Position numbers and translations under genes: made by a program. A stretch of 64,000 bases of DNA from an uncultured Eubacteriales bacterium (GTDB lineage Bacteria; Bacillota; Clostridia; Lachnospirales; Lachnospiraceae): positions 62,001 to 126,000 of the forward strand of contig OMWV01000011.1 in the NCBI GenBank assembly GCA_900314845.1. Direction: 5' to 3'. The notes beneath the pieces are model-generated. The model did no database searches. It saw nothing but the letters and a program-made list of their open reading frames with translations, and had not been told where the DNA came from. Below are positions 1-64,000 of the stretch, in pieces (the first letter of the stretch is position 1; the number at the start of each line of letters is the position of its first letter).

Positions 1-119
1 TGCAGGTTAAGCTGGGGGACAAGGTCATAGGGACAGGAGAAGGCCATTCCAAGCAGTCAGCCGGTCAGGAGGCAGCTTATCGCGCTATTCTCGCCCTGAC
101 AAAGGACAGCGAAAGGTAG
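1..119 (+). CDS. rnc: Ribonuclease III, C-terminal end (partial)
   Basis: This is the last 38 codons of a gene that begins outside the window; the reading frame starts at base 3 and stops with TAG at 117-119. The peptide has the end of a double-stranded RNA-binding domain, with the pattern GTGEGHSKQSAGQEAA, in which SK and QxAA are the RNA-contacting and helix-2 signature of RNase III. RNase III cuts rRNA precursors and structured mRNAs in the cytoplasm. The position directly before smc, with a 3-base gap, is the usual Firmicute order rnc-smc-ftsY, which supports the call. Only the dsRNA-binding tail is visible, so the catalytic domain cannot be assessed. Confidence 0.87.
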   Translation, partial: QVKLGDKVIGTGEGHSKQSAGQEAAYRAILALTKDSER

Positions 120-122
120 AGC

Positions 123-3100
123 ATGTATTTAAAAAGTATTGAAGTTCAGGGATTCAAGTCATTTGCCAATCGGCTTGTATTCGAATTCAATAAAGGCATC
201 ACGGGGATCGTCGGCCCCAACGGGAGCGGCAAGAGCAATATAGCTGACGCGGTAAGGTGGGTTCTGGGCGAGCAGAGCGCCAGGCAGCTCAGAGGCCAGA
301 AGATGGAAGACGTCATATTCGCAGGGACCCAGAACAGGAAACCCCTGGGATTTGCCTTTGTCAGCATCACGCTGGACAATTCCGACCACGCTCTGCCCAT
401 CAGTTATGACACGGTGACGGTTTCAAGGAGAGTCTTTCGGTCCGGGGAGAGTGAATACAAGATAAATGGTCATTCCTGCCGGCTGAGGGATATCCAGGAG
501 CTCTTTTTTGACACGGGGATCGGCAAGGAAGGCTACTCTATCATCGGCCAGGGCCAGATAGACCGCATCCTGAGCGGGAAACCGGAGGACAGAAGGGAGC
601 TTTTCGACGAGGCAGCAGGCATCGTCAAGTACAAAAAGAGAAAGGCTTATGCCCTCAAGGATCTGGAAGAGGAAGAACGCAATATCAGCCGGGCCCGGGA
701 TATCGCTCACGAGCTGGAGGTCCAGCTGGCCCCCTTAAGGGAGCAGAGCGAGAAGGCACGCAGCTTCCTCAAGCTGAGAGATGATCTGAAGCTCTACGAA
801 GCCAATATGTATATCGTCTCTTTTGATAAGCTGAAGAGCGATGGGGCGGATGTTGAGGATAAACTTCATATCATAGAGGCTCAGATCGAGGATACCCGCA
901 GCCAGTATGAGGCGATAAAGTCAAAATATACTCAGGTCGAAGCTCTGATGGAGGAGTACGACCGGAAGATAAACGCCCTCCAGGAGGAGGCGGGGGAGCG
1001 GGCTATCCGCCTGCAAAAGCTTGAGGGCAGCCGGGATCTGCTCACTTCAAGAAAAGAAAATCTGGCAGGAAGCATTTCCCAGGGGACGGGACGGCTGGGT
1101 GAGATCCGGAAAGGGATATCCGAAAAGGCAGCCCAGATTGAAAAGCTCAAAGCCGATCTCGAAAAATACACAGAGGAATATGAGACTTCATCGGCCCAGG
1201 GAGATAAGGGCGCCTCAGAGCTTGCGGATATTCGCGGAAAATCTCAGGCTCTGCGGGAAGAGATGGAGGCCTTAAGCGCCCGGGAGATGGATATCATGGG
1301 CCGGATATCCGGCCAGAAGAACAGACGGGAACATGTCAGGGCGCAGGATGAACAGGCAGCCCTGCGCCGATCTGAGCTTTCTTCCCGGCTGATCGCCCTG
1401 AAAAGCCAGACAAGCTCTGATACGGACCTGGCGGCTTCCTATCGGGAAGAAAGGGACCGGATAGAGGCTGACATAGAAAAGAATGAGACGGCAGGGGCAG
1501 ATCTGACCCGGCAGGCGGAAGATCTTGAGAAGGAATATTCAGGGTCTGCCGCAGCACTGGCAGAGCAGCAGAAGTCTTTCCACGAAGGATCTGCCCGCTA
1601 TAAGACTCTCAGGAACATCACAGAACGCTATGAAGGCTACTCCGGCAGCATCCGCCGCGTTATGGAGAATAAAGACCGGGAGAAGGGCCTCATAGGCCTG
1701 GTCTCAGATATCATAAAGGTAGACAGGGATTATGAGACTGCCATTGAGACTGCTCTGGGAGGAAGTATATCCAATATCGTAACGGAAGATGAGGATACTG
1801 CCAGGAGAATGATAGAATTTCTCAAGAAAAACCGTTACGGGCGCGCGACATTTCTTCCTCTCACAAGCATAAGAGGCAGGAAGGCCCAGGCATCAGAGGG
1901 CGTAAGGGGCGAGGCAGGCTTTATCGGCATGGGCGATGAGCTTGTGAAAACGGATGACAGATATAAAAATATCGCTTCTTTTCTTCTGGGCAGGATCTAC
2001 ATTGTAGACAATATGGATCACGCCCTGGCTATCGCCAGAAAATACCGTTATTCATTCCGCATTGTGACCCTGGGAGGTGAATCTCTGAACCCGGGCGGCT
2101 CCATATCCGGCGGCGCTTACAAAAAGACGGGAAATCTCCTGGCAAGGCACAGGGAGATGGATGAGCTTAAGGCCCATGTGGATCAGCTGTCCGGCCGGAT
2201 CCGGGAGCTGGCCAAAGGCCTGGAAGAGCTGGACGGGCGCAGACAGAAGATGGCCCGGGAGAGGCAGAAGATCCGCTCAGACCATGAGCAGCTCCTCCTG
2301 GGGAGGAATACTGTCCAGATGCAGCTCAGCCAGCTTGAGGGCAGGAACGCTGAGTCTGAGAAGACCATTGCGGACATAGAGAAAGAGCTGGCCCGCATGG
2401 AGTCGGACAAGAAGGAGAGAGGCGATATCCTGGCTGCTATAGACGGGCAGATAGATGATCTTGCCAGGCAGAAGGAAGAGACTTCCGGCAGGTCCGGCCA
2501 GGCTGGCCAGGAGCTGAAAAAACTCAGCCAGAGGGAGGAAGAGCTCAGCGCCAGGAATACAGAGCTTAAGATCCGCTATTCAAAGCTCAGGCAGCGGCTT
2601 GATTTTACAAAAGAGAATATAGAAAGAAACGAGAATGAGAAAAAGGCTCTGGCAGAGGAGATAGAAAATATCAACTCACAGATGGATCAGACCCGGAATC
2701 GGAGCCTGCAGCTGGAAGAGGAAGAAAAAGAGCTTCTGGCTCAGATCCAGGATTGCCAGAGAAGCATTTCCCGGGGAGATGAGGCCCTTAAGCAGGCTTT
2801 AGGCGAGAGAGACCGATGCAAGCAGGAGCACGGAAGCTTTTTTGACAGAAGAGAAGAGATATCCCAGACACTTGCCTCCCTTGACAGGGAACAGGTAAGG
2901 CTGACCACGCAGAAAGAGAAGATAGACGAGAGAAGAAGCAGCCTGAGCGATCATATGTGGGATGAGTACAAGCTGACATATGTCGGCGCGGGAGAGCTCA
3001 GGTCTGAACAGGTGCAGAACCTGCCCCTGGGCAGGATAAAAAAGCTTGTAGAAGATACCAGGAGATCTATGAGGGATCTGGGGGATGTCAATGTGGCTTC

Positions 3101-3689
3101 CATAGACCAGTATGAGGCGGTATCCGGCAGATATGAGACCATGAAGGCCCAGCTTGATGATCTGACAGCCGCGCGCGCAAAGCTGAATGGAATCATTGAC
3201 TCTCTCAACGCTTCCATGAAGAAGCAGTTTGCTGAAAAATTTGCTCTGATAGGCGAAAAGTTCGACCAGGTATTTTCCTCTCTTTTCGGAGGAGGAAAGG
3301 GAACGCTTTCCCTGACTGATCCGGATGATCTGCTGGGCAGCGGCATCATCATAACGGCACAGCCTCCCGGCAAGAAGCTGCAGAACATGATGCAGCTTTC
3401 GGGCGGTGAGAAGGCTCTGACCGCTATCGCCCTTCTTTTTGCCATCCAGTATCTGAAACCCTCGCCCTTCTGTCTTCTCGATGAGATAGAGGCGGCGCTG
3501 GATGATGCGAATGTGAAACGTTTTGCCGAGTACCTGGGAAATCTTACGAAGGATACTCAGTTTATCGTGATCACTCACAGGCGGGGCACTATGAAGGCGG
3601 CAGATGTGCTATATGGCATTACCATGCAGGAAAAGGGCGTTTCTGCTATGGTTTCTGTAAATCTGATAGAAAATCAGCTCAGCAGGTAG
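123..3689 (+). CDS. smc: Chromosome segregation protein SMC
   Basis: ATPase of the condensin-like SMC-ScpAB complex, which organises and separates the nucleoid. The 1188-residue product has the full SMC plan. An N-terminal head carries Walker A GPNGSGKSN at residues 31-39. Next come a long coiled coil, a hinge around residues 520-640 (GLVSDIIKV to the GGSISGG region), a second coiled coil, and a C-terminal head with the ABC signature LSGGEKALTAIAL and Walker B CLLDEIEAALDD. Length is typical of bacterial SMC. ATG at 123 follows the rnc stop by 3 bases, with a modest GAAAGG ribosome site inside rnc, so translational coupling to rnc is likely. ftsY follows after 19 bases. No substitutions are seen in the ATPase motifs. 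Confidence 0.98.
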   Translation: MYLKSIEVQGFKSFANRLVFEFNKGITGIVGPNGSGKSNIADAVRWVLGEQSARQLRGQKMEDVIFAGTQNRKPLGFAFVSITLDNSDHALPISYDTVTVSRRVFRSGESEYKINGHSCRLRDIQELFFDTGIGKEGYSIIGQGQIDRILSGKPEDRRELFDEAAGIVKYKKRKAYALKDLEEEERNISRARDIAHELEVQLAPLREQSEKARSFLKLRDDLKLYEANMYIVSFDKLKSDGADVEDKLHIIEAQIEDTRSQYEAIKSKYTQVEALMEEYDRKINALQEEAGERAIRLQKLEGSRDLLTSRKENLAGSISQGTGRLGEIRKGISEKAAQIEKLKADLEKYTEEYETSSAQGDKGASELADIRGKSQALREEMEALSAREMDIMGRISGQKNRREHVRAQDEQAALRRSELSSRLIALKSQTSSDTDLAASYREERDRIEADIEKNETAGADLTRQAEDLEKEYSGSAAALAEQQKSFHEGSARYKTLRNITERYEGYSGSIRRVMENKDREKGLIGLVSDIIKVDRDYETAIETALGGSISNIVTEDEDTARRMIEFLKKNRYGRATFLPLTSIRGRKAQASEGVRGEAGFIGMGDELVKTDDRYKNIASFLLGRIYIVDNMDHALAIARKYRYSFRIVTLGGESLNPGGSISGGAYKKTGNLLARHREMDELKAHVDQLSGRIRELAKGLEELDGRRQKMARERQKIRSDHEQLLLGRNTVQMQLSQLEGRNAESEKTIADIEKELARMESDKKERGDILAAIDGQIDDLARQKEETSGRSGQAGQELKKLSQREEELSARNTELKIRYSKLRQRLDFTKENIERNENEKKALAEEIENINSQMDQTRNRSLQLEEEEKELLAQIQDCQRSISRGDEALKQALGERDRCKQEHGSFFDRREEISQTLASLDREQVRLTTQKEKIDERRSSLSDHMWDEYKLTYVGAGELRSEQVQNLPLGRIKKLVEDTRRSMRDLGDVNVASIDQYEAVSGRYETMKAQLDDLTAARAKLNGIIDSLNASMKKQFAEKFALIGEKFDQVFSSLFGGGKGTLSLTDPDDLLGSGIIITAQPPGKKLQNMMQLSGGEKALTAIALLFAIQYLKPSPFCLLDEIEAALDDANVKRFAEYLGNLTKDTQFIVITHRRGTMKAADVLYGITMQEKGVSAMVSVNLIENQLSR

Positions 3690-3708
3690 GCTGGGCAGGG
3701 AGGTAAAA

Positions 3709-4656
3709 ATGGCACAAGAAAAGAAAGGATTTTTCTCCAGACTTGTTGCCGGTCTTTCCAAGACCAGGAACAGCATAAAGTCCGGATTTGACAGAGTCTT
3801 CTCCGGATTTTCCAGCATAGATGATGATTTTTATGATGAGCTGGAGGAAGTGCTCATCATGGCTGACATCGGCGTCGTGACGACGGAAGCTATCATAGAC
3901 GACCTGCGGGAAAAAGTAAAAGAAGAGCACATAAAAAAGCCGGAGGACTGCCGGCAGTTCCTCATAGACAGCATAAAAGAGCGGATGAAAGTAGATGGGG
4001 ATGCCTATGATTTTGAAAATACCCGGTCTGTTGTCCTTGTCATTGGGGTGAACGGGGTCGGCAAGACTACCACCATAGGCAAGCTGGCCTCAAAATACAG
4101 GTCAGAGGGCAAAAAAGTTCTTCTGGCAGCCGCGGATACCTTCAGGGCAGCGGCCATAGAGCAGCTGACGGAATGGGCACAGAGAGCTCATGTAGACATC
4201 ATATCCGGTCAGGAGGGCTCGGATCCCGCAGCTGTAATATACGACGCCATCGCGGCGTCAAAAGCCAGGGGAGCGGATATTCTCCTGTGCGATACGGCCG
4301 GAAGACTTCATAATAAGAAGAATCTGATGAATGAGCTGGGCAAGATCAGCCGGATCATAGACCGCGAGTATCCGGAGGCAAAGAGGGAAAATCTGATCGT
4401 TCTGGACGGAACGACCGGTCAGAATGCTCTGGTACAGGCCAGACAGTTCAAGGAAGCGGCAGATATCACAGGCATCATCCTGACAAAGCTGGACGGAACC
4501 GCAAAAGGCGGCATAGCCATTGCCATCCAGTCTGAGCTGGGCGTTCCGGTCAAATATATCGGAGTCGGAGAGCAGGTAGACGATCTGCAGCGCTTTGATC
4601 CGGATTCCTATGTGGACGCCCTTTTCGCGCCGCTGGAAGAGGAAACGGATTCCTGA
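3709..4656 (+). CDS. ftsY: Signal recognition particle receptor FtsY
   Basis: SRP-family GTPase that docks the SRP-ribosome complex at the membrane so that membrane proteins are inserted co-translationally. The 315 residues contain the helical N domain (about 1-105) and the GTPase G domain with G1 GVNGVGKTTTIGKLA, the DTFRAAAIEQL element, G3 DTAGR and G4 TKLDG. The acidic N-terminal extension of E. coli FtsY is absent, as is normal in Firmicutes. The ribosome site GGGAGG sits just before ATG 3709. The gene ends 7 bases from the convergent gene that ends at 4664, and a 10-base palindrome (ATAAGCTTAT) lies in the junction. Its partner Ffh is encoded at 9234, separated here by a minus-strand block. 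Confidence 0.97.
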   Translation: MAQEKKGFFSRLVAGLSKTRNSIKSGFDRVFSGFSSIDDDFYDELEEVLIMADIGVVTTEAIIDDLREKVKEEHIKKPEDCRQFLIDSIKERMKVDGDAYDFENTRSVVLVIGVNGVGKTTTIGKLASKYRSEGKKVLLAAADTFRAAAIEQLTEWAQRAHVDIISGQEGSDPAAVIYDAIAASKARGADILLCDTAGRLHNKKNLMNELGKISRIIDREYPEAKRENLIVLDGTTGQNALVQARQFKEAADITGIILTKLDGTAKGGIAIAIQSELGVPVKYIGVGEQVDDLQRFDPDSYVDALFAPLEEETDS

Positions 4657-4663
4657 GATAAGC

Positions 4664-5455
4664 TTATTTTGTCTTGTACTGCCTTTTATAACCAAAGTTA
4701 TGTTCTGCCGCGTAATCGTAAAAACAGACCTGGGCTGTGTGCAGACAGGCTGACCCTATGCAGCCGAGCGCGAGCAGAGCAGTCCCGGGGGCACCCATTG
4801 TATTGGTGATGCCGACGACGTTATAGACTGCATTTACGATGAAATCTTCTGTCACTGTAAATTTTCCGGATTCCAGCAGTACGGACGGAAGGTATAAGAT
4901 TATGTAGAGAGGGACAAAGCAGACACAGAGCAGTACGTACTGCACCAGGTTCGTTCGCATCAGATCCCAGCCATGCATCATGCTGTAGAGCACATTTTTT
5001 GAGGGATCATCCGTCATAGCGATATAACAGATGCTGTACCAGCTCTTGACAAATAGAAAGAAGAGGGCGACAATGATAAGCCCGTGATAGCCGTACATAT
5101 ACCTGGTCACATAATTCAGAAGGCAGACGGCAAGAATGTTGAGCAGGATCGAGTTGATCATGACCCCTGCTTTTGAGAAGCCGAAGTACATATCCTTCAG
5201 GGATGCCTTAAGCCCTCTCTTCAGATTGAGAATGATATGGAATACGCTGATCTTCAGCGGTCCGGAGACAATGTAACTGTAAACTTCTGTGCGCCGTAGG
5301 ATATCATTTCCGGCTCCAAATGCTTTTGCTGTTAACATGGGAGCCATGCAGATAAGGAAGCTGATTAGTTCTGCCAGCAATAATCTTGATGTATTTTTCT
5401 TTAGAGTAGTTTCTGCTGAGTATAAAATATAGCCTGCTGCATCCTTATTCTGCAT
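4664..5455 (-). CDS. Integral membrane protein, DUF975-like
   Basis: A 263-residue protein with about five or six hydrophobic segments: residues about 25-45, 95-115, 120-140, 170-190 and 225-245 stand out. The hydrophilic N-terminus is rich in Lys and Asn. The overall pattern, including the C-terminal segment ending in FYDYAAEH, resembles the DUF975 group of Firmicute membrane proteins. No enzymatic or transport motif is visible, so no function is claimed. The start ATG at 5455 is preceded by GGGGAG. It reads opposite to ftsY and its stop is 7 bases from the ftsY stop. It lies 66 bases downstream of the permease gene on the same strand and could be read through from it. Confidence 0.6.
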   Translation of the reverse strand: MQNKDAAGYILYSAETTLKKNTSRLLLAELISFLICMAPMLTAKAFGAGNDILRRTEVYSYIVSGPLKISVFHIILNLKRGLKASLKDMYFGFSKAGVMINSILLNILAVCLLNYVTRYMYGYHGLIIVALFFLFVKSWYSICYIAMTDDPSKNVLYSMMHGWDLMRTNLVQYVLLCVCFVPLYIILYLPSVLLESGKFTVTEDFIVNAVYNVVGITNTMGAPGTALLALGCIGSACLHTAQVCFYDYAAEHNFGYKRQYKTK

Positions 5456-5521
5456 GTTATCGCTCCCCTGCTGCTTATAGAAAATTTCTTTAAGCCTTTC
5501 GTTAAATTTCCCGGATCTGTG

Positions 5522-6835
5522 TCAGAATCCGATGTTGCATAGAGGTATGGTCACCAGGAATACCGTCAGTAGTGGAATGACCAGCTGAGTGATGGCTATA
5601 TCGAAGTAGGCACTCTTGTGATCCATATGAGTCAGCGCGAAGATTGTGATCTGACCGCCCTGATGAGGAAGGGTATCAAGCGTTCCTGCTGCGATAGTGG
5701 ATATTCTGTGGACATACTCAAGATTGACCCCCAGGTCAATGAATGTCTGTTTGAGGGCATCGAAAGCGATTCCCATGCCGCCTGATGCCGATCCGCACAT
5801 GCCGGCGCAAAGAGCAACGGCGATGGCTACGAACATGTAAGGACTGATGTTGAGGTGAAGGATCCAGTCAACAACCTTTGTGAAGCCGGGTGTTGCCTTT
5901 GCAACACCGCCGAATCCTACTACGATCGCCGTGTTCATGAGAGCACCGATCGCATCTGTACCGCCCTTGTTTGCTGCTGCGATATAATCCTTAAGACTGC
6001 CCATGGAGGGTTTGAAAAGGACACAGGCAGCAAGGATTCCAAAGAATACAGCTGCCTCTACCGGGATCTTGAATCCGTTAAAGAGGATGAGGATGACAGC
6101 GATAGGTATGAAGGCAATGACAACGTTGGGCATCTTTTCATCTTCTTTGGGCACGAAATAAGCCTTTTCAGCCTCAGGAAGAGGAGGAAGATCAGGGTCA
6201 TCAAATACAAGGCCTTTCTTCCTTAAAGCCCGCTCCCTGTATTCGAACCAGAGAATGATGAGGACTGCTTCAACGATGACGGAAACGATACCGACGCGAA
6301 GAGCTGCAGTTGCCGGCGTCCCCAGCGATTTCATGGCTACAACGTTCTGGACAGAAGGAGAACCGGGAGCGATCATGGAGATCGTCCAGCACCCTGCTGT
6401 GATGGCTGCCGGGATCAGTTTTCTGGACATATTGTTCTCATGCCACAGCTGCAGGCAGATGGGATACATTACGAAGTAGACAACGAAACCGGAAATACCG
6501 CCGTATGTGAGAAGGGAAACAACGATGAAGATCAGCACACAGATGTGTTTTCCCTTTGTCAATTTTGAGAGGAACAGGGCGATACTCTTTGCTGCGTTTG
6601 ATTTCTCGTAAACCGCGGAAAAAAGCGCACCAAGGAAGAAAATGAAGGTATAGTTGGCAACATAGCTGGCTGCCGAATCCATGAAAGGCCCCAGAATGGT
6701 ATCGAGTACCGGCAGGCCGGCCAGGATGCAGGTCACCAGTGCCACGATCGCTGCCAGAGGCATAGCGCTGACTCGCATGAAGGCCAACACGGTGAATAAG
6801 GCCAGCGCGATGACTAATACTAGAACGTCATACAT
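5522..6835 (-). CDS. GntP-family carboxylate permease
   Basis: A 437-residue polytopic membrane protein with roughly twelve hydrophobic segments. It has family features of the GntP (gluconate / hydroxybutyrate) permeases: an N-terminal VLVLVIALALF helix, a glycine-rich CGSASGGMG loop near residue 350 and the C-terminal LPHQGGQ motif near residue 390. These proteins import organic acids with protons. The substrate cannot be read from sequence. The gene 25 bases upstream in the same operon encodes a CoA-transferase, which suggests a short-chain or hydroxy acid that is then activated to its CoA ester; that link is inference. A citrate-type transporter is the main alternative. The ribosome site precedes ATG 6835 (AGAGAGAATATT). 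Confidence 0.8.
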   Translation of the reverse strand: MYDVLVLVIALALFTVLAFMRVSAMPLAAIVALVTCILAGLPVLDTILGPFMDSAASYVANYTFIFFLGALFSAVYEKSNAAKSIALFLSKLTKGKHICVLIFIVVSLLTYGGISGFVVYFVMYPICLQLWHENNMSRKLIPAAITAGCWTISMIAPGSPSVQNVVAMKSLGTPATAALRVGIVSVIVEAVLIILWFEYRERALRKKGLVFDDPDLPPLPEAEKAYFVPKEDEKMPNVVIAFIPIAVILILFNGFKIPVEAAVFFGILAACVLFKPSMGSLKDYIAAANKGGTDAIGALMNTAIVVGFGGVAKATPGFTKVVDWILHLNISPYMFVAIAVALCAGMCGSASGGMGIAFDALKQTFIDLGVNLEYVHRISTIAAGTLDTLPHQGGQITIFALTHMDHKSAYFDIAITQLVIPLLTVFLVTIPLCNIGF

Positions 6836-6860
6836 AATATTCTCTCTTTCTTAATTTTAT

Positions 6861-8429
6861 TTATTTTTCTTTGAGGACAAGGCCCATGGGTTCATCTCTG
6901 AAGATCCTTGCATCCATAAGCTTGAGATCCTCGGATATGATCGGCTTGAACTCCATGTGAGCCAGGATATCTTTCTCAAGATCGACACCGGGCGCAATCT
7001 CAACAAGTTTAAGCCCTTCCGGCGTAAGCTCGAAGACAGCCCTCTCGGATATGTATTTTACAGTCTGACCGGTTTCTCTTGCATAGTCACCGGAGAAGGT
7101 AACCTGTTCGATATTGTTTACATATTTCATCTTAGGTCCATCCTTGCGGATGACAAGTTTTCCGTCCTCAACGGCAATATCTGATTTTCCTGCTGTAAAT
7201 GTACCTGCATAGGCAACAGCCTTCGCATTCTGGGTAATGTTGATGAAACCGCCGGGTCCGACGACTCTGCCAGCGAATTTCGATACATTGACATCGCCGT
7301 TGGGTCCGATTTCAGCCGCGCCCAGGAAGGCGCTGTCGATACCGCCGCCGTCATAGATATCGAAGATATCGGGCATCTTTACGATGGCTTCGGGGTTGAT
7401 GCTGCCGCCCAGAGAGAGTCCGCCGAGGGAAACTCCGCCGAGAACGCCTGACTCTATGGAAAGAGTGATCTGGTCGGAAACGCCTTCCTCTCCGACGATC
7501 TGCCCAACGATATCAGGAACGCCGGACCCCAGGTTTACCAGAGTGCCCTTGACAAGCTCAAGAGCGCATCTGCGCGCTATGATCTTGCGGAGATTGAAGG
7601 GCGCGGGGGTGATTTCGTTTACAGGGATCTTTTCCTCGCCGTACATTTCCGGGCGGTTCCCCTCGTAGTCCATGCACTGCTTTGAGTAAGCCGGGTCGCC
7701 GACAACCACGTAATCGACCATGAATTTATGGATATTTGTCTGCCAGCCCTTAAGGCTGCCGCTCTGTACGACGCGCTCAACCTCTACGACAACGATGCCT
7801 CCGCTGTTGTGGGCTGCCGATGCCATCTCCAGCTGCTCTGTGACGCAGGCCTCGCCGGTAAGGGAAATATTTCCGTCCTCATCGGCGACAACACCCTTTA
7901 CGAAGCAGATGTCGATGGGGAAGGATTTGTAGAGAAGATAATCCTTGCCGTCTACCTGGTGGAGCTCGACGATATCGTATCCTCCGTCTATTGCTGCCTG
8001 GTTGGACTTGCATCCTTCCAGCCTGGGATCACAGAATGTCTTAAGACCTACCTGGGTGAGGACTCCGGGCTTTTTGCCCGCGATCGCCCTGGTAAGGTGG
8101 GAGGCAACGCCCTGGGGAAGAAGGAAACCCTCTGCCTGGTTGGATGAGATCAGGGCATTGATCCTGGGCTCCATTCCCAGATGTCCGCCGATAAGACGCT
8201 TGATAAGGCCGGGCTCGCCGAAGTGGTTTGCGCCGCCTTCTGCCTTGTCGCCGCATGCGGCGACATGAAAGAGGGTGAGATCCCTGGGAGATTTTGTATC
8301 CAGATATCTTTTCTGGATAGCTCTTAAACATGTTTCGGGTATGCCATAGGTGATAAAGCCGCCGATGCCGACTGTCATATTGTCTTTTATGAGTCCGGCA
8401 GCTTCCTGTGCAGTAATGAACTGTGCCAT
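6861..8429 (-). CDS. Acyl-CoA:acetate (propionate-type) CoA-transferase
   Basis: Family I CoA-transferase of the fused alpha-beta type (YdiF / propionate CoA-transferase group), 522 residues, the usual length. It moves CoA between acetyl-CoA and another carboxylic acid through a glutamyl-CoA thioester. The N-terminal half carries GIGGFITYGIPE; the C-terminal half carries the catalytic motif SIESGVLGG, making Glu326 the likely nucleophile, followed by the family segments FYDGGG-like IYDGGGIDSAFLG and GGFINITQNAK. It is the first gene of a two-gene operon with the permease at 5522. The ribosome site is AAGGAGTTGATCTA before ATG 8429. A candidate sigma-54 promoter lies about 100 bases upstream. 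The exact acyl substrate is not determinable from sequence. Confidence 0.92.
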   Translation of the reverse strand: MAQFITAQEAAGLIKDNMTVGIGGFITYGIPETCLRAIQKRYLDTKSPRDLTLFHVAACGDKAEGGANHFGEPGLIKRLIGGHLGMEPRINALISSNQAEGFLLPQGVASHLTRAIAGKKPGVLTQVGLKTFCDPRLEGCKSNQAAIDGGYDIVELHQVDGKDYLLYKSFPIDICFVKGVVADEDGNISLTGEACVTEQLEMASAAHNSGGIVVVEVERVVQSGSLKGWQTNIHKFMVDYVVVGDPAYSKQCMDYEGNRPEMYGEEKIPVNEITPAPFNLRKIIARRCALELVKGTLVNLGSGVPDIVGQIVGEEGVSDQITLSIESGVLGGVSLGGLSLGGSINPEAIVKMPDIFDIYDGGGIDSAFLGAAEIGPNGDVNVSKFAGRVVGPGGFINITQNAKAVAYAGTFTAGKSDIAVEDGKLVIRKDGPKMKYVNNIEQVTFSGDYARETGQTVKYISERAVFELTPEGLKLVEIAPGVDLEKDILAHMEFKPIISEDLKLMDARIFRDEPMGLVLKEK

Positions 8430-8523
8430 TAGATCAACTCCTTAAATAAATTATACTGTCAACTTGCTGCTTCTCGAGATGTTGTGGCTGCAGTACTGCT
8501 TGATCAATTTCAACTCTATTCCA

Positions 8524-8541
8524 TAGCAACGGGCATGCCAA
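8524..8541 (-). promoter_or_regulatory. Candidate sigma-54 (-24/-12) promoter of the CoA-transferase operon
   Basis: On the minus strand the sequence TTGGCATGCCCGTTGCTA reads as a -24/-12 promoter. The invariant GG (8539-8538) and GC (8527-8526) are separated by exactly 10 bases, and the flanks match the known TGGCAC-N5-TTGC pattern closely. Transcription would begin near 8514, giving a leader of about 85 bases before ATG 8429. A sigma-54 promoter needs an enhancer-binding activator; none is encoded in the window. Confidence 0.65.
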
Positions 8542-8597
8542 AAAAAGAAAATCATTCAAAGTGACAGAAGAAAATCAGATATTTATTGCGTAAAATG

Positions 8598-8622
8598 CAC
8601 AAATATTGGGCAGCCATTTGTG
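8598..8622. promoter_or_regulatory. Inverted repeat, candidate enhancer site for a sigma-54 activator
   Basis: CACAAAT (8598-8604) and ATTTGTG (8616-8622) form a perfect 7-base dyad with an 11-base spacer. The centre is about 97 bases upstream of the predicted sigma-54 start. That distance and the dyad form are usual for binding sites of bacterial enhancer-binding proteins. The role is inferred from position only. Confidence 0.45.
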
Positions 8623-8784
8623 ACGGACACAGGGATGGATCAGAACATGCCGAGGCGGATCTTTTTGAAAAACAGTGCAGATGACGCAACATATGCTGCC
8701 GAAATGCATCAAATCTATAGATGAGATGTCTGCCTCATGCAGCCGGCTGTTTTTTGAAAAGTGCAGGGCAGGGGGAAAATACTG

Positions 8785-8813
8785 TTGACAAAGGCAGGTT
8801 TGTGAGATAGAAT
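8785..8813 (+). promoter_or_regulatory. Sigma-A promoter for ylxM-ffh
   Basis: TTGACA (8785-8790), a 17-base spacer and TAGAAT (8808-8813). The -35 is consensus and the -10 differs at one base. Transcription should start near 8820, inside the inverted repeat described next. Confidence 0.85.
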
Positions 8814-8847
8814 ACCACCTGTAAAGCAAAAATACTTTACAGGTGGT
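8814..8847 (+). promoter_or_regulatory. Perfect 13-base inverted repeat covering the ylxM start and ribosome site
   Basis: ACCACCTGTAAAG (8814-8826) and CTTTACAGGTGGT (8835-8847) are exact reverse complements with an 8-base A-rich loop, followed by GATTTTTT. The left arm abuts the -10 box and spans the expected transcription start. The right arm contains AGGTGG, the ribosome site of ylxM. It could act as a DNA operator, as an RNA hairpin hiding the ribosome site, or, with the T run, as a weak attenuator. Which one applies cannot be decided from sequence. Confidence 0.7.
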
Positions 8848-8853
8848 GATTTT

Positions 8854-9213
8854 TTGGAAGGACTTCTTGAGACAGCCCTCCTGTACGATTTTTACGGGGA
8901 GCTGCTTACCCAGCATCAGAGAGAGATATTCGAAGATTATTCTCTTTCAGATCTTTCCCTGGGTGAGATCGCGCAGAACAGGGGAGTCAGCAGGCAGGCC
9001 GTACATGATATCATCCGCAGGTGCCGCAGGCAGCTGGAAGCTTATGAAGAAAAGCTTCATCTGGTAGGAAAGTTTCTGGAGATAAAGGAAGCGCTTACAC
9101 AGATAGATGCCTGTGCCGGCCAGCTGGCAGCAGATCCCGGCCTGAGTCAGGAATCAGCGGAGAATGTGCTGAAGATCAGGCGGCTGGCAGGCGCCATCAC
9201 GCAGGAACTTTAG
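8854..9213 (+). CDS. ylxM: YlxM family SRP-associated helix-turn-helix protein
   Basis: A 119-residue protein of the YlxM / p13 family, which in Gram-positive bacteria is encoded just before ffh and modulates the SRP-FtsY GTPase cycle. The N-terminal two thirds is a sigma-factor-like helix-turn-helix: LTQHQREIFEDY, then LSLGEIAQNRGVSRQAVHDIIRRCRRQLEAYE. The start is TTG at 8854, the only start compatible with the ribosome site AGGTGG (8841-8846) and the family N-terminus LETALLYDFYG. That ribosome site lies within a 13-base hairpin. ffh follows after 20 bases, so the pair is an operon. Confidence 0.93.
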   Translation: MEGLLETALLYDFYGELLTQHQREIFEDYSLSDLSLGEIAQNRGVSRQAVHDIIRRCRRQLEAYEEKLHLVGKFLEIKEALTQIDACAGQLAADPGLSQESAENVLKIRRLAGAITQEL

Positions 9214-9233
9214 ACGGCAAAGGGGGAGACCTT

Positions 9234-10595
9234 ATGGCTTTTGAGAGCTTATCTGAAAAACTGCAGAATGTTTTCAAGAATCTCCGCGGCAAGGGAAGGC
9301 TTTCGGAGGCTGACGTCAAGACAGCCATGAAGGAAGTCAAGATGGCCCTTCTGGAAGCGGATGTCAATTTCCGCGTTGTCAAGAAGTTCATAAATGCCGT
9401 GACAGAAAGGGCTGTCGGACAGGATGTTATGACGTCCCTCACACCCGGCCAGACTGTTATAAAGATCGTCAACGAAGAGATGGTTAAGCTCATGGGGAGC
9501 GAGACCACAGAGCTTAAGCTGCGTCCGTCCAACGAAGTGACAGTCATCATGATGGCCGGCCTTCAGGGTGCCGGCAAGACGACGACGGCAGCCAAGCTTG
9601 CGGGCAAGCTCAAGGCCAAGGGAAGGAAACCCCTTCTGGCTGCCTGTGATGTTTACAGACCGGCGGCCATAAAACAGCTGCAGGTCAACGGCGAGAAGCA
9701 GGGTGTAGAAGTATTATCCATGGGAGAGAGCGCCGACCCGGTCGATATAGCCAAGGCGGCTGTTGAACATGCCAGGAAAAATGACAACAACATCGTCATC
9801 CTGGATACGGCCGGAAGACTTCAGATAGACGAGGACATGATGCAGGAGCTGGTGAATATCCAGAATACCGTACAGGTCGATCAGACCATATTCGTTGTCG
9901 ACGCCATGACCGGCCAAGACGCCGTGAATGTGGCCAAGACATTTAACGATAAGCTGGAGCTTGACGGCGTCATACTCACAAAGCTTGACGGCGATACAAG
10001 AGGCGGCGCGGCTCTGTCTATCCGCGCTGTTACAGGCAAGCCCATCCTCTATGTCGGCATGGGTGAGAAGCTTTCTGATCTGGAGCAGTTCTATCCGGAC
10101 AGGATGGCTTCCAGGATCCTGGGCATGGGTGATGTGCTTACTCTGATAGAGAAGGCCCAGTCCCAGATAGACGAGGATAAGGCGAAAGAGCTCAATCAGA
10201 AGCTCATGAAGTCGACATTTGGATATGACGATCTTCTGGAATCCCTGAACCAGATCCACGGGATGGGAGGCATAAATGATATGCTTGCTCTCATGCCGGG
10301 CATGGGGGCCCAGATGAAGAACGTCCAGGTCGATGAGAGCCAGTTCGGCAGAGTGGAAGCGATCATCCTATCCATGACGCCCGAGGAGAGAGCGAATCCT
10401 GCCCTGATGAACCCGAGCAGGAAGAAGAGGATAGCCGCAGGCGCCGGCGTGAATATCGCCGAGGTTAACAAGCTGACGAAGATGCTGGATCAGATGAGGA
10501 AGATCATGAAGCAGTTCGGCGGAGCCCAGAAGGGCAGGAGAGGCTTTATGGGCATGGGCGGCATGGGAAAGATGAAATTTCCCTTTAAGTTTTGA
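9234..10595 (+). CDS. ffh: Signal recognition particle protein Ffh
   Basis: GTPase subunit of SRP that binds signal sequences emerging from the ribosome together with SRP RNA. The 453 residues show the N domain (about 1-90), the G domain with G1 GLQGAGKTTTAAKLA near residue 105, CDVYRPAA, DTAGR and TKLDGD, and the methionine-rich M domain from about 300. The M domain has the MPGMGAQM loop and the RNA-contact segment NPSRKKRIAAGAG. It ends in GGMGKMKFPFKF, the glycine- and methionine-rich tail common in Firmicutes. The ribosome site is GGGGGAG before ATG 9234. SRP RNA is not encoded nearby. Confidence 0.98.
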   Translation: MAFESLSEKLQNVFKNLRGKGRLSEADVKTAMKEVKMALLEADVNFRVVKKFINAVTERAVGQDVMTSLTPGQTVIKIVNEEMVKLMGSETTELKLRPSNEVTVIMMAGLQGAGKTTTAAKLAGKLKAKGRKPLLAACDVYRPAAIKQLQVNGEKQGVEVLSMGESADPVDIAKAAVEHARKNDNNIVILDTAGRLQIDEDMMQELVNIQNTVQVDQTIFVVDAMTGQDAVNVAKTFNDKLELDGVILTKLDGDTRGGAALSIRAVTGKPILYVGMGEKLSDLEQFYPDRMASRILGMGDVLTLIEKAQSQIDEDKAKELNQKLMKSTFGYDDLLESLNQIHGMGGINDMLALMPGMGAQMKNVQVDESQFGRVEAIILSMTPEERANPALMNPSRKKRIAAGAGVNIAEVNKLTKMLDQMRKIMKQFGGAQKGRRGFMGMGGMGKMKFPFKF

Positions 10596-10656
10596 TGTTT
10601 AGGCGCATGAATCGGAGCGCACAAGCATAGAGAAAATTTTACAGGAGGTGAATAAG

Positions 10657-10902
10657 ATGGCAGTTAAGATCAGATTAAGGAGAATGGGAGCAAAGAAGGC
10701 ACCTTTTTACAGGATCATCGTTGCAGACTCCAGATCTCCCAGAGATGGAAGATTTATCGATGAGATCGGAACATACAATCCGAACGTAGAGCCCAGCGAT
10801 GTTAAGGTTAACGCAGAGCTCGCACAGAAGTGGCTTTCAAACGGAGCTCAGCCCACAGCTACTGTAAGCAGGCTGTTCAAACAGGCAGGAATTACAAAAT
10901 AA
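10657..10902 (+). CDS. rpsP: 30S ribosomal protein S16
   Basis: Small-subunit protein needed for 30S assembly, 81 residues, the standard length. The N-terminus [26 protein letters not shown] is the S16 signature. ATG 10657 is chosen because AGGAGG (10643-10648) lies 8 bases before it; the longer frame from GTG 10648 would start inside that ribosome site. It opens the common order rpsP-khpA-rimM-trmD. Confidence 0.98.
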
Positions 10903-10921
10903 TTCTGATGGAGGAATCAGG

Positions 10922-11149
10922 ATGAAAGAATTAGTAGAAGTAATTGCCCAGGCGCTTGTTGATCATCCGGAGGAAGTAGCAGTTACAGAAACCGAGACGG
11001 ACAGAGCTGTAGTCATCGAACTGAAGGTTGCCCCAGATGATATGGGCAAAGTTATAGGCAAGCAGGGAAGGATCGCCAGAGCGATCAGAACTGTTGTCAA
11101 GTCTTCAGCAGCAAAGGATGACAAGAAAATTATCGTAGACATCCTGTAA
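10922..11149 (+). CDS. khpA: KH-domain RNA-binding protein KhpA
   Basis: A 75-residue single KH-domain protein (YlqC / KhpA, formerly UPF0109). The KH loop is seen as KVIGKQGRIARAIRTVVK near residues 42-60. In related Firmicutes KhpA pairs with KhpB and binds small RNAs and mRNAs affecting cell division and elongation. The ribosome site GGAGG lies before ATG 10922, and the gap to rpsP is 19 bases. It is followed by two RNA hairpins before rimM. Confidence 0.95.
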   Translation: MKELVEVIAQALVDHPEEVAVTETETDRAVVIELKVAPDDMGKVIGKQGRIARAIRTVVKSSAAKDDKKIIVDIL

Positions 11150-11180
11150 AATTCATACAGCTGTTGGATCTGAAATCTGG

Positions 11181-11210
11181 GGCTGCCGATAGAGATTATC
11201 GGCAGCCTTT
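11181..11210 (+). terminator. Hairpin after khpA, probable weak terminator
   Basis: GGCTGCCGATA (11181-11191) and TATCGGCAGCC (11197-11207) form a perfect 11-base stem with a 5-base loop, followed by only TTTC. With so short a U run it may terminate only part of the transcripts. Confidence 0.6.
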
Positions 11211-11232
11211 CATAATGTACAGGCGGCGGGAT

Positions 11233-11264
11233 GTGCAGACGATGAGCTGCGAAGCCGTCTGCAC
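11233..11264 (+). other. Second hairpin in the rimM leader
   Basis: GTGCAGACG (11233-11241) and CGTCTGCAC (11256-11264) form a perfect 9-base stem with a 14-base loop, ending 22 bases before the rimM start. There is no U run, so it is unlikely to be a terminator; it may be a processing or stability element. Confidence 0.5.
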
Positions 11265-11286
11265 GCAGTCATTGAAAAGGAGAATA

Positions 11287-11799
11287 ATGGCAGCTTATCT
11301 GAGAGTGGGAGTAATAACTGCACCGCACGGGATACACGGACAGGTAAAGGTCTACCCGACTACGGACGATGTCCGGCGCTTTACGCAGCTGGATCACTGT
11401 TATGTGGAGACAAAGTCCGGCAGGAAGACCCTTCATCCGGAGGACGTGCGCTTTTTCAAAAATCTTGTCATCATACAGTTCCGGGAATTTTCCAGCATAG
11501 AAGATGCCATGCCCTATAAGGGCGGGGATCTTCTCATAGACAGAGACCAGGCCATTCCTCTGGGGGAAGGCGAGTACTATATTGCCGATCTGATAGATCT
11601 TAAGGTGCAGACGGAAGACGGGACAGTGCTCGGCGTCCTTCAGGATGTAATGGAGACCGGGGCTAATGACGTATATATCGTGGGCAGACCAGACGGAAAG
11701 GACCTGCTCATCCCGGCTATACCGGATTGCATCCTTGACATAGACCTTCAGGAGGGCGTCATCACGGTGCACCTGCTGGACGGGCTTCTCAATCTCTAG
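11287..11799 (+). CDS. rimM: 16S rRNA maturation factor RimM
   Basis: Assembly factor that helps the 3' (head) domain of 16S rRNA mature and binds S19. The 170 residues are the usual length, starting with [22 protein letters not shown], the RimM N-terminal barrel, and having a PRC-barrel C-terminal half with [24 protein letters not shown] 11287 is preceded by AAAGGAG; the reading frame is open upstream to 11164 but those residues do not belong to the family and run through the hairpins. trmD starts 10 bases later. Confidence 0.97.
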
Positions 11800-11809
11800 G
11801 AGACAGAAT

Positions 11810-12550
11810 ATGCATTTTCATGTTATGACATTATTCCCTGATATGATTACGGCAGCCATGTCGCAGAGCATCATTGGGAGAGCGCAGAAACAGGGCATTA
11901 TCTCTGTCGAAGCTGTGGATATCAGGGATTTTTCAAAGGATAAACACAGGCATGTAGACGACTATCCCTACGGAGGGGGAGCAGGGATGGTCATGCAGCC
12001 CGGCCCGATCTATGACTGCTATCAGTCTATAGCGGCCAGGACAGGCAAGGCCAGAGTCATCTATACAACTCCTCAGGGAAGGGTATTTTCCCAGAAGGAT
12101 GCCAGGGAGCTTGCCCGGGAAGAAGATCTGATCATACTCTGCGGCCACTATGAAGGGGTAGATGAGAGGGTCCTGGAGGAGATCGTCACAGACAATTTTT
12201 CCATAGGCGATTATGTCCTGACCGGCGGGGAACTGCCGGCAATGGTCATGATGGACGCTGTCGCCAGGATGGTGCCGGGCGTCCTGACAAATGAGTCTTC
12301 AGCAAGCGAGGAAAGCTTTGAGGGAGGCCTCTTGGAGTATCCCCAGTACACGAGGCCGGAAGTCTATCACGGCGTAAGTGTCCCTCCGGTTCTTTTGTCC
12401 GGCCACCATGCCAATATTGAGAGATGGCGCCGCCGTCAGTCTCTGGAGAGGACATGCAAAAGGCGGCCGGATCTTCTGCAAAAGGAGATAGAGGCCGGGA
12501 GGCTGAGCCCGGAAGATCTTAATATCATCAGTCAGCTTGAGTCAGAATGA
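11810..12550 (+). CDS. trmD: tRNA (guanine37-N1)-methyltransferase TrmD
   Basis: SPOUT methyltransferase that uses S-adenosylmethionine to methylate G37 of tRNAs and so prevents frameshifting. The 246 residues carry the knot motifs [12 protein letters not shown] and [23 protein letters not shown], and the segment [12 protein letters not shown]. Length and start are typical; GGAGACAG precedes ATG 11810. In most Firmicutes rplS follows directly; here rplS lies about 6.9 kb away, after the lut and pdx genes. Confidence 0.98.
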
Positions 12551-12832
12551 TCCCGCTGGGGCGATAAGTACAATTATATTTGCATCAATGTATTAATGAC
12601 AGCACAATTGTCAGGCAGATGCGATAGGTACTTGTATTTAATAGAAAAATATTATAAAATAATAATGTCTGTAAGCACGGATTTTGTGCCACATTTACAA
12701 AGTCCGCTGCTCAATAATCGGGCAGTTGATGTTGGCCGGTCATTGGAAGTTGTTAAATGAACCAGGCGGCACTGCCGCTTGCCGGAGATTCCTTAAGTCT
12801 CCGGCAGTTCAGATAGTGAAAGGGGTGTAACA
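12551..12832 (+). promoter_or_regulatory. Promoter and leader region of the lut genes
   Basis: A 282-base AT-rich gap. TTGTAT (12632-12637), a 17-base spacer and TAAAAT (12655-12660) make a fair sigma-A promoter. GCGATAAGTAC (12561-12571) and GCGATAGGTAC (12621-12631) are near-identical direct repeats exactly 60 bases apart, the second touching the -35. GCCGGAGA (12781-12788) and TCTCCGGC (12798-12805) form an 8-base hairpin in the leader, about 27 bases before ATG 12833; its right arm can also pair with CTGCCG at 12772-12777. Confidence 0.5.
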
Positions 12833-13384
12833 ATGAGTAATATCACAGATGAATTGTACGAGCGCTTTAAGTCAAATCTTGAAGGCGCCGGAGGCAGCTG
12901 TGTGCGCACATCCAAGGCAGATCTTGGCAAGACTGTAGCCGGTCTGTTCAAGGAGTACGGTGCAGATTCTGCTTGCCTTTGCGAGACTCCGCTTATTAAG
13001 GAAGCGGGCGTCTGTGCAGCTATGCAGGATGCCGGTATCGAGACTCATACGGATCATATCCGCAAGTACGGGGAGACCGCCATTGGCGGATGTTCTCAGA
13101 CCGCATTCGGCATTGCAGAGCTGGGAACTCTCGTACAGGCAGATACCGATGTCAGGGCAAGAGAAGTAGCGATCATGCCCGATTATTATATCGGTATCGT
13201 TAAGGGATCTACAATTATCCCTACATACGATGAGATGTTCTTTGAGATCGGCAAGTGGAAAGAGATGCCTGCATTCGTAGGATTTATTACCGGACCCAGC
13301 CGTACCGCGGATATTGAGTGCGTAGCAACGATTGGTGTCCATGGTCCTCTTAAACTTACCGCAGTTGTAGTGGACGACGAGTAA
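12833..13384 (+). CDS. lutC: LutC-type LUD-domain protein
   Basis: A 183-residue protein made of one LUD (lactate utilisation) domain. LutC works with LutA and LutB in oxidising L-lactate to pyruvate in bacteria without a classical lactate dehydrogenase. The family end motif is seen as GPSRTADIECVATIGVHGPLKL. Mid-protein, AIGGCSQTAFGIAELGTLVQ matches the LUD core that in other members reads AETGT. AAGGGGTGT precedes ATG 12833. The next gene, 23 bases on, supplies the iron-sulfur partner domains. Codons such as CGT and GTA are commoner here than in nearby genes, as in the ribosomal protein genes, which hints at high expression. Confidence 0.85.
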   Translation: MSNITDELYERFKSNLEGAGGSCVRTSKADLGKTVAGLFKEYGADSACLCETPLIKEAGVCAAMQDAGIETHTDHIRKYGETAIGGCSQTAFGIAELGTLVQADTDVRAREVAIMPDYYIGIVKGSTIIPTYDEMFFEIGKWKEMPAFVGFITGPSRTADIECVATIGVHGPLKLTAVVVDDE

Positions 13385-13407
13385 CAGGTGCGGAAGGAGG
13401 ATATACA

Positions 13408-15564
13408 ATGGCAACTGAACAGTTAAAACAGGAAATTAAGGAAGCGCTGGACAATGCCACATTAGGTAGGACTCTCGGAAACTTCTGCAGAACTTACCCG
13501 GGACGAAGACTTACATCTTATGCAGGCGTTGATTTCGAGTCAAACCGTGAAGATCTCAGGAGCGTAAAGGCTGAGGCAGCTGAGCACGTTGATGAGATGA
13601 TAGAGATGTTCACAAAGAACTGTGAGGCAAGAGGCGGACACGTATTCCATTCTCACAGCTCTAAGGAAGCATCCGATTATATCCGTAATCTCTGCAAGGA
13701 GCTTGGAGTAAAGACAGTCGTTAAGTCAAAGTCCATGGCTTCCGAGGAGCTTCATATCAACAAGCTGCTGGGTGAGGACGGCGTACAGTGCGATGAGACG
13801 GACCTGGGCGAGTTTATCATCGCTCTTGACGGGAAGACTCCTGTTCATATGGTTATGCCTGCCCTCTATCTGAACAAAGAGCAGGTTGCTGATCTTTTCA
13901 ATGACAATACAGAATATCAGAGCAAGCCCGAGATCCCGGAAGAGGTAAGGGTAGCCCGCAAGGTAATGCGTCAGAAGTTCCTGCATGCCGATATGGGTAT
14001 GTCAGGCGCTAACGTAGCGATCGCTGAGACCGGTACGGTATTTACCATGACTAATGAAGGAAACGGCCGTATGGTTGGTACGCTTCCCAAGACTCATGTC
14101 TATGTATTCGGTATAGAGAAGTTCCTCAGAAGGATAGAGGATGCACGTTTCATCTTCAAGGCTCTTCCCAGAAACGGCTGCTGCCAGAGGATCACATCCT
14201 ATATCTCCATGTACACAGGCGCTTCAGAGGTAACTCTGGACAAGGAGACAGACGAGAGAGGACCCAAGAACTTCTATGCTGTTATCCTGGATGATCCCGG
14301 CCGCCGTAAGATCCTTGAGGATCCCAACTTCCGTCAGATCTTCAACTGCATCAGATGCGGTGCCTGCCTTGATGTCTGCCCTGCATTTGCACTTGTAGGC
14401 GGTCATGTATACGGTTCCAAGATCTACACAGGCGGTATCGGAACTCTGCTTACAAACTTCCTCATCTCCAAAGAGCGTGCAGCTCAGATCCAGAATATCT
14501 GCCTGCAGTGCGGAAGATGTAAAGAAGTCTGTGCAGCCGGCCTTGAGATCCCTGAGATGATCATGAAGATCCGTGAGAAGGATCTCCAGGAAAGCCCGGA
14601 TAAGGTTAAGAAGTTCGCACTCGATGCTGTCAGCGACAGAAAGCTCTTCCATTCCATGCTGAAGATCGCTTCCGCTGCCCAGGGCATCGTTACAAAGGGA
14701 CAGCCCATGATCAGGCATCTGCCTATGTTCCTGTCCGGACTTACAAAGGGTAGAAGCTTCCCGACGATTGCTACTACAGCATTCAGAGATATCTTCCCGA
14801 CCATCATCCAGGATGTAAAGGAACCCAAGGGCAAGATCGCGATGTTCGCAGGCTGCCTGCTTGATTTCGTTTATACAGATCTGGCAAGAGATGTCATCCT
14901 TGACCTGAATTCTATCGGTTACATCGTAGATTTCCCTATGGGTCAGGCTTGCTGCGGATGCCCCGCGTCTACAATGGGTGATACAGAGAATGCCATTAAG
15001 GAAGCTGAACTCAATATAGAGGCTATGCATGCAGAGGATTACGATTACATTGTATCTGCCTGCCCTTCCTGTACGCATCAGCTGCGTCAGTATGAGACAT
15101 TCTTCGAGGAAGGCACAGATATGTACAAGAGAGCTAAGGAACTCAGCGAGAAGTCTTACGATTTCTGCAAGCTCTTCTACATGCTGGGCGGCCTTGCTGA
15201 TGAAGGCGACGGTGTGCCGGTTAAGGTTACATACCATGATTCCTGCCATCTGAAGAGAAGTCTCGGTGTATTTGAGGAGCAGAGAGAACTCCTTAAGCAC
15301 ACAAAGGGCGTAGAGTTCGTAGAGATGGACGATCACGATCAGTGCTGCGGTTTCGGCGGTTCCTACTCCGTACTGTATCCTGAGATCTCCGCTCCCATCC
15401 TTGAGCAGAAGATAGAGAATGTTCAGGCAACAGGCGCTGACGTAGTAGCTGTTGACTGCCCTGGATGTATGATGCAGATCAGAGGCGGACTTGACGCAAG
15501 GAATATCCCTGTCAAGGTTAAGCATACCGCTGAGATCATAGCAGAGAAGAGAGGACTTGTATAA
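13408..15564 (+). CDS. lutB: LutB-LutA fusion: LUD, two 4Fe-4S clusters, CCG domains
   Basis: A 718-residue protein that joins what are LutB and LutA in Bacillus. Residues about 70-300 are a LUD domain with NVAIAETGTVFTMTNEGNGR. CIRCGACLDVCP (from about residue 314) and CLQCGRCKEVC (from about 365) are ferredoxin-like 4Fe-4S sites. The C-terminal third carries two CCG (cysteine-rich) units: AGCLLDF and ACCGCPAS, then DSCHLKR, QCCGFGGS and CPGCMMQI. These are the electron-transfer modules of LutA and of heterodisulfide reductases. The predicted role is oxidation of lactate or a similar hydroxy acid in the cytoplasm with LutC. The ribosome site is AAGGAGG before ATG 13408. No lactate permease is present in the window. 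Confidence 0.88.
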   Translation: MATEQLKQEIKEALDNATLGRTLGNFCRTYPGRRLTSYAGVDFESNREDLRSVKAEAAEHVDEMIEMFTKNCEARGGHVFHSHSSKEASDYIRNLCKELGVKTVVKSKSMASEELHINKLLGEDGVQCDETDLGEFIIALDGKTPVHMVMPALYLNKEQVADLFNDNTEYQSKPEIPEEVRVARKVMRQKFLHADMGMSGANVAIAETGTVFTMTNEGNGRMVGTLPKTHVYVFGIEKFLRRIEDARFIFKALPRNGCCQRITSYISMYTGASEVTLDKETDERGPKNFYAVILDDPGRRKILEDPNFRQIFNCIRCGACLDVCPAFALVGGHVYGSKIYTGGIGTLLTNFLISKERAAQIQNICLQCGRCKEVCAAGLEIPEMIMKIREKDLQESPDKVKKFALDAVSDRKLFHSMLKIASAAQGIVTKGQPMIRHLPMFLSGLTKGRSFPTIATTAFRDIFPTIIQDVKEPKGKIAMFAGCLLDFVYTDLARDVILDLNSIGYIVDFPMGQACCGCPASTMGDTENAIKEAELNIEAMHAEDYDYIVSACPSCTHQLRQYETFFEEGTDMYKRAKELSEKSYDFCKLFYMLGGLADEGDGVPVKVTYHDSCHLKRSLGVFEEQRELLKHTKGVEFVEMDDHDQCCGFGGSYSVLYPEISAPILEQKIENVQATGADVVAVDCPGCMMQIRGGLDARNIPVKVKHTAEIIAEKRGLV

Positions 15565-15580
15565 AGACCTTCTGACTCTG

Positions 15581-15600
15581 CCTGCCCGCCTGCGGGCAGG
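15581..15600 (+). other. GC-rich hairpin after lutB
   Basis: CCTGCCCG (15581-15588) and CGGGCAGG (15593-15600) form an 8-base stem with a 4-base loop. It lacks a U run and stands just before a true terminator; it may protect the 3' end of the message. Confidence 0.5.
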
Positions 15601-15617
15601 ATGAATAAATAGAAAGA

Positions 15618-15660
15618 ACCCGGATGGAGGTTTATGCTTTCATCCGGGTCTTTTTTTCTT
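15618..15660 (+). terminator. Rho-independent terminator of the lut operon
   Basis: ACCCGGATG (15618-15626) and CATCCGGGT (15641-15649) form a 9-base stem followed by CTTTTTTTCTT. It ends the lutC-lutB transcript ahead of the convergent pdxR gene. Confidence 0.88.
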
Positions 15661-15702
15661 TACAGAGGAGACGAGCCGTTTAGCCGCCCTGCGGGCAAAT
15701 CC

Positions 15703-17142
15703 CTAGAGACTGCCGGCGATAAGCTCCAGAGCTCCGGGCAGCCTTTCCATATCCAGGCAGGAATAGCTGAGGATAAAATCATGGGAAGCGGCGCTGCTCT
15801 TATCCATGTAGAACTGGGACAGAGCTTTCAGAGAAAGCCCCTTTCTGGCCAGGTCATCAGTCAATTCTCTGTCATCTTTTTTTGTGTCCAGATGCAGGAT
15901 AAAATGCATGCCGGCATCCTTCTCAATGATCCGGCAGGCGCCCTTCAGCCTGCTGGCGCCGATCAGGTCTATGACCTGGTCCCTTCTTTTTGCGTAAAAA
16001 CGCCTCATGCGGTTGATATGTTTTTCAAAATCCCCCTCGTCTATAAAGCGGGCAAGGGTGTATTGTTCGAAATTTGATACGGTACAGGAATAAAAGTTCA
16101 TCTCCCGGTAAAATTTTGCAGCCAGATCAGGCGGCAGCACCATATAGCTGATACGGATTGTCGGCGTCAGGGACATGGAAAATGTGTTCATGTAAATGAC
16201 CCGCCCGCTCAGATCTATGCTCTGCATGGCAGGTATGGGCCTGCCCCGCAGCCGGAATTCACTGTCGTAATCATCCTCTATGATATATCTGGCATCTTTT
16301 TCATTTGCCCATGCCAGGAGCTCATACCTCCTGCCGATCGGCATGGTGATGCCGGTGGGAAAATGGTGGGTAGGGCAGATGTGGACAATGTCCGCCCCGC
16401 TCATCGACAGGCTGGGAACAGTGATCCCGTATTCATCCATCTGAGCGTAGGAGCAGGAGATCCCCAGACTTTTGTAGATCATAGCAAGCTTCTGGTAGCC
16501 GGGATCCTCTGTGCAGTAAGTCTTATCCATGCCCAGAAGCTGGGCGAGGAGGGTGTAGAGATACTCCGTCCCTGCCCCCAGGATGATCTGGTCCGGCCTG
16601 ACTTTCATACTCCGAAAAGAAAGCAGGTGGCGGGCGATGGCCTTTCTCAGGGGCGCGATCCCGGCGCCGGGCGAGCGCGTCATCAGGTCCTGATTATTTT
16701 CTGAAAGGATCTCTCTTAATAATTTTTTCCATGTGGTGAAGGGGAAATTTTCCGGGTCTATGGCATTTGCCGACAGATCCATCTGGCATGCGGATCCGGG
16801 CAGATCTGAGGCCGGCGCATCCTCTGCCGCGGCTGAAGAAAATTCTTCCTCCCCCACGTCCGAAAACGGTCTCTGAGCTGTCAGAGTCAGACCGGACCTG
16901 GAAATATCGGCGATGAAATATCCTCTCCGGGGGACAGAATAGACATAGCCCTCGCTGATCAGCTGATCGTAGGCATTCTCCACCGTGATCGTGCTCACTC
17001 CCAGATTTTCCGCAAAGTTTCTCTTTGACGGAAGCTTTTCATGAGCCTTCAGATTTCCCTTCTCTATATCATTTTTCAGACATCTGTAGAGATGTTCATA
17101 GTAAGAGCCGAAAATGTTCCTGTCAAGTTCATAGGTCAGCAT
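15703..17142 (-). CDS. pdxR: MocR/PdxR-type regulator (GntR HTH plus aminotransferase-like domain)
   Basis: Regulator of the MocR group, which senses pyridoxal phosphate and usually activates pdxST. Residues about 15-80 form a GntR winged helix (LPSKRNFAENLGVSTITVENAYDQL, numbering from the longer form). The rest has the aminotransferase fold with CPTHHFPTG and EDDYDSEFR. The family lysine that bonds PLP sits in TFSKSL; here the codons read TFSMSL, so the lysine is replaced by Met (residue 333 of the longer form). It is divergent from pdxS, the classic arrangement. The start is uncertain: ATG 17142 fits the family N-terminus MLTYELDR with AAGGAG 14 bases upstream, while GTG 17172 gives ten more residues. 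Confidence 0.85.
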   Translation of the reverse strand: MLTYELDRNIFGSYYEHLYRCLKNDIEKGNLKAHEKLPSKRNFAENLGVSTITVENAYDQLISEGYVYSVPRRGYFIADISRSGLTLTAQRPFSDVGEEEFSSAAAEDAPASDLPGSACQMDLSANAIDPENFPFTTWKKLLREILSENNQDLMTRSPGAGIAPLRKAIARHLLSFRSMKVRPDQIILGAGTEYLYTLLAQLLGMDKTYCTEDPGYQKLAMIYKSLGISCSYAQMDEYGITVPSLSMSGADIVHICPTHHFPTGITMPIGRRYELLAWANEKDARYIIEDDYDSEFRLRGRPIPAMQSIDLSGRVIYMNTFSMSLTPTIRISYMVLPPDLAAKFYREMNFYSCTVSNFEQYTLARFIDEGDFEKHINRMRRFYAKRRDQVIDLIGASRLKGACRIIEKDAGMHFILHLDTKKDDRELTDDLARKGLSLKALSQFYMDKSSAASHDFILSYSCLDMERLPGALELIAGSL

Positions 17143-17202
17143 TCTATATTTTTGTGCTCCTTCTTTTTGCACCTGTATTCCAGCCGGCCGGTGAAAGATA
17201 AA

Positions 17203-17231
17203 CTGGCATCACCCGGCAATACATCTGGCAT
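17203..17231. promoter_or_regulatory. Paired CTGGCAT direct repeats, candidate PdxR operator
   Basis: CTGGCAT occurs at 17203-17209 and 17225-17231, 22 bases apart, about two helical turns, in the 214-base pdxR-pdxS gap. A weaker copy, CTGGCAA, is at 17296-17302. Direct repeats on one face of the helix are the known binding pattern for several MocR regulators. I did not find a convincing -35/-10 pair for pdxS; the AT-rich stretch 17240-17280 is where it should be. Confidence 0.4.
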
Positions 17232-17356
17232 AAGAAAAATAATAAATTTGAATATTTTTATATAGTCATGGATACTGTATCATAAGACTGATCCGCTGGC
17301 AAGGAAAAGATAAGAGCCGGCGGCAGTTTTATACATACAGAAGGGAGAAAAATGCT

Positions 17357-18232
17357 ATGGATGATAAGCAGTATGAGTTAAATAAAGGACTGGCACAGAT
17401 GTTAAAGGGCGGCGTTATTATGGACGTTACGACCCCGGACCAGGCCAAGATAGCAGAGGAGGCAGGTGCCTGCGCTGTCATGGCCCTTGAGAGGATACCA
17501 GCTGATATCCGGGCGGCGGGCGGTGTTTCCCGGATGAGTGATCCCAAAATGATAAAGGGCATCCAGGAGGCTGTATCCATCCCGGTCATGGCAAAATGCA
17601 GGATCGGCCATTTTGCCGAGGCACAGATCCTGCAGGCTATTGACATCGATTATATCGATGAGTCCGAGGTCTTATCTCCGGCTGATGATGTATATCATAT
17701 TGATAAGTGGAAATTCAAGGTTCCCTTTGTCTGCGGAGCCAGGGATCTGGGCGAAGCCCTGAGAAGGATAGCCGAGGGCGCCTCCATGATCAGGACAAAG
17801 GGAGAACCGGGCACAGGCGATATCATTCAGGCCGTTCGTCATATGAGGAAGATAAACGGCCAGATTGCCCAGCTCGCCTCCCTGGGCAGCGATCAGCTCT
17901 ATGAAGCTGCCAAGCAGCTGGGGGTTCCCTATGATCTTGCCCTCTATGTACACGATCACAAGAAGCTGCCCGTCGTCAATTTCGCGGCAGGCGGCGTAGC
18001 AACTCCCGCCGATGCCTCTCTTATGATGCAGCTGGGCGCGGAAGGAGTCTTCGTCGGATCGGGCATATTCAAGTCGGGAAATCCCGCAAAAAGGGCAAAT
18101 GCTATCGTAAAGGCTGTCACAAATTATGATGACCCGGATGTTCTGGCAAAGCTCTCCGAGGATCTGGGCGAGGCTATGGTCGGCATAAACGCGGATGAGA
18201 TTCAGATCATCATGGAAGAAAGAGGGAAGTGA
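17357..18232 (+). CDS. pdxS: Pyridoxal 5'-phosphate synthase subunit PdxS
   Basis: Synthase subunit that makes PLP from ribose 5-phosphate, glyceraldehyde 3-phosphate and ammonia supplied by PdxT. The 291 residues show the beta-barrel signatures [33 protein letters not shown], the lysine-bearing [15 protein letters not shown] and the phosphate loop [15 protein letters not shown]. Length is standard. AAGGGAG precedes ATG 17357. pdxT follows 9 bases later, and divergent pdxR is the likely regulator. Confidence 0.98.
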
Positions 18233-18241
18233 TAAGTAAGT

Positions 18242-18844
18242 ATGAGTAAGATAAAGGTAGGAATACTTGCCCTGCAGGGGGCCTTCGCGGAACATGCCCG
18301 GGCCGTAGAGTCACTGGGCGCTGTGCCCGTCCTGCTGCGGGAGGCATCCGATGTGGAAGGAATAGACGCCCTGATCCTTCCGGGCGGAGAGAGCACGGTT
18401 CAGGGGAAATTGCTGCGCCAGCTGAACATGGAAGCTCCGATCAAAAAGGAGATCCTGGCAGGTCTGCCGGTATTGGCAACCTGCGCCGGGGTCATTCTCC
18501 TGGCAGATCATATTGAAAATGACAGGGAAAGATATCTTGGCACCCTCCCGGTATCTGTTAGGAGAAATGCTTACGGCAGGCAGCTGGCAAGTTTTATGAC
18601 GGCTGCTCCTGTAGAAGGATTTGGCAGATTTGACATGACATTTATCCGAGCGCCTCAGATCACAAAGGTATCGGACCAGGTGAATGTGCTGGCAAGGGTA
18701 GACGGACATATTTCGGCTGTATCCTATAAAAACCAGGTCGGACTCACATTTCACCCGGAGCTTGGCAGTGACCTGAGATTTCACGGGCAGCTCCTGGAGA
18801 GGGCCGGACGCCGGAAGGACGGTCAATTGCGGAAAGCCATCTAA
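18242..18844 (+). CDS. pdxT: Pyridoxal 5'-phosphate synthase glutaminase subunit PdxT
   Basis: Class I glutaminase that releases ammonia for PdxS. The 200 residues carry the oxyanion segment LPGGESTV (family usually GGESTT), the nucleophile cysteine in ATCAGVI near residue 80 and the His/Glu pair in TFHPELGSD near residue 170. The ribosome site is weak (GTGATAAGTAAGT), fitting coupling to pdxS 9 bases upstream. No terminator is seen after it before the next promoter at 18863. Confidence 0.96.
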   Translation: MSKIKVGILALQGAFAEHARAVESLGAVPVLLREASDVEGIDALILPGGESTVQGKLLRQLNMEAPIKKEILAGLPVLATCAGVILLADHIENDRERYLGTLPVSVRRNAYGRQLASFMTAAPVEGFGRFDMTFIRAPQITKVSDQVNVLARVDGHISAVSYKNQVGLTFHPELGSDLRFHGQLLERAGRRKDGQLRKAI

Positions 18845-18862
18845 AACTGCGAATTATTATCA

Positions 18863-18891
18863 TTGGCACCGGAGCAGGCTTATGATATAAT
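18863..18891 (+). promoter_or_regulatory. Sigma-A promoter for the small acidic protein gene
   Basis: TTGGCA (18863-18868), a 17-base spacer and TATAAT (18886-18891). It starts 19 bases after the pdxT stop. The leader holds a small GAGGC/GCCTC hairpin at about 18898-18916. Confidence 0.8.
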
Positions 18892-18944
18892 CTAAAGGAG
18901 GCGTTTTCGGTGCCTCAGATAATGATAAGCAAGGAGAGATCAGA

Positions 18945-19250
18945 ATGGATCAGGAAATAGAATTCAGATATGACACTCAGCTTCTGCTGGACAAATATGG
19001 ACTTGATGATGACGAGTGCGATGATCTGATAGATGAGATGCGTGACCACATTATCCGGACTTTCAAGGGCGACTGCCTTGTCATAGCCGGGAATACAGAT
19101 GATGACGAATTTGGCGAGAAGGCAACGGTAAAGCTGCATTTTCATACAAACGAACCCTGGCTTGTACTGGAATACTGCAGAGGACTGGGCGAGATCTACG
19201 ATATCGTAGTTGAGGACATGGTAAGGCAGAGCAAGGGGCTGCACGGCTGA
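18945..19250 (+). CDS. Small acidic protein of unknown function
   Basis: A 101-residue protein that I do not recognise. It is strongly acidic, with an Asp-rich stretch LDDDECDDLIDEMRDH at residues about 25-40 and another acidic cluster NTDDDEF near 50. The second half alternates hydrophobic and charged residues (ATVKLHFHTNEPWLVLEY), as in a beta-sheet domain. There is no signal peptide or membrane segment, so it is probably cytosolic. AAGGAGAG precedes ATG 18945, and it has its own good promoter. It sits between pdxT and rplS and is not a usual member of either operon. Coding is supported by ribosome site, promoter and composition. Confidence 0.75.
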   Translation: MDQEIEFRYDTQLLLDKYGLDDDECDDLIDEMRDHIIRTFKGDCLVIAGNTDDDEFGEKATVKLHFHTNEPWLVLEYCRGLGEIYDIVVEDMVRQSKGLHG

Positions 19251-19264
19251 TAAGCAATTTTCTC

Positions 19265-19293
19265 TTGCAATAGCTCAGATATTGTGATAAAAT
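19265..19293 (+). promoter_or_regulatory. Sigma-A promoter for rplS
   Basis: TTGCAA (19265-19270), a 17-base spacer and TAAAAT (19288-19293). It gives rplS its own transcription unit, as expected where the gene is separated from trmD. Confidence 0.75.
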
Positions 19294-19299
19294 ATCTGC

Positions 19300-19413
19300 T
19301 GTGTGTGCCGCAGGATACAGGCAGCACAGGCAGTTATGCCGTAGTAGTACATTGGATGTTCCGCTTTTGCCGTCCGGCATTAAGAACGTCTGGTTATTCT
19401 AAGGAGGTTCGCG
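19300..19413 (+). ncRNA. rplS 5' leader, possible L19 autoregulatory RNA
   Basis: The untranslated leader is about 114 bases, rich in small self-complementary pieces (GCCGCAGG with CAGGCAG, GCCGTCCGGC). Firmicute rplS genes often carry a structured L19 leader bound by the protein. Here the call rests on position and length; I could not match a conserved fold by eye. Confidence 0.35.
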
Positions 19414-19761
19414 ATGAACGACATTATCAAGAGCATCGAAGATGCGCAGATGAAGGCTGAGGTTCCTGAATTTGCAGTAGGCGATACCGTTAAGGTATAT
19501 GCCAAGATCAAAGAGGGAAACAGAGAGAGAACACAGGTTTTCGCAGGAACTGTTATCAAGAGACAGAACGGCGGATGCCGTGAGACTTTCACAGTAAGAA
19601 AGTCATCAAGCGGCGTTGGCGTTGAGAAGACATGGCCTCTTCATTCTCCTACTGTAGAGAAGATCGAGGTTACAAGACGCGGCAAGGTTAGACGTGCCAA
19701 GCTTTTCTACCTGAGAGACAGGATCGGCAAGAAAGCCAAGGTAAAAGAGCTCGTAAAGTGA
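19414..19761 (+). CDS. rplS: 50S ribosomal protein L19
   Basis: Large-subunit protein at the 30S-50S interface. The 115 residues include the signatures [26 protein letters not shown] and [22 protein letters not shown], and end in [21 protein letters not shown] lies before ATG 19414. Unlike the usual gene order it is not next to trmD, and it has its own promoter, leader and terminator. Confidence 0.98.
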
Positions 19762-19800
19762 TCAAGGTAAGAGAGCTCCTTGTATTATACTGAGATCAAG

Positions 19801-19835
19801 AGGGACATGTGCGTTTAGTACTTGTCCCTTTTTTT
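19801..19835 (+). terminator. Rho-independent terminator of rplS
   Basis: AGGGACATGT (19801-19810) pairs with ACTTGTCCCT (19820-19829) with one mismatch, and is followed by a run of seven T (19829-19835). Confidence 0.85.
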
Positions 19836-19918
19836 GAAGGCGGCGAGATGAAAAGCCGCCTGGCATGCCTGCCTGCAGAGACGGCTCTGCGGCAGCCGCA
19901 TCATTGGAGGTGAGCGTC

Positions 19919-20512
19919 ATGAAGCCTTTGTCCCAGCAGTATTCCTGGACTTCCTCCAGGAAAAGGAAGCAGAGGATAAAGAAGATCATCATGCAGATCG
20001 CTGCATATCTGCTCGGACTCTTTATCGTGGTCATGCTGGCCATGTTCCTTGTCAGGGCTTTCGGCAATTCCTGCGTGGTCATTGACCAGTCTATGTCGCC
20101 TTCGCTGAAGAGCGAGGACAAGGTCCTGATAAACAAAATGGCCTACCGGGTAGGATCGCCTAAGCGGATGGATGTCATCGCCATGAAGATCGGCTCGTCA
20201 GAGAACAGTCCGACTTATATCCGAAGAGTTATCGGCGTTCCCAAAGACAAGGTAAAGATCTCGGACGGGAAGATCTATGTGAATGACAAGGAAATAAAAA
20301 CAGAATACAACGATAAGAGCATAGAGGACGCAGGCGCGGCAAAAGACGGGATCACGCTTGATGAGGATACTTATTTTGTCCTTTGCGATAATTACAATGG
20401 CAGCAAAGAGGACAGCAGGCTCGACAGCATTGGTACCGTGAATTCGGATCAGATATCCGGCAGGGTATGGATGGTCATATCTCCTTTGTCCCGGCTGCAC
20501 ATCGTGAAATAA
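19919..20512 (+). CDS. lepB: Signal peptidase I-like protein with Arg at the catalytic lysine position
   Basis: Family S26 signal peptidase of 197 residues. A basic N-terminus is followed by one membrane anchor at about residues 24-45. The nucleophile motif is present as DQSMSPSL (Ser58). The lysine box that in active enzymes reads YxKRVIGLPGD reads YIRRVIGVPKDKV here, so the general-base lysine is Arg102 and the PGD glycine is Lys. The last box, usually GDNRDNSxDSR, reads CDNYNGSKEDSR. Active enzymes remove signal peptides outside the membrane; activity of this one is doubtful or altered. ATG 19919 has GGAGG 8 bases upstream. The frame is open from 19865, but that part overlaps unlikely sequence after the rplS terminator. 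Confidence 0.85.
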   Translation: MKPLSQQYSWTSSRKRKQRIKKIIMQIAAYLLGLFIVVMLAMFLVRAFGNSCVVIDQSMSPSLKSEDKVLINKMAYRVGSPKRMDVIAMKIGSSENSPTYIRRVIGVPKDKVKISDGKIYVNDKEIKTEYNDKSIEDAGAAKDGITLDEDTYFVLCDNYNGSKEDSRLDSIGTVNSDQISGRVWMVISPLSRLHIVK

Positions 20513-20560
20513 CAGAAGATCCCCTCATGGTGGGATGAGGCAGATGGAGGGTGGAAACAG

Positions 20561-21415
20561 ATGAATATTCAATGGTATCCTGGCCATATGACAAAGGCAA
20601 GACGGATGATGCAGGAAAATATAAAGCTCATAGATCTTGTCATAGAGCTGGCAGACGCCAGGCTGCCCCTTTCAAGCCGGAATCCGGATATAGATGACAT
20701 GGCCAGGGGAAAGGCCCGCATGATCCTTCTTACAAAGGCTGATATGGCTGACCCAAAAGTAAACGATCTGTGGGAAAAGTGGTTCTCGGAGAAGGGATTT
20801 TTTGTAAAGCAGATAGACTCCAGAAAGAAGAATGATGTCAAGGCCATCACTCCGGTCATCGTGCAGGCCTGTCAGGAAAAGATAGAGAGAGACAGGCGCA
20901 GAGGGATAAAAAACAGGCCGGTCCGGGCTATGATCGCGGGTATCCCCAATGTAGGCAAGTCAACATTTATCAATTCCTATGCCGGCCGGGCCAGTGCAAA
21001 AACCGGCAATAAGCCCGGTGTCACAAGGGGCGCTCAGTGGATAAAGGCCGCGAAGAATGTCGAGATGCTGGATACGCCGGGACTTCTCTGGCCTAAGTTT
21101 GATGATCAGCTGACGGGCATAAAGCTGGCGGCAGCCGGTTCTATCAGTGATGACGTTCTGGATATCACGGATCTGTCCCTCTGGCTGATAGATTATCTCC
21201 ACAGAAATTACCCTCAGGCGGCGGCAGACAGGTACGGGGTAGATACAGGCCAGGAGGACAAGGCCCTTTTGCTGGCTGATATCGCCGTCAACAGAAAATG
21301 CATCACAAAAGGCGGCGAGCCGGATCTGACCCGGGCGGCCAGGCTTGTCCTTGACGATTTCAGATCCGGAAGACTGGGCCGTATCTCTCTGGAAAGACCG
21401 GGAGAAGAATCATAA
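20561..21415 (+). CDS. rbgA: Ribosome biogenesis GTPase RbgA (YlqF)
   Basis: Circularly permuted GTPase that promotes a late step of 50S assembly. The 284 residues show the permuted order, with G4 LTKADMAD before G1 GIPNVGKSTFIN, then G3 LDTPGLLWP. The N-terminus IQWYPGHMTKARRMM is the family start. GGAGGGTGG precedes ATG 20561. In Firmicutes it commonly sits between lepB or rplS and rnhB, as here. Confidence 0.97.
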   Translation: MNIQWYPGHMTKARRMMQENIKLIDLVIELADARLPLSSRNPDIDDMARGKARMILLTKADMADPKVNDLWEKWFSEKGFFVKQIDSRKKNDVKAITPVIVQACQEKIERDRRRGIKNRPVRAMIAGIPNVGKSTFINSYAGRASAKTGNKPGVTRGAQWIKAAKNVEMLDTPGLLWPKFDDQLTGIKLAAAGSISDDVLDITDLSLWLIDYLHRNYPQAAADRYGVDTGQEDKALLLADIAVNRKCITKGGEPDLTRAARLVLDDFRSGRLGRISLERPGEES

Positions 21416-21416
21416 C

Positions 21417-21428
21417 AAACATTTGTTC
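21417..21428. promoter_or_regulatory. LexA-like box upstream of rnhB
   Basis: AAACATTTGTTC reads GAACAAATGTTT on the other strand, matching the clostridial SOS operator pattern GAAC-N4-GTTT. It lies 9 bases before the -35 of the rnhB promoter. Matches this short are expected by chance about once or twice per window, so the call is weak. Confidence 0.25.
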
Positions 21429-21437
21429 GGAAAAATC

Positions 21438-21466
21438 TTTACTTTTTACGCACCCTATGTTATCAT
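21438..21466 (+). promoter_or_regulatory. Promoter for rnhB with an extended -10
   Basis: TTTACT (21438-21443), a 17-base spacer and TGTTATCAT, where TATCAT (21461-21466) is the -10 with the TGN extension. The expected start, about 7 bases downstream, coincides with the rnhB ATG at 21473. Confidence 0.6.
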
Positions 21467-21472
21467 GACACC

Positions 21473-22231
21473 ATGAAAGAGAAAATTTCAGAGATAAAGG
21501 AAGAACTAAAGCAGACGGCCCCTGAGGACATGGCGGCTTTTATTGCCCGGCATGAGGCAGATCCGCGCGAAGGCGCAGCCCGTATCGTGCAGTCTGCCAG
21601 GAGAAAGCTGGCAGCTTATCAGAAGGAAGAAGACCGCGTGTATTCCATGCTTGCATATGAGAGGAGATATGCCGGGGAAGGCCCGATCTGCGGGATAGAT
21701 GAGGCCGGCAGAGGGCCGTTGGCGGGTCCTGTGGTAGCGGCTGCTGTGATACTGAAGCCGGAGGATCCCATATTTTATGTGAATGATTCTAAGAAGCTTT
21801 CGGCAGCCCGCAGGGAGAAGCTTTTTGAAGAGATCATGGACAGGGCAGCCGGCGTCGGTGTTGGGATAGCGGATGCCGCCCGCATTGATCAGATCAATAT
21901 TCTGCAGGCGGATTATGAGGCTATGAGGGAGGCGGCAGGCAGTCTTCCCCTTGCGCCGTCACTGGCTCTGAACGATGCTGTGACCATACCGGAACTGGGG
22001 ATCCGTCAGATCCCCATCATACACGGGGACGCTCTTTCTCTGTCTATCGCGGCCGCCAGCATCATAGCCAAGGTCACGAGGGATAGAATGATGATGGAGT
22101 ATGACAGAATATATCCCGAGTACGGTTTTGCCTCCCATAAAGGATATGGAACGGCTCAACACATTAAAGCTCTGCAGACGTACGGACCGTGCCCTATACA
22201 CAGGAGAAGCTTCATCACGCATTTCATCTGA
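21473..22231 (+). CDS. rnhB: Ribonuclease HII
   Basis: Cuts RNA in RNA-DNA hybrids and at single ribonucleotides in DNA. The 252 residues have the Firmicute N-terminal extension (ISEIKEEL to the DPREGAARIV segment) and the catalytic motifs GIDEAGRGPLAGPVVAAAVI, NDSKKLS and AASIIAKVTRD. ATG 21473 is fixed by that extension. No ribosome site precedes it, and the promoter places transcription start at or next to the ATG, so the message may be leaderless. An RNase HI gene lies 5 kb downstream. Confidence 0.96.
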   Translation: MKEKISEIKEELKQTAPEDMAAFIARHEADPREGAARIVQSARRKLAAYQKEEDRVYSMLAYERRYAGEGPICGIDEAGRGPLAGPVVAAAVILKPEDPIFYVNDSKKLSAARREKLFEEIMDRAAGVGVGIADAARIDQINILQADYEAMREAAGSLPLAPSLALNDAVTIPELGIRQIPIIHGDALSLSIAAASIIAKVTRDRMMMEYDRIYPEYGFASHKGYGTAQHIKALQTYGPCPIHRRSFITHFI

Positions 22232-22311
22232 TATTTTCTGTGCGTTATCTCAACTGTGAGCAGCCTGCGGGGAGACGGCTAAGCAGGTTTGCGGCAAAGG
22301 GGGCGTTGGCC

Positions 22312-22686
22312 ATGGCCAGGAATAGCTACATGACCGGTCAGGCAGGAGAATCGGCGGCAGCCATCTGCCTGCGGGCGGAAGGATGCAGGATCCTCGAACA
22401 TGATTATCACTATGGACATATAGACATAGACCTGATCGCTGAGGATCAGGGATGCCTTATATTCGCGGAAGTGAAGTACAGAAGGCAGGGCAGCTGCCAG
22501 CATCCTCTCCAGGCGGTGGATAAGCGCAAGCAGAGAAGGATGAGCGCCGCAGCCCTTCAGTATATGGTACAGCATGGTTTTGGCCCGCAGACGAACTGCA
22601 GATTTGATGTGATCGCGTTTTATGGGAGAGAACCCATACATATTAAGAATGCTTTTGAATTTGCATATTCCGGCATCGCGTATTAG
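22312..22686 (+). CDS. yraN: YraN family (UPF0102) endonuclease-like protein
   Basis: A 124-residue protein of the YraN family, with a Holliday-junction-resolvase or restriction-endonuclease-like fold. Its biological role is not settled. The core is seen as GQAGESAAAICLRAEGCRILE, IDIDLIAED and FAEVKYRR, which gives the E...D...ExK nuclease triad. ATG 22312 is chosen from the family start and the preceding AAAGGGGG. The frame is open from 22189 inside rnhB, but that portion is unlike the family. It is commonly found next to rnhB. Confidence 0.88.
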   Translation: MARNSYMTGQAGESAAAICLRAEGCRILEHDYHYGHIDIDLIAEDQGCLIFAEVKYRRQGSCQHPLQAVDKRKQRRMSAAALQYMVQHGFGPQTNCRFDVIAFYGREPIHIKNAFEFAYSGIAY

Positions 22687-22700
22687 AGGTTGAGGGCAGA

Positions 22701-23540
22701 ATGGGTAGAGAGACAACAAGACTTGTCACACGGGAAGGTGTGACATTTATCACATTTCGTCTGCTGGATGAGACCGGCATCGTCAGGGATGCTTTTTCGA
22801 CGAGAAAGGGCGGAGTCAGCAGAGGGATATTTGATTCCATGAATCTGAACTTCAACAGGGGCGATGATGAGGCTGCAGTGAAGGAGAATTTTGCCCGGAT
22901 GGGCCGGGCACTCGGCATAGAACCGGCAGATATGGTCATGTCGCAGCAGACTCATACCTCTAACGTGATCCGCGTTTATGACAGCGACCGGGGGAATGGG
23001 ATCACCGGACCGCAGAGATACAGGGACGTGGACGGCCTTGTCACGGATATTCCGGGTATAGCCCTTGTGACATCCCACGCAGACTGTGTTCCCCTCTTTT
23101 TTGTGGATCCGGTGAGGCGCGCGATCGGCCTGTCCCATTCCGGATGGAAGGGAACAGCTGCCCGTATCGGTGCCGCGACAGTGGAGAAAATGAGGCAGGA
23201 GTTCGGCAGCAGGCCGGAGGATATCAGAGCTGCGATCGGTCCTTCCATCTGCAGGAACTGCTATGAGGTCGGGGAAGATGTGGCACAGGAATTTCGCAGG
23301 ACATTTTCTGCCCGGGAGTGCAGGCAGATTCTTCTTCCGGGGAAGCCGGGCAAGTATATGCTTGATCTGTGGAGGGCGAATCAGATCATTCTCACAGACA
23401 GCGGCCTGATCCCGGATCATATTGCAGTGACGGATATCTGTACGTCCTGCGGCGGCGATCTTTTGTGGTCCCACAGGAAGACGAAAGGCAGAAGGGGCGG
23501 AATGGCCGCTTTCCTGCAGCTGCTGCCCGCTGATCAGTAA
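22701..23540 (+). CDS. pgeF: Purine nucleoside phosphorylase / laccase-domain protein PgeF
   Basis: YfiH/YlmD family protein, a copper- or zinc-dependent enzyme. Family members act on purine nucleosides and cut muropeptide errors (L-Ser) in E. coli. The 279 residues have the metal ligand motifs SQQTHTSNV, SHADCVPLFF and HSGWKGTAARIG, followed by GPSICRNCYEVG. The start ATG 22701 is 14 bases after yraN, with GAGG near it. The substrate in this organism is not known. Confidence 0.9.
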   Translation: MGRETTRLVTREGVTFITFRLLDETGIVRDAFSTRKGGVSRGIFDSMNLNFNRGDDEAAVKENFARMGRALGIEPADMVMSQQTHTSNVIRVYDSDRGNGITGPQRYRDVDGLVTDIPGIALVTSHADCVPLFFVDPVRRAIGLSHSGWKGTAARIGAATVEKMRQEFGSRPEDIRAAIGPSICRNCYEVGEDVAQEFRRTFSARECRQILLPGKPGKYMLDLWRANQIILTDSGLIPDHIAVTDICTSCGGDLLWSHRKTKGRRGGMAAFLQLLPADQ

Positions 23541-23557
23541 TAGAGGAGGCTGTTTGC

Positions 23558-24880
23558 TTGCGCACACATATCCAGAAGATCTTGAGTGTTGATGAGGGAA
23601 GCATAGGGCAGGAGATGGGCCTTGAGCCGGGCGACGTCATTGCGGCCATTAACGGGCACAGGATAGAGGACGTCTTTGACTATCAGTACCTCATAAAGGA
23701 TGAACATATCGATGTGCTGGTGCAGACGAAAGACGGTCAGGAAGTGCTGCTGGACATAGACAAGGATTTTGATGAGGATCTCGGACTCGAGTTTGAGAGT
23801 TCCCTTATGGACGACTACAGATCCTGCAGCAATAAGTGTATATTCTGCTTTATTGATCAGCTGCCGGACGGTCTGAGGGATACTCTTTATTTTAAAGATG
23901 ACGATTCCCGTCTGTCATTTCTGCAGGGCAATTATATCACGATGACGAACATGTCGGATCAGAGCCTGCAGCGCCTGATCGATTACAGGCTGGAGCCCAT
24001 TAATATCTCTGTTCATACGACGGATCCCCAGCTGAGGATCGCCATGCTGCATAATCGTTTTGCAGGAAAGATAAACGATCAGCTGAACATGCTCAGGGAC
24101 GGCGGCATCATCATGAACGGGCAGATCGTTTTGTGCAAGGGGGTCAATGATGGAATACAGCTGGACAAGACGATCCGTGATCTGACTCATTATATTCCCC
24201 TGATGGAGAGCCTGTCTGTCGTTCCCGTAGGGCTGTCAGATCACAGAGAGGGTCTTTGCAGACTGGAGCCCTTCACAAAGGAGGACGCCTGCCAGGTGAT
24301 AGACTGTATAGAGGGATGGCAGGATAAGATATATAAGGAGTTTGGCACTCATTTTGTGCAGGCATCTGACGAGTGGTATCTGCTTGCAGGCAGGAGTATA
24401 CCCCAGGAAGACCGCTACGACGGTTATCTCCAACTGGAGAATGGGGTGGGTATGCTTAGATTATTTATGGATGAGTTCAGACAGGAACTGTCGGCCAGGG
24501 CAGGCGATGACAGGATAAGACATGTCACGGTGGCAACAGGCACCAGCGCGGGGCCGACCCTGATGATGCTGGCAGGGGAGCTGACCAGGAAATTTCCCCA
24601 TGTCCGGGTCGACGTGAGGGAGATCATTAACAATTTCTTCGGGAGTCATATCACGGTATCCGGTCTGATGACAGGTTCCGATATCATAAGGCAGCTGCGC
24701 ACATATGACCTGGGGACAAGTCTCCTGATCCCTGTGAATGCCTTAAGAAGCGGAGAGGATGTTCTCCTGGACGATATCAGAGTGCCTGATATTGAAAGTG
24801 CTTTACAGATACCTGTTTCGATTGTACAATCAAACGGACAGGATCTGGTGAAGAAGATCCTGGATCAGGAGACAGTCTGA
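23558..24880 (+). CDS. DUF512 family radical-SAM-like protein with a PDZ-like N-terminus
   Basis: A 440-residue protein conserved next to der in Clostridia. The first 60 residues resemble a PDZ module (EMGLEPGDVIAAINGHRI). Next comes CSNKCIFCFIDQLPDGLRDTLYFKDDD, with the CxxxCxxC spacing of a radical SAM cluster, then SFLQGNYITMTNMSD. The C-terminal half is the DUF512 domain. The reaction is unknown. The start is TTG 23558, supported by GAGGAGG 8 bases upstream. der begins 102 bases further on; the gap has an imperfect GC-rich hairpin (24883-24925). Confidence 0.88.
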   Translation: MRTHIQKILSVDEGSIGQEMGLEPGDVIAAINGHRIEDVFDYQYLIKDEHIDVLVQTKDGQEVLLDIDKDFDEDLGLEFESSLMDDYRSCSNKCIFCFIDQLPDGLRDTLYFKDDDSRLSFLQGNYITMTNMSDQSLQRLIDYRLEPINISVHTTDPQLRIAMLHNRFAGKINDQLNMLRDGGIIMNGQIVLCKGVNDGIQLDKTIRDLTHYIPLMESLSVVPVGLSDHREGLCRLEPFTKEDACQVIDCIEGWQDKIYKEFGTHFVQASDEWYLLAGRSIPQEDRYDGYLQLENGVGMLRLFMDEFRQELSARAGDDRIRHVTVATGTSAGPTLMMLAGELTRKFPHVRVDVREIINNFFGSHITVSGLMTGSDIIRQLRTYDLGTSLLIPVNALRSGEDVLLDDIRVPDIESALQIPVSIVQSNGQDLVKKILDQETV

Positions 24881-24982
24881 ACCCCCTGGGATCAGGAAAC
24901 CGGGCAGAATAGCTGCCGGCAGGGGTCTTGAGTGTTCCGGATCATATTTGTGAATATTTTTACAGAAAGGTGAAGTTCGTAT

Positions 24983-26308
24983 ATGAGCAAACCAATCGTT
25001 GCTATAGTTGGCAGACCGAATGTTGGCAAGTCCACACTTTTTAACGCGCTTGCGGGGAGGCAGATCTCCATCGTCAAGGATACGCCCGGAGTGACCCGGG
25101 ACCGCATTTACGCGGATGTATCCTGGCTGGACAAGGAATTTACCCTGATAGATACCGGAGGCATTGAGCCTAAAACGGACGATCTGATGCTCAGGAGCAT
25201 GAGGGAGCAGGCGCAGATAGCGATAGAGACGGCCGACGTCATTATATTCCTTACGGATGTAAGACAGGGCCTGGTGGACGCAGATTTTCAGGTGGCGGAT
25301 ATGATCCGCAGAGCCCAGAAGAAGGTCGTTCTTGCTGTCAATAAGGTTGACAGCTTTAAGAAGATGATGCCGGATGTCTACGAATTTTATAACCTGGGAA
25401 TAGGGGATCCTGTTCCGGTCAGCGGCGGTTCAAAGCTCGGCCTGGGCGATCTCCTGGATGAGGTGATCAGGAATTTCCCGGAAAACGCCGGCAATGAAGA
25501 GGAAGACGACAGGCCCAGGATCGCCGTCGTAGGTAAGCCGAATGTGGGTAAGTCGTCTCTTATAAACAGGCTGACAGGTCAGAACCGGGTGATCGTGACG
25601 GATATTGCCGGTACGACAAGGGATGCGATCGATACAGTCATCCGCAGCAATGGAAAAGAGTACGTTTTCATCGATACAGCCGGCATCCGCAGAAAGAGCC
25701 GGGTCCATGAGGATATTGAGAGATACAGCATTATCCGTACTGTTTCTGCTGTCGAGAGAGCCGATGTCGTTGTTGTCGTGATAGATGCACAGGAGGGTGT
25801 CACGGAGCAGGATGCCAAGATAGCCGGGATCGCTCACGAGCAGGGCAAGGGCATGATCATTGCGGTGAATAAGTGGGATGCTGTTGAGAAGAATAACAAC
25901 ACCATGAGCAAGTTTTCCCGTGATATCAGGAATAAGCTTCCTTTTGCCCCCTATGCGCAGATCATCTATATATCTGCCCTGACCGGTCAGAGGATGCACA
26001 GGCTTTTTGAGGTGATAGATATTGTCATAGAGAACTGTTCCCAGCGTATAGCGACAGGAGTTCTCAATGAGATCATAAGTGAGGCGGCAGCGCTCAAACA
26101 GCCGCCTTCAGATAAGGGACGCAGGCTCAGGCTTCTCTATGCGACGCAGGTGGCCGTGAAACCGCCGGCTTTTGTCATATTCATCAATGATAAGAAGCTG
26201 ACTCATTTTTCCTATACCAGGTATCTGGAGAATCAGATCAGGGAGACATTTGGATTTCAGGGAACACCGATCCGCATCATGTACAGGGAACGCAAGGAGA
26301 AGAGATAG
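24983..26308 (+). CDS. der: Ribosome assembly GTPase Der (EngA)
   Basis: Double GTPase required for 50S assembly. The 441 residues hold two G domains, G1 GRPNVGKSTLFNAL near residue 9 with DTGGIEP and NKVD, and G1' GKPNVGKSSLINRL near 185 with DTAGIRRK and NKWD. A KH-like C-terminal domain ends in GTPIRIMYRERK. GAAAGGTGAAG precedes ATG 24983. plsY begins at the base after its stop. Confidence 0.98.
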   Translation: MSKPIVAIVGRPNVGKSTLFNALAGRQISIVKDTPGVTRDRIYADVSWLDKEFTLIDTGGIEPKTDDLMLRSMREQAQIAIETADVIIFLTDVRQGLVDADFQVADMIRRAQKKVVLAVNKVDSFKKMMPDVYEFYNLGIGDPVPVSGGSKLGLGDLLDEVIRNFPENAGNEEEDDRPRIAVVGKPNVGKSSLINRLTGQNRVIVTDIAGTTRDAIDTVIRSNGKEYVFIDTAGIRRKSRVHEDIERYSIIRTVSAVERADVVVVVIDAQEGVTEQDAKIAGIAHEQGKGMIIAVNKWDAVEKNNNTMSKFSRDIRNKLPFAPYAQIIYISALTGQRMHRLFEVIDIVIENCSQRIATGVLNEIISEAAALKQPPSDKGRRLRLLYATQVAVKPPAFVIFINDKKLTHFSYTRYLENQIRETFGFQGTPIRIMYRERKEKR

Positions 26309-26929
26309 ATGCTGGTAAGAATTGTCATCTGTCTTGCCATAGGCTATTGTTTTGGCCTTTTTCAGACCGGGTATGTTTATGGCAGGCTCGTTAAGGGAAT
26401 AGATATCAGAGATTACGGAAGCCACAGTTCAGGAGCTACAAACACTGTGCGAACCCTGGGAAAGGGCGCCGGATATATTGTTTTTGCCGGGGATGTCCTG
26501 AAGATGGTCGCAGCTGTCCATCTGGTGCGTTTTATCATATTTCCTTCCGGCGCCTATGCCTGGGAGCTCTCTATGATCGCCGGGATTGGAGTTATCCTGG
26601 GCCATGATTTTCCCTTCTATATGCATTTTAAAGGGGGGAAAGGCATATCAGCGACGGGAGGACTTATGCTGGCCCTCAATCCGCTGATTGCTCTGATAGA
26701 GGGGATCCTGTTCGGAATTGTATTTTATTCAACCAGATATGTCTCTGTCGCTTCACTGACAGTTACCGCTGTCTTTCCCTTTATGCTGCTGATATTTTTC
26801 CCCGGACATCCGTTTATGGTACTGATCGCTGCCATTATAGCTGCCTTTGACTGGTGGCAGCACAGATCGAATATCAGCCGTCTGAGACATGGGACAGAGA
26901 ATCGATTCGACAAGAAGAAAAAAGGATAG
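26309..26929 (+). CDS. plsY: Acyl-phosphate glycerol-3-phosphate acyltransferase PlsY
   Basis: Membrane enzyme that adds the first acyl chain to glycerol 3-phosphate from acyl-phosphate. The 206 residues form about five to six membrane segments. The family loops are [16 protein letters not shown] (usually GSGNxGATN) near residue 36 and [20 protein letters not shown] near 100. The start directly follows the der stop, so it is translationally coupled. In relatives gpsA often follows; here rnhA does. Confidence 0.95.
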
Positions 26930-26937
26930 TTTTTTAT

Positions 26938-27429
26938 ATGACACAGGTGACGATCTATACAGACGGCTCTTCCAGGGGCAACCCCGGGAATGGGGGGTAC
27001 GGCGCAGTTCTTGAATATACAGATCCGCATGGACAGCTGCACACGAAGGAGCTTTCTGCCGGTTACAGGAGGACGACAAACAACAGGATGGAATTGATGG
27101 GCGTGATCGCTGCCCTGGAGGCGCTGAACAGACCCTGTTCCATTGAACTGTATTCCGACTCCAAGTATATTATTGATGCATTTAACCAGCATTGGATAGA
27201 TGGATGGATAAAAAGGGGCTGGAAGAAAAGTGACAGAGAGCCTGTTAAGAATCAGGATCTGTGGAAGAGACTGATAGAGGATGCCGCAGAGCACAGGATC
27301 AGCTGGCACTGGGTGAAGGGCCATGACGGGCATACGCAGAATGAGCGGTGCGATGCCCTGGCAACGGAAGCGGCGGATGCCGATCCGGCAGGTCAGCTCG
27401 ACGATACCGGCTACCTGGAGGAAAACTGA
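26938..27429 (+). CDS. rnhA: Ribonuclease HI
   Basis: Cleaves the RNA strand of RNA-DNA hybrids. The 163 residues hold all four acidic active-site residues, in [24 protein letters not shown] and NERCDALA, and a basic handle [18 protein letters not shown] as in E. coli RNase HI. ATG 26938 begins [10 protein letters not shown]; the open frame upstream lies within plsY. The ribosome site is poor (AAAAAGGATAG), suggesting coupling with plsY 8 bases upstream. Confidence 0.96.
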
Positions 27430-27486
27430 ACTTTTCCCGGACCCGTGCCGGATGACAGGAGGCCGGCTGATATTTGGTGAACAGAC

Positions 27487-28920
27487 ATGATTAGATTTCC
27501 AGATGAATTCAGAGACCGGATGAAGCAGATGCTCGGTCAGGAGTATGAGGACTTTGAGAAGAGCTTTGAAAAGGAATTTCACAATGGGATTCGGGTCAAT
27601 ACTCTCAAGGCTGATGCGAAAAGTTTTTTTTCCGATGAAGAGTTTTCATTAAAGCGAATACCATGGACAGATAACGGGTTCTACATGGGAAGGGAGAAGC
27701 GTTTTTATTCTTCTCATCCATACTACCATGCGGGACTTTATTATATTCAGGAGGCCAGCGCTATGGTGCCGGCCAGACTGATGGATGCCAGACCCGGTCA
27801 GCGTCTTCTCGATCTTTGTGCCGCGCCGGGAGGCAAGAGTACAGAGCTGGCTGCCAGGATGCGGGGGGAAGGGCTGTTGATCTCAAATGACGTGAGCCGG
27901 TCAAGAGCAAAAGCCCTCGTTCATAATATAGAGACAATGGGCTTTACAAACTGCGTAGTGACAAGCGCGGCTCCGGATAAGCTGGCCTCGCTGCTGCCGG
28001 AATTTTTTGACGGGATCCTCATAGACGCTCCCTGTTCCGGTGAGGGGATGTTTCACAAGGAAGCCTCTATGATGGAGAGCTGGAAGAGGAGCGGGCCTGA
28101 TTTCTATCATGATCTGCAGAAAGAGATCTTAGCGAGTGCGGCGGCCATGCTGGCGCCTGGAGGCAGGCTTGTCTACTCAACCTGTACATTTTCTCCTCAG
28201 GAGGATGAGGGGTCCATCGCCTGGTTCCTGAAAAATTATCCTGATTTTCATGTGGAGGAGATTGATGCAGATCTGCTCTGCGGCATGCCGGGAATCGACA
28301 GGGGGCAGGCAAAGTGGCTCGATTTGTGCCCGGAAGGGGAGAAGTCCGTGGATTACCCGGATGAGATCACTGATCAGCTGGGCAGAACCCTTCGGCTGTG
28401 GCCTCAGCATCTGGAAGGCGAGGGACATTTTGCGGCTGTCTTAAGAAAAGACGGTGTGAGGCAGGCTCACCCGGCGGACACCGGGCGGAATGTAAGAGGA
28501 AAAGATCTGGACCCTTTCTTTCGATTTCTCCATGAGATGGGCATATCATTTCAGCCGGAGGCGGGAAGACTGAGACTGTCAAACGGCTACGTTCAGTACC
28601 TGCCGCAGGGAATGCCGGATCTTCCGGGGGTACATATCCTCAGGAGCGGCTGGTTCCTTGGCCAGATAAAGAAAGACAGATTCGAGCCAAGCGGTGCTTT
28701 TGCCAGGGGGCTTAAAAAGAGCCGGTGCAGCAGAGTCATCAGCCTCCCTTCCTCCGGGAAGGATATCAGAAGCTATCTGAAGTGTCAGACTCTCGATGTG
28801 GGCTCCGATCTTCCTTCCGGCTGGTATCTGGTGTGCATGGATGACTGGCCGGTCGGCTGGTGCAAGATAGGCGGCGGCAGGTTCAAGAATAAGTATCCTG
28901 CCGGCTGGAGGATCCTTTAG
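27487..28920 (+). CDS. RsmF/NSUN-type RNA cytosine-C5 methyltransferase
   Basis: A 477-residue SAM-dependent methylase of the NOL1/NOP2/Sun family. Motif I is LDLCAAPGGKSTEL near residue 105; motif IV DAPCSGEGMF near 180 has the release cysteine; motif VI STCTFSPQEDEG near 235 has the catalytic cysteine. The C-terminal region has the extra domain and PUA-like ending (GWYLVCMDDWPVGWCK) of the RsmF/YebU group, so a 16S rRNA C1407-type target is likely. A tRNA target cannot be excluded. The gene lies 57 bases after rnhA. Confidence 0.88.
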   Translation: MIRFPDEFRDRMKQMLGQEYEDFEKSFEKEFHNGIRVNTLKADAKSFFSDEEFSLKRIPWTDNGFYMGREKRFYSSHPYYHAGLYYIQEASAMVPARLMDARPGQRLLDLCAAPGGKSTELAARMRGEGLLISNDVSRSRAKALVHNIETMGFTNCVVTSAAPDKLASLLPEFFDGILIDAPCSGEGMFHKEASMMESWKRSGPDFYHDLQKEILASAAAMLAPGGRLVYSTCTFSPQEDEGSIAWFLKNYPDFHVEEIDADLLCGMPGIDRGQAKWLDLCPEGEKSVDYPDEITDQLGRTLRLWPQHLEGEGHFAAVLRKDGVRQAHPADTGRNVRGKDLDPFFRFLHEMGISFQPEAGRLRLSNGYVQYLPQGMPDLPGVHILRSGWFLGQIKKDRFEPSGAFARGLKKSRCSRVISLPSSGKDIRSYLKCQTLDVGSDLPSGWYLVCMDDWPVGWCKIGGGRFKNKYPAGWRIL

Positions 28921-28952
28921 GATCCGGGCTCCGAGACAGTTTATGGAAGCGT

Positions 28953-29687
28953 ATGATGAAGAATATGAGACTGGACCGGTACCTTTGCGAGATGTCAGAA
29001 GGTACCCGCAAAGAAATAAAGCAGAAGATCAAAAGCGGACTTGTCACGGTGAATGGTCAGACAGCCAGTGATCCGGGCATGCATGTAGATCGCGCGGATC
29101 TTGTCCTTCTGGGGGGGAGACCTGTCGTCTACGAGGAATTCGTCTATTTCATGATGAATAAGCCCCAGGGGGTACTGACAGCCACCATGGACAAGAAGCA
29201 GCAGACAGTTTTGGATCTGATAGATGAGAAGACGAGGAAAGATCTCTTCCCCGTGGGCAGACTGGATAAGGATACAGAAGGCCTGCTTCTTATCTGCAAC
29301 GATGGGCAGCTGGCCCACGCGCTCCTGGCCCCGGCCAGACATGTTCAGAAGGTATACAGAGCTGACGTGAAGGGAATAGTCACTCAGAAAGATGTGGAGA
29401 GTTTTGCCAGGGGACTTGAGATAGACGATCAGTGGACCGCAAGACCAGCCAGGCTGACGATACTTAAGACGGATCAGACTGCCGGTACAAGCCAGATAGA
29501 GATCTCTATTGTCGAGGGCCGCTTTCATCAGATAAAGAGAATGTTCCAGGCTGTGGGGAAAGAGGTCATTTCCCTGAAAAGAATTTCCATGGGGCCTCTT
29601 GTGCTTGACGGGCGCCTGGAACCGGGTTCCTTCAGAAGACTTACGGATGAGGAAATAAAAGAACTGAAAAAACTGCAGAATGGGTAA
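28953..29687 (+). CDS. rsuA: RsuA-family pseudouridine synthase
   Basis: A 244-residue rRNA pseudouridine synthase. An N-terminal S4 RNA-binding domain (MRLDRYLCEMSEGTRKEIKQ) is followed by the catalytic domain with NKPQGVLTAT and the active aspartate in VGRLDKDTEGLLLI, then RFHQIKRMF. The family acts on 16S or 23S rRNA; RsuA-type 16S U516 is the likeliest target by overall form, but RluB/E-type activity is possible. ATG at 28953 has only GGAAGC upstream; the ATG at 28956 or 28965 could also be used. Confidence 0.87.
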   Translation: MMKNMRLDRYLCEMSEGTRKEIKQKIKSGLVTVNGQTASDPGMHVDRADLVLLGGRPVVYEEFVYFMMNKPQGVLTATMDKKQQTVLDLIDEKTRKDLFPVGRLDKDTEGLLLICNDGQLAHALLAPARHVQKVYRADVKGIVTQKDVESFARGLEIDDQWTARPARLTILKTDQTAGTSQIEISIVEGRFHQIKRMFQAVGKEVISLKRISMGPLVLDGRLEPGSFRRLTDEEIKELKKLQNG

Positions 29688-29699
29688 GGAAGACGGGAC

Positions 29700-30386
29700 A
29701 TGAAAGATTTGGATAAGATGCTGCAGGGAATAGATGCCGTTCTCTTTGATATAGACGGTACGCTGATAGATTCCATGGGAGTATGGGGAGATATAGACAG
29801 GATATATCTGAGCCGCTATGGCAAGGAGATGAAGCCGGATCTGCAGAAGGAGCTGGCAGGGATCAGCATTCAGGAGACAGCAGACTATTTCAGAAATGTG
29901 ATCGGCATAGATGAGCCTGCGGAAAAGATGCTCAGCGATTGGAATGAGCTGGCTTACAAGGAGTACCATGACGTCGTTATGCCAAAGCCGGGAGCCCTGA
30001 AGTGGGTGAAGGATCTTGACAGGCGGGGAATAAAGATGGCTGTCGGGACGAGCAATACCAGGAAACTGGCTGAGACTGTTCTTCAGGTCAGAGGATTTAT
30101 GCCTTATTTTAAGGTTATCCTGACTGGGGAGGACGTGAAAAAAGGAAAGCCGGATCCCTACATTTATCAGGAATGCGCGCTGAGACTGGATACTCCTCCG
30201 GACAGATGTCTTGTCTTTGAGGATATATATTCCGGCGTTATGGCAGGAAGGAACGCAGGAATGAAGACATGCGCGGTCTGGGATAAATATGCAGCCTATG
30301 AGGATGCCCAGAAGAGAGCATATGCCGATTACTATATCCAGTCATTCAATGATATCTATGACAACAAGGTTGAGTTTCTCAGATAA
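29700..30386 (+). CDS. HAD superfamily phosphatase, beta-phosphoglucomutase-like
   Basis: A 228-residue haloacid-dehalogenase-fold hydrolase with motif I FDIDGTLIDSMG, a helical cap, motif II VGTSNT, the motif III lysine in GKPDPYIYQECA and motif IV VFEDIYSGV. This is the subclass of phosphatases and phosphomutases on small sugar phosphates; the substrate is not readable. It starts 13 bases after the RsuA-like gene, and a second pseudouridine synthase follows, so all three are probably co-transcribed. Rescue of pseudouridine phosphate is a speculative link only. Confidence 0.85.
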   Translation: MKDLDKMLQGIDAVLFDIDGTLIDSMGVWGDIDRIYLSRYGKEMKPDLQKELAGISIQETADYFRNVIGIDEPAEKMLSDWNELAYKEYHDVVMPKPGALKWVKDLDRRGIKMAVGTSNTRKLAETVLQVRGFMPYFKVILTGEDVKKGKPDPYIYQECALRLDTPPDRCLVFEDIYSGVMAGRNAGMKTCAVWDKYAAYEDAQKRAYADYYIQSFNDIYDNKVEFLR

Positions 30387-30416
30387 GGATCGGGAAGCCG
30401 GAGGTGATAGGGACCC

Positions 30417-31481
30417 ATGCAGAAGATAAGTGTCGGCGCAGCGGATGCCGGACAGAGGCTTGACAAGTGTTTATTCAGACACCTTTCCCAGGCGCCTTCC
30501 GGTTTTGTCTATAAGATGCTGAGAAAAAAGAATATCACGCTCAATGGTCATAAGGCTTCCGGGAAGGAGAAACTGGAGCCGGGAGATGAGATCAGCCTCT
30601 GGCTTTCCGATGAGACGATAGAAAAGTTCCGCACTCAGGAAAAAGCTGACATCTCTTTAGTTCTGCCGGATCCTGATATCGTTTTTGAGAACAGCGATAT
30701 CCTGATCATGAATAAGCCCTCAGGCCAGCTTTCCCAGAAGGCTCAGCCGCAGGACATCTCGGCCAATGAGATCATGATATCCTATCTGCAAAGGAGCGGG
30801 CAGATCAGCAGACAGCAGCTCAGAAGTTTCAGACCCTCTGTCTGCAACAGGCTGGACAGGAATACAAGCGGTCTGATCTGTGCAGGGAAGACCATGGCGG
30901 GGCTTCAGTTCCTTACCGGATGCTTCAGAGACAGAAGCATTCATAAGTACTATGAATGCATTGCCGCGGGCAGGATCGAGCAGGGAGAGAGGATCAGCGG
31001 ATACCTGTCCAAGGATCATGAGAGGAACAGGGTCCGTATCAGCACATCGGGCGGACATCACGCAGATTATATCGAAACACAGTATACGCCGGCGGCATGG
31101 GGGCAGATCCATGATCTCAGGCACAGACCGGTGGATATCACACTGCTCAGAGTTTTGCTTGTCACGGGCAGGACGCATCAGATCAGGGCCCACCTGGCCA
31201 GTATCGGTCATCCTCTGATCGGCGACAATAAGTATGGAGACAGCAGTCTCAATGAATATTTCAGAGCATCTTATAAATTGAAACATCAGCTGCTCCATTC
31301 AGCTTATCTGGTCATGCCGGATAAGATACCGGATGCATTTAAAAATTGTCCCGGCATATGCAATCTGGCGGGGAAGAGTTTTCATGCGGCAAGGCCGGCA
31401 GTATTTGACAGGATAATCAGCAATGAGGGGATGAGTCATGGCGACATGGAATTCCAGGGGACTGAGAGGTTCTCTTCTTGA
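30417..31481 (+). CDS. RluA/RluD-family pseudouridine synthase
   Basis: A 354-residue pseudouridine synthase with an N-terminal S4 domain (VGAADAGQRLDKCLFRHL), MNKPSGQL, the catalytic aspartate in NRLDRNTSGLICAGKT, and the RTHQIRAHLASIGHPLIGD segment that defines the RluA/RluC/RluD group. The target site in 23S rRNA is not determinable. GGAGGTGATAGG precedes ATG 30417. Its 3' end overlaps the start of recU by 44 bases in another frame. Confidence 0.9.
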   Translation: MQKISVGAADAGQRLDKCLFRHLSQAPSGFVYKMLRKKNITLNGHKASGKEKLEPGDEISLWLSDETIEKFRTQEKADISLVLPDPDIVFENSDILIMNKPSGQLSQKAQPQDISANEIMISYLQRSGQISRQQLRSFRPSVCNRLDRNTSGLICAGKTMAGLQFLTGCFRDRSIHKYYECIAAGRIEQGERISGYLSKDHERNRVRISTSGGHHADYIETQYTPAAWGQIHDLRHRPVDITLLRVLLVTGRTHQIRAHLASIGHPLIGDNKYGDSSLNEYFRASYKLKHQLLHSAYLVMPDKIPDAFKNCPGICNLAGKSFHAARPAVFDRIISNEGMSHGDMEFQGTERFSS

Positions 31482-31977
31482 GGATATGATAAACCAGACG
31501 AATGAAAAATATCGGTCTGAGCACCTTGCCCTCATACAGAAGATACCGACGCCGATCACACCGGTGCGCATGGACAAGGCTTCTCACCAGATCACCCTTG
31601 CCTACTTTGACCAGAGGAGTACGGTGGATTATATCGGGGCGGTTCAGGGTATCCCGGTATGTTTTGACGCCAAAGAGTGCAAGACCGGGAATTTTCCCAT
31701 TCAGAATATCCATGAGCACCAGATCGTCTTTATGCAGGATTTTGAGGATCAGGGCGGGATCGCCTTCCTGGTGATCTATTTTTCAGAGGCCGGAAGATTT
31801 TTTTATCTTCCCTACGGGAAACTGGTATATTTTTGGAACAGATCGAAGACAGGACACCAGAAGCATTTTTCCATAGAAGAGCTGGATCCGGCCTATGAGA
31901 TCCGCTGCAATGGTTTCCTGCTCAGTTATCTGGAGCAGCTTCAGCTGGATATTCTGTCGCGGCCAGAGCCGGGATAA
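31438..31977 (+). CDS. recU: Holliday junction resolvase RecU
   Basis: Firmicute-type resolvase of 179 residues that cleaves four-way junctions during recombination and chromosome separation. The nuclease core is STVDYIGAVQG followed by VCFDAKECKT, giving the D-ExK active site, with GNFPIQNIHEHQIVFM after it as in RecU. The start overlaps the preceding gene by 44 bases, with GAGGGGATGAGTC before ATG 31438. RecU usually pairs with a penicillin-binding protein gene; here it follows an rRNA modification gene. Confidence 0.92.
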   Translation: MATWNSRGLRGSLLEDMINQTNEKYRSEHLALIQKIPTPITPVRMDKASHQITLAYFDQRSTVDYIGAVQGIPVCFDAKECKTGNFPIQNIHEHQIVFMQDFEDQGGIAFLVIYFSEAGRFFYLPYGKLVYFWNRSKTGHQKHFSIEELDPAYEIRCNGFLLSYLEQLQLDILSRPEPG

Positions 31978-31999
31978 AATATTATCCGCGGATAGAGAC

Positions 32000-32028
32000 T
32001 TGACGCAGACTGATTTGCTGTGTTATCA
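32000..32028 (+). promoter_or_regulatory. Sigma-A promoter of the his operon
   Basis: TTGACG (32000-32005), a 17-base spacer and TTATCA (32023-32028). The leader of about 85 bases has a short TCCGCC/GGCGGA hairpin near 32048-32068. There are no clustered His codons and no T-box sequence, so attenuation is not evident. Confidence 0.7.
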
Positions 32029-32121
32029 TGTTAGCGCACTAAAGCGTCCGCCTCCCCAGACGGCGGATCATAGATCTATACAAAGAGACTATCATAATTT
32101 TACATGGGAGACTATTTTCAT

Positions 32122-33372
32122 ATGAATAATCTGCTGCATACCCCTGACGGAGTCAGGGATATTTACAATGGAGAGTGCCGAAGGAGGAACATCTTATCCG
32201 GCAAGCTGAAAAAAGTGCTGGATCTCTACGGCTATCAGGACATACAAACTCCTACATTCGAGTTTTTTGACATATTTAACAGGGAGAGGGGCACGGTTTC
32301 CTCCCGGAATATGTTCAAGTTTATAGACAGGGAGGGGAATACGCTGGTGCTCAGACCGGATATCACTCCCTCTATCGCCCGCGCGGTGGCCAAATATTTC
32401 CATGAGGAGAAGATCCCCCTCAGGTTTTCCTACTGCGGGAGCACATTTATCAACCACTCCAGACTTCAGGGAAGACTCAGTGAGACGACGCAGATCGGAG
32501 CTGAGCTTGTCATGGATTCCGGCATAGAGGCCGATGCCGAGATGGTATCCCTGGCGGTTCATATGCTGCTGGAAGCCGGTCTGAAGGATTTTCAGATCGA
32601 CATAGGCCATGTGGGATTTTTCAGGGCTCTGGCTGATGTCTCGGGGCTGAGTGAAGAAGAGACCGGTCAGCTGAAGGATCTGATCAACACAAAGAATTAT
32701 TTTGCTGTGGAAGCCTTTGTGGAAGAGCACAGGATAGCTGAGGATGTTTCAAAGCTGCTTGTCATGCTGCCGGAGCTTTTCGGCTCTGTCGATGTGATTG
32801 CCCGGGCCAGGAACATGACATCCAATGAGAGTGCCCTTAAGGTGCTGGATTATCTGGAAAAGCTCTACAGTCTGATCACCGAGTATGGATTTGAGAAGTA
32901 TGTTACCATAGACCTGGGCATGCTCTCGGGTTACGAATACTATACAGATATCATATTCAGAGGTTATACTTACGGGACAGGAGATGCCATCATAAAGGGC
33001 GGACGTTACGACAACCTGATCGGCCAGTTTGGCAAGGAAGCAGCCAGTGTGGGATTTGTCATTGTCCTGGATGAGCTTATGCTGGCCCTGGAAAGGCAGA
33101 AGATACCGGTTCCCTCTTATGATTCTCAGTCACTGGTCCTCTATAGGCCTGACTGTCTGAGCCAGGCGATCCGTACGGCGGCCTCCCTCCGGGCAATAGC
33201 CAGGAGCGTGTCCATGATAAAGGAGGATCCGGGCGTAAGCATGGAGGAGTACAAGGATTACTGCAGAAGACTGAATATAGAGAGCATTCTGCACGTTACA
33301 GATCAGGAAACCATAGAAAAGATAGATATCGCGGACGGCAGCATCCAGAAGATGCCCGTACCGCAGGCATGA
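32122..33372 (+). CDS. hisZ: ATP phosphoribosyltransferase regulatory subunit HisZ
   Basis: Histidyl-tRNA-synthetase-like protein without aminoacylation activity; it forms the regulatory subunit with short HisG in the first step of histidine synthesis. The 416 residues begin [16 protein letters not shown] and contain motif 2-like [29 protein letters not shown] and [14 protein letters not shown] 32122 is chosen because GGGAGA lies 10 bases upstream; an in-frame ATG at 32104 has no ribosome site. It leads the his operon. Confidence 0.93.
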
Positions 33373-33389
33373 AGATCCGGGAGGGAGAT

Positions 33390-34028
33390 ATGAAGTATTT
33401 GACATTTGCCCTTGCCAAGGGAAGACTGGCCAATAAGTCGCTGGATCTTTTTGAGAAATGCGGCATCAACATGGAAGAGATGCGCGATCCGGATACCAGG
33501 AAACTGATATTTACAAATGAAGAGCTGAAGATCAGGATGTTTCTGGCAAAGCCCTCAGACGTTCCCACTTATGTGGATTACGGGGCTGCCGATATTGGAA
33601 TAGCCGGCAAGGATACCCTGCTCGAAGAGGGAAGAAAACTTTACGAGGTGCTGGACCTGGGCTTTGGAAAGTGCAGGATGTGTGTCTGCGGTCCCCAGGA
33701 GGCTGCCCAGTATCTCAGGCATCATCAGATGATCCGGGTGGCCAGCAAGTATCCCAATATTGCCAAGAATTATTTCTATAATGTCAAACATCAGACAGTT
33801 GAGATCATAAAGCTCAACGGGTCAGTGGAGCTGGCCCCGATCGTAGGACTGTCTGAGGTGATCGTAGATATTGTTGAGACAGGCTCTACGCTCAGGGAAA
33901 ACGGTCTCAAGGTGCTGGAGGAGATATGTCCCCTCTCGGCCAGGGTCGTTGTGAATCCCGTCAGCATGAAGATGGAGAACGAGAGGATCATGAAGCTGAT
34001 AAAAGAGCTCAAGGAACTTACAAGATGA
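33390..34028 (+). CDS. hisG: ATP phosphoribosyltransferase catalytic subunit HisG (short form)
   Basis: Catalyses the joining of ATP and PRPP, the first committed step of histidine synthesis. At 212 residues it is the short form that needs HisZ, which is encoded just upstream. Motifs are [21 protein letters not shown] and the PRPP loop [21 protein letters not shown] 33390 follows GGGAGGGAG directly; an ATG at 33369, overlapping the hisZ stop, would add seven residues and has no good ribosome site. Confidence 0.96.
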
Positions 34029-34042
34029 AGGAGAGATAGATC

Positions 34043-35347
34043 ATGCCGCTTGAGATAACAAAAATTGCGCCGGATACGCTGGACAGTCTTCAGGATAAAC
34101 TTTTAAAGAGAAGTCCGAACAACTATACGGAATATGAGGAGACCGTTCACGGTATCGTGGACCGGGTGAAAAAAGATGGTGATAAGGCACTGTTTGAGAT
34201 GACAAAGCAGTTTGACGGGGCCGATATCGATGCCGGCAATATCAGGGTCACGGAGGATGAGATCCAGGAAGCATACAGGCAGGTAGACACAAAAGTTGTT
34301 GAGGTCATCCGCAGAGCCCTTGTCAATATAAGATCTTATCATGAAAAGCAGAAGAGGAACAGCTGGTTCGACTATTCTGAGTCCGGCACGATACTTGGGC
34401 AGAAGATCACGCCGATGGAGAAGGTCGGTGTCTATGTCCCGGGCGGGAAGGCAGCATATCCTTCATCTGTACTGATGAATATCGTCCCGGCAAAGGTCGC
34501 GGGAGTTTCGAGGATCGTCATGACGACGCCTCCCGGTAAGGACGGCAAGGTCAATCCCGGCACTCTGGTGGCAGCCAATGAAGCGGGAGCGGATGAGATA
34601 TACAAGGTCGGCGGCGCTCAGGCGATCGCGGCTCTTGCCTTTGGCACGGAATCTGTCCCCAAGGTCGATAAGATCGTCGGACCCGGCAATATTTTTGTCG
34701 CTCTTGCCAAGAAATCTGTCTATGGATTTGTCAGCATAGATTCCATTGCCGGTCCCAGCGAGATCCTTGTGATAGCTGATGAGACAGCGAACCCTCATTA
34801 TGTAGCGGCAGACCTTCTGTCCCAGGCAGAGCATGATCAGCTGGCCTGCTCCATTCTTGTCACCACAAGTGAAAAACTTGCCCAGGATGTGAATAAGGAG
34901 ATAGAGGGGTACCTTAAGGTTCTTTCCAGAAAAGATATCATAGAAAAGTCCCTGGAAAACTATGGACATGCCCTGATCGCTCCCGATATGGACAAGGCGG
35001 TGGAGATCGCAAATACCATCGCTCCGGAACACCTGGAGATCGTGACAGCCAATCCCTTTGAAGTCATGACAAGGATCAAGAATGCAGGCGCTATCTTTAT
35101 AGGTGAGTACAGCAGTGAGCCTCTGGGCGATTATTACGCCGGTCCCAATCATATCCTTCCGACAAACGGAACCGCAAGATTTTTCTCTCCTCTTGGCGTA
35201 GATGACTTTGTCAAGAAGTCCAGTATCATCTACTATTCCAGACAGGCACTGGAGAGGGACAAGGACGATATCATGGCATTTGCCCAGGCAGAGTCTCTTA
35301 CAGCTCACGCGAACTCCATCCGCGTCAGATTTGATGAGGAGAGGTAA
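34043..35347 (+). CDS. hisD: Histidinol dehydrogenase
   Basis: Oxidises histidinol to histidine in two NAD-linked steps with a bound zinc. The 434 residues have VYVPGGKAAYPSSVLMN, GGAQAIAALAFGT, GPGNIFVALAKK, DSIAGPSEILVIAD and GPNHILPT, the last including a metal-binding histidine. Length is standard. AAGGAGAG precedes ATG 34043. The hisB start is 2 bases after its stop. Confidence 0.98.
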   Translation: MPLEITKIAPDTLDSLQDKLLKRSPNNYTEYEETVHGIVDRVKKDGDKALFEMTKQFDGADIDAGNIRVTEDEIQEAYRQVDTKVVEVIRRALVNIRSYHEKQKRNSWFDYSESGTILGQKITPMEKVGVYVPGGKAAYPSSVLMNIVPAKVAGVSRIVMTTPPGKDGKVNPGTLVAANEAGADEIYKVGGAQAIAALAFGTESVPKVDKIVGPGNIFVALAKKSVYGFVSIDSIAGPSEILVIADETANPHYVAADLLSQAEHDQLACSILVTTSEKLAQDVNKEIEGYLKVLSRKDIIEKSLENYGHALIAPDMDKAVEIANTIAPEHLEIVTANPFEVMTRIKNAGAIFIGEYSSEPLGDYYAGPNHILPTNGTARFFSPLGVDDFVKKSSIIYYSRQALERDKDDIMAFAQAESLTAHANSIRVRFDEER

Positions 35348-35348
35348 G

Positions 35349-35939
35349 ATGTCAGACAGAACAGGCACGGTAAAGAGGAAGACGTCAGAAACTGACATAG
35401 AGATCACGATAGATCTTGACGGGAGCGGCAAGTCAGACGTCGACACAGGGATCGGTTTTTTTGACCATATGCTGAAGAGCTTCGCAAAGCATGGCTTTTT
35501 CGATCTGACCGTAAAAGTGAAAGGTGATCTTGAGGTCGATTGCCATCACACGATAGAGGATACGGGAATAGCCCTTGGAGAGGCTGTAAAGAAGGCTCTG
35601 GGCGATAAGAAGGGCATAAGAAGATACGGATATTTCATCCTTCCCATGGATGAGACTCTGGCTTTGTGCGCCATAGACCTCTCCGGCAGGCCCTACTTAT
35701 GTTTTGACGCTGACTTTACGGTTGACCGGGTAGGCGGATTCGATACGGAGATGGTTCGGGAGTTCTTTTATGCTGTATCCTACAGCTGCGGCATGAATCT
35801 GCATATCAGACAGCTGGCCGGGTCAAACAATCATCATATCATAGAGGCCATCTATAAGGCATTTGCCAAAGCCCTTGATATGGCAGTCGGTTTTGATCCC
35901 AGGATCACAGATGTGCTCTCGACAAAGGGATCTCTTTAG
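35349..35939 (+). CDS. hisB: Imidazoleglycerol-phosphate dehydratase
   Basis: Manganese enzyme of the sixth step of histidine synthesis. The 196 residues have both metal motifs, [14 protein letters not shown] and [17 protein letters not shown], and the start [17 protein letters not shown] 35349 has GAGGAGAGG in the end of hisD. It is the monofunctional type, without a histidinol-phosphatase domain. Confidence 0.97.
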
Positions 35940-35949
35940 GAGGGCGAAG

Positions 35950-36294
35950 ATGAATTTCGATGATTTCAAGCTGGATGAGCGGGGGCTGATCCCAGTCGTT
36001 GTCCAGGACGATGAGAACGACCAGGTGCTTATGCTGGCTTATATGAATAAAGAAGCCTATGAGCGGACACTGGAGGAAGGCCGCATGGTCTACTGGAGCA
36101 GGAGCCGGGGGGAACTCTGGAGAAAGGGTGATACCAGCGGGCATGTCCAGTATGTGAGGTCGCTGGATATAGACTGCGACGCGGATACGATCCTGGCAAG
36201 AGTGATCCAGGTCGGGGCTGCCTGCCACACAGGGCACAGAAGCTGTTTTTACAGAAGGCTTGTCCAGATGGATGGCAGCGAAAGCAAGAAGTAA
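35950..36294 (+). CDS. hisI: Phosphoribosyl-AMP cyclohydrolase
   Basis: Opens the purine ring of phosphoribosyl-AMP. The 114 residues carry [33 protein letters not shown] and the zinc cysteines [11 protein letters not shown] and [11 protein letters not shown]. There is no HisE domain at the C-terminus. AGGAGGG lies before ATG 35950. It is the last gene of the operon and is followed by a terminator, so hisC, hisH, hisA, hisF and hisE must lie elsewhere. Confidence 0.97.
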
Positions 36295-36307
36295 ATAAGG
36301 AATCTGT

Positions 36308-36332
36308 AAAAAGCCTGCCAGTCAGGCTTTTT
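36308..36332. terminator. Rho-independent terminator of the his operon
   Basis: AAAAAGCCTG (36308-36317) and CAGGCTTTTT (36323-36332) form a perfect 10-base stem with a 5-base loop. A-run and U-run on both sides allow it to work in either direction. Confidence 0.9.
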
Positions 36333-36370
36333 GCGCTTGATAAGAAAGAGGATAGAAGGGGGAAGACGGG

Positions 36371-36916
36371 ATGGAGCTTCATTACGGGAAACCTGAGAGC
36401 ATGGAGGGAAGACTGGAAAGAGAGGTCCGGACATATGATTTTCTGGATCGGCATGGCTTTGAGTACTGGCAGACAGATCACGAAAAGGCGGCAAACACGA
36501 TGGAAGACTGCAGAGAGATAGACGCTGTGCTTGATGCGACGATCTGCAAGAACCTTTTTCTGTGCAACAAGCAGAAGACGAAATTTTATCTTCTGATGAT
36601 GCCGGACGATAAGCCTTTTAAGACCAGGGAAATCTCCAAACAGATTGATTCCGCCCGGCTGAGTTTTGCCCCGGAGGAGTATATGCTGGAGTATCTGGAT
36701 ATCAAGCCGGGAGCTGTCAGCATCATGGGATTGATGAATGACCATGATAACCATGTCCAGCTTCTGGTGGATGAAGATATCCTGAAGGGAGAATTCATCG
36801 GCTGTCATCCCTGCGTGAATACATCCAGCATGAAGCTGAGGACAGGGGATCTGTTCCCTGGGTTTACGGATGCCGTCCACCATGATTACATCAAGGTCCA
36901 TCTGACGGGAAAGTAA
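36371..36916 (+). CDS. Free-standing tRNA-editing protein, YbaK/ProX (PrdX) type
   Basis: A 181-residue aminoacyl-tRNA deacylase-like protein of the YbaK/ProRS insertion-domain family. The core is KNLFLCNKQKTKFYLLMM with the family lysine, followed by GAVSIMGLMND and CHPCVNTSSM. PrdX-type members remove alanine wrongly attached to tRNA-Pro. The position directly before alaS is suggestive, though the two have separate promoters. GGGGGAAG precedes ATG 36371. The substrate tRNA is inferred from the family only. Confidence 0.87.
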   Translation: MELHYGKPESMEGRLEREVRTYDFLDRHGFEYWQTDHEKAANTMEDCREIDAVLDATICKNLFLCNKQKTKFYLLMMPDDKPFKTREISKQIDSARLSFAPEEYMLEYLDIKPGAVSIMGLMNDHDNHVQLLVDEDILKGEFIGCHPCVNTSSMKLRTGDLFPGFTDAVHHDYIKVHLTGK

Positions 36917-36932
36917 GAGAAAAGCAGACAGA

Positions 36933-36961
36933 TTGACAAAGATATTTTTTGAAACTATAAT
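36933..36961 (+). promoter_or_regulatory. Consensus sigma-A promoter of alaS
   Basis: TTGACA (36933-36938), a 17-base spacer and TATAAT (36956-36961): both hexamers are perfect. Transcription should start near 36968, giving a leader of about 103 bases. Confidence 0.92.
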
Positions 36962-36982
36962 GATAAATTGAAAGTAAAAGGG

Positions 36983-37022
36983 GATTCTGTCAGGGCAGAT
37001 CTGCCAGGATCTCTTGTTTTTT
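36983..37022 (+). terminator. Terminator-like hairpin in the alaS leader
   Basis: GATTCTG (36983-36989) pairs with CAGGATC (37005-37011), with one G-U pair. The loop contains part of the palindrome GGCAGATCTGCC, and the U-rich run TCTTGTTTTTT follows. It lies between promoter and gene, so read-through must be controlled or the hairpin must be weak. No T-box sequence motif is recognisable. Confidence 0.5.
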
Positions 37023-37070
37023 GATGCATTCTGGATCATTGCATTTTGTATATCTTGGAGGGAATTATTA

Positions 37071-39761
37071 ATGTCTACGAAACCGTACGGCCTGAATGAA
37101 CTCAGGAAGATGTTCCTTGACTTTTTTGAGAGCAAGGGCCATCTTGTTATGCCCAGCTTTTCACTTGTACCGCACAACGACAAGAGTCTCCTGCTGATCA
37201 ACGCGGGAATGGCGCCCTTAAAGCCTTATTTTACCGGGGAAGAGATCCCGCCCAGGCGCAGGGTAGCTACCTGTCAGAAGTGCATACGTACAGGCGATCT
37301 TGAGAATGTCGGCAAGACAGCAAGGCACGGTACATTTTTTGAGATGCTCGGCAATTTTTCATTTGGCGATTACTTTAAGACGGAAGCAATCACGTGGACA
37401 TGGGAGTTTTTGACTCAGGTCGTCGGCCTCGATCCGGATCGTCTCTATCCTTCCATATATAAAGATGATGATGAGGCATTTGATATCTGGAATAAGAAGG
37501 TCGGTATTCCGGCTGAGAGGATCTTCCGCTTCGGCAAGGAAGATAATTTCTGGGAGCACGGCTCCGGCCCCTGCGGCCCCTGCTCTGAGGTATATTACGA
37601 CAGAGGTGAGAAGTATGGCTGCGGCAAGCCCGGCTGTACGGTCGGCTGTGACTGTGACAGGTATATGGAAGTGTGGAACAACGTCTTCACCCAGTTCAAC
37701 AATGACGGCCACAACAATTATACAGAGCTGTCCCAGAAGAATATCGATACCGGTATGGGACTTGAGAGACTGGCAGTAGTTGTGCAGAATGTCGACTCCA
37801 TCTTTGACGTCGATACCATAAAGTCCCTCAGGGATCTGATCTGCCAGCTGGCGGGGAATATCGGCTACGAGCAGGAGGGAACACAGGATAGCGACGTATC
37901 CGTAAGGATCGTCACAGATCACGTGCGTGCCATGACATTTATGATATCCGACGGCATCATGCCTTCCAATAACGGAAGAGGATATGTCCTGCGCCGGATC
38001 ATCCGCCGTGCTGTCCGCCATGGCCGCAAGATAAACATTCAGGGATCTTTCCTCCCGACACTTGCTATGAATGTGATCGAAGGCTCCAAGGACGGTTATC
38101 CGGAACTCGAGGAGAAGAAGGATTTTATCCTCAATGTGATCCGTGCCGAGGAAGAGAAATTTGAGAAGACATATGAACAGGGAATGGAGATCCTCTCCCA
38201 GATGGAAGAGACGCTCGCGTCCCAAGGCAAAACTCAGCTTTCCGGGGAGGATGCCTTCAAGCTCTACGATACCTATGGCTTCCCTATTGACAATACGAAG
38301 GATATCCTGGAGGAGAAGGGATATACTGTAGATGAGGAAGGCTTTGAGGCTGCTATGAACAGACAGAAGGAGACAGCCCGCGCAGACCGCAGAAAGTCCG
38401 GTAAGAATGACGAGTATATGGGAGCGGAAGCGACTGTATACAATGATATGGATCCCGCTCTTAACTCTGCCTTCACCGGTTATGACAGAACGCAGGATCA
38501 GTCACAGATCATTGCCATGGCTGCCCTTTATCCGGAGGGTTCTGATGAAGAGAATGAGGTAGTTGAAGCTCTCACAGACGGCATGACCGGCGCGATCATT
38601 ACAGAGAAGACGCCCTTTTACGGCACGATGGGCGGCCAGGTAGGAGATAAAGGCCTCATTACTACAGATGGCGGTGAATTTGTCGTTGAGAGCACAGAGC
38701 ATGTTGCCGGTTCCAAGATCGCTCATATTGGCCGGGTCACAAAGGGCATGTTCAAGAAGGGTGACCAGGTCGATCTGAAGGTAGATGAGACAAACAGGAA
38801 GGCCATCTGCAGGAACCATTCCGCGACCCATCTGCTCCAGAAGGCTCTCAGAGATGTTCTGGGAACGCACGTTGAGCAGGCAGGCTCCTATCAGGACGGG
38901 GCGAGGACAAGATTTGACTTTTCGCATTTCCAGGCTATGACGCCCGATGAGATCAAGAAGGTCGAAGACCTTGTGAATGAAAAGATCGCCGAGGATCTTC
39001 CGGTCAACACAGACATCATGAGCCTGGACGAGGCCAAGAAGACAGGGGCTATGGCTCTCTTCGGCGAGAAGTACGGCGAGAAGGTCAGGGTCGTTAAGAT
39101 GGGAGACTTCTCCACAGAGCTGTGCGGCGGCACCCATGTTCCGGATACCGGCAAGATCGGTCAGTTCAAGATCCTGTCCGAGAACGGCGTAGCAGCAGGC
39201 GTCAGGCGTATAGAGGCTATAACGGGCGATAATGTGAGAGCCTACTATGACAGGCTGGAGAAGGAGATAGATGAGGCGGCGGCCCTTGTCAAGGCATCTC
39301 CTTCCGATCTTGCTGATCATATCCGAAAGCTCCAGGAAGAGATAAAGGCTCTCAAGGCTGAGAATGAGTCCCTCAAGGCCAAGGAAGCCAGAGATGCCCT
39401 GGGCGATGTCATGAATAACGTTGAAGATGTCAACGGAGTAAAGTTCCTGGCAGCCTCACTCAAGGATGTGGATATGAACGCCCTCAGAGACCTGGGAGAT
39501 CAGCTCAAGGAAAAGCTGGGCGACGGCGTTGTCCTTCTCGTATCGGATAAGGGCGGCAAGGTTTCTCTCATGGCCATGGCGACAGACGGAGCTGTGAAGG
39601 CAGGAGCACATGCCGGCAATATCATCAGGAAAGCAGCGGGCGCAGTCGGCGGAGGCGGCGGCGGCCGTCCAAATATGGCTCAGGCAGGCGGAAAGAATGC
39701 TCAGGCGATCCCGCAGGCGATAGAGGCAGCGAAGGAAGAACTTAAGAGCCAGATCCACTGA
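37071..39761 (+). CDS. alaS: Alanyl-tRNA synthetase
   Basis: Charges tRNA-Ala. The 896 residues have the class II catalytic core (LLINAGMAPLKPYFTGEE, and FEMLGNFSFGDYFK), the editing domain with zinc ligands NHSATHLLQKAL and CGGTHVPDTG, and the C-terminal glycine-rich DHHA1-like domain (GGGGGGRPNMAQAGG). ATG 37071 follows TTGGAGGG at a good distance; the frame is open upstream to 37014, but those residues are not family-like and lie in the leader. A perfect promoter and a hairpin leader precede it. Confidence 0.98.
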   Translation: MSTKPYGLNELRKMFLDFFESKGHLVMPSFSLVPHNDKSLLLINAGMAPLKPYFTGEEIPPRRRVATCQKCIRTGDLENVGKTARHGTFFEMLGNFSFGDYFKTEAITWTWEFLTQVVGLDPDRLYPSIYKDDDEAFDIWNKKVGIPAERIFRFGKEDNFWEHGSGPCGPCSEVYYDRGEKYGCGKPGCTVGCDCDRYMEVWNNVFTQFNNDGHNNYTELSQKNIDTGMGLERLAVVVQNVDSIFDVDTIKSLRDLICQLAGNIGYEQEGTQDSDVSVRIVTDHVRAMTFMISDGIMPSNNGRGYVLRRIIRRAVRHGRKINIQGSFLPTLAMNVIEGSKDGYPELEEKKDFILNVIRAEEEKFEKTYEQGMEILSQMEETLASQGKTQLSGEDAFKLYDTYGFPIDNTKDILEEKGYTVDEEGFEAAMNRQKETARADRRKSGKNDEYMGAEATVYNDMDPALNSAFTGYDRTQDQSQIIAMAALYPEGSDEENEVVEALTDGMTGAIITEKTPFYGTMGGQVGDKGLITTDGGEFVVESTEHVAGSKIAHIGRVTKGMFKKGDQVDLKVDETNRKAICRNHSATHLLQKALRDVLGTHVEQAGSYQDGARTRFDFSHFQAMTPDEIKKVEDLVNEKIAEDLPVNTDIMSLDEAKKTGAMALFGEKYGEKVRVVKMGDFSTELCGGTHVPDTGKIGQFKILSENGVAAGVRRIEAITGDNVRAYYDRLEKEIDEAAALVKASPSDLADHIRKLQEEIKALKAENESLKAKEARDALGDVMNNVEDVNGVKFLAASLKDVDMNALRDLGDQLKEKLGDGVVLLVSDKGGKVSLMAMATDGAVKAGAHAGNIIRKAAGAVGGGGGGRPNMAQAGGKNAQAIPQAIEAAKEELKSQIH

Positions 39762-39794
39762 TCAAATAAATAAGCGGCCCTGAAAGGATTGCGG

Positions 39795-41147
39795 ATGAAG
39801 GAACTCAAAAAGCTTTTGTTTGTGGTGCTTGCAGCAGCATTTTTCATAGGATTGTTCATATTGTGCGATAAGTATTCAGCTGATATACTGGATGAACACT
39901 CTTCAAACATAAACCCGTCTGTCATAGGCAGCCAGTCGAAAGGCAAAGCGGATTCCACCGACTCAATAGAAGATATCAGCGTGGAGAAGGGGATCCTGCG
40001 GATGGTCGAGTCGGACTACACGGTCGACATCAAGCTTGTGGCGACGGGGGAGATCATGTGCCAGAACCAGCAGCTGGAGCAGGCATATGATTCGTTGACG
40101 GGGAAGTTCAGCTTTGCAGACGGATTAAAATATCTTAAGACAGATGTGAGCAGCGGTGATTACGCCATCACGTCACTGGGAACGACCTTGGCAGGCAAGG
40201 ATAAGGGATATAAGTCAACAGTCTACGGCTACTGTGCCGAGGACGGCAGATACAACTCCCCGGAAGCCCTGGCAGGAGACCTGAAGGATGCCGGGTATAC
40301 GCTGCTCTCCACTGCGACGAACCACGCACTCGACAGCGATGTGAGCGGGGTGAGCGCCACGATCGATAATCTCAGCGCTGCCGGCATAGAACATGTCGGC
40401 ACGGCCAAGAGCCAGTCGGATAAGGAAGATTATATACTCAAGAGCAATTATGTAAAGATCGCTGTCACCGGCTATACCCAGGATACGGATGAGCAGGATC
40501 TGCCGGAAGACAAATCTTACGCCGTGAATACGCTGGATGGTCTGAACCAGACCAAGGTCAATGATATGGTCTCTCATATCAAGAAGCTCCAGAAGGATAA
40601 CGATTATGTAATTGTCATGCTCAACTTCGGCGCGACGGATTCAGACGAGGCAGATTCTGATCAGAAGGATCTGGCTCAGAAGCTCGCCGGAGCGGGAGCT
40701 GATCTTATTATCGGAACAGGGTCCAGGGCGGTAAAGCCTATGGAGATCGTCAAGGCTTCAGAAGAAGACGGCACGCAGCGCTCCTGTACGGTATTCTATG
40801 GCCTGGGTTCCATCTATTCATCCGATTATTATTCAGAATACGAAAATCTCGATACAGATATTTCTTTGATCTTGTCCCTGAATCTGAGCAATTCTATCTC
40901 AGGAAATGTAAAATTGACGTCCATGGAAGTAAAACCGGTCTACCTGAACTGGTACAACGGGCTGGTACAGCCCCTGCCTGTCTGCGAGGCCAAGGATTCC
41001 GATCATTTTTCATCTGTTCTCGACGAGGACGATATGACCCGGATCAATGCTTCCTATAAGAATACCATGACACATTTTCTCAAGGGAACAGACCTTAAAT
41101 CAGAATATGATAAGAAAACATTTTCCTACACGGTGCCCCTGACCTGA
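39795..41147 (+). CDS. CapA-like protein with altered metal-binding motifs
   Basis: A 450-residue secreted or membrane-anchored protein: an N-terminal hydrophobic segment (residues about 7-24) is followed by an acidic linker and a domain resembling the CapA / PgsA metallophosphatase-like family. The NHALD motif is kept (residues 176-180). Other ligand motifs are changed: GD to GE (85-86), the NLE glutamate absent (TSLGTT), HWG to NFG (277-279), and GHHPHV to GTGSRAV (307-313). It may be a non-catalytic member acting at the envelope. ATG 39795 is chosen because AAAGGA lies 6 bases upstream; TTG 39789 is too close. It follows alaS by 33 bases. Confidence 0.75.
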   Translation: MKELKKLLFVVLAAAFFIGLFILCDKYSADILDEHSSNINPSVIGSQSKGKADSTDSIEDISVEKGILRMVESDYTVDIKLVATGEIMCQNQQLEQAYDSLTGKFSFADGLKYLKTDVSSGDYAITSLGTTLAGKDKGYKSTVYGYCAEDGRYNSPEALAGDLKDAGYTLLSTATNHALDSDVSGVSATIDNLSAAGIEHVGTAKSQSDKEDYILKSNYVKIAVTGYTQDTDEQDLPEDKSYAVNTLDGLNQTKVNDMVSHIKKLQKDNDYVIVMLNFGATDSDEADSDQKDLAQKLAGAGADLIIGTGSRAVKPMEIVKASEEDGTQRSCTVFYGLGSIYSSDYYSEYENLDTDISLILSLNLSNSISGNVKLTSMEVKPVYLNWYNGLVQPLPVCEAKDSDHFSSVLDEDDMTRINASYKNTMTHFLKGTDLKSEYDKKTFSYTVPLT

Positions 41148-41177
41148 CAGGCGGACAGAGGAATTTGTATAAAATAT

Positions 41178-41218
41178 CGGTAAATTTCCAATATTTGCAT
41201 ACCGTGCCGGTAAATTTC
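41178..41218. repeat. Direct repeat CGGTAAATTTC upstream of the rpsU promoter
   Basis: The 11-base sequence CGGTAAATTTC occurs at 41178-41188 and 41208-41218, 30 bases apart (about three helical turns). The second copy ends 2 bases before the rpsU -35 box. Position suggests a regulator site. Confidence 0.6.
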
Positions 41219-41220
41219 TG

Positions 41221-41248
41221 TTGACGAAACAAAAAATTATGTTATAAT
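41221..41248 (+). promoter_or_regulatory. Sigma-A promoter of rpsU
   Basis: TTGACG (41221-41226), a 16-base spacer and TATAAT (41243-41248). Confidence 0.85.
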
Positions 41249-41268
41249 TCTTTTAGTGCAAATACCTA

Positions 41269-41295
41269 CAGTTGTATCAGCACAATACACAACTG
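41269..41295 (+). other. Hairpin in the rpsU leader
   Basis: CAGTTGT (41269-41275) and ACAACTG (41289-41295) form a 7-base stem directly before the purine-rich GGAGGGGGG. It may influence ribosome access to rpsU. Confidence 0.45.
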
Positions 41296-41316
41296 GAGGG
41301 GGGTAAGGTGTGAGCT

Positions 41317-41493
41317 ATGTCAAACGTAGTTGTTAAGGAAAATGAAAGCCTGGACAGCGCATTACGCAGATTCAAGAGAAGCTGTGCGAAGGCAGGAATC
41401 CAGCAGGAGATCCGCAAAAGAGAACATTATGAAAAGCCCAGCGTAAGACGCAAGAAGAAGTCAGAAGCGGCAAGAAAGCGTAAGTACAGATAG
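41317..41493 (+). CDS. rpsU: 30S ribosomal protein S21
   Basis: A 58-residue small-subunit protein, standard length for Firmicutes. It reads [19 protein letters not shown] at the start, has the basic tail [15 protein letters not shown] and contains [26 protein letters not shown] 41317 has AAGGTG 6 bases upstream, with a stronger GGAGGGGGG further up. It stands as a single-gene unit with its own promoter and terminator. In relatives it also stands close to phoH and ybeY or yqfA. Confidence 0.98.
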
Positions 41494-41516
41494 GACTTAT
41501 TTTCAGATTTTTACAG

Positions 41517-41551
41517 GGACTATGACGGATGAAACGTTATAGTCCTTTTTT
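41517..41551 (+). terminator. Rho-independent terminator of rpsU
   Basis: GGACTATGAC (41517-41526) pairs with GTTATAGTCC (41536-41545), one G-U pair, followed by six T. Confidence 0.88.
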
Positions 41552-41580
41552 CTCGTATCATGACCTCTTTCCTGTTTGAC

Positions 41581-41608
41581 TTGCAATATGATTGAATCGT
41601 GGTAGAAT
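41581..41608 (+). promoter_or_regulatory. Probable promoter of phoH
   Basis: TTGCAA (41581-41586), a 16-base spacer and TAGAAT (41603-41608). A TTGACT five bases upstream would leave a 21-base spacer, which is too long. Confidence 0.6.
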
Positions 41609-41679
41609 TATTGTATTATGGCATGCTCTGCGTAGAAAGACGCGAGGCACATTGATATTTCTTATCCGGAGGGTTGCAG

Positions 41680-42705
41680 ATGAGTATTTCTGAACAGGTT
41701 CTTGACGTCCCATCTGAATATGTCAGGAATGTTTTTGGCGAATTTGACAGTCACATAAAGACAATAGAGAGATCGCTGAACGTTACGATTATTGCCAGGG
41801 GCGGGAGTCTTAAGATCATCGGTGCGGAAAAGCAATGCGCAAGGGCGGGCAGGGTGCTGACTCAGCTGCTGTCCCTGGCTGTTTCCGGGGAAGAGATCAC
41901 GGATCAGAATGTTTCCTATACCATAGCCATGACCATGGACGACAAGGAGGAGACAGTTGCTGATCTTTATAAGGATCTGATCTGCCATACGGTCAGCGGC
42001 AAGCCGGTCAAACCAAAGACAGCCGGTCAGAAGCATTATGTTGATATGATCAGGGATAAGATGATCGTCTTCGGCGTGGGACCGGCGGGAACCGGCAAGA
42101 CATATCTGGCTATGGCTATGGCGATCACGGCGTTCAGGAACGATGAGGTGGGGAGAATCATTCTTACCAGACCGGCTATCGAGGCCGGAGAGAAACTGGG
42201 ATTTCTTCCCGGAGATCTGCAGAGCAAGATAGATCCCTATCTCAGACCGCTTTATGACGCTCTCTATGAGATCATGGGAGCGGAATCATTTCAGAAGAAT
42301 ATGGAGAAGGGCCTGATAGAGGTCGCTCCTCTGGCCTATATGAGGGGGCGGACCCTGGACAATTGCTTCATTGTGCTGGATGAAGCTCAGAATACCACCC
42401 CGGCTCAGATGAAGATGTTTCTCACGAGAATTGGCTATGGGTCGAAGGTGATCATCACCGGCGATCAGAGCCAGAAGGATCTAGCCCCGGGCCAGGTGTC
42501 CGGCCTGGATCACGCACTCAGGGTATTATCGGGAATAGATGATATAGGAATATGCATGCTGACGAGCACGGACGTTGTGAGACATCCCCTTGTGCAGAAG
42601 ATCGTCAGGGCATATGATGAGTATGAGAAGAAGCATCAGGGAAAAGCCGCCGCCAGAGGCGGCAAGAAGACAGTGCATGCATCTGTCAGGACAAGAAGGA
42701 GCTAA
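41680..42705 (+). CDS. phoH: PhoH-family ATPase
   Basis: A 341-residue protein of the PhoH group linked to RNA metabolism. An N-terminal KH-like region (ARGGSLKIIGAEKQC) precedes the ATPase with Walker A GVGPAGTGKTYLA near residue 130, TRPAIEAGEKLGFLPGD, and Walker B VLDEAQNTTP. ATG 41680 lies 6 bases after CCGGAGGG; TTG 41674 is inside the ribosome site. It is paired with ybeY 3 bases downstream, the usual arrangement; YbeY acts on rRNA. Confidence 0.94.
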   Translation: MSISEQVLDVPSEYVRNVFGEFDSHIKTIERSLNVTIIARGGSLKIIGAEKQCARAGRVLTQLLSLAVSGEEITDQNVSYTIAMTMDDKEETVADLYKDLICHTVSGKPVKPKTAGQKHYVDMIRDKMIVFGVGPAGTGKTYLAMAMAITAFRNDEVGRIILTRPAIEAGEKLGFLPGDLQSKIDPYLRPLYDALYEIMGAESFQKNMEKGLIEVAPLAYMRGRTLDNCFIVLDEAQNTTPAQMKMFLTRIGYGSKVIITGDQSQKDLAPGQVSGLDHALRVLSGIDDIGICMLTSTDVVRHPLVQKIVRAYDEYEKKHQGKAAARGGKKTVHASVRTRRS

Positions 42706-42708
42706 TAC

Positions 42709-43209
42709 ATGTCAGTCAGCATAGAATATGAATCAGACACAAAACTTGATATAGATTACGAGAAGATCATCCGCGATGTGATCGCGGCGGCGCTTGAATT
42801 CGAGGACTGTCCCTATGAGGCCCAGGTCAACGTAGTACTCACAGATAATGACGAGATCGCTCTCATCAACAGGGACTACAGAGATATAGACAGGCCGACG
42901 GATGTCCTTTCATTTCCCATGATAGAGTACAGTCAGCCGGGCGATTTCTCTGTTGTGGAGGATGCTCCGGCGGAAGACTTCTTTGACCCGGATTCAGGGG
43001 AGCTCATGCTGGGGGATATCGTGATCTCTGTCGACAAAGTGATCTCCCAGGCCGAGGCTTACGGGCATTCCAGACAGAGAGAGCTGGGCTTTTTGACAGC
43101 TCACAGTATGCTGCATCTCTTCGGCTATGACCACATTCAGGACGCGGACCGGATGATCATGGAAGAGAAACAGCGGGATATCCTCGACATGCTCAGGCTT
43201 ACAAGGTAG
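42709..43209 (+). CDS. ybeY: Endoribonuclease YbeY
   Basis: Zinc-dependent RNase used in 16S rRNA 3'-end maturation and ribosome quality control. The 166 residues have the core VLTDNDEIALINRDYRDIDRPTDVLSFP and the zinc motif HSMLHLFGYDH, which keeps all three histidines though the usual glycine after the first is Ser. It is coupled to phoH with a 3-base gap. Confidence 0.95.
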   Translation: MSVSIEYESDTKLDIDYEKIIRDVIAAALEFEDCPYEAQVNVVLTDNDEIALINRDYRDIDRPTDVLSFPMIEYSQPGDFSVVEDAPAEDFFDPDSGELMLGDIVISVDKVISQAEAYGHSRQRELGFLTAHSMLHLFGYDHIQDADRMIMEEKQRDILDMLRLTR

Positions 43210-43289
43210 ATTGTCCGGGCGGGAGCGTGTCCGGTCAAGATAAAGCTGCAATATTTTGCGGCAATTTCCTATACTCAAGGAGGTAGACT

Positions 43290-44405
43290 ATGAAAAAGAG
43301 AATGTTGATGGCGGCAGGGCTTGCGCTTGCGCTTGTTCTCTCTGCTGCAGGGTGCGGAAAGAAGAAAGAGGAGCCCAAGACTCAGCCCATGACGGTCGAG
43401 TCGACGGTGGAAACTTCTTCTGAGACGTCGGAGGTTCTTCCGGAGGGCAAGATGAGATCTTATCTGACGGGAGAGGTGATCAGCTCGAAGGTAGGCCTCA
43501 AGAGACCCTATGCCATCATGATAAACAATATAAAAGACAGCCTCCCTCAGTCAGGCATCAGCGATGCGGAGATGATCTACGAGTGCAAGGTAGAAGGCGG
43601 GATCACAAGACTGATGGCAGTATTTCAGGATGTATACAAGGCAAAGAAGATCGGTTCCATCCGAAGCGCCCGCCACTATTACATAGACCTGGCAAATGAC
43701 AACGATGCCATCTATGTTCACTTCGGCCAGTCAAAGTACGCCAAGGCCCGCATTGAGAAAGAGAAGATCAAGACGATCAGCGGCCTCTCTTCCTACGGCG
43801 GCAAGGTCTTCTACAGGACAAAAGACAGAGTAGCGCCCCATAACGTATTTACAAATGCGAAGATGCTGAAGGAAGGCCTGAAGGCAACAGGGATCAGCAG
43901 GAAATATCCCGAGGGCTATACGGCAAGATTTAAGTTCAACAAGGAAGATACACCTCTGGCCCAGGGAAAGACGGCAGAGAAGGTCAATATTCCCTTCGAT
44001 TCCAATCCCTATTTTGTATACGACAAGTCGACCGGACTCTACAACCGTTTCCAGTACGGCCAGAAGCACATCGATACCGAGAATAACAAGCAGATCGCTG
44101 TAAAGAATATTTTCGTCCAGTATGTCAGGGAGAAGAAGATCAGTTCCCATGATCATCAGGACCTGAAGTTGAAGGGGACCGGCAGCGGCCTTTATATCAC
44201 GGACGGCAAGGCCATAAAGGTAAAGTGGGTCAAGGAAAAGGAAAGCGACAGGACACTTTTCTACGATGAGTCGGGCAGCGAAGTCGTCCTCAACCCGGGC
44301 AAGACCTTCTTTGAGGAGGTGCCCAAGAAGTCTGTCGTCACATTCGGCGATGAGGCTCCTATAAAGGACAAGACGAAGACAGCAAGCGAAACAGTCAAAA
44401 AGTAA
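43290..44405 (+). CDS. DUF3048 (YerB-like) lipoprotein
   Basis: A 371-residue exported lipoprotein: the signal peptide LALALVLSAAGC has a lipobox with Cys near residue 22, followed by a Lys/Glu/Thr-rich linker. The mature part resembles the two-domain DUF3048 family of Firmicutes (RPYAIMINNIKDSLPQSGISDA and GSIRSARHYYIDLA), of unknown role at the cell surface. AAGGAGG precedes ATG 43290. It is 80 bases after ybeY and 16 before a flippase gene, consistent with an envelope role. Confidence 0.88.
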   Translation: MKKRMLMAAGLALALVLSAAGCGKKKEEPKTQPMTVESTVETSSETSEVLPEGKMRSYLTGEVISSKVGLKRPYAIMINNIKDSLPQSGISDAEMIYECKVEGGITRLMAVFQDVYKAKKIGSIRSARHYYIDLANDNDAIYVHFGQSKYAKARIEKEKIKTISGLSSYGGKVFYRTKDRVAPHNVFTNAKMLKEGLKATGISRKYPEGYTARFKFNKEDTPLAQGKTAEKVNIPFDSNPYFVYDKSTGLYNRFQYGQKHIDTENNKQIAVKNIFVQYVREKKISSHDHQDLKLKGTGSGLYITDGKAIKVKWVKEKESDRTLFYDESGSEVVLNPGKTFFEEVPKKSVVTFGDEAPIKDKTKTASETVKK

Positions 44406-44421
44406 TTTGTTGAGGTAAGAG

Positions 44422-46050
44422 ATGGGAACAAGTTCAGAAAATACAGGCACCAGCAGGGAGATCATCGTACAGGGCACCATACTGGCTGCAGCTCAGTTCA
44501 TCGTAAGAGTGATCGGTCTCTTCTACCGCATACCTCTGCAGAGGATCTGCGGTGATGTAGCGATGGGCTATTACGGCTATGCATATGATATCTATACTGT
44601 TCTCCTTCTGCTCTCATCCAACGGCGTGCCGGTGGCAGTGAGCAAGCTTGTTTCCACATATCATGCCAAGAGAGATTTTAAGAACGAGTACAAGATGATG
44701 AAGAGCGCCCTCTGGTGGACGCTCATCGTGGGAACTGCCATAGGAGGCCTGACATTTGTCTTTGCAAGGCAGATCACCAGGTTTCTCTTCGGACCTGAGA
44801 TGATGGGGGTCGTACCTGCTCTGAGAGTTCTGGCACCGACACTTTTCATCTGCTGCGTCATGAGTACATTTCGGGGATATTTCCAGGGGATCAATACCAT
44901 GATGCCGACGGCTGTTTCCCAGATATTTGAGCAGCTTTTCAATGCTGTCGTCAGTGTAGCCGCTGCCGTCATTCTGGCTCCCCAGGGGGCGGCCATGGCG
45001 GCTATGGGCGGAACACTGGGAACATTTGCCGGCGCCCTGGTCAGCATGATATTCTTGATATTCATATTTGTCCTCTACAGGCCGCAGCTGATGAGAAGGG
45101 TAGAGAGAGATACCTACCACAAGGAGCTGCCCTACGGGGAAACATACAGGCTTCTCACACTGACTATGGGGCCTGTGATCGTAAGCTCCGTGATCTATCA
45201 GGTGAGCGGTATCATAGATTCTTCCATCTACAGCAATATCTCCACCCAGCTGGGTTACGATCCGGAACTGATCTCGACCCTCTACGGCATCTACAGCAGT
45301 AAATATAAACTCTTGATCAATGTCCCTCTGGCCATGGCCACAGCCCTGCAGGCAGCCGTTGTGCCGGGAGTTGCCGCGGCATATATCCGGGGAGACAAGC
45401 AGGAAGTCTACAGCAAGATAGGGACGGCCGTAAAGTTCTGCATGGTTATAGCCATACCGGCCTGCGTCGGCCTGTCCCTGCTGAGCAGTCCCATCCTGCA
45501 GCTCCTCTTCGGGGACGCGACGAAGCTCAGCAGCCATCTGCTCATGATAGGAACGCCCTTCCTCTTCTTCTTCTCGCTGGCGACGGTAAGCATAGGCGCC
45601 CTGCAGGGGATAGACAAGATGAACACTCCTATCATAAACTCCTGCATCGCCCTGGCCGTACATGTCGTATTTATCGTTATCCTGCTCAGGTTCTGCAACA
45701 TGAATGTGTATGCCATCCTCTACAGCAATATCCTCTTTGGATTTATAGCCACTGTGCTGAACAATATGGCTCTGAAAAAGTATGTCGGATATGAGCAGGA
45801 GATCGTTCATACCTTCCTGCTGCCGGGGCTGGCTTCCGCCGTCATGGGACTCGTCGTTTACCTGCTCTACCACGGGCTTATGCGGATATTCCCTCACAAT
45901 TCCATCAATACGATCATCAGCGTGCTCGCGGCGATCGTCGTATACTCTGTGGCTCTGATAAAGACCAGGGCGCTGAGCGAGGATGAGATCTACCAGATGC
46001 CAAAGGGAGCCAAGATCGTCCGTCTGGCAAAACGCTTCCATCTGCTTTAA
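44422..46050 (+). CDS. MATE/MurJ-like polysaccharide flippase, SpoVB/YtgP type
   Basis: A 542-residue integral membrane protein with about 14 hydrophobic segments, of the MOP superfamily. The N-terminus ILAAAQFIVRVIGLFYRIPLQRICGD is characteristic of the SpoVB/YtgP group. Such proteins move lipid-linked sugar precursors, including lipid II, across the membrane. Whether this is the main MurJ or a sporulation-type SpoVB cannot be told. The ribosome site is weak (TTGAGGTAAG). It is followed after 11 bases by a flavoprotein gene. Confidence 0.87.
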   Translation: MGTSSENTGTSREIIVQGTILAAAQFIVRVIGLFYRIPLQRICGDVAMGYYGYAYDIYTVLLLLSSNGVPVAVSKLVSTYHAKRDFKNEYKMMKSALWWTLIVGTAIGGLTFVFARQITRFLFGPEMMGVVPALRVLAPTLFICCVMSTFRGYFQGINTMMPTAVSQIFEQLFNAVVSVAAAVILAPQGAAMAAMGGTLGTFAGALVSMIFLIFIFVLYRPQLMRRVERDTYHKELPYGETYRLLTLTMGPVIVSSVIYQVSGIIDSSIYSNISTQLGYDPELISTLYGIYSSKYKLLINVPLAMATALQAAVVPGVAAAYIRGDKQEVYSKIGTAVKFCMVIAIPACVGLSLLSSPILQLLFGDATKLSSHLLMIGTPFLFFFSLATVSIGALQGIDKMNTPIINSCIALAVHVVFIVILLRFCNMNVYAILYSNILFGFIATVLNNMALKKYVGYEQEIVHTFLLPGLASAVMGLVVYLLYHGLMRIFPHNSINTIISVLAAIVVYSVALIKTRALSEDEIYQMPKGAKIVRLAKRFHLL

Positions 46051-46061
46051 GGAGTGAAGAT

Positions 46062-47354
46062 ATGATCTATGACATCTGCGTTGCGGGAGGCGGGGCTTCC
46101 GGCATGGCAGCAGCAATTTCAGCAGCCCGGGAAGGTGCCGGCGTACTGGTCCTTGAGAAGATGGACAGGTTGGGAAGGAAGATCCTTGCTACGGGCAATG
46201 GCAGGTGCAATCTGACAAACAATAATATAAAGAAGTCGGCAGGGAACCTTCCCTACCGCTGCAGCCAGCAGGATTTTCCTGGGAAAATAAGTGCATCCTT
46301 CGATTCGGGGGATGCTCTGGTTTTTTTCAGGTCACTGGGAATTCTTACCTGCCAAAGAGGAGAATATGTCTACCCCATGTCCCTGCAGGCATCAGCGGTC
46401 AGAGATGCCCTGGAAAGAGAGATCTCATCCCTGAAGAACATTCGGGTCAGGACAGGCAGTGCGGTAAAAAGTGTGAAGAAGGATAAGGCTTTCTTTTCCA
46501 TAGAGACAGAAGACGGGAAGATATTTCGCAGCAGGAAGCTCATAATCTCCTGCGGCGGCAGATCTTCTTCAAAGCTGGGGTCGGACGGCTCGGGCTATGG
46601 TCTGTGCAAGAGCCTGGGGCACAGGATCATAGAGCCGGTCCCTGCCCTGTGTGCCTTAAAATGCAAAGAGAAGTTTTTCCACTCACTGGCGGGTGTGAGG
46701 ACTCAAGCCTCTGTCCAGATCCTGGACGGCACACAAGTCCTCTCCTGTGACAGCGGGGAACTTCAGCTGACAAATTACGGGATATCAGGGATCCCTGTCT
46801 TTCAGGTCAGCAGGTTTGCTGCCCGCGCCCTCTATGAGGGCAGAAAGGTCCGGGCCAGGCTGGATCTTTTGCCCCAGATGGATGAGGATCAGATCCGCAG
46901 CTTTATTTCCCGCACCTGCCAGAGGCATAAGACCTATACCATGGAGGAGATCCTGACGGGGATCCTGAATGATAAGCTCACAGCAGTTCTCACAGACCTG
47001 GCCCTGGGACAGGGAAAGAGACAGGGTGGAGGCAATGCCGGGAAACAGCCCCGCATATATGGATCACAGTGGGGAAAGAAGGATGTTTTCCGGCTGATCA
47101 AGCTGATTAAGGGTCTTACAGTGAATATAACAGACACAAACGGCTTTGACCAGTCACAGGTCAGCGCCGGCGGAGCGGATACATCACAATTTCTGCCGGA
47201 TTCTCTTGAATCCCGGCTGGTAAAAGGACTCTATGTGACGGGCGAACTTCTGGACGTCGACGGGATCTGCGGGGGCTATAACCTTCAGTGGGCCTGGGCG
47301 ACCGGCTGTATAGCCGGACAGAGTGCCGGGAAGGACTTCTATGATAAGGATTAA
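46062..47354 (+). CDS. HI0933-family flavoprotein (YhiN type)
   Basis: A 430-residue FAD-binding protein. The dinucleotide fold is VAGGGASGMAAAISAARE at residues about 6-23, then EKMDRLGRKILATGNGRCNLTN, the signature of the HI0933/BaiN-like aminoacetone-oxidase family. The C-terminus GICGGYNLQWAWATG closes the FAD site. The substrate is unknown. AAGGAGTGAAG precedes ATG 46062. The next gene, another flavoprotein, overlaps its end by 14 bases. Confidence 0.88.
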   Translation: MIYDICVAGGGASGMAAAISAAREGAGVLVLEKMDRLGRKILATGNGRCNLTNNNIKKSAGNLPYRCSQQDFPGKISASFDSGDALVFFRSLGILTCQRGEYVYPMSLQASAVRDALEREISSLKNIRVRTGSAVKSVKKDKAFFSIETEDGKIFRSRKLIISCGGRSSSKLGSDGSGYGLCKSLGHRIIEPVPALCALKCKEKFFHSLAGVRTQASVQILDGTQVLSCDSGELQLTNYGISGIPVFQVSRFAARALYEGRKVRARLDLLPQMDEDQIRSFISRTCQRHKTYTMEEILTGILNDKLTAVLTDLALGQGKRQGGGNAGKQPRIYGSQWGKKDVFRLIKLIKGLTVNITDTNGFDQSQVSAGGADTSQFLPDSLESRLVKGLYVTGELLDVDGICGGYNLQWAWATGCIAGQSAGKDFYDKD

Positions 47355-48954
47355 TCAGATCAGGCTTAGACTGGGATACACACAGGAGGAAGCAGGCCGG
47401 GCGATCATAAAGAAGGCAAGGCTGAAAGAAGGACAGCTTCTCTCCTGGGATATTCTCAAAGAATCGATAGACGCCAGAAAATCGAGGGACGGAGAAGTCT
47501 TTTGCAGTCTTTCTGTATGCGCCAGGATATCCGGGGAAGAAAAATTCCTGCGCAGGAACAGAAGCAGGGATATCCAGCATTATGAACCCAAAATATATCG
47601 GTTCCCCTATCAGAACAAGAAGAACCTTGAGCACAGACCGGTCGTGATCGGCACAGGTCCCGCGGGGCTCTTTTGTGCTCTTATGCTGGCCAGGGCAGGT
47701 TTTTGCCCTCTTGTTCTGGAAAGAGGATGCGATGTAAGAAAAAGGCTTGAGATCGTGCATTCCTTCTGGGAAGGGGGAAGACTGGATCCTCAGACAAATG
47801 TCCAGTTTGGCGAGGGAGGGGCGGGAACTTTCTCTGACGGAAAGCTCAACACCCTTGTAAAAGATCCATCCGGTCTGCACAGAAGGGTGCTGGAAGAGTT
47901 TGTCCATGCGGGCGCCCCCGGGGATATCCTTTACAAGTATAAGCCCCATCTGGGAACGGATGCCCTGACCGGCATCGTGGAAAATATGCGCAGGGAGATC
48001 ATCTCTCTCGGCGGTCAGGTAGAATTTGAAAGCTGTGTGACAGGCTTTAACCTGGACAGCCAGGGCCATATCGCTTCTGTCACGGTCAATGATTCGTTTC
48101 AAACAGATGCCAGATATGTTATACTTGCCGTAGGTCACAGCGCAAGGGATACCTATGGCGCTCTCTATCAGCTGGGAATGCAGATGGAGCCCAAAAGTTT
48201 TGCCATAGGCGTCAGGATAGAGCATCCGCAGGATATGGTAGATAAGGCCCAGTACGGGGCAGCTGCCCAAAAGCTCCCCCCTGCCGATTACAAGCTGACA
48301 TACAGAGCAGGAGACGGCAGAAGCGTCTATACATTCTGTATGTGCCCCGGCGGCTGGGTCGTGGATTCCTCCTCGGAAGAAAATGGCCTCGTGGTGAACG
48401 GCATGAGCTACAAAGGAAGAGACAGTCAGACAGCCAACAGCGCCGTGATCGTCAGTGTGAGACCCCAGGACTTTGAGGGAGAGGATCCACTCGCAGGAGT
48501 GCGCTTCCAGAGAAAATGGGAGAGACTTGCCTGGCAGGAAGGCCGCGGAAGCGTACCGGTCCAGCTGCTGGGAGATTTTAAAAAGGGTCAGATATCTGCT
48601 GCCTTTGGAGAGGTTATCCCCAGGCATAAGGGAAAGATAAGCTTCGGCAATATACGGAACTGTCTCCCGGATTATGTCTGCCGGGACCTTGTGGAGGGCA
48701 TTGATGGATTCTCCCGCAGGCTTGCTGATTTTAACAGAGAGGATGCTGTCCTTTCCGGCGTGGAGACAAGAACATCTTCCCCCCTCAGGATGCTGAGAGG
48801 AAAAGATCTGCAGAGCAATATAAAAGGCATTTTTCCCTGCGGGGAGGGAGCCGGATATGCCGGCGGGATCACGAGCGCTGCCATGGACGGGATCCGGGCA
48901 GCTCAGGCAGCGGCAGAATATATCCTCAGGGATACAGGTCAGATCGGCGAATAG
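47341..48954 (+). CDS. FAD-dependent dehydrogenase of the COG2509 group
   Basis: A 537-residue flavoprotein of unknown substrate. The N-terminal 80 residues resemble an RNA-fold-like module (RINQIRLRLGYTQEEAGRAIIKKARL) and precede the FAD fold VIGTGPAGLFCALMLARAG. NVQFGEGGAGTFSDGKLNT and GEGAGYAGGITSAAMDGI are typical of the group. ATG 47341 has GGGAAGGA upstream and overlaps the previous gene by 14 bases, so the two flavoproteins are co-translated. No cysteine cluster is visible. Confidence 0.87.
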   Translation: MIRINQIRLRLGYTQEEAGRAIIKKARLKEGQLLSWDILKESIDARKSRDGEVFCSLSVCARISGEEKFLRRNRSRDIQHYEPKIYRFPYQNKKNLEHRPVVIGTGPAGLFCALMLARAGFCPLVLERGCDVRKRLEIVHSFWEGGRLDPQTNVQFGEGGAGTFSDGKLNTLVKDPSGLHRRVLEEFVHAGAPGDILYKYKPHLGTDALTGIVENMRREIISLGGQVEFESCVTGFNLDSQGHIASVTVNDSFQTDARYVILAVGHSARDTYGALYQLGMQMEPKSFAIGVRIEHPQDMVDKAQYGAAAQKLPPADYKLTYRAGDGRSVYTFCMCPGGWVVDSSSEENGLVVNGMSYKGRDSQTANSAVIVSVRPQDFEGEDPLAGVRFQRKWERLAWQEGRGSVPVQLLGDFKKGQISAAFGEVIPRHKGKISFGNIRNCLPDYVCRDLVEGIDGFSRRLADFNREDAVLSGVETRTSSPLRMLRGKDLQSNIKGIFPCGEGAGYAGGITSAAMDGIRAAQAAAEYILRDTGQIGE

Positions 48955-48980
48955 ATGGATACAGGCTGAAAGGATGGAAA

Positions 48981-49214
48981 ATGGGAATCACAAAAGAAGA
49001 GATCGCAAGGATAAATGAACTCTATCATAAGAGCAAGGCAGAAGGGCTCACAGAGGCTGAGAAGGAAGAACAGAGACAGCTGCGGGGCAGGTATATCGCC
49101 TCCGTGCGCGAGAACCTGCGGGGTCAGCTGAACAATGTGGATATCCAGAACCCTGACGGTTCCGTGGAGCATCTGAAGGATAGGCTGAAGAATAAGAAAC
49201 ATTACGGGAATTGA
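48981..49214 (+). CDS. DUF896 (YnzC) family small protein
   Basis: A 77-residue protein with ITKEEIARINELYHKSKAEGLTE and EEQRQLRGRYIASVRENLR, the two-helix DUF896 pattern of Firmicutes; its role is not established. AAAGGATGG precedes ATG 48981. The stop TGA overlaps the likely start of the next gene (TGATG), indicating coupling. Confidence 0.93.
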   Translation: MGITKEEIARINELYHKSKAEGLTEAEKEEQRQLRGRYIASVRENLRGQLNNVDIQNPDGSVEHLKDRLKNKKHYGN

Positions 49215-49777
49215 TGATCATGGATAAGAAAACGTTAAGAAAGATAATGGAAGAGAAACGGCAGGCCCTGACACAGGAGCAGGCAAGGGAAGCGGCCCAT
49301 GTCCTTTCTGAGAGACTTTTTACCTCGGATCTTTATGCCGGAGCAAAGAACATCCTGATATTTGTCTCATTTGGCAAGGAGATGGATACATCCGCCATCA
49401 TTGAGAGAGCGCTCTCTGACGGAAAGAATGTCGCCTGCCCCAGGATAAGCGGCAAAAGGCAGATGGATTTTATCGGCATCAGGAGCCGGGATGATCTCAA
49501 AGCCGGAAGCTTCGGCATCCTGGAGCCTGAAGAAGGCGGCGGGCCGGTCTATACGAAAGGCCTTGTGCTGGCGCCGGGCCTGGCATTTGACAGAGAGTTT
49601 AACAGACTGGGATACGGCGGCGGCTACTATGATGTCTGGATGGAGAAGCATGGGAAGGGCTGTTTAAAATACGCTCTTTCCTATGATTTTCAGCTGATAG
49701 ATGATGTTCCTCACAATGAGAAGGATGTGCAGCTTGACGGGATCATCACACCGTCGGCAATTTTGACAAAAAGATGA
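49214..49777 (+). CDS. fthC: 5-formyltetrahydrofolate cyclo-ligase
   Basis: Converts 5-formyl-tetrahydrofolate to methenyl-tetrahydrofolate with ATP. The 187 residues have the N-terminal [25 protein letters not shown], and the ATP/folate segment [23 protein letters not shown] 49214 overlaps the preceding stop; ATG 49220 (two residues shorter) and TTG 49211 are alternatives, none with a strong ribosome site, which fits coupling. Confidence 0.92.
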
Positions 49778-49796
49778 GACAGGGAGGTCGTTTGAA

Positions 49797-51041
49797 ATGG
49801 ACATGATAGAACTTGGAAGACGCGCAAAAAAGGCTTCATTTGAACTGGGACACATGTCGACAACCCAGAAGAATGCCTGCCTGGAGACGGCAGCAAGATA
49901 TCTTGTGGAAAACAGCGAAAAGATCCTTAAGGAGAACAGGCTGGATATAGAGGCGGCAAGGAAAAACGGGACGCCGGAGCCTATGATAGACAGGCTGTCT
50001 TTAGATGAAAAGAGGATCGGGCAGATGGCGGACGGGCTGATGCAGGTCAGATCCCTTGCGGATCCCATAGGAGAGATCATTTATTCTACCGTGCGGCCTA
50101 ACGGCCTGGAGATCTGCCAGAAGAGAGTTCCCTTCGGCGTCATAGGCATCATCTATGAGTCCCGCCCCAATGTCACGGCGGATTCCTTCGGCCTCTGCTT
50201 TAAGACGGGCAATGCCGCCATATTGCGCGGGGGCAGCGATGCTTTTCATTCCAATATCGTTATCGGGGAAGTTTTGAGGAAGGCGGCGGCAGACACCGGA
50301 TGCCCTGAGGACGCGATCCAGATCGTAAGGTCCACGGATCATGAGAGCGTGAACCAGATGATGAAGATGAACCGCTATATCGACCTGCTCATTCCCAGGG
50401 GCGGTCAGGGTCTCATCCGCAATGTCGTAGAGAACAGCACCGTGCCGGTGATAGAGACAGGTACGGGCAACTGCCATGTCTATGTAGATGCCTCTGCTGA
50501 CATCGACATGGCCGTCAGGATCATCATAAATGCCAAGACCCAGAGAACGGGAGTCTGCAACGCCTGTGAATCTCTTGTCATCCACAGGGATATCGCTGAT
50601 AAAGCTCTGCCGGCTATCGGCAGGGCTCTGAGAGAGAAAAACTGCGAACTTCGCGGCGATGAAAGAGCGAGAAACATTTTCGGTGATATGAAGGAAGCAA
50701 GTGAGGATGACTGGGGAAGAGAGTATCTGGACCTTATTGCTTCCGTCAGGGTCGTCGACAGCATAGATGAGGCCATAGACCACATAAACAGGTATCATAC
50801 CGGTCATTCTGACACCATCGTGACAAACGATTATAATAACGCAAGGCGCTTTCTGGATCAGATCGATTCCGCCGCGGTCTATGTGAACGCGTCGACCAGG
50901 TTTACGGACGGAAATGAGTTCGGCTTTGGCGCTGAGATAGGCATCAGCACCCAGAAACTTCACGCGAGAGGCCCCATGGGTCTTAAGGAACTTACCACGA
51001 CAAAGTATGTGATCTACGGAAACGGACAGATCAGAGAGTGA
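49797..51041 (+). CDS. proA: Glutamate-5-semialdehyde dehydrogenase (proline synthesis)
   Basis: Reduces glutamyl-5-phosphate with NADPH on the way to proline. The 414 residues show [31 protein letters not shown], the catalytic cysteine in [14 protein letters not shown], and [27 protein letters not shown] precedes ATG 49797. The usual partner proB is not in this window, so glutamate kinase must be encoded elsewhere. Confidence 0.97.
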
Positions 51042-51050
51042 TATTTTTAT

Positions 51051-51093
51051 CTGAAAAAAGAAAAGCCCTTCCGGCATGGCGCCGGAGGGGCTT
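51051..51093 (-). terminator. Terminator of pyrBI, shared with convergent proA
   Basis: AAGCCCTTCCGGC (51063-51075) and GCCGGAGGGGCTT (51081-51093) form a 13-base stem with one G-U pair. Read on the minus strand it is followed by TTTTCTTTTTTC, a good U run; on the plus strand the tail is poor. Confidence 0.88.
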
Positions 51094-51109
51094 GCTGTTT
51101 CTGATAATT

Positions 51110-51544
51110 TTATCGGTCGTTCCTTGTGTACTTCTCCTCACAGTACTTGCACCGGTAGATCTCCTTTTCCGGGTCTGCCAGGAAGAAGATGTGGGGAAGT
51201 TCCTGCTCTATGGAAGTGATGCAGCGGGGGTTCTTGCACTTTATGACGTTTGTCAGGGTCTTGGGCAGGCTCAGAGACCTCTTCTCAACGACCTTGCCGT
51301 GATCTATGATATTGACGGTGATATCCTTGTCCAGGAAGCCGATCGCGTCAAAATTCGACTCGTCAAGCTCACCGGATATCTTTATGATATCTTTGCGGCC
51401 CATCTTCTGGCTGACAGCATTCTTGATGATGGCGACCTGGCAGTCGAATTTGTCAAGATTCAGATACTTGTAAAGTTCCATGCTCATGCCGGCGGGAATA
51501 TGATCAAGCACAACGCCGTTCTCGAGTCCTGTGATATTCAACAT
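51110..51544 (-). CDS. pyrI: Aspartate carbamoyltransferase regulatory subunit
   Basis: Nucleotide-binding regulatory chain of aspartate transcarbamoylase. The 144 residues have the effector domain ([19 protein letters not shown]) and the zinc domain with CKNPRC and CKYC, giving four cysteines. ATG 51544 is chosen from the family start and GGAGGTG upstream; it overlaps the pyrB stop by one base (TAATG). A longer frame upstream lies inside pyrB and is unlikely. Presence of PyrI implies allosteric control by CTP/ATP. Confidence 0.96.
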   Translation of the reverse strand: MLNITGLENGVVLDHIPAGMSMELYKYLNLDKFDCQVAIIKNAVSQKMGRKDIIKISGELDESNFDAIGFLDKDITVNIIDHGKVVEKRSLSLPKTLTNVIKCKNPRCITSIEQELPHIFFLADPEKEIYRCKYCEEKYTRNDR

Positions 51545-52464
51545 TACTGCACCTCCAGACCAAGCAGTGTAAGGATAAGAGCCATGCGGATATACATGCC
51601 GTACTGGGCCTGCTTGAAATAGCATGCTCTGGGATCGTCATCGACCTCTGTTGAGATCTCATTGACACGCGGCAGGGGGTGAAGGACCAGCATGTCTTCC
51701 CTGGCCAGTTCCATCTTTGCCTTATTGAGAATGTAGAAATCCTTCATTCGGATGTAGTCGTCCTCATTGAAGAAACGTTCTCTCTGGACACGTGTCATGT
51801 AGAGGATATCAAGCTCGGGGATCGCTTCCTCCAGGCTCTGCACCTCTTTGTAGGGGATGCCCTTCTTGCCCAGCGTCTCCAGAACGTATTCGGGAACCCT
51901 CAGCTCCGGAGGGGAGATCAGGACAAAGCGTACACCCTTGTAGCGGGAGAGAGCTTCTATCAGGGAATGGACGGTGCGGCCGAACTTGAGGTCTCCGCAC
52001 AGGCCTAATGTCATGTCGCCCAGCCTGCCCTTGAGAGACCGGATGGTAAGAAGATCCGTGAGCGTCTGCGTGGGGTGCTGATGGCCTCCGTCGCCGGCAT
52101 TTATCACAGGGATTCCGGACTTTAAGGCAGCAACGAGGGGAGCGCCCTCCTTGGGGTGGCGCATGGCGCAGATATCAGCATAGCAGGAAATGACCCGGAT
52201 TGTATCAGAGACACTCTCGCCCTTGGCAGCCGAGCTGGAATCGGCAGAAGAAAAACCAAGGACATGTCCCCCGAGATGGTACATAGCTCCTTCAAAGCTC
52301 AGCCGGGTTCGTGTGCTTGGCTCATAGAAACATGTCGCAAGAACTTTTCCTTCGCAGGCATGTGCATATTTGGCGGGATGTTTCTCAATATCAACAGCAA
52401 GATCCATCAGTTTGTCGAGTTCTTCAACGGAAAAATCCAAAGGGTTTAGTAAATGTCGCAGCAT
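51544..52464 (-). CDS. pyrB: Aspartate carbamoyltransferase catalytic subunit
   Basis: Makes carbamoyl-aspartate, the committed step of pyrimidine synthesis. The 306 residues have the carbamoyl-phosphate loop [36 protein letters not shown] and [17 protein letters not shown] precedes ATG 52464. It heads the pyrBI operon with its own promoter; the leader is only about 24 bases, too short for a PyrR attenuator. Confidence 0.98.
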
Positions 52465-52493
52465 ATATGACCTCCATTCGTATTCCTTAACCT

Positions 52494-52521
52494 ATTATAC
52501 ATGGATAACTACGCTTGTCAA
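52494..52521 (-). promoter_or_regulatory. Sigma-A promoter of pyrBI
   Basis: On the minus strand TTGACA (52521-52516), a 16-base spacer and TATAAT (52499-52494); both hexamers are consensus. Confidence 0.87.
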
Positions 52522-52528
52522 ACAAAAC

Positions 52529-52556
52529 TTGACTTTATCAGGCGATCGAATATACT
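52529..52556 (+). promoter_or_regulatory. Sigma-A promoter of the Sel1-SseB-like gene and following operon
   Basis: TTGACT (52529-52534), a 16-base spacer and TATACT (52551-52556). Its -35 is 7 bases from the -35 of the divergent pyrBI promoter. Confidence 0.8.
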
Positions 52557-52635
52557 TAAAGTGAAATATTATGATTATTTTCATTTTGGATCCGACAACT
52601 GTATATCATATCATAGATTCAGAAGGAGTATTTTG

Positions 52636-53937
52636 ATGGGATTGTTCGGCAGGAGCAAGAGCGACAAGGATAGGGAAGACAGGGAAATAGAGAAAGAAAC
52701 AGGTGCCGGTCAGGTGCCTGAACAAAAGGAAGAAAAAGAGGGCGGCGCTCAGCTGGATGACGCACAGGCCTATTATTTTCTGGGCACGGAGAGCCTGGAC
52801 AGAGGCGATGACGCGGCGGCCCAGAGCTACTTTACCCAGGCTGCCGGACTTGGATATGCGCCGGCTCAGTTTCAACTGGGTCTCATTTATGAGAATGGCA
52901 CTCAGACCCAGATCCCAGACCGCGAGGAGGCGGCCAGATGGTACAAGATGGCCGCTGAGAGCGGCGACGCGGCTTCTCAGTTCAACCTTGGCTATCTCTA
53001 TTATAATGACCAGGAAACAGACAGGAAGGAAGAAGGCCTTGGCTGGATAAAGAAAGCAGCCGAGGGAGGGGATGAGGCAGCCCAGGAATTCCTTGAATCG
53101 GTAAAGCATGTCATAGAGCAGAAAGTACAGGAAGCTCAGGAAAGGGCAAAGAGAAAGATCCTTGTGCAGAGAGTCCTGGACAGGGATGAGCTTTTCTTCA
53201 CCCTCTCCCCGACTACCCAGCATCCTTATGTCGAGACGGCAGAGAATGGGGAGGATAAGAGGGTTTATCTTTTTGTCAGCGAGGAAGCGGCTCATGATAA
53301 GGCAAAGGCCCTGGATCAGAGCGGCATGCCCGCCACGACGGTCAGATATTATAAGAAAAACTATCTGGATATCATCGGCGAGCTCTATACGCTGGGCGTC
53401 AACTCCATAAGGATCAATGAGGACGGCAGCGATTACGACGTATACCTTTACGATATTGCAAAGCGGAGAGATTTTTCAGAGCTTCCCGAGGACAAAAGGC
53501 CGGTAAGCAACCCTGCCCTCCAGTATTCCATGCTGATCTATATGCAGGAATTCAGGCGTAAGGTGGACAAGCCGGATGATGAGTACAGGCAGAAGATAGA
53601 CCGGCAGATGGTAAGGAATATGATAGAAGGCCGGTATCTGATGCCTTTCAGGGATTCTGAGGAAAAGGACAGCTCCCAGAAGCAGTTTGTTGTGCTCAAC
53701 AACAGCCGGAACAAGTTGAATTTTATCCCCATATTCACGGACAATATAGAATTTCAGAGATTCAGGATGCAGTTTAAGGAAGGGAAGGAACTGAAGCTCA
53801 TGGCCGCCGGTTTTTCAAATCTGGCTGACATGAAGCTGCCGGAAAAGGTAGAAGGATTTGTGATAAATCCGTTCACCACGGCGGTGCCTCTCCCCCAGGC
53901 TTATATAAAGAAGGTTGACGGTCAGAGAAAAGCATGA
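52636..53937 (+). CDS. Sel1-repeat protein with a C-terminal SseB-like domain
   Basis: A 433-residue protein. A charged N-terminus is followed by about three Sel1/TPR-type repeats at residues about 45-160 (AAAQSYFTQAAGLGYAPAQFQLGLIYENG, AARWYKMAAESGDAASQFNLGYLYY, GLGWIKKAAEGGDEAAQEFL). The middle (about 190-320) is unrecognised. The end (about 350-425) resembles the SseB N-terminal domain, with QFVVLNNSRNKLNFIPIFTD and KVEGFVINPFT. No signal peptide. The likely role is protein binding; the target is unknown. AAGGAG precedes ATG 52636. Its stop overlaps the next start (ATGA), so it is coupled to the radical SAM gene. Confidence 0.75.
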   Translation: MGLFGRSKSDKDREDREIEKETGAGQVPEQKEEKEGGAQLDDAQAYYFLGTESLDRGDDAAAQSYFTQAAGLGYAPAQFQLGLIYENGTQTQIPDREEAARWYKMAAESGDAASQFNLGYLYYNDQETDRKEEGLGWIKKAAEGGDEAAQEFLESVKHVIEQKVQEAQERAKRKILVQRVLDRDELFFTLSPTTQHPYVETAENGEDKRVYLFVSEEAAHDKAKALDQSGMPATTVRYYKKNYLDIIGELYTLGVNSIRINEDGSDYDVYLYDIAKRRDFSELPEDKRPVSNPALQYSMLIYMQEFRRKVDKPDDEYRQKIDRQMVRNMIEGRYLMPFRDSEEKDSSQKQFVVLNNSRNKLNFIPIFTDNIEFQRFRMQFKEGKELKLMAAGFSNLADMKLPEKVEGFVINPFTTAVPLPQAYIKKVDGQRKA

Positions 53938-55805
53938 AAAAACTGGCGCTTACGGACGACATATTGCTGAGTGTGGAAAAACCCGCCCGCTATCTGGGAA
54001 ATGAGATCAATGTGGTTATGAAGGATCTTGCCGACGTGAAGATCCGTTTTGCCATGTGCTTCCCGGATGTTTATGAGATCGGTATGTCCTATCTGGGCAT
54101 ACAGATCATCTATGACCTGTTAAACGCCAGGGAAGATGTCTGGTGCGAGAGAGTCTATTCTCCCTGGACGGACCTGGACGCAGTCATGAGGGAGAGAAAG
54201 ATCCCTCTTTTTGCCCTGGAATCGCAGGATCCGGTCCAAGACTTTGATTTTCTGGGCATCACCATCCAGTATGAGATGTGCTATACCAACATCCTTCAGG
54301 TGCTCGATCTGTCGGGCATCCCGCTTCTGGCCCGGGACAGGAAAGACGGGGATACCATAGTCATAGGCGGAGGCCCCTGCACATACAACCCGGAACCCAT
54401 AGCAGACTTTTTTGATATTTTCTACATAGGGGAAGGGGAGACCCAGTATTACAGACTGATGGACCTTTACAATGAGAGCAGAGAGCAGGGACTTTCAAGG
54501 AAGGAATTCCTGATCCGGGCAGCGTCTATTCCGGGTCTTTATGTTCCCTCGCTCTATGAGCCCACCTACAAGGAGGATGGGACCATAGCCTGTGTCCGCC
54601 CTCTGGTCCCCGGCATACCGGAGAAGATCAGCAGGCAGGTGGTGACAGACTTAAATGACGTCACATATCCCGAGAAGCCCTTGATCCCTTTTATCAAGGT
54701 GACCCAGGACAGGATCGTGCTTGAGATCATGAGGGGCTGCATCAGGGGCTGCCGTTTTTGCCAGGCAGGCATGGTCTACAGGCCGGACAGGCAGAGAGAC
54801 CTTTCCTTCCTGATAGACAAGGCGCAGAAGATGATAGAGGCGACGGGGCACGACGAGATATCGCTCAGTTCCCTCAGCTCCAGTGATTATGCCTGCCTTC
54901 CGGAGCTGACCCAGTATCTGATCGACGAGTGCCAGAAGAAGAATATCAATATTTCTCTGCCCTCCCTGAGAATAGACGCCTTTTCCCTGGATGTCATGTC
55001 AAAGGTACAGGACGTGAGAAAGAGCAGTCTGACATTTGCCCCCGAGGCCGGGACGCAGAGAATGAGGAATGTGATAAATAAAGGCCTGACCGAGGAGGAT
55101 ATCCTGGGCGGGGCCATGCAGGCCTTTATCGGCGGCTGGTCCAGGATAAAGCTCTACTTCATGCTGGGACTTCCGACGGAGACAGACGAGGATGTGGAGG
55201 GGATCGCTCTTCTGGCTGATAAGATCGCCAGTGAATTCTACAGTATTCCCAAGGAGGAACGCCCGAACAGCAAGAGAGTAGAGATCGTATCCAGTACTTC
55301 CTTCTTCGTCCCCAAACCCTTCACGCCATTTCAGTGGTGCCGCCAGGCGACAAAGGATGAGTTCGTGGAAAAGCAGAAGCTCTTGAGCCGCAAGATGCAC
55401 AGCGTGCTCAACCACCGGAGCCTCAAGTATAACTGGCATGAATTTGATCTGTCCCTGCTGGAGGGAGTATTTGCCAGGGGAGACAGGAGGCTGTGCAGCG
55501 TGATCCTGACCGCCTACCAAAACGGCTGCATCTATGATGCCTGGTCAGAGTATTTCAAGGTGGATGTCTGGAGAGAGGCTTTTGAAAAATGCTCTGTAGA
55601 TCCGGCCTTTTATATCCACAGGGAGAGGCCTCTGGATGAAATTTTTCCCTGGGATCACATAGATATCGGCGTCAGCAGAAGGTTCCTGGAAAGAGAGTAC
55701 AAAAGGGCCAGACAGGGCCTGATCACTCCAAATTGCAGGCAGAGCTGTTCTGGCTGCGGCTGTGGACAGTATAAGACAGGGGTGTGCTATGAAACTCAGG
55801 ATTAA
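53934..55805 (+). CDS. B12-binding-like radical SAM protein (TIGR03960 type)
   Basis: A 623-residue protein with an N-terminal cobalamin-binding-like region (about 30-170: MCFPDVYEIGMSYLGIQI, IGGGPCTYNPEPIADFF) and a radical SAM core with GCIRGCRFCQAGMVYRPDR near residue 265. The C-terminus has SCSGCGCGQY. In Clostridia it is the first of a conserved trio with DUF2344 and RNase G; the reaction is unknown but an RNA or ribosome link is suspected from that context. It overlaps the preceding stop by 4 bases and the DUF2344 start by 17. Confidence 0.9.
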   Translation: MKKLALTDDILLSVEKPARYLGNEINVVMKDLADVKIRFAMCFPDVYEIGMSYLGIQIIYDLLNAREDVWCERVYSPWTDLDAVMRERKIPLFALESQDPVQDFDFLGITIQYEMCYTNILQVLDLSGIPLLARDRKDGDTIVIGGGPCTYNPEPIADFFDIFYIGEGETQYYRLMDLYNESREQGLSRKEFLIRAASIPGLYVPSLYEPTYKEDGTIACVRPLVPGIPEKISRQVVTDLNDVTYPEKPLIPFIKVTQDRIVLEIMRGCIRGCRFCQAGMVYRPDRQRDLSFLIDKAQKMIEATGHDEISLSSLSSSDYACLPELTQYLIDECQKKNINISLPSLRIDAFSLDVMSKVQDVRKSSLTFAPEAGTQRMRNVINKGLTEEDILGGAMQAFIGGWSRIKLYFMLGLPTETDEDVEGIALLADKIASEFYSIPKEERPNSKRVEIVSSTSFFVPKPFTPFQWCRQATKDEFVEKQKLLSRKMHSVLNHRSLKYNWHEFDLSLLEGVFARGDRRLCSVILTAYQNGCIYDAWSEYFKVDVWREAFEKCSVDPAFYIHRERPLDEIFPWDHIDIGVSRRFLEREYKRARQGLITPNCRQSCSGCGCGQYKTGVCYETQD

Positions 55806-56538
55806 GTTCAGTAAGAAGGGTGAGATGAAGTTTATCGGCCACCTGGATATCATGAGATATTTTCAGAAGGCCCTGCGCAGAGCCGGTTACGATATGGTAT
55901 ACTCCAAAGGTTTTCACCCCCATCCCGTCATGTCATTTGCCTCGCCCCTGGGCCTCGGCCTGGAGAGCCTGGGCGAGTATATGGATATAGAGACGGCATC
56001 TGCTCTTCCTATGGATCAGATGCAGGAGAACCTGGATGAGCAGATGGCAGAGGGAATGAAGATCCTTAAGGTCGTCCGGCTGGATGATGGGGCAAAGAAT
56101 TCCATGTCAATATTTGCCGGGGCAGATTACAGGGTCTCATTCCGCCAGGGCTTTCGGGAGGCAGACCAGCCGGAATCTGAGCCCAGGCTTTTTAGCCGGG
56201 ATCAGGTCAGCACATTTTTGGCTGCGGATTCTATCCTTGTGAGGAAGAAGACAAAGAAAAGCGAGATAGACCTTGATATCCGGCCTCTGATCTTTGATAT
56301 GGTGCTGGAAGATGGGGGCACGCTTTTTATGAGCCTTTCGGCCGGCAGCGCGGCAAACTTAAAGCCGGAGCTTGTCATAAGCGCCATGTGCAGCACCTTT
56401 TCCCTTGCCTACGATCCCTATCAGCTCCTGATCACAAGATTGGAGATGTACGCGGACCAGGGGAAAGACGGAAGACGGGATCTTGTGCCCCTGGACAGAT
56501 ATCAGATCTGGCAGGGGGAGAAGCAGGAGGATCCATGA
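55789..56538 (+). CDS. DUF2344 family protein (TIGR03936)
   Basis: A 249-residue protein with LRIKFSKKGEMKFIGHLDIMRYFQKALRRAGYDMVYSKGFHPHP, the family N-terminus. It is found as a separate gene here, whereas in some bacteria it is fused to the radical SAM protein; function is unknown. ATG 55789 overlaps the previous gene by 17 bases, with AGGGG upstream, and its stop overlaps the rng start (ATGA). The tight overlaps imply balanced synthesis of the three proteins. Confidence 0.9.
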   Translation: MKLRIKFSKKGEMKFIGHLDIMRYFQKALRRAGYDMVYSKGFHPHPVMSFASPLGLGLESLGEYMDIETASALPMDQMQENLDEQMAEGMKILKVVRLDDGAKNSMSIFAGADYRVSFRQGFREADQPESEPRLFSRDQVSTFLAADSILVRKKTKKSEIDLDIRPLIFDMVLEDGGTLFMSLSAGSAANLKPELVISAMCSTFSLAYDPYQLLITRLEMYADQGKDGRRDLVPLDRYQIWQGEKQEDP

Positions 56539-57752
56539 AGACAGAAATCGTCATCACGTCTAAGGGCACAAGTATCCTGAGCTGTCAGTATGAAGATGAC
56601 AAACTCTATGAGATCTGGCTGGAGCCCGCCGGTCCTCACATCCGCCTGGGAGATATCTATCTGGGCAAGGTCAAGAATATCGTAAAAAATCTGAATGCCG
56701 CCTTTGTCGAGATCCGGCCCTCCGTTATGGGTTATTACTCTCTGCGGGACAATAAGTCTCACCACTTTGCCAATGTAAAGAAAAATGACAGGCTCTGTGA
56801 GGGAGACGAGATCCTTGTGCAGGTGGACGGGGAGAATATAAAGGCCAAGGAATGGCAGCTGACAGGCAAGATCAGCATACAGGGCAGCAGCTGCGTATAT
56901 TTTCCCGGCGGCAGCGGGGTGCGCGTATCCCGCAAGATAAAGGATCCCGTGCTGAGAGACCACTTAAAAGAGCTGGCCTTGGCTGAAGATCTTCCGGGTG
57001 GAGTGACCATACGGACAGCAGCCTCCTCGGCGGATGACAGGAACATTGCCATTGAGCTGAGGGAACTGGCCCATGAGGGGGAGAATGTCATGGCCTCCTA
57101 CAAGACCAGAACATGCGGGTCCCTTTTGCGGGCGGGAGAGAGCATTTTCATGCAGATGATAAAGAGGCATATCTGCGACCCCGACTGTGTGATCACGACA
57201 GATCTGCCCCGGGTCTATGAGCAGGTCTCATCCTATATCAGCAGCATGAGGCTGGATGCAGGCAGCCCGGCTCCTCAGGTCAGGCTCTATGAGGATGAGA
57301 ACTTTTCTCTCACAAATCTCAAGGGCATAAATGATCAGATAGAAAAAGCCTGCTCAAGGAGAGTCTGGCTCAGGTCCGGAGGCTATCTGATCATAGACAA
57401 TACGGAAGCCATGTCTGTCATAGACGTCAACACCGGGAAAAATATCAGGCGCGCTGACACGGAAAAGCTCTTTTTCGAGACAAATATGGAGGCAGCCTGT
57501 GAGGTCATGCGGCAGATCCGCCTGCGAAATCTCTCAGGTATGATCCTGGTTGATTTTATCAATATGCGCAGCGAGGAGCATAAAAGCCAGCTATTTGTAA
57601 AGGCCAGAGAGCTGGCCCAGGCTGATCCCATCCAGACGTCGGTCATAGACCTTACGGCCCTGCAGATCCTTGAGATCACCAGGAGAAGGTCCAGACACTC
57701 CCTGCAGGAGATGCTGGGGGCGGAAGGAAATAAGCCGAAAACTGTTGACTAG
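56535..57752 (+). CDS. rng: Ribonuclease G (short form)
   Basis: Single-strand-specific endonuclease that matures rRNA and degrades mRNA. The 405 residues contain the S1 domain (IYLGKVKNIVKNLNAAFVEIR), the 5'-sensor and RNase H-like region and the DNase I-like catalytic part with AMSVIDVNTGK and ILVDFINMRSEEHK, whose aspartates bind magnesium. The protein ends soon after LQILEITRRRSRHSLQEML and so lacks the CPxC zinc-link and the C-terminal small domain of E. coli RNase G (about 490 residues). AGGAGG precedes ATG 56535. The last gene of the operon begun at 52636; the rplU promoter overlaps its stop. Confidence 0.93.
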   Translation: MKTEIVITSKGTSILSCQYEDDKLYEIWLEPAGPHIRLGDIYLGKVKNIVKNLNAAFVEIRPSVMGYYSLRDNKSHHFANVKKNDRLCEGDEILVQVDGENIKAKEWQLTGKISIQGSSCVYFPGGSGVRVSRKIKDPVLRDHLKELALAEDLPGGVTIRTAASSADDRNIAIELRELAHEGENVMASYKTRTCGSLLRAGESIFMQMIKRHICDPDCVITTDLPRVYEQVSSYISSMRLDAGSPAPQVRLYEDENFSLTNLKGINDQIEKACSRRVWLRSGGYLIIDNTEAMSVIDVNTGKNIRRADTEKLFFETNMEAACEVMRQIRLRNLSGMILVDFINMRSEEHKSQLFVKARELAQADPIQTSVIDLTALQILEITRRRSRHSLQEMLGAEGNKPKTVD

Positions 57753-57773
57753 AGCACGCAGGTATGCTAAAAT
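57745..57773 (+). promoter_or_regulatory. Sigma-A promoter of the rplU-prp-rpmA operon
   Basis: TTGACT (57745-57750), a 17-base spacer and TAAAAT (57768-57773). The -35 lies in the final codons of rng. Confidence 0.8.
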
Positions 57774-57779
57774 ACTACG

Positions 57780-57856
57780 GATGCCGCACAGCGAGGTCTA
57801 AATTCACAATAGCGTGATGCCGAAGCTGGCGAGTAATGATAAGGAGGGTGCCTTAC
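57780..57856 (+). ncRNA. L21 leader RNA, candidate
   Basis: The rplU leader contains CGAGGTC and AAGCTGGCGAG, elements I associate with the Firmicute L21 leader, placed just before the AAGGAGG ribosome site. L21 leaders are thought to bind L21 for autoregulation. The fold was not computed. Confidence 0.55.
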
Positions 57857-58165
57857 ATGTACGCAATTATTGCAACAGGCGGAAAGCAGTACAAGGTTGC
57901 CGAAGGCGATTACGTAAGAGTTGAGAAGCTCGGCGTTGAGCCCGGCGCACAGGTTGTATTCGATCAGGTTCTTGTTGTGGGCGGAGACGATGTAAAGGTC
58001 GGCAATCCCACGGTTGCCGGCGCTACTGTAACAGCTACAGCTGTTGTTAACGGCAAGGCTAAGAAGGTCATCGTTTACAAGTACAAGCCGAAGACCGGCT
58101 ACCACAAGAAGAATGGCCACAGACAGGCTTTTACGCAGGTCAGGATCGACAAGATCAACGCTTAA
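57857..58165 (+). CDS. rplU: 50S ribosomal protein L21
   Basis: The 102-residue product reads [24 protein letters not shown], and ends with [22 protein letters not shown], both L21 hallmarks. ATG 57857 has AAGGAGG 10 bases upstream. It opens the classic rplU-prp-rpmA operon. Confidence 0.98.
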
Positions 58166-58175
58166 TATCTGAAGA

Positions 58176-58499
58176 ATGATCAACGTAACTATTTACAGAG
58201 ACAAGGACGGCCGTTATAAGGGATTTGTCAGCAGAGGACATGCGGACTATGCGGACGAGGGCCTTGATATCGTCTGCAGCGCTGTGTCAGTTCTGGTCAT
58301 AGGGACAGCAAACTCTATAGAGAAGCTTACAGATGACAGGATCGTCAGCGATGACAGTCAGGATGGTCTTATAAAAGTGGATTTTCCGGATGGGCTTGAC
58401 CACGACGGAGACCTGCTGATGAAGGCCATGCAGATGAACCTGCAGTCCATAGAGGAATCTTACAGCGGTCATATAAAGCTAAACATTGAGGAGGTGTAA
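58176..58499 (+). CDS. prp: Ribosomal-processing cysteine protease Prp
   Basis: Cysteine protease that trims the N-terminal extension from L27 in Firmicutes, an essential step. The 107 residues hold the catalytic pair: His in RGHADYADEG and Cys in DIVCSAVSVLVIG. The target is encoded 3 bases downstream and has the recognition motif. No clear ribosome site precedes ATG 58176, so it may be coupled to rplU, 10 bases upstream. Confidence 0.96.
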   Translation: MINVTIYRDKDGRYKGFVSRGHADYADEGLDIVCSAVSVLVIGTANSIEKLTDDRIVSDDSQDGLIKVDFPDGLDHDGDLLMKAMQMNLQSIEESYSGHIKLNIEEV

Positions 58500-58502
58500 C
58501 TC

Positions 58503-58811
58503 ATGTTGAAGATGAACCTTCAGTTCTTCGCTCATAAAAAGGGTGTCGGCTCCACAAAGAACGGACGTGACTCTGAGGCCAAGAGACTTGGCGCCAAGAG
58601 GGCAGACGGACAGTTTGTCAAGGCAGGCAACATTCTCTACAGACAGCGCGGAACAAAGATACATCCCGGACTTAACGTAGGCAGAGGCGGAGACGATACA
58701 CTTTTTGCATGCGCGGACGGAATCGTAAGATTTGAACGTCTTGGCAGATCAAAGAAGCAGGTATCTGTTTATCCCGTTGAGGCTCCTGCAGCACCTGCTG
58801 CTCAGCAGTAA
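58503..58811 (+). CDS. rpmA: 50S ribosomal protein L27 with cleavable N-terminal extension
   Basis: L27 reaches into the peptidyl transferase centre. The 102 residues begin with the extension [10 protein letters not shown], followed by [20 protein letters not shown]. Prp cuts after QFFA to expose the mature end. The C-terminus has an Ala/Pro-rich tail. GAGGAGG lies before ATG 58503. Confidence 0.98.
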
Positions 58812-58858
58812 GTGCCGGTGAGACGGTTTTTGATCTTATAATATAACAAAGATTTTTT

Positions 58859-58889
58859 ACGGCTTCAGATTCATATTTGAAGCCGTTTT
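58859..58889 (+). terminator. Rho-independent terminator after rpmA
   Basis: ACGGCTTCA (58859-58867) and TGAAGCCGT (58878-58886) form a 9-base stem followed by TTTC. The tail is short, so partial read-through into obgE is possible. A TATAAT at 58837-58842 has no matching -35. Confidence 0.75.
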
Positions 58890-58916
58890 CTGACTGAAAA
58901 AGGAGGCAGGATCCGG

Positions 58917-60209
58917 ATGTTTGCAGACCGTGTTGACATATATTTACGCTCGGGCAAGGGCGGAGACGGTCACGTCAGCTTCAGGCGGGAGCTCTATGTC
59001 CCCGCGGGCGGTCCCAACGGCGGAGACGGCGGCCGGGGCGGAGACGTTATCATTCAGGTGGATAAGGGCATGAACACCCTGGGCGATTTCAGACACAATA
59101 AGAAGTACTGTGCCGGGAACGGCAAGGAAGGCGGCAAGAATCGCTGCCACGGAGCCGACGGGGAAGATCTTGTCATCAAGGTGCCCGAGGGCACGGTGAT
59201 CCGGGATACGAAGACCGGACTTGTCATCACAGACATGTCCATGGGCAACGACAGGTTCGTCATCCTGAAAGGCGGCCGGGGCGGCAAGGGCAATATGCAC
59301 TATGCCACGTCCACGATGCAGGCGCCCAAGTATGCCCAGCCGGGACAGCCTGCCCAGGAACTGTACGTAAGCCTGGAACTGAAGCTCATAGCTGATGTCG
59401 GTCTCGTCGGCTTCCCCAACGTAGGCAAATCGACCCTCATATCCCGGGTGACAAACGCAAGGCCCAAGATCGCGGATTACCATTTTACGACTCTTGTGCC
59501 GAACCTGGGCGTCGTCGACTTTGGTGACGGCGGAAAGGGATTTATCATAGCGGATATTCCGGGTATCATAGAGGGAGCCTCCCAGGGCGCCGGGCTGGGC
59601 CTGGAGTTCCTCAGGCATATAGACAGGACCCGGGTCATCATCCACATCGTTGACGCGGCGGGAGTCGAGGGCAGAGATCCTGTGGAGGATATCCGCAGCA
59701 TCAATGCGGAGCTGGCAGCCTACAAGCCGGAACTGGCCCGCAGACCGCAGGTCATAGCGGCCAATAAGATAGATGCCCTGGCAGATGGGGCCCAGTCTGA
59801 GAATGTGCAGAGGATAATAGACCAGTTTGAGCCGGAAGGGATAAAGGTATTTCCCATATCTGCCGTAAGCGGGCAGGGCGTAAAAGAGCTCCTTTATCAT
59901 GTGAGGAATATGCTGGATGAGCTTGGCGGGGAACCCTTTGTGTATCAGCAGGAGTATTTTCCCCAGGACCACCAGGAGAGGGAACAGGAACCTTATACCG
60001 TCAGCGTCGATAAGGACGGCGTCTTTGTTGTCGAGGGTCCCCGCATAGAAAGGATGCTCGGCTATACAAATCTCGAGTCGGAGAAGGGATTCGAATTCTT
60101 CCAGAACTTCATGAAGGAGAATGACGTTCTGAAGAAACTGGAGGAACTTGGAATAGAGGACGGCGACACCGTAAGGATCTACGGACACGAATTTGACTAT
60201 TATAAATAG
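58917..60209 (+). CDS. obgE: GTPase Obg
   Basis: Essential GTPase for late 50S assembly and stress response. The 430 residues have the glycine-rich Obg fold (1-158, with many GG repeats such as PNGGDGGRGGD), the G domain with GFPNVGKSTLIS near 165, TTLVPNLGVV, DIPGIIEGA and NKID, and the C-terminal OCT domain ending in VRIYGHEFDYY. AAAGGAGG precedes ATG 58917. Common order rpmA-obg-yhbY-nadD is followed. Confidence 0.98.
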   Translation: MFADRVDIYLRSGKGGDGHVSFRRELYVPAGGPNGGDGGRGGDVIIQVDKGMNTLGDFRHNKKYCAGNGKEGGKNRCHGADGEDLVIKVPEGTVIRDTKTGLVITDMSMGNDRFVILKGGRGGKGNMHYATSTMQAPKYAQPGQPAQELYVSLELKLIADVGLVGFPNVGKSTLISRVTNARPKIADYHFTTLVPNLGVVDFGDGGKGFIIADIPGIIEGASQGAGLGLEFLRHIDRTRVIIHIVDAAGVEGRDPVEDIRSINAELAAYKPELARRPQVIAANKIDALADGAQSENVQRIIDQFEPEGIKVFPISAVSGQGVKELLYHVRNMLDELGGEPFVYQQEYFPQDHQEREQEPYTVSVDKDGVFVVEGPRIERMLGYTNLESEKGFEFFQNFMKENDVLKKLEELGIEDGDTVRIYGHEFDYYK

Positions 60210-60226
60210 ATCGGAAAAGGAAGAAT

Positions 60227-60523
60227 ATGATAAGAAACAGCAAGCAGCGTGCGTATCTTAAGAGTCTTGCCATGGATATGACTCCCATCCTGCAGATAGG
60301 CAAGGACGGGGTCAGCCCTGATTTTATAAATTCAGTCAGCCAGGCCCTGGAAGCCAGGGAACTGATAAAGATCTCTGTGCTCAAGAGCTGTGATGACGAT
60401 GTGAAGGAACTCGTGCAGACAGTTTCTGAGAGAACTCACAGCGAAGTTGTCCAGTCTATCGGGAGAAAGATCGTTCTCTATAAGGAGGGCAAGGAGGACA
60501 AGCGCAGGATCATCCTCCCCTGA
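60227..60523 (+). CDS. yhbY: YhbY/CRM-domain RNA-binding protein
   Basis: A 98-residue single CRM-domain protein that associates with pre-50S particles. The signature is KQRAYLKSLAMDMTPILQIGKDGVSP with the GKxG loop, and the end IGRKIVLYKEG. GGAAAAGGAAGA precedes ATG 60227. nadD follows 13 bases after the stop. Confidence 0.94.
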   Translation: MIRNSKQRAYLKSLAMDMTPILQIGKDGVSPDFINSVSQALEARELIKISVLKSCDDDVKELVQTVSERTHSEVVQSIGRKIVLYKEGKEDKRRIILP

Positions 60524-60536
60524 AGGCAAGAGAGAT

Positions 60537-61148
60537 ATGACAAGAAAAAAGACAGGTATACTCGGCGGGACATTCAATCCGGTCCATATGGTGCATATGA
60601 TCCTGGCGGAGAATGCCTACCGGGATTTTTCTCTGGATGAGATCATTCTGCTCCCCAGCGGTTCGCCTCCCCACAAGGCCGGCAGAAATATCGCACCGGC
60701 GGCGGACCGGCTCAATATGCTGAAGATAGCAGCCAGGGATATCCCCTATTTCAGGGTATCGGATCTGGAGATCCGGCGGCAGGGCTACAGCTACACGGCG
60801 GATACGCTTGATAAGCTGCGGGTGGATCAGCCAGATACGGATTTTTACTTTATCATGGGCGGAGATTCTCTTTTCCAGCTGGAGAGCTGGCATGAGCCGG
60901 AGAGGGTCATGAGAGACTGCACGATCCTGGCGGCTGTCAGGAACAATGTAAAGGCAGACGCTTTTATTGCCCGGGCTTCTTATCTGAGGGAAAAGTACGG
61001 CGCTCATATCAGGCTCATGGATCTGCCGGATATTGAACTGTCTTCCAGCGAGATTAGAGACAGGTGCGGCAGGGGGCGGTCTGTCCGCTTTATGGTGCCC
61101 GCCGGCGTGGAGGATTATATCAGGGAAAAGGGCCTGTACCGCGGGTAG
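60537..61148 (+). CDS. nadD: Nicotinate-nucleotide adenylyltransferase
   Basis: Makes deamido-NAD from nicotinate mononucleotide and ATP. The 203 residues have the nucleotide-binding GILGGTFNPVHMVHM, where the HxGH glycine is Val but both histidines are kept, and the C-terminal SSSEIRDR loop (usually ISSTxIR). ATG 60537 follows GGCAAGAGAG; the upstream frame is inside yhbY. It is paired with yqeK 39 bases on. Confidence 0.95.
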   Translation: MTRKKTGILGGTFNPVHMVHMILAENAYRDFSLDEIILLPSGSPPHKAGRNIAPAADRLNMLKIAARDIPYFRVSDLEIRRQGYSYTADTLDKLRVDQPDTDFYFIMGGDSLFQLESWHEPERVMRDCTILAAVRNNVKADAFIARASYLREKYGAHIRLMDLPDIELSSSEIRDRCGRGRSVRFMVPAGVEDYIREKGLYRG

Positions 61149-61187
61149 AGCCGGTTTTTGGCCGGAATAGGGTTAGAGGGTGATAGT

Positions 61188-61772
61188 ATGTCATTTAAGG
61201 ATTTAGATGAGATAGAGAAAGAACTGAAGAAGATTCAGAATGAAAAAAGATTCAGACATACGACCGGCGTCGAGTACACGTCAGCCTGCCTGGCTATGCG
61301 CTGGGGAGCGGATCTTCACAAGGCTCTGCTGGCAGGCCTTCTCCATGACTGTGCCAAGCATATGAAGCCCCAGGATCTGCTGAAAGAATGCATTGAGAAG
61401 AAGATCCCCTATACAAAAGCTCAGGAGCGCAGCCCCTTCCTTCTCCACGGCCCTGTCGGAGCCTACTTTGCCAGAAACAAGTACGGGGTAAAGGATCAGG
61501 AAGTCCTGGGTGCCATCACATGGCATACGACAGGAAGGCCCGGCATGACTCTGCTGGAGAAAATTGTTTTTACAGCGGATTACATAGAGCCCGGCAGGGA
61601 TCAGGCGCCGGACCTTGAGAGACTGAGGCAGATGGCCTTTACGGACCTGGACGGAGCCGTGGTCCTTATACTCAGGCAGACTCTGGATTATCTGGAAGAG
61701 AGCGGGGCCCAGATAGATCCCATGACCAGAGACACATATGAATATTATAGAAAAATGAAACGGGAAGTCTGA
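61188..61772 (+). CDS. yqeK: HD-domain Ap4A hydrolase YqeK
   Basis: A 194-residue HD-superfamily phosphohydrolase that splits diadenosine tetraphosphate into ADP in Firmicutes. The metal motifs are RHTTGVEYTSACLA, LLHDCAKHM and ITWHTTG, with DYIEPGRD. GAGGGTGAT precedes ATG 61188. In many relatives rsfS follows; here a strong terminator does. Confidence 0.92.
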   Translation: MSFKDLDEIEKELKKIQNEKRFRHTTGVEYTSACLAMRWGADLHKALLAGLLHDCAKHMKPQDLLKECIEKKIPYTKAQERSPFLLHGPVGAYFARNKYGVKDQEVLGAITWHTTGRPGMTLLEKIVFTADYIEPGRDQAPDLERLRQMAFTDLDGAVVLILRQTLDYLEESGAQIDPMTRDTYEYYRKMKREV

Positions 61773-61795
61773 TCATCTCTTCCGACTCTCAGATG

Positions 61796-61828
61796 AAAAA
61801 AGCGTCACAGATCGTATGACGCTTTTTT
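61796..61828. terminator. Bidirectional terminator between yqeK and the minus-strand gene
   Basis: AAAAAAGCGTCA (61796-61807) and TGACGCTTTTTT (61817-61828) form a perfect 12-base stem with a 9-base loop, working for yqeK and for the convergent gene at 61864. Confidence 0.93.
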
Positions 61829-61863
61829 CATTCCATACAGGTTATTATTTTAACGAACTGATC

Positions 61864-62187
61864 TTATAGGGACTCTTCCAGAAGGCTGATGACACGGCCT
61901 ATGGCCTTGTCGAAGAGACCGTTCTTTACCCGTCTCTGGAACCAGTTCTCGCCGCAGAAATATCCCTCTCTCATGAGGGCGGTCAGGATAGCGCAGGCAA
62001 GATCGTAATCCGCGCCGTCCAGCCTCGCGAGTTCTTCATCTATGTTGATAGAAGAATCAGAACTCATGTACTTCTCATAATCTTCCTTGTAGACTCCTGT
62101 CTTTTTCAGGATCTGGGTGACGCCGTATACGTGCTGGACCTGGGGTTTTATCCTCCTGAGCTCGCTGATAATCTCTTTCTTATCCAT
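61864..62187 (-). CDS. DUF6508-like protein
   Basis: A 107-residue protein. The segment LARLDGADYDLACAILTALMREGYFCGENWFQRR and the ending AIGRVISLLEESL match the pattern of small Firmicute proteins grouped as DUF6508; function is unknown. There is no signal or membrane segment. GGAGGTTCCTT precedes ATG 62187 and the shared terminator lies at its end, so it is a single-gene unit divergent from topA. Confidence 0.75.
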   Translation of the reverse strand: MDKKEIISELRRIKPQVQHVYGVTQILKKTGVYKEDYEKYMSSDSSINIDEELARLDGADYDLACAILTALMREGYFCGENWFQRRVKNGLFDKAIGRVISLLEESL

Positions 62188-62307
62188 AAGGAACCTCCTT
62201 GTTTATATGTTTAAAATACATATTTCTCCTACGGCTATCATAGCACAGTTTCTAACAAAATGAGAAATTGTTGTAAAATATCGCATATATACAGCGGATT
62301 TTTTCAC

Positions 62308-62336
62308 TTGCTTAATCAAAAAAAGTAGTGTATGCT
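62308..62336 (+). promoter_or_regulatory. Probable promoter of topA
   Basis: TTGCTT (62308-62313), a 17-base spacer and TATGCT (62331-62336). A TATAAT at 62346-62351 lacks a -35. The DNA around 62250-62400 is AT-rich, as expected for a supercoiling-sensitive promoter. The rest of the 62188-62419 gap shows nothing further. Confidence 0.55.
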
Positions 62337-62419
62337 AGTAAACTGTATAATTAATCAAGACAAAGACGTTTTTCTGCGTTTATTTTTATATAAGGATATC
62401 CTGAAGGAGGAAAGCCGGC

Positions 62420-64000
62420 GTGGCTAGCAGTAATTTAGTGATAGTAGAGTCTCCCGCAAAGGCGAAGACGATAAAGAGATTTCTTGGACGAAATTACAGC
62501 GTGGAAGCCTCTTACGGTCATGTAAGAGATCTTCCAAGAAGTCAGCTGGGCATAGATGTCGAGAATGATTTCGAGCCCAGGTATATAACCATCCGGGGAA
62601 AGGGCAGTATTCTGGCCCAGCTTCGCAAGGAAGCAAAGAAGGCAGATAAGATCTATCTGGCAACGGACCCGGACCGTGAGGGAGAAGCTATCTCCTGGCA
62701 TCTGGCAGCGGCACTGAAGCTTGATGAGAGTCAGATCCACAGAATTACATTTAACGAGATCACAAAGAAGGCAGTCAAGGAAGCGATAAAGCATCCCAGG
62801 GACATAGACATGAACCTGGTGAATGCCCAGCAGGCTAGGAGGATCCTTGACAGGCTGGTAGGCTATCTGATCAGCCCCATACTCTGGAAGAAGGTGAAGA
62901 GGGGCCTGTCTGCCGGCAGGGTCCAGTCTGTCGCTCTAAAACTGATCTGCGACAGGGAGAAGGAGATAGATGCTTTCATTCCGGATGAGTACTGGTCCCT
63001 GGATGTGCTGCTTGATGTGGCAGGGGAGAAGAAGCCTCTTACCGCCAGATATTACGGAAAGAATAATCAGAAGATAGAACTCCATTCCAGGGAAGAAGTA
63101 GAGCAGGTTCAGAAGGAGTTGGAGGGGGCTGCCTACGAGGTATGCGAGGTGAAGAAAGGAAAGAGGACCAGAAAGTGCCCTGTTCCCTTCACAACGAGCA
63201 CATTGCAGCAGGAAGCCTCAAAGAGACTGAATTTCTCTACCCAGAAGACAATGAGCATCGCCCAGCAGCTCTATGAAGGTGTTGATATAAAGGGAGCCGG
63301 GACCGTCGGTCTTATTACATATCTGAGAACAGACTCGACCAGGATCTCCGATGAGGCAGACGCGGCTGTCAGAGAATTTATCAAGGATGAATTCGGCCAG
63401 GATTATGTATCGGAGAAGGCCAGAGCTGTTGAGAAAGGACGGAATGTGCAGGATGCCCACGAAGCCATCCGGCCCACATCCATGGAGATGACCCCCATAA
63501 GGGTCAAGGAATCCCTTTCCCGGGATCAGTTCAGGCTCTATCAGCTGATCTGGAACAGGTTTACTGCCAGCAGGATGAACGATGCCGTCTATGAGACGAC
63601 GAATGTAAAGATCGGCGCCGGTGATCATATATTTACCGTATCCGCGTCCAAGGTCTCTTTTGAAGGGTTTATGGCGGTCTATAAGCCGGACGATGAGAAG
63701 AAAAGCGGCAACGTCATATCGAAAAGCCTTTCCCGGGACAGCCGGATAAGCTTTAACTCCTTTGACGCAAAGCAGCATTTTACTCAGCCGCCCGCTCATT
63801 TTACAGAGGCATCCCTTGTCCATACACTGGAAGCTCTGGGCATAGGAAGGCCCAGTACCTACGCGCCGACTATCACGACCATTATGGCCAGGCATTATGT
63901 GACAAAGGAGAACAAGAACCTTTATGTGACGGAGATCGGCCAGGTCGTCAACGATATGATCACAGCGGGATTTCCCAGCATCGTGAATGTTGATTTTACA
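62420..64000 (+). CDS. topA: DNA topoisomerase I, N-terminal part (runs off the window)
   Basis: Type IA topoisomerase that relaxes negative supercoils. The visible 527 codons begin with GTG 62420, 9 bases after AAGGAGG, and read ASSNLVIVESPAKAKTIKRFLG. Motifs are the Toprim residues in VIVESPAKAK and DPDREGEAISWHL, the RRILDRLVGYLISP arch and the active tyrosine in GLITYLRTDSTRIS, then DAHEAIRPTS. No stop is met before 64000, so the zinc-finger C-terminus is outside. All catalytic residues are intact. Confidence 0.97.
   Translation, partial: MASSNLVIVESPAKAKTIKRFLGRNYSVEASYGHVRDLPRSQLGIDVENDFEPRYITIRGKGSILAQLRKEAKKADKIYLATDPDREGEAISWHLAAALKLDESQIHRITFNEITKKAVKEAIKHPRDIDMNLVNAQQARRILDRLVGYLISPILWKKVKRGLSAGRVQSVALKLICDREKEIDAFIPDEYWSLDVLLDVAGEKKPLTARYYGKNNQKIELHSREEVEQVQKELEGAAYEVCEVKKGKRTRKCPVPFTTSTLQQEASKRLNFSTQKTMSIAQQLYEGVDIKGAGTVGLITYLRTDSTRISDEADAAVREFIKDEFGQDYVSEKARAVEKGRNVQDAHEAIRPTSMEMTPIRVKESLSRDQFRLYQLIWNRFTASRMNDAVYETTNVKIGAGDHIFTVSASKVSFEGFMAVYKPDDEKKSGNVISKSLSRDSRISFNSFDAKQHFTQPPAHFTEASLVHTLEALGIGRPSTYAPTITTIMARHYVTKENKNLYVTEIGQVVNDMITAGFPSIVNVDFT

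Follow-up and report, generated by a model that had tools for sequence, protein, structure and literature searches.

Control of the atoDAEB operon by AtoC in Escherichia coli is sigma-54 dependent. AtoC is the activator that turns on this short-chain-acid CoA-transferase operon (PMC3118216). In Clostridiales, Nie et al. (2019) predicted the sigma-54 operons cotX-gntT (under CrbR), cotY-gntT-bcd-etfAB (under XcgR) and crt-gntT-caiB-bcd-etfAB (under YctR), and binding of SigL to the cotX-gntT promoter of C. beijerinckii was demonstrated by EMSA in the same study (PMC6615313). Here, cot presumably denotes CoA-transferase, judging from the gene names and from the Geosporobacter and Clostridium loci. 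A 2025 survey also counts acyl-CoA:acetate CoA-transferases and acyl-CoA dehydrogenases among the sigma-54 targets (PMC12316311). As to the activators, most described binding sites are located 100-250 bp above the -24 element, and TGT-N10-12-ACA is the site type described for fifteen activator groups.

The operon studied here occupies positions 8429-5522 on the minus strand of a 64,000-nucleotide stretch of DNA (the window) from an uncultured Lachnospiraceae bacterium. It resembles the CrbR/XcgR operons cotX-gntT and cotY-gntT of Clostridium and Geosporobacter in two respects: a CoA-transferase gene is likewise followed by a gene for a GntT-like permease behind a sigma-54 promoter, for which the consensus TTGGCATNNNNNTTGCT was described, and the activator there, like the candidates here, is a one-component protein (PMC6615313). 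However, those operons carry TGT-N10-12-ACA sites, whereas none is found in the 250 bp above the promoter of the operon under study, which rules out CrbR-type sites as its enhancer, and no activator gene is adjacent. Moreover, our candidate activator falls into another clade of the tree than the activators of the Clostridium and Geosporobacter loci. Because the CrbR and XcgR site type is absent, we do not place the operon under either regulator. The sequence-only reading had likened the system to the AtoC type, which is appropriate only in a broad sense; AtoC, however, is a two-component response regulator, whereas the activators encoded in this genome lack a receiver domain and mostly match PAS. 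Since the candidates are one-component proteins, the operon is not placed under AtoC either. In view of the predictions and the EMSA of Nie et al. 2019 (PMC6615313) and of the 2025 survey (PMC12316311), we regard it as a further example of a known pattern.

The operon and its sigma-54 promoter

The first gene encodes a class I CoA-transferase of the YdiF/Pct type, in which both halves are fused and a glutamate is present at the catalytic position. In YdiF, the catalytic residue is Glu333. The protein aligns end to end with E. coli YdiF (PDB 2ahu; 396 bits) and shares this glutamate; however, its score against the FadX equivalog, 370 bits, stays below the cut-off of 750. The permease shares 29-33% identity with those of related operons. 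The operon likely serves the uptake of a short-chain acid and its activation with CoA. A predicted membrane protein of 263 aa is encoded on the same strand 66 bp after the permease gene (4664-5455); it has no Pfam or NCBIfam match and may or may not be a member of the operon. On the plus strand, a near-perfect sigma-A promoter (TTGACA-N17-TAGAAT, 8785-8813) is immediately followed by a perfect inverted repeat of 14-15 bp with a T run (8813-8848), which directly precedes the start of a ylxM-like gene (8854), itself upstream of ffh. No Rfam element was detected between 4400 and 9300.

Table 1. Coordinates of the operon genes and of the real, candidate and rejected control elements, as positions in the window.
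Feature	Position	Strand	Sequence	Remarks
Candidate activator-binding site 1	8694..8711	-	TGATGCATTTCGGCAGCA	170 bp above -24; top match of the C11-clade model
Candidate activator-binding site 2	8674..8691	-	TGTTGCGTCATCTGCACT	20 bp from site 1; tandem score p = 0.003
Dyad CACAAAT-N11-ATTTGTG of the sequence-only reading	8598..8622	.	CACAAATGGCTGCCCAATATTTGTG	string search, shuffles, comparison with fetched loci
Weak TGT-N12-ATA site	8584..8601	-	TGTGCATTTTACGCAATA	overlaps right arm of dyad; score 6.0, about the shuffle mean
Sigma-54 -24/-12 element	8525..8541	-	TTGGCATGCCCGTTGCT	pattern count, matrix score, conservation
Predicted transcription start	8512..8516 (near 8514)	-		about 12 nt below the -12 GC, from known sigma-54 promoter geometry
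TATAAT of the sigma-A reading	8450..8455	-		best -35 is TCGAGA at 8477
Fused class I (YdiF-like) CoA-transferase, 522 aa	6861..8429	-		Glu326 aligns with YdiF Glu333
CitMHS/GntT-like organic-acid permease, 437 aa	5522..6835	-		family and sequence comparison

The -24/-12 element in front of these genes is almost certainly a real sigma-54 promoter, as judged from both its score and its conservation. As first proposed from the letters alone, the string TTGGCATGCCCGTTGCTA (minus strand, 8541-8524) contains the invariant GG (8539-8538) and GC (8527-8526) exactly 10 bases apart; the flanking consensus is also present, and the string stands far above chance. The whole 2.3 Mb assembly contains TTGGCAY-N5-TTGCW five times and the pattern read backwards not at all; of the remaining four matches, two fall inside open frames and two border the gene of an activator on contig C11. 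With a consensus-based matrix of our own construction, the element scores 18.2, level with the sites beside activator genes. One site in the 64-kb window scores 17 or more, versus 0.05 expected from dinucleotide shuffles.

Comparison with homologous loci points in the same direction. In a collection of 85,000 species, the closest relative of the CoA-transferase is found in Candidatus Intestinimonas pullistercoris (72% identity; locus L049), followed by Synergistales proteins (60-61%), whereas 200 genomes of the same family and six of the genus provide at most 51% identity. This distribution makes it likely that the gene was gained by horizontal transfer. L049 carries a near-identical element, TTGGCATTCCCTTTGCT, 149 bases above the start codon. 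Across the fetched homologue loci, a redundant set of 79 that includes the operon under study and paralogues, 22 have a sigma-54 element within 400 bp above the gene, versus one, a weak one, on the opposite strand. These elements are located 58-155 bases upstream of the start, and only loci whose homologue reaches at least about 46% identity have them; many Clostridia homologues at roughly 50% identity have one. The count of 22 versus one indicates that in Clostridia this CoA-transferase family is commonly under sigma-54 control. The homologous operons have TGT-N10-12-ACA sites upstream of the promoter, often in three copies about 42 bp apart. Six loci (L084, L092, L094, L095, L096 and L106) display three TGT-N12-ACA sites at 41-43 bp spacing, that is, four helical turns, above the sigma-54 promoter.

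Sigma-54 machinery of the genome

The genome encodes one RpoN (C46:39293, E 1.7e-56). In the assembly, which by estimate lacks about 2% of the genome, a full-length sigma-54 activator domain is present in five proteins, encoded on contigs C8, C9, C11, C27 and C44. All five possess a Fis-type or related C-terminal helix-turn-helix, and none has a match to a receiver domain. A PAS domain exceeds the Pfam cut-off in the C8, C11, C27 and C44 proteins, while the C9 protein has a weak PAS match. The GAFTGA-like loop is kept in four of the five. The exception is the activator-like PAS/AAA+/Fis protein of C8 (30530-31999; locus L011, 8531-10000), which also has a weak sigma-54 domain score and is probably no longer able to drive sigma-54. 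Hence, both rpoN and enhancer-binding regulators, the latter as four intact and one degenerate protein, are available, and sigma-54 dependence of the operon, as the sequence-only reading had claimed, is supported by them together with the retention of the element in the closest orthologue and in numerous homologous operons.

Each of the four intact activators is encoded near acyl-CoA operons carrying sigma-54 elements. The PAS-containing C11 activator (10872-12269) is flanked by two sigma-54 promoters, one serving an acyl-CoA dehydrogenase and the other a MaoC-type hydratase, and the C27 activator adjoins a paralogous CoA-transferase operon. The C9 activator adjoins an operon for a transporter and an acyl-CoA dehydrogenase, and the C44 activator is found near a crotonase-permease-CaiB operon, the product names in both cases having been read off the sequences and not obtained by family search. 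The C44 operon (L013, 14920-18505) has a sigma-54 element and several upstream palindromes similar to TTCA-N4-TGAA, and is reminiscent of the operon that Nie et al. assigned to YctR (PMC6615313). A third CoA-transferase paralogue (49%; C32:2405-3946) has no sigma-54 element upstream.

No activator gene is present near the operon under study, and for this reason the activator would have to act in trans. Such an activator encoded elsewhere had been postulated from the window, and the comparison agrees: none is adjacent here, and one stands divergently beside the nearest orthologue. The latter, a PAS/AAA+/Fis protein, has its best match among the five proteins of this genome in C11 (50% over 461 residues), and a maximum-likelihood tree places it in one group with C11, with the orthologue of C11 in G201 (77%) and with two further proteins (support 95/96). 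This C11 group may lie outside the 39 activator groups described in Clostridiales. Control of the operon by sigma-54 and a remote activator appears, on this evidence, quite probable.

Candidate activator sites and alternative readings

The site model for the C11 clade comprises four sites, namely those of L049, of G201 and of the two C11 promoters, so that two stem from this genome; L131, the locus of the G500 activator, had been fetched as a possible member of the clade and was left out because this activator groups with C44 in the tree. With the model, which was refined while looking at the upstream region of the operon, the pair of palindromes at 8711-8674 reaches p = 0.003 against shuffles. 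The first of them, TGATGCATTTCGGCAGCA, shares 14 of 18 positions with the site of the C11 dehydrogenase promoter, and the best pairs at the promoters of the C11 clade itself are also 19-22 bp apart, G025 excepted. Among 426 upstream regions, drawn from 604 kb of the 2.3 Mb genome, that of the operon ranks fifth, with three C11 regions and one further region ahead of it; a matrix lacking the sites of this genome puts it seventh. At 170 bp above the -24 element, the tandem site also falls within the range of 100-250 bp of most described sites.

The sequence-only reading had instead assigned the enhancer to a perfect dyad, CACAAAT-N11-ATTTGTG (8622-8598), about 97 bases upstream of the start. The dyad exists: its midpoint is some 96 bases upstream of the start predicted near 8514, its 7-bp arms are perfect and its distance is plausible. 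However, equal dyads are frequent by chance: when the 150 bp above the -24 element are shuffled, 17% of the shuffles contain a perfect dyad with 7-bp arms (gap 3-20), and for the 424-bp upstream region the share is 41%. The exact string occurs once in the genome, but its choice was made post hoc, and uniqueness is uninformative because it is expected of any chosen 14-base string. Moreover, the dyad is absent from L049 and from the other loci compared with it; it is not of the TGT-N10-12-ACA type of the homologous operons; and, at 57-81 bp above the -24 element, it is closer than most described sites. A weak TGT-N12-ATA site (8601-8584) overlaps the right arm of the dyad; this site was attractive at first because of a register shared with L049 and C11, but we rejected it as the main enhancer since it scores near the shuffle mean. 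A copy of the dyad with one mismatch near the C8 activator (C8:30054) was set aside, as no related gene follows below it. We therefore reject the dyad as a conserved enhancer and judge it clearly improbable that it serves as the enhancer at all; the tandem site is, suggestively, the better candidate. A dyad that looks clean and lies close to a good promoter is by itself no evidence of an enhancer.

Two further explanations concern the activator and the promoter. The operon could be switched on from the sigma-54 promoter by C9, C27, C44 or an activator that the incomplete assembly lacks, by way of the same palindrome or of another place. The site models of all four intact activators select the palindrome at 8711-8694, that of C9 with p = 0.014 and those of C27 and C44 more weakly, and therefore the location of the site is better supported than the identity of its activator; C27, by position, already controls the paralogous CoA-transferase operon. 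It also speaks against C11 that its model gives the C27 operon nearly the same score (14.4) as the operon under study (15.0). However, the tree groups the L049 activator with C11, and the second copy of the site 20 bp away fits the C11 clade. We regard another activator as a serious contender of somewhat less than even probability. C11 is favoured on account of the grouping of the L049 activator and the fit of the tandem site to the C11-clade model; we hold it to be the leading candidate, with a chance just short of even. It appears highly improbable that a sigma-A promoter drives the operon and that the sigma-54 string is accidental. The TCGAGA/TATAAT pair at 8477-8450 does agree with the sigma-A consensus in 10 of 12 positions, but its -35 is poor, the leader, starting right at the ribosome-binding site, would measure only about 13 nt, and conservation of the -24/-12 element in L049 and the homologues would be left unexplained; the site was rejected for its weak -35 and nearly missing leader.

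Proposed regulation and its place in Clostridia

Under sigma-54 control, the operon would be transcribed from the promoter at 8541-8525. Sigma-54 RNA polymerase would wait there, and opening would be brought about by an AAA+ activator that carries a Fis-type DNA-binding domain, is encoded at another locus of the genome, binds upstream and hydrolyses ATP upon a presumed signal, which the sequence-only reading took to be the substrate of the operon. The activator would most likely bind at the tandem palindromic site 8711-8674, not at the dyad, and the PAS-domain protein of contig C11 (10872-12269) is the most likely candidate for this role. As C11 is also found at the dehydrogenase and hydratase promoters, uptake of the presumed short-chain acid substrate, its activation with CoA and its oxidation are perhaps switched on together; under such joint control, the operon would form a degradative set with the C11 dehydrogenase and hydratase. 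The complete scenario, in which C11 acts in trans by way of tandem 18-bp sites spaced 20 bp apart and governs both the dehydrogenase/MaoC pair and an apparently horizontally acquired, rewired CoA-transferase/permease operon, is tentative and, taken as a whole, somewhat improbable.

In Clostridia, short-chain-acid activation and fermentation under sigma-54 form a known pattern. Our analysis extends it by a well-supported sigma-54 operon from a genome that encodes few activators, and the orphan operon and its putative remote activator constitute a testable pairing.
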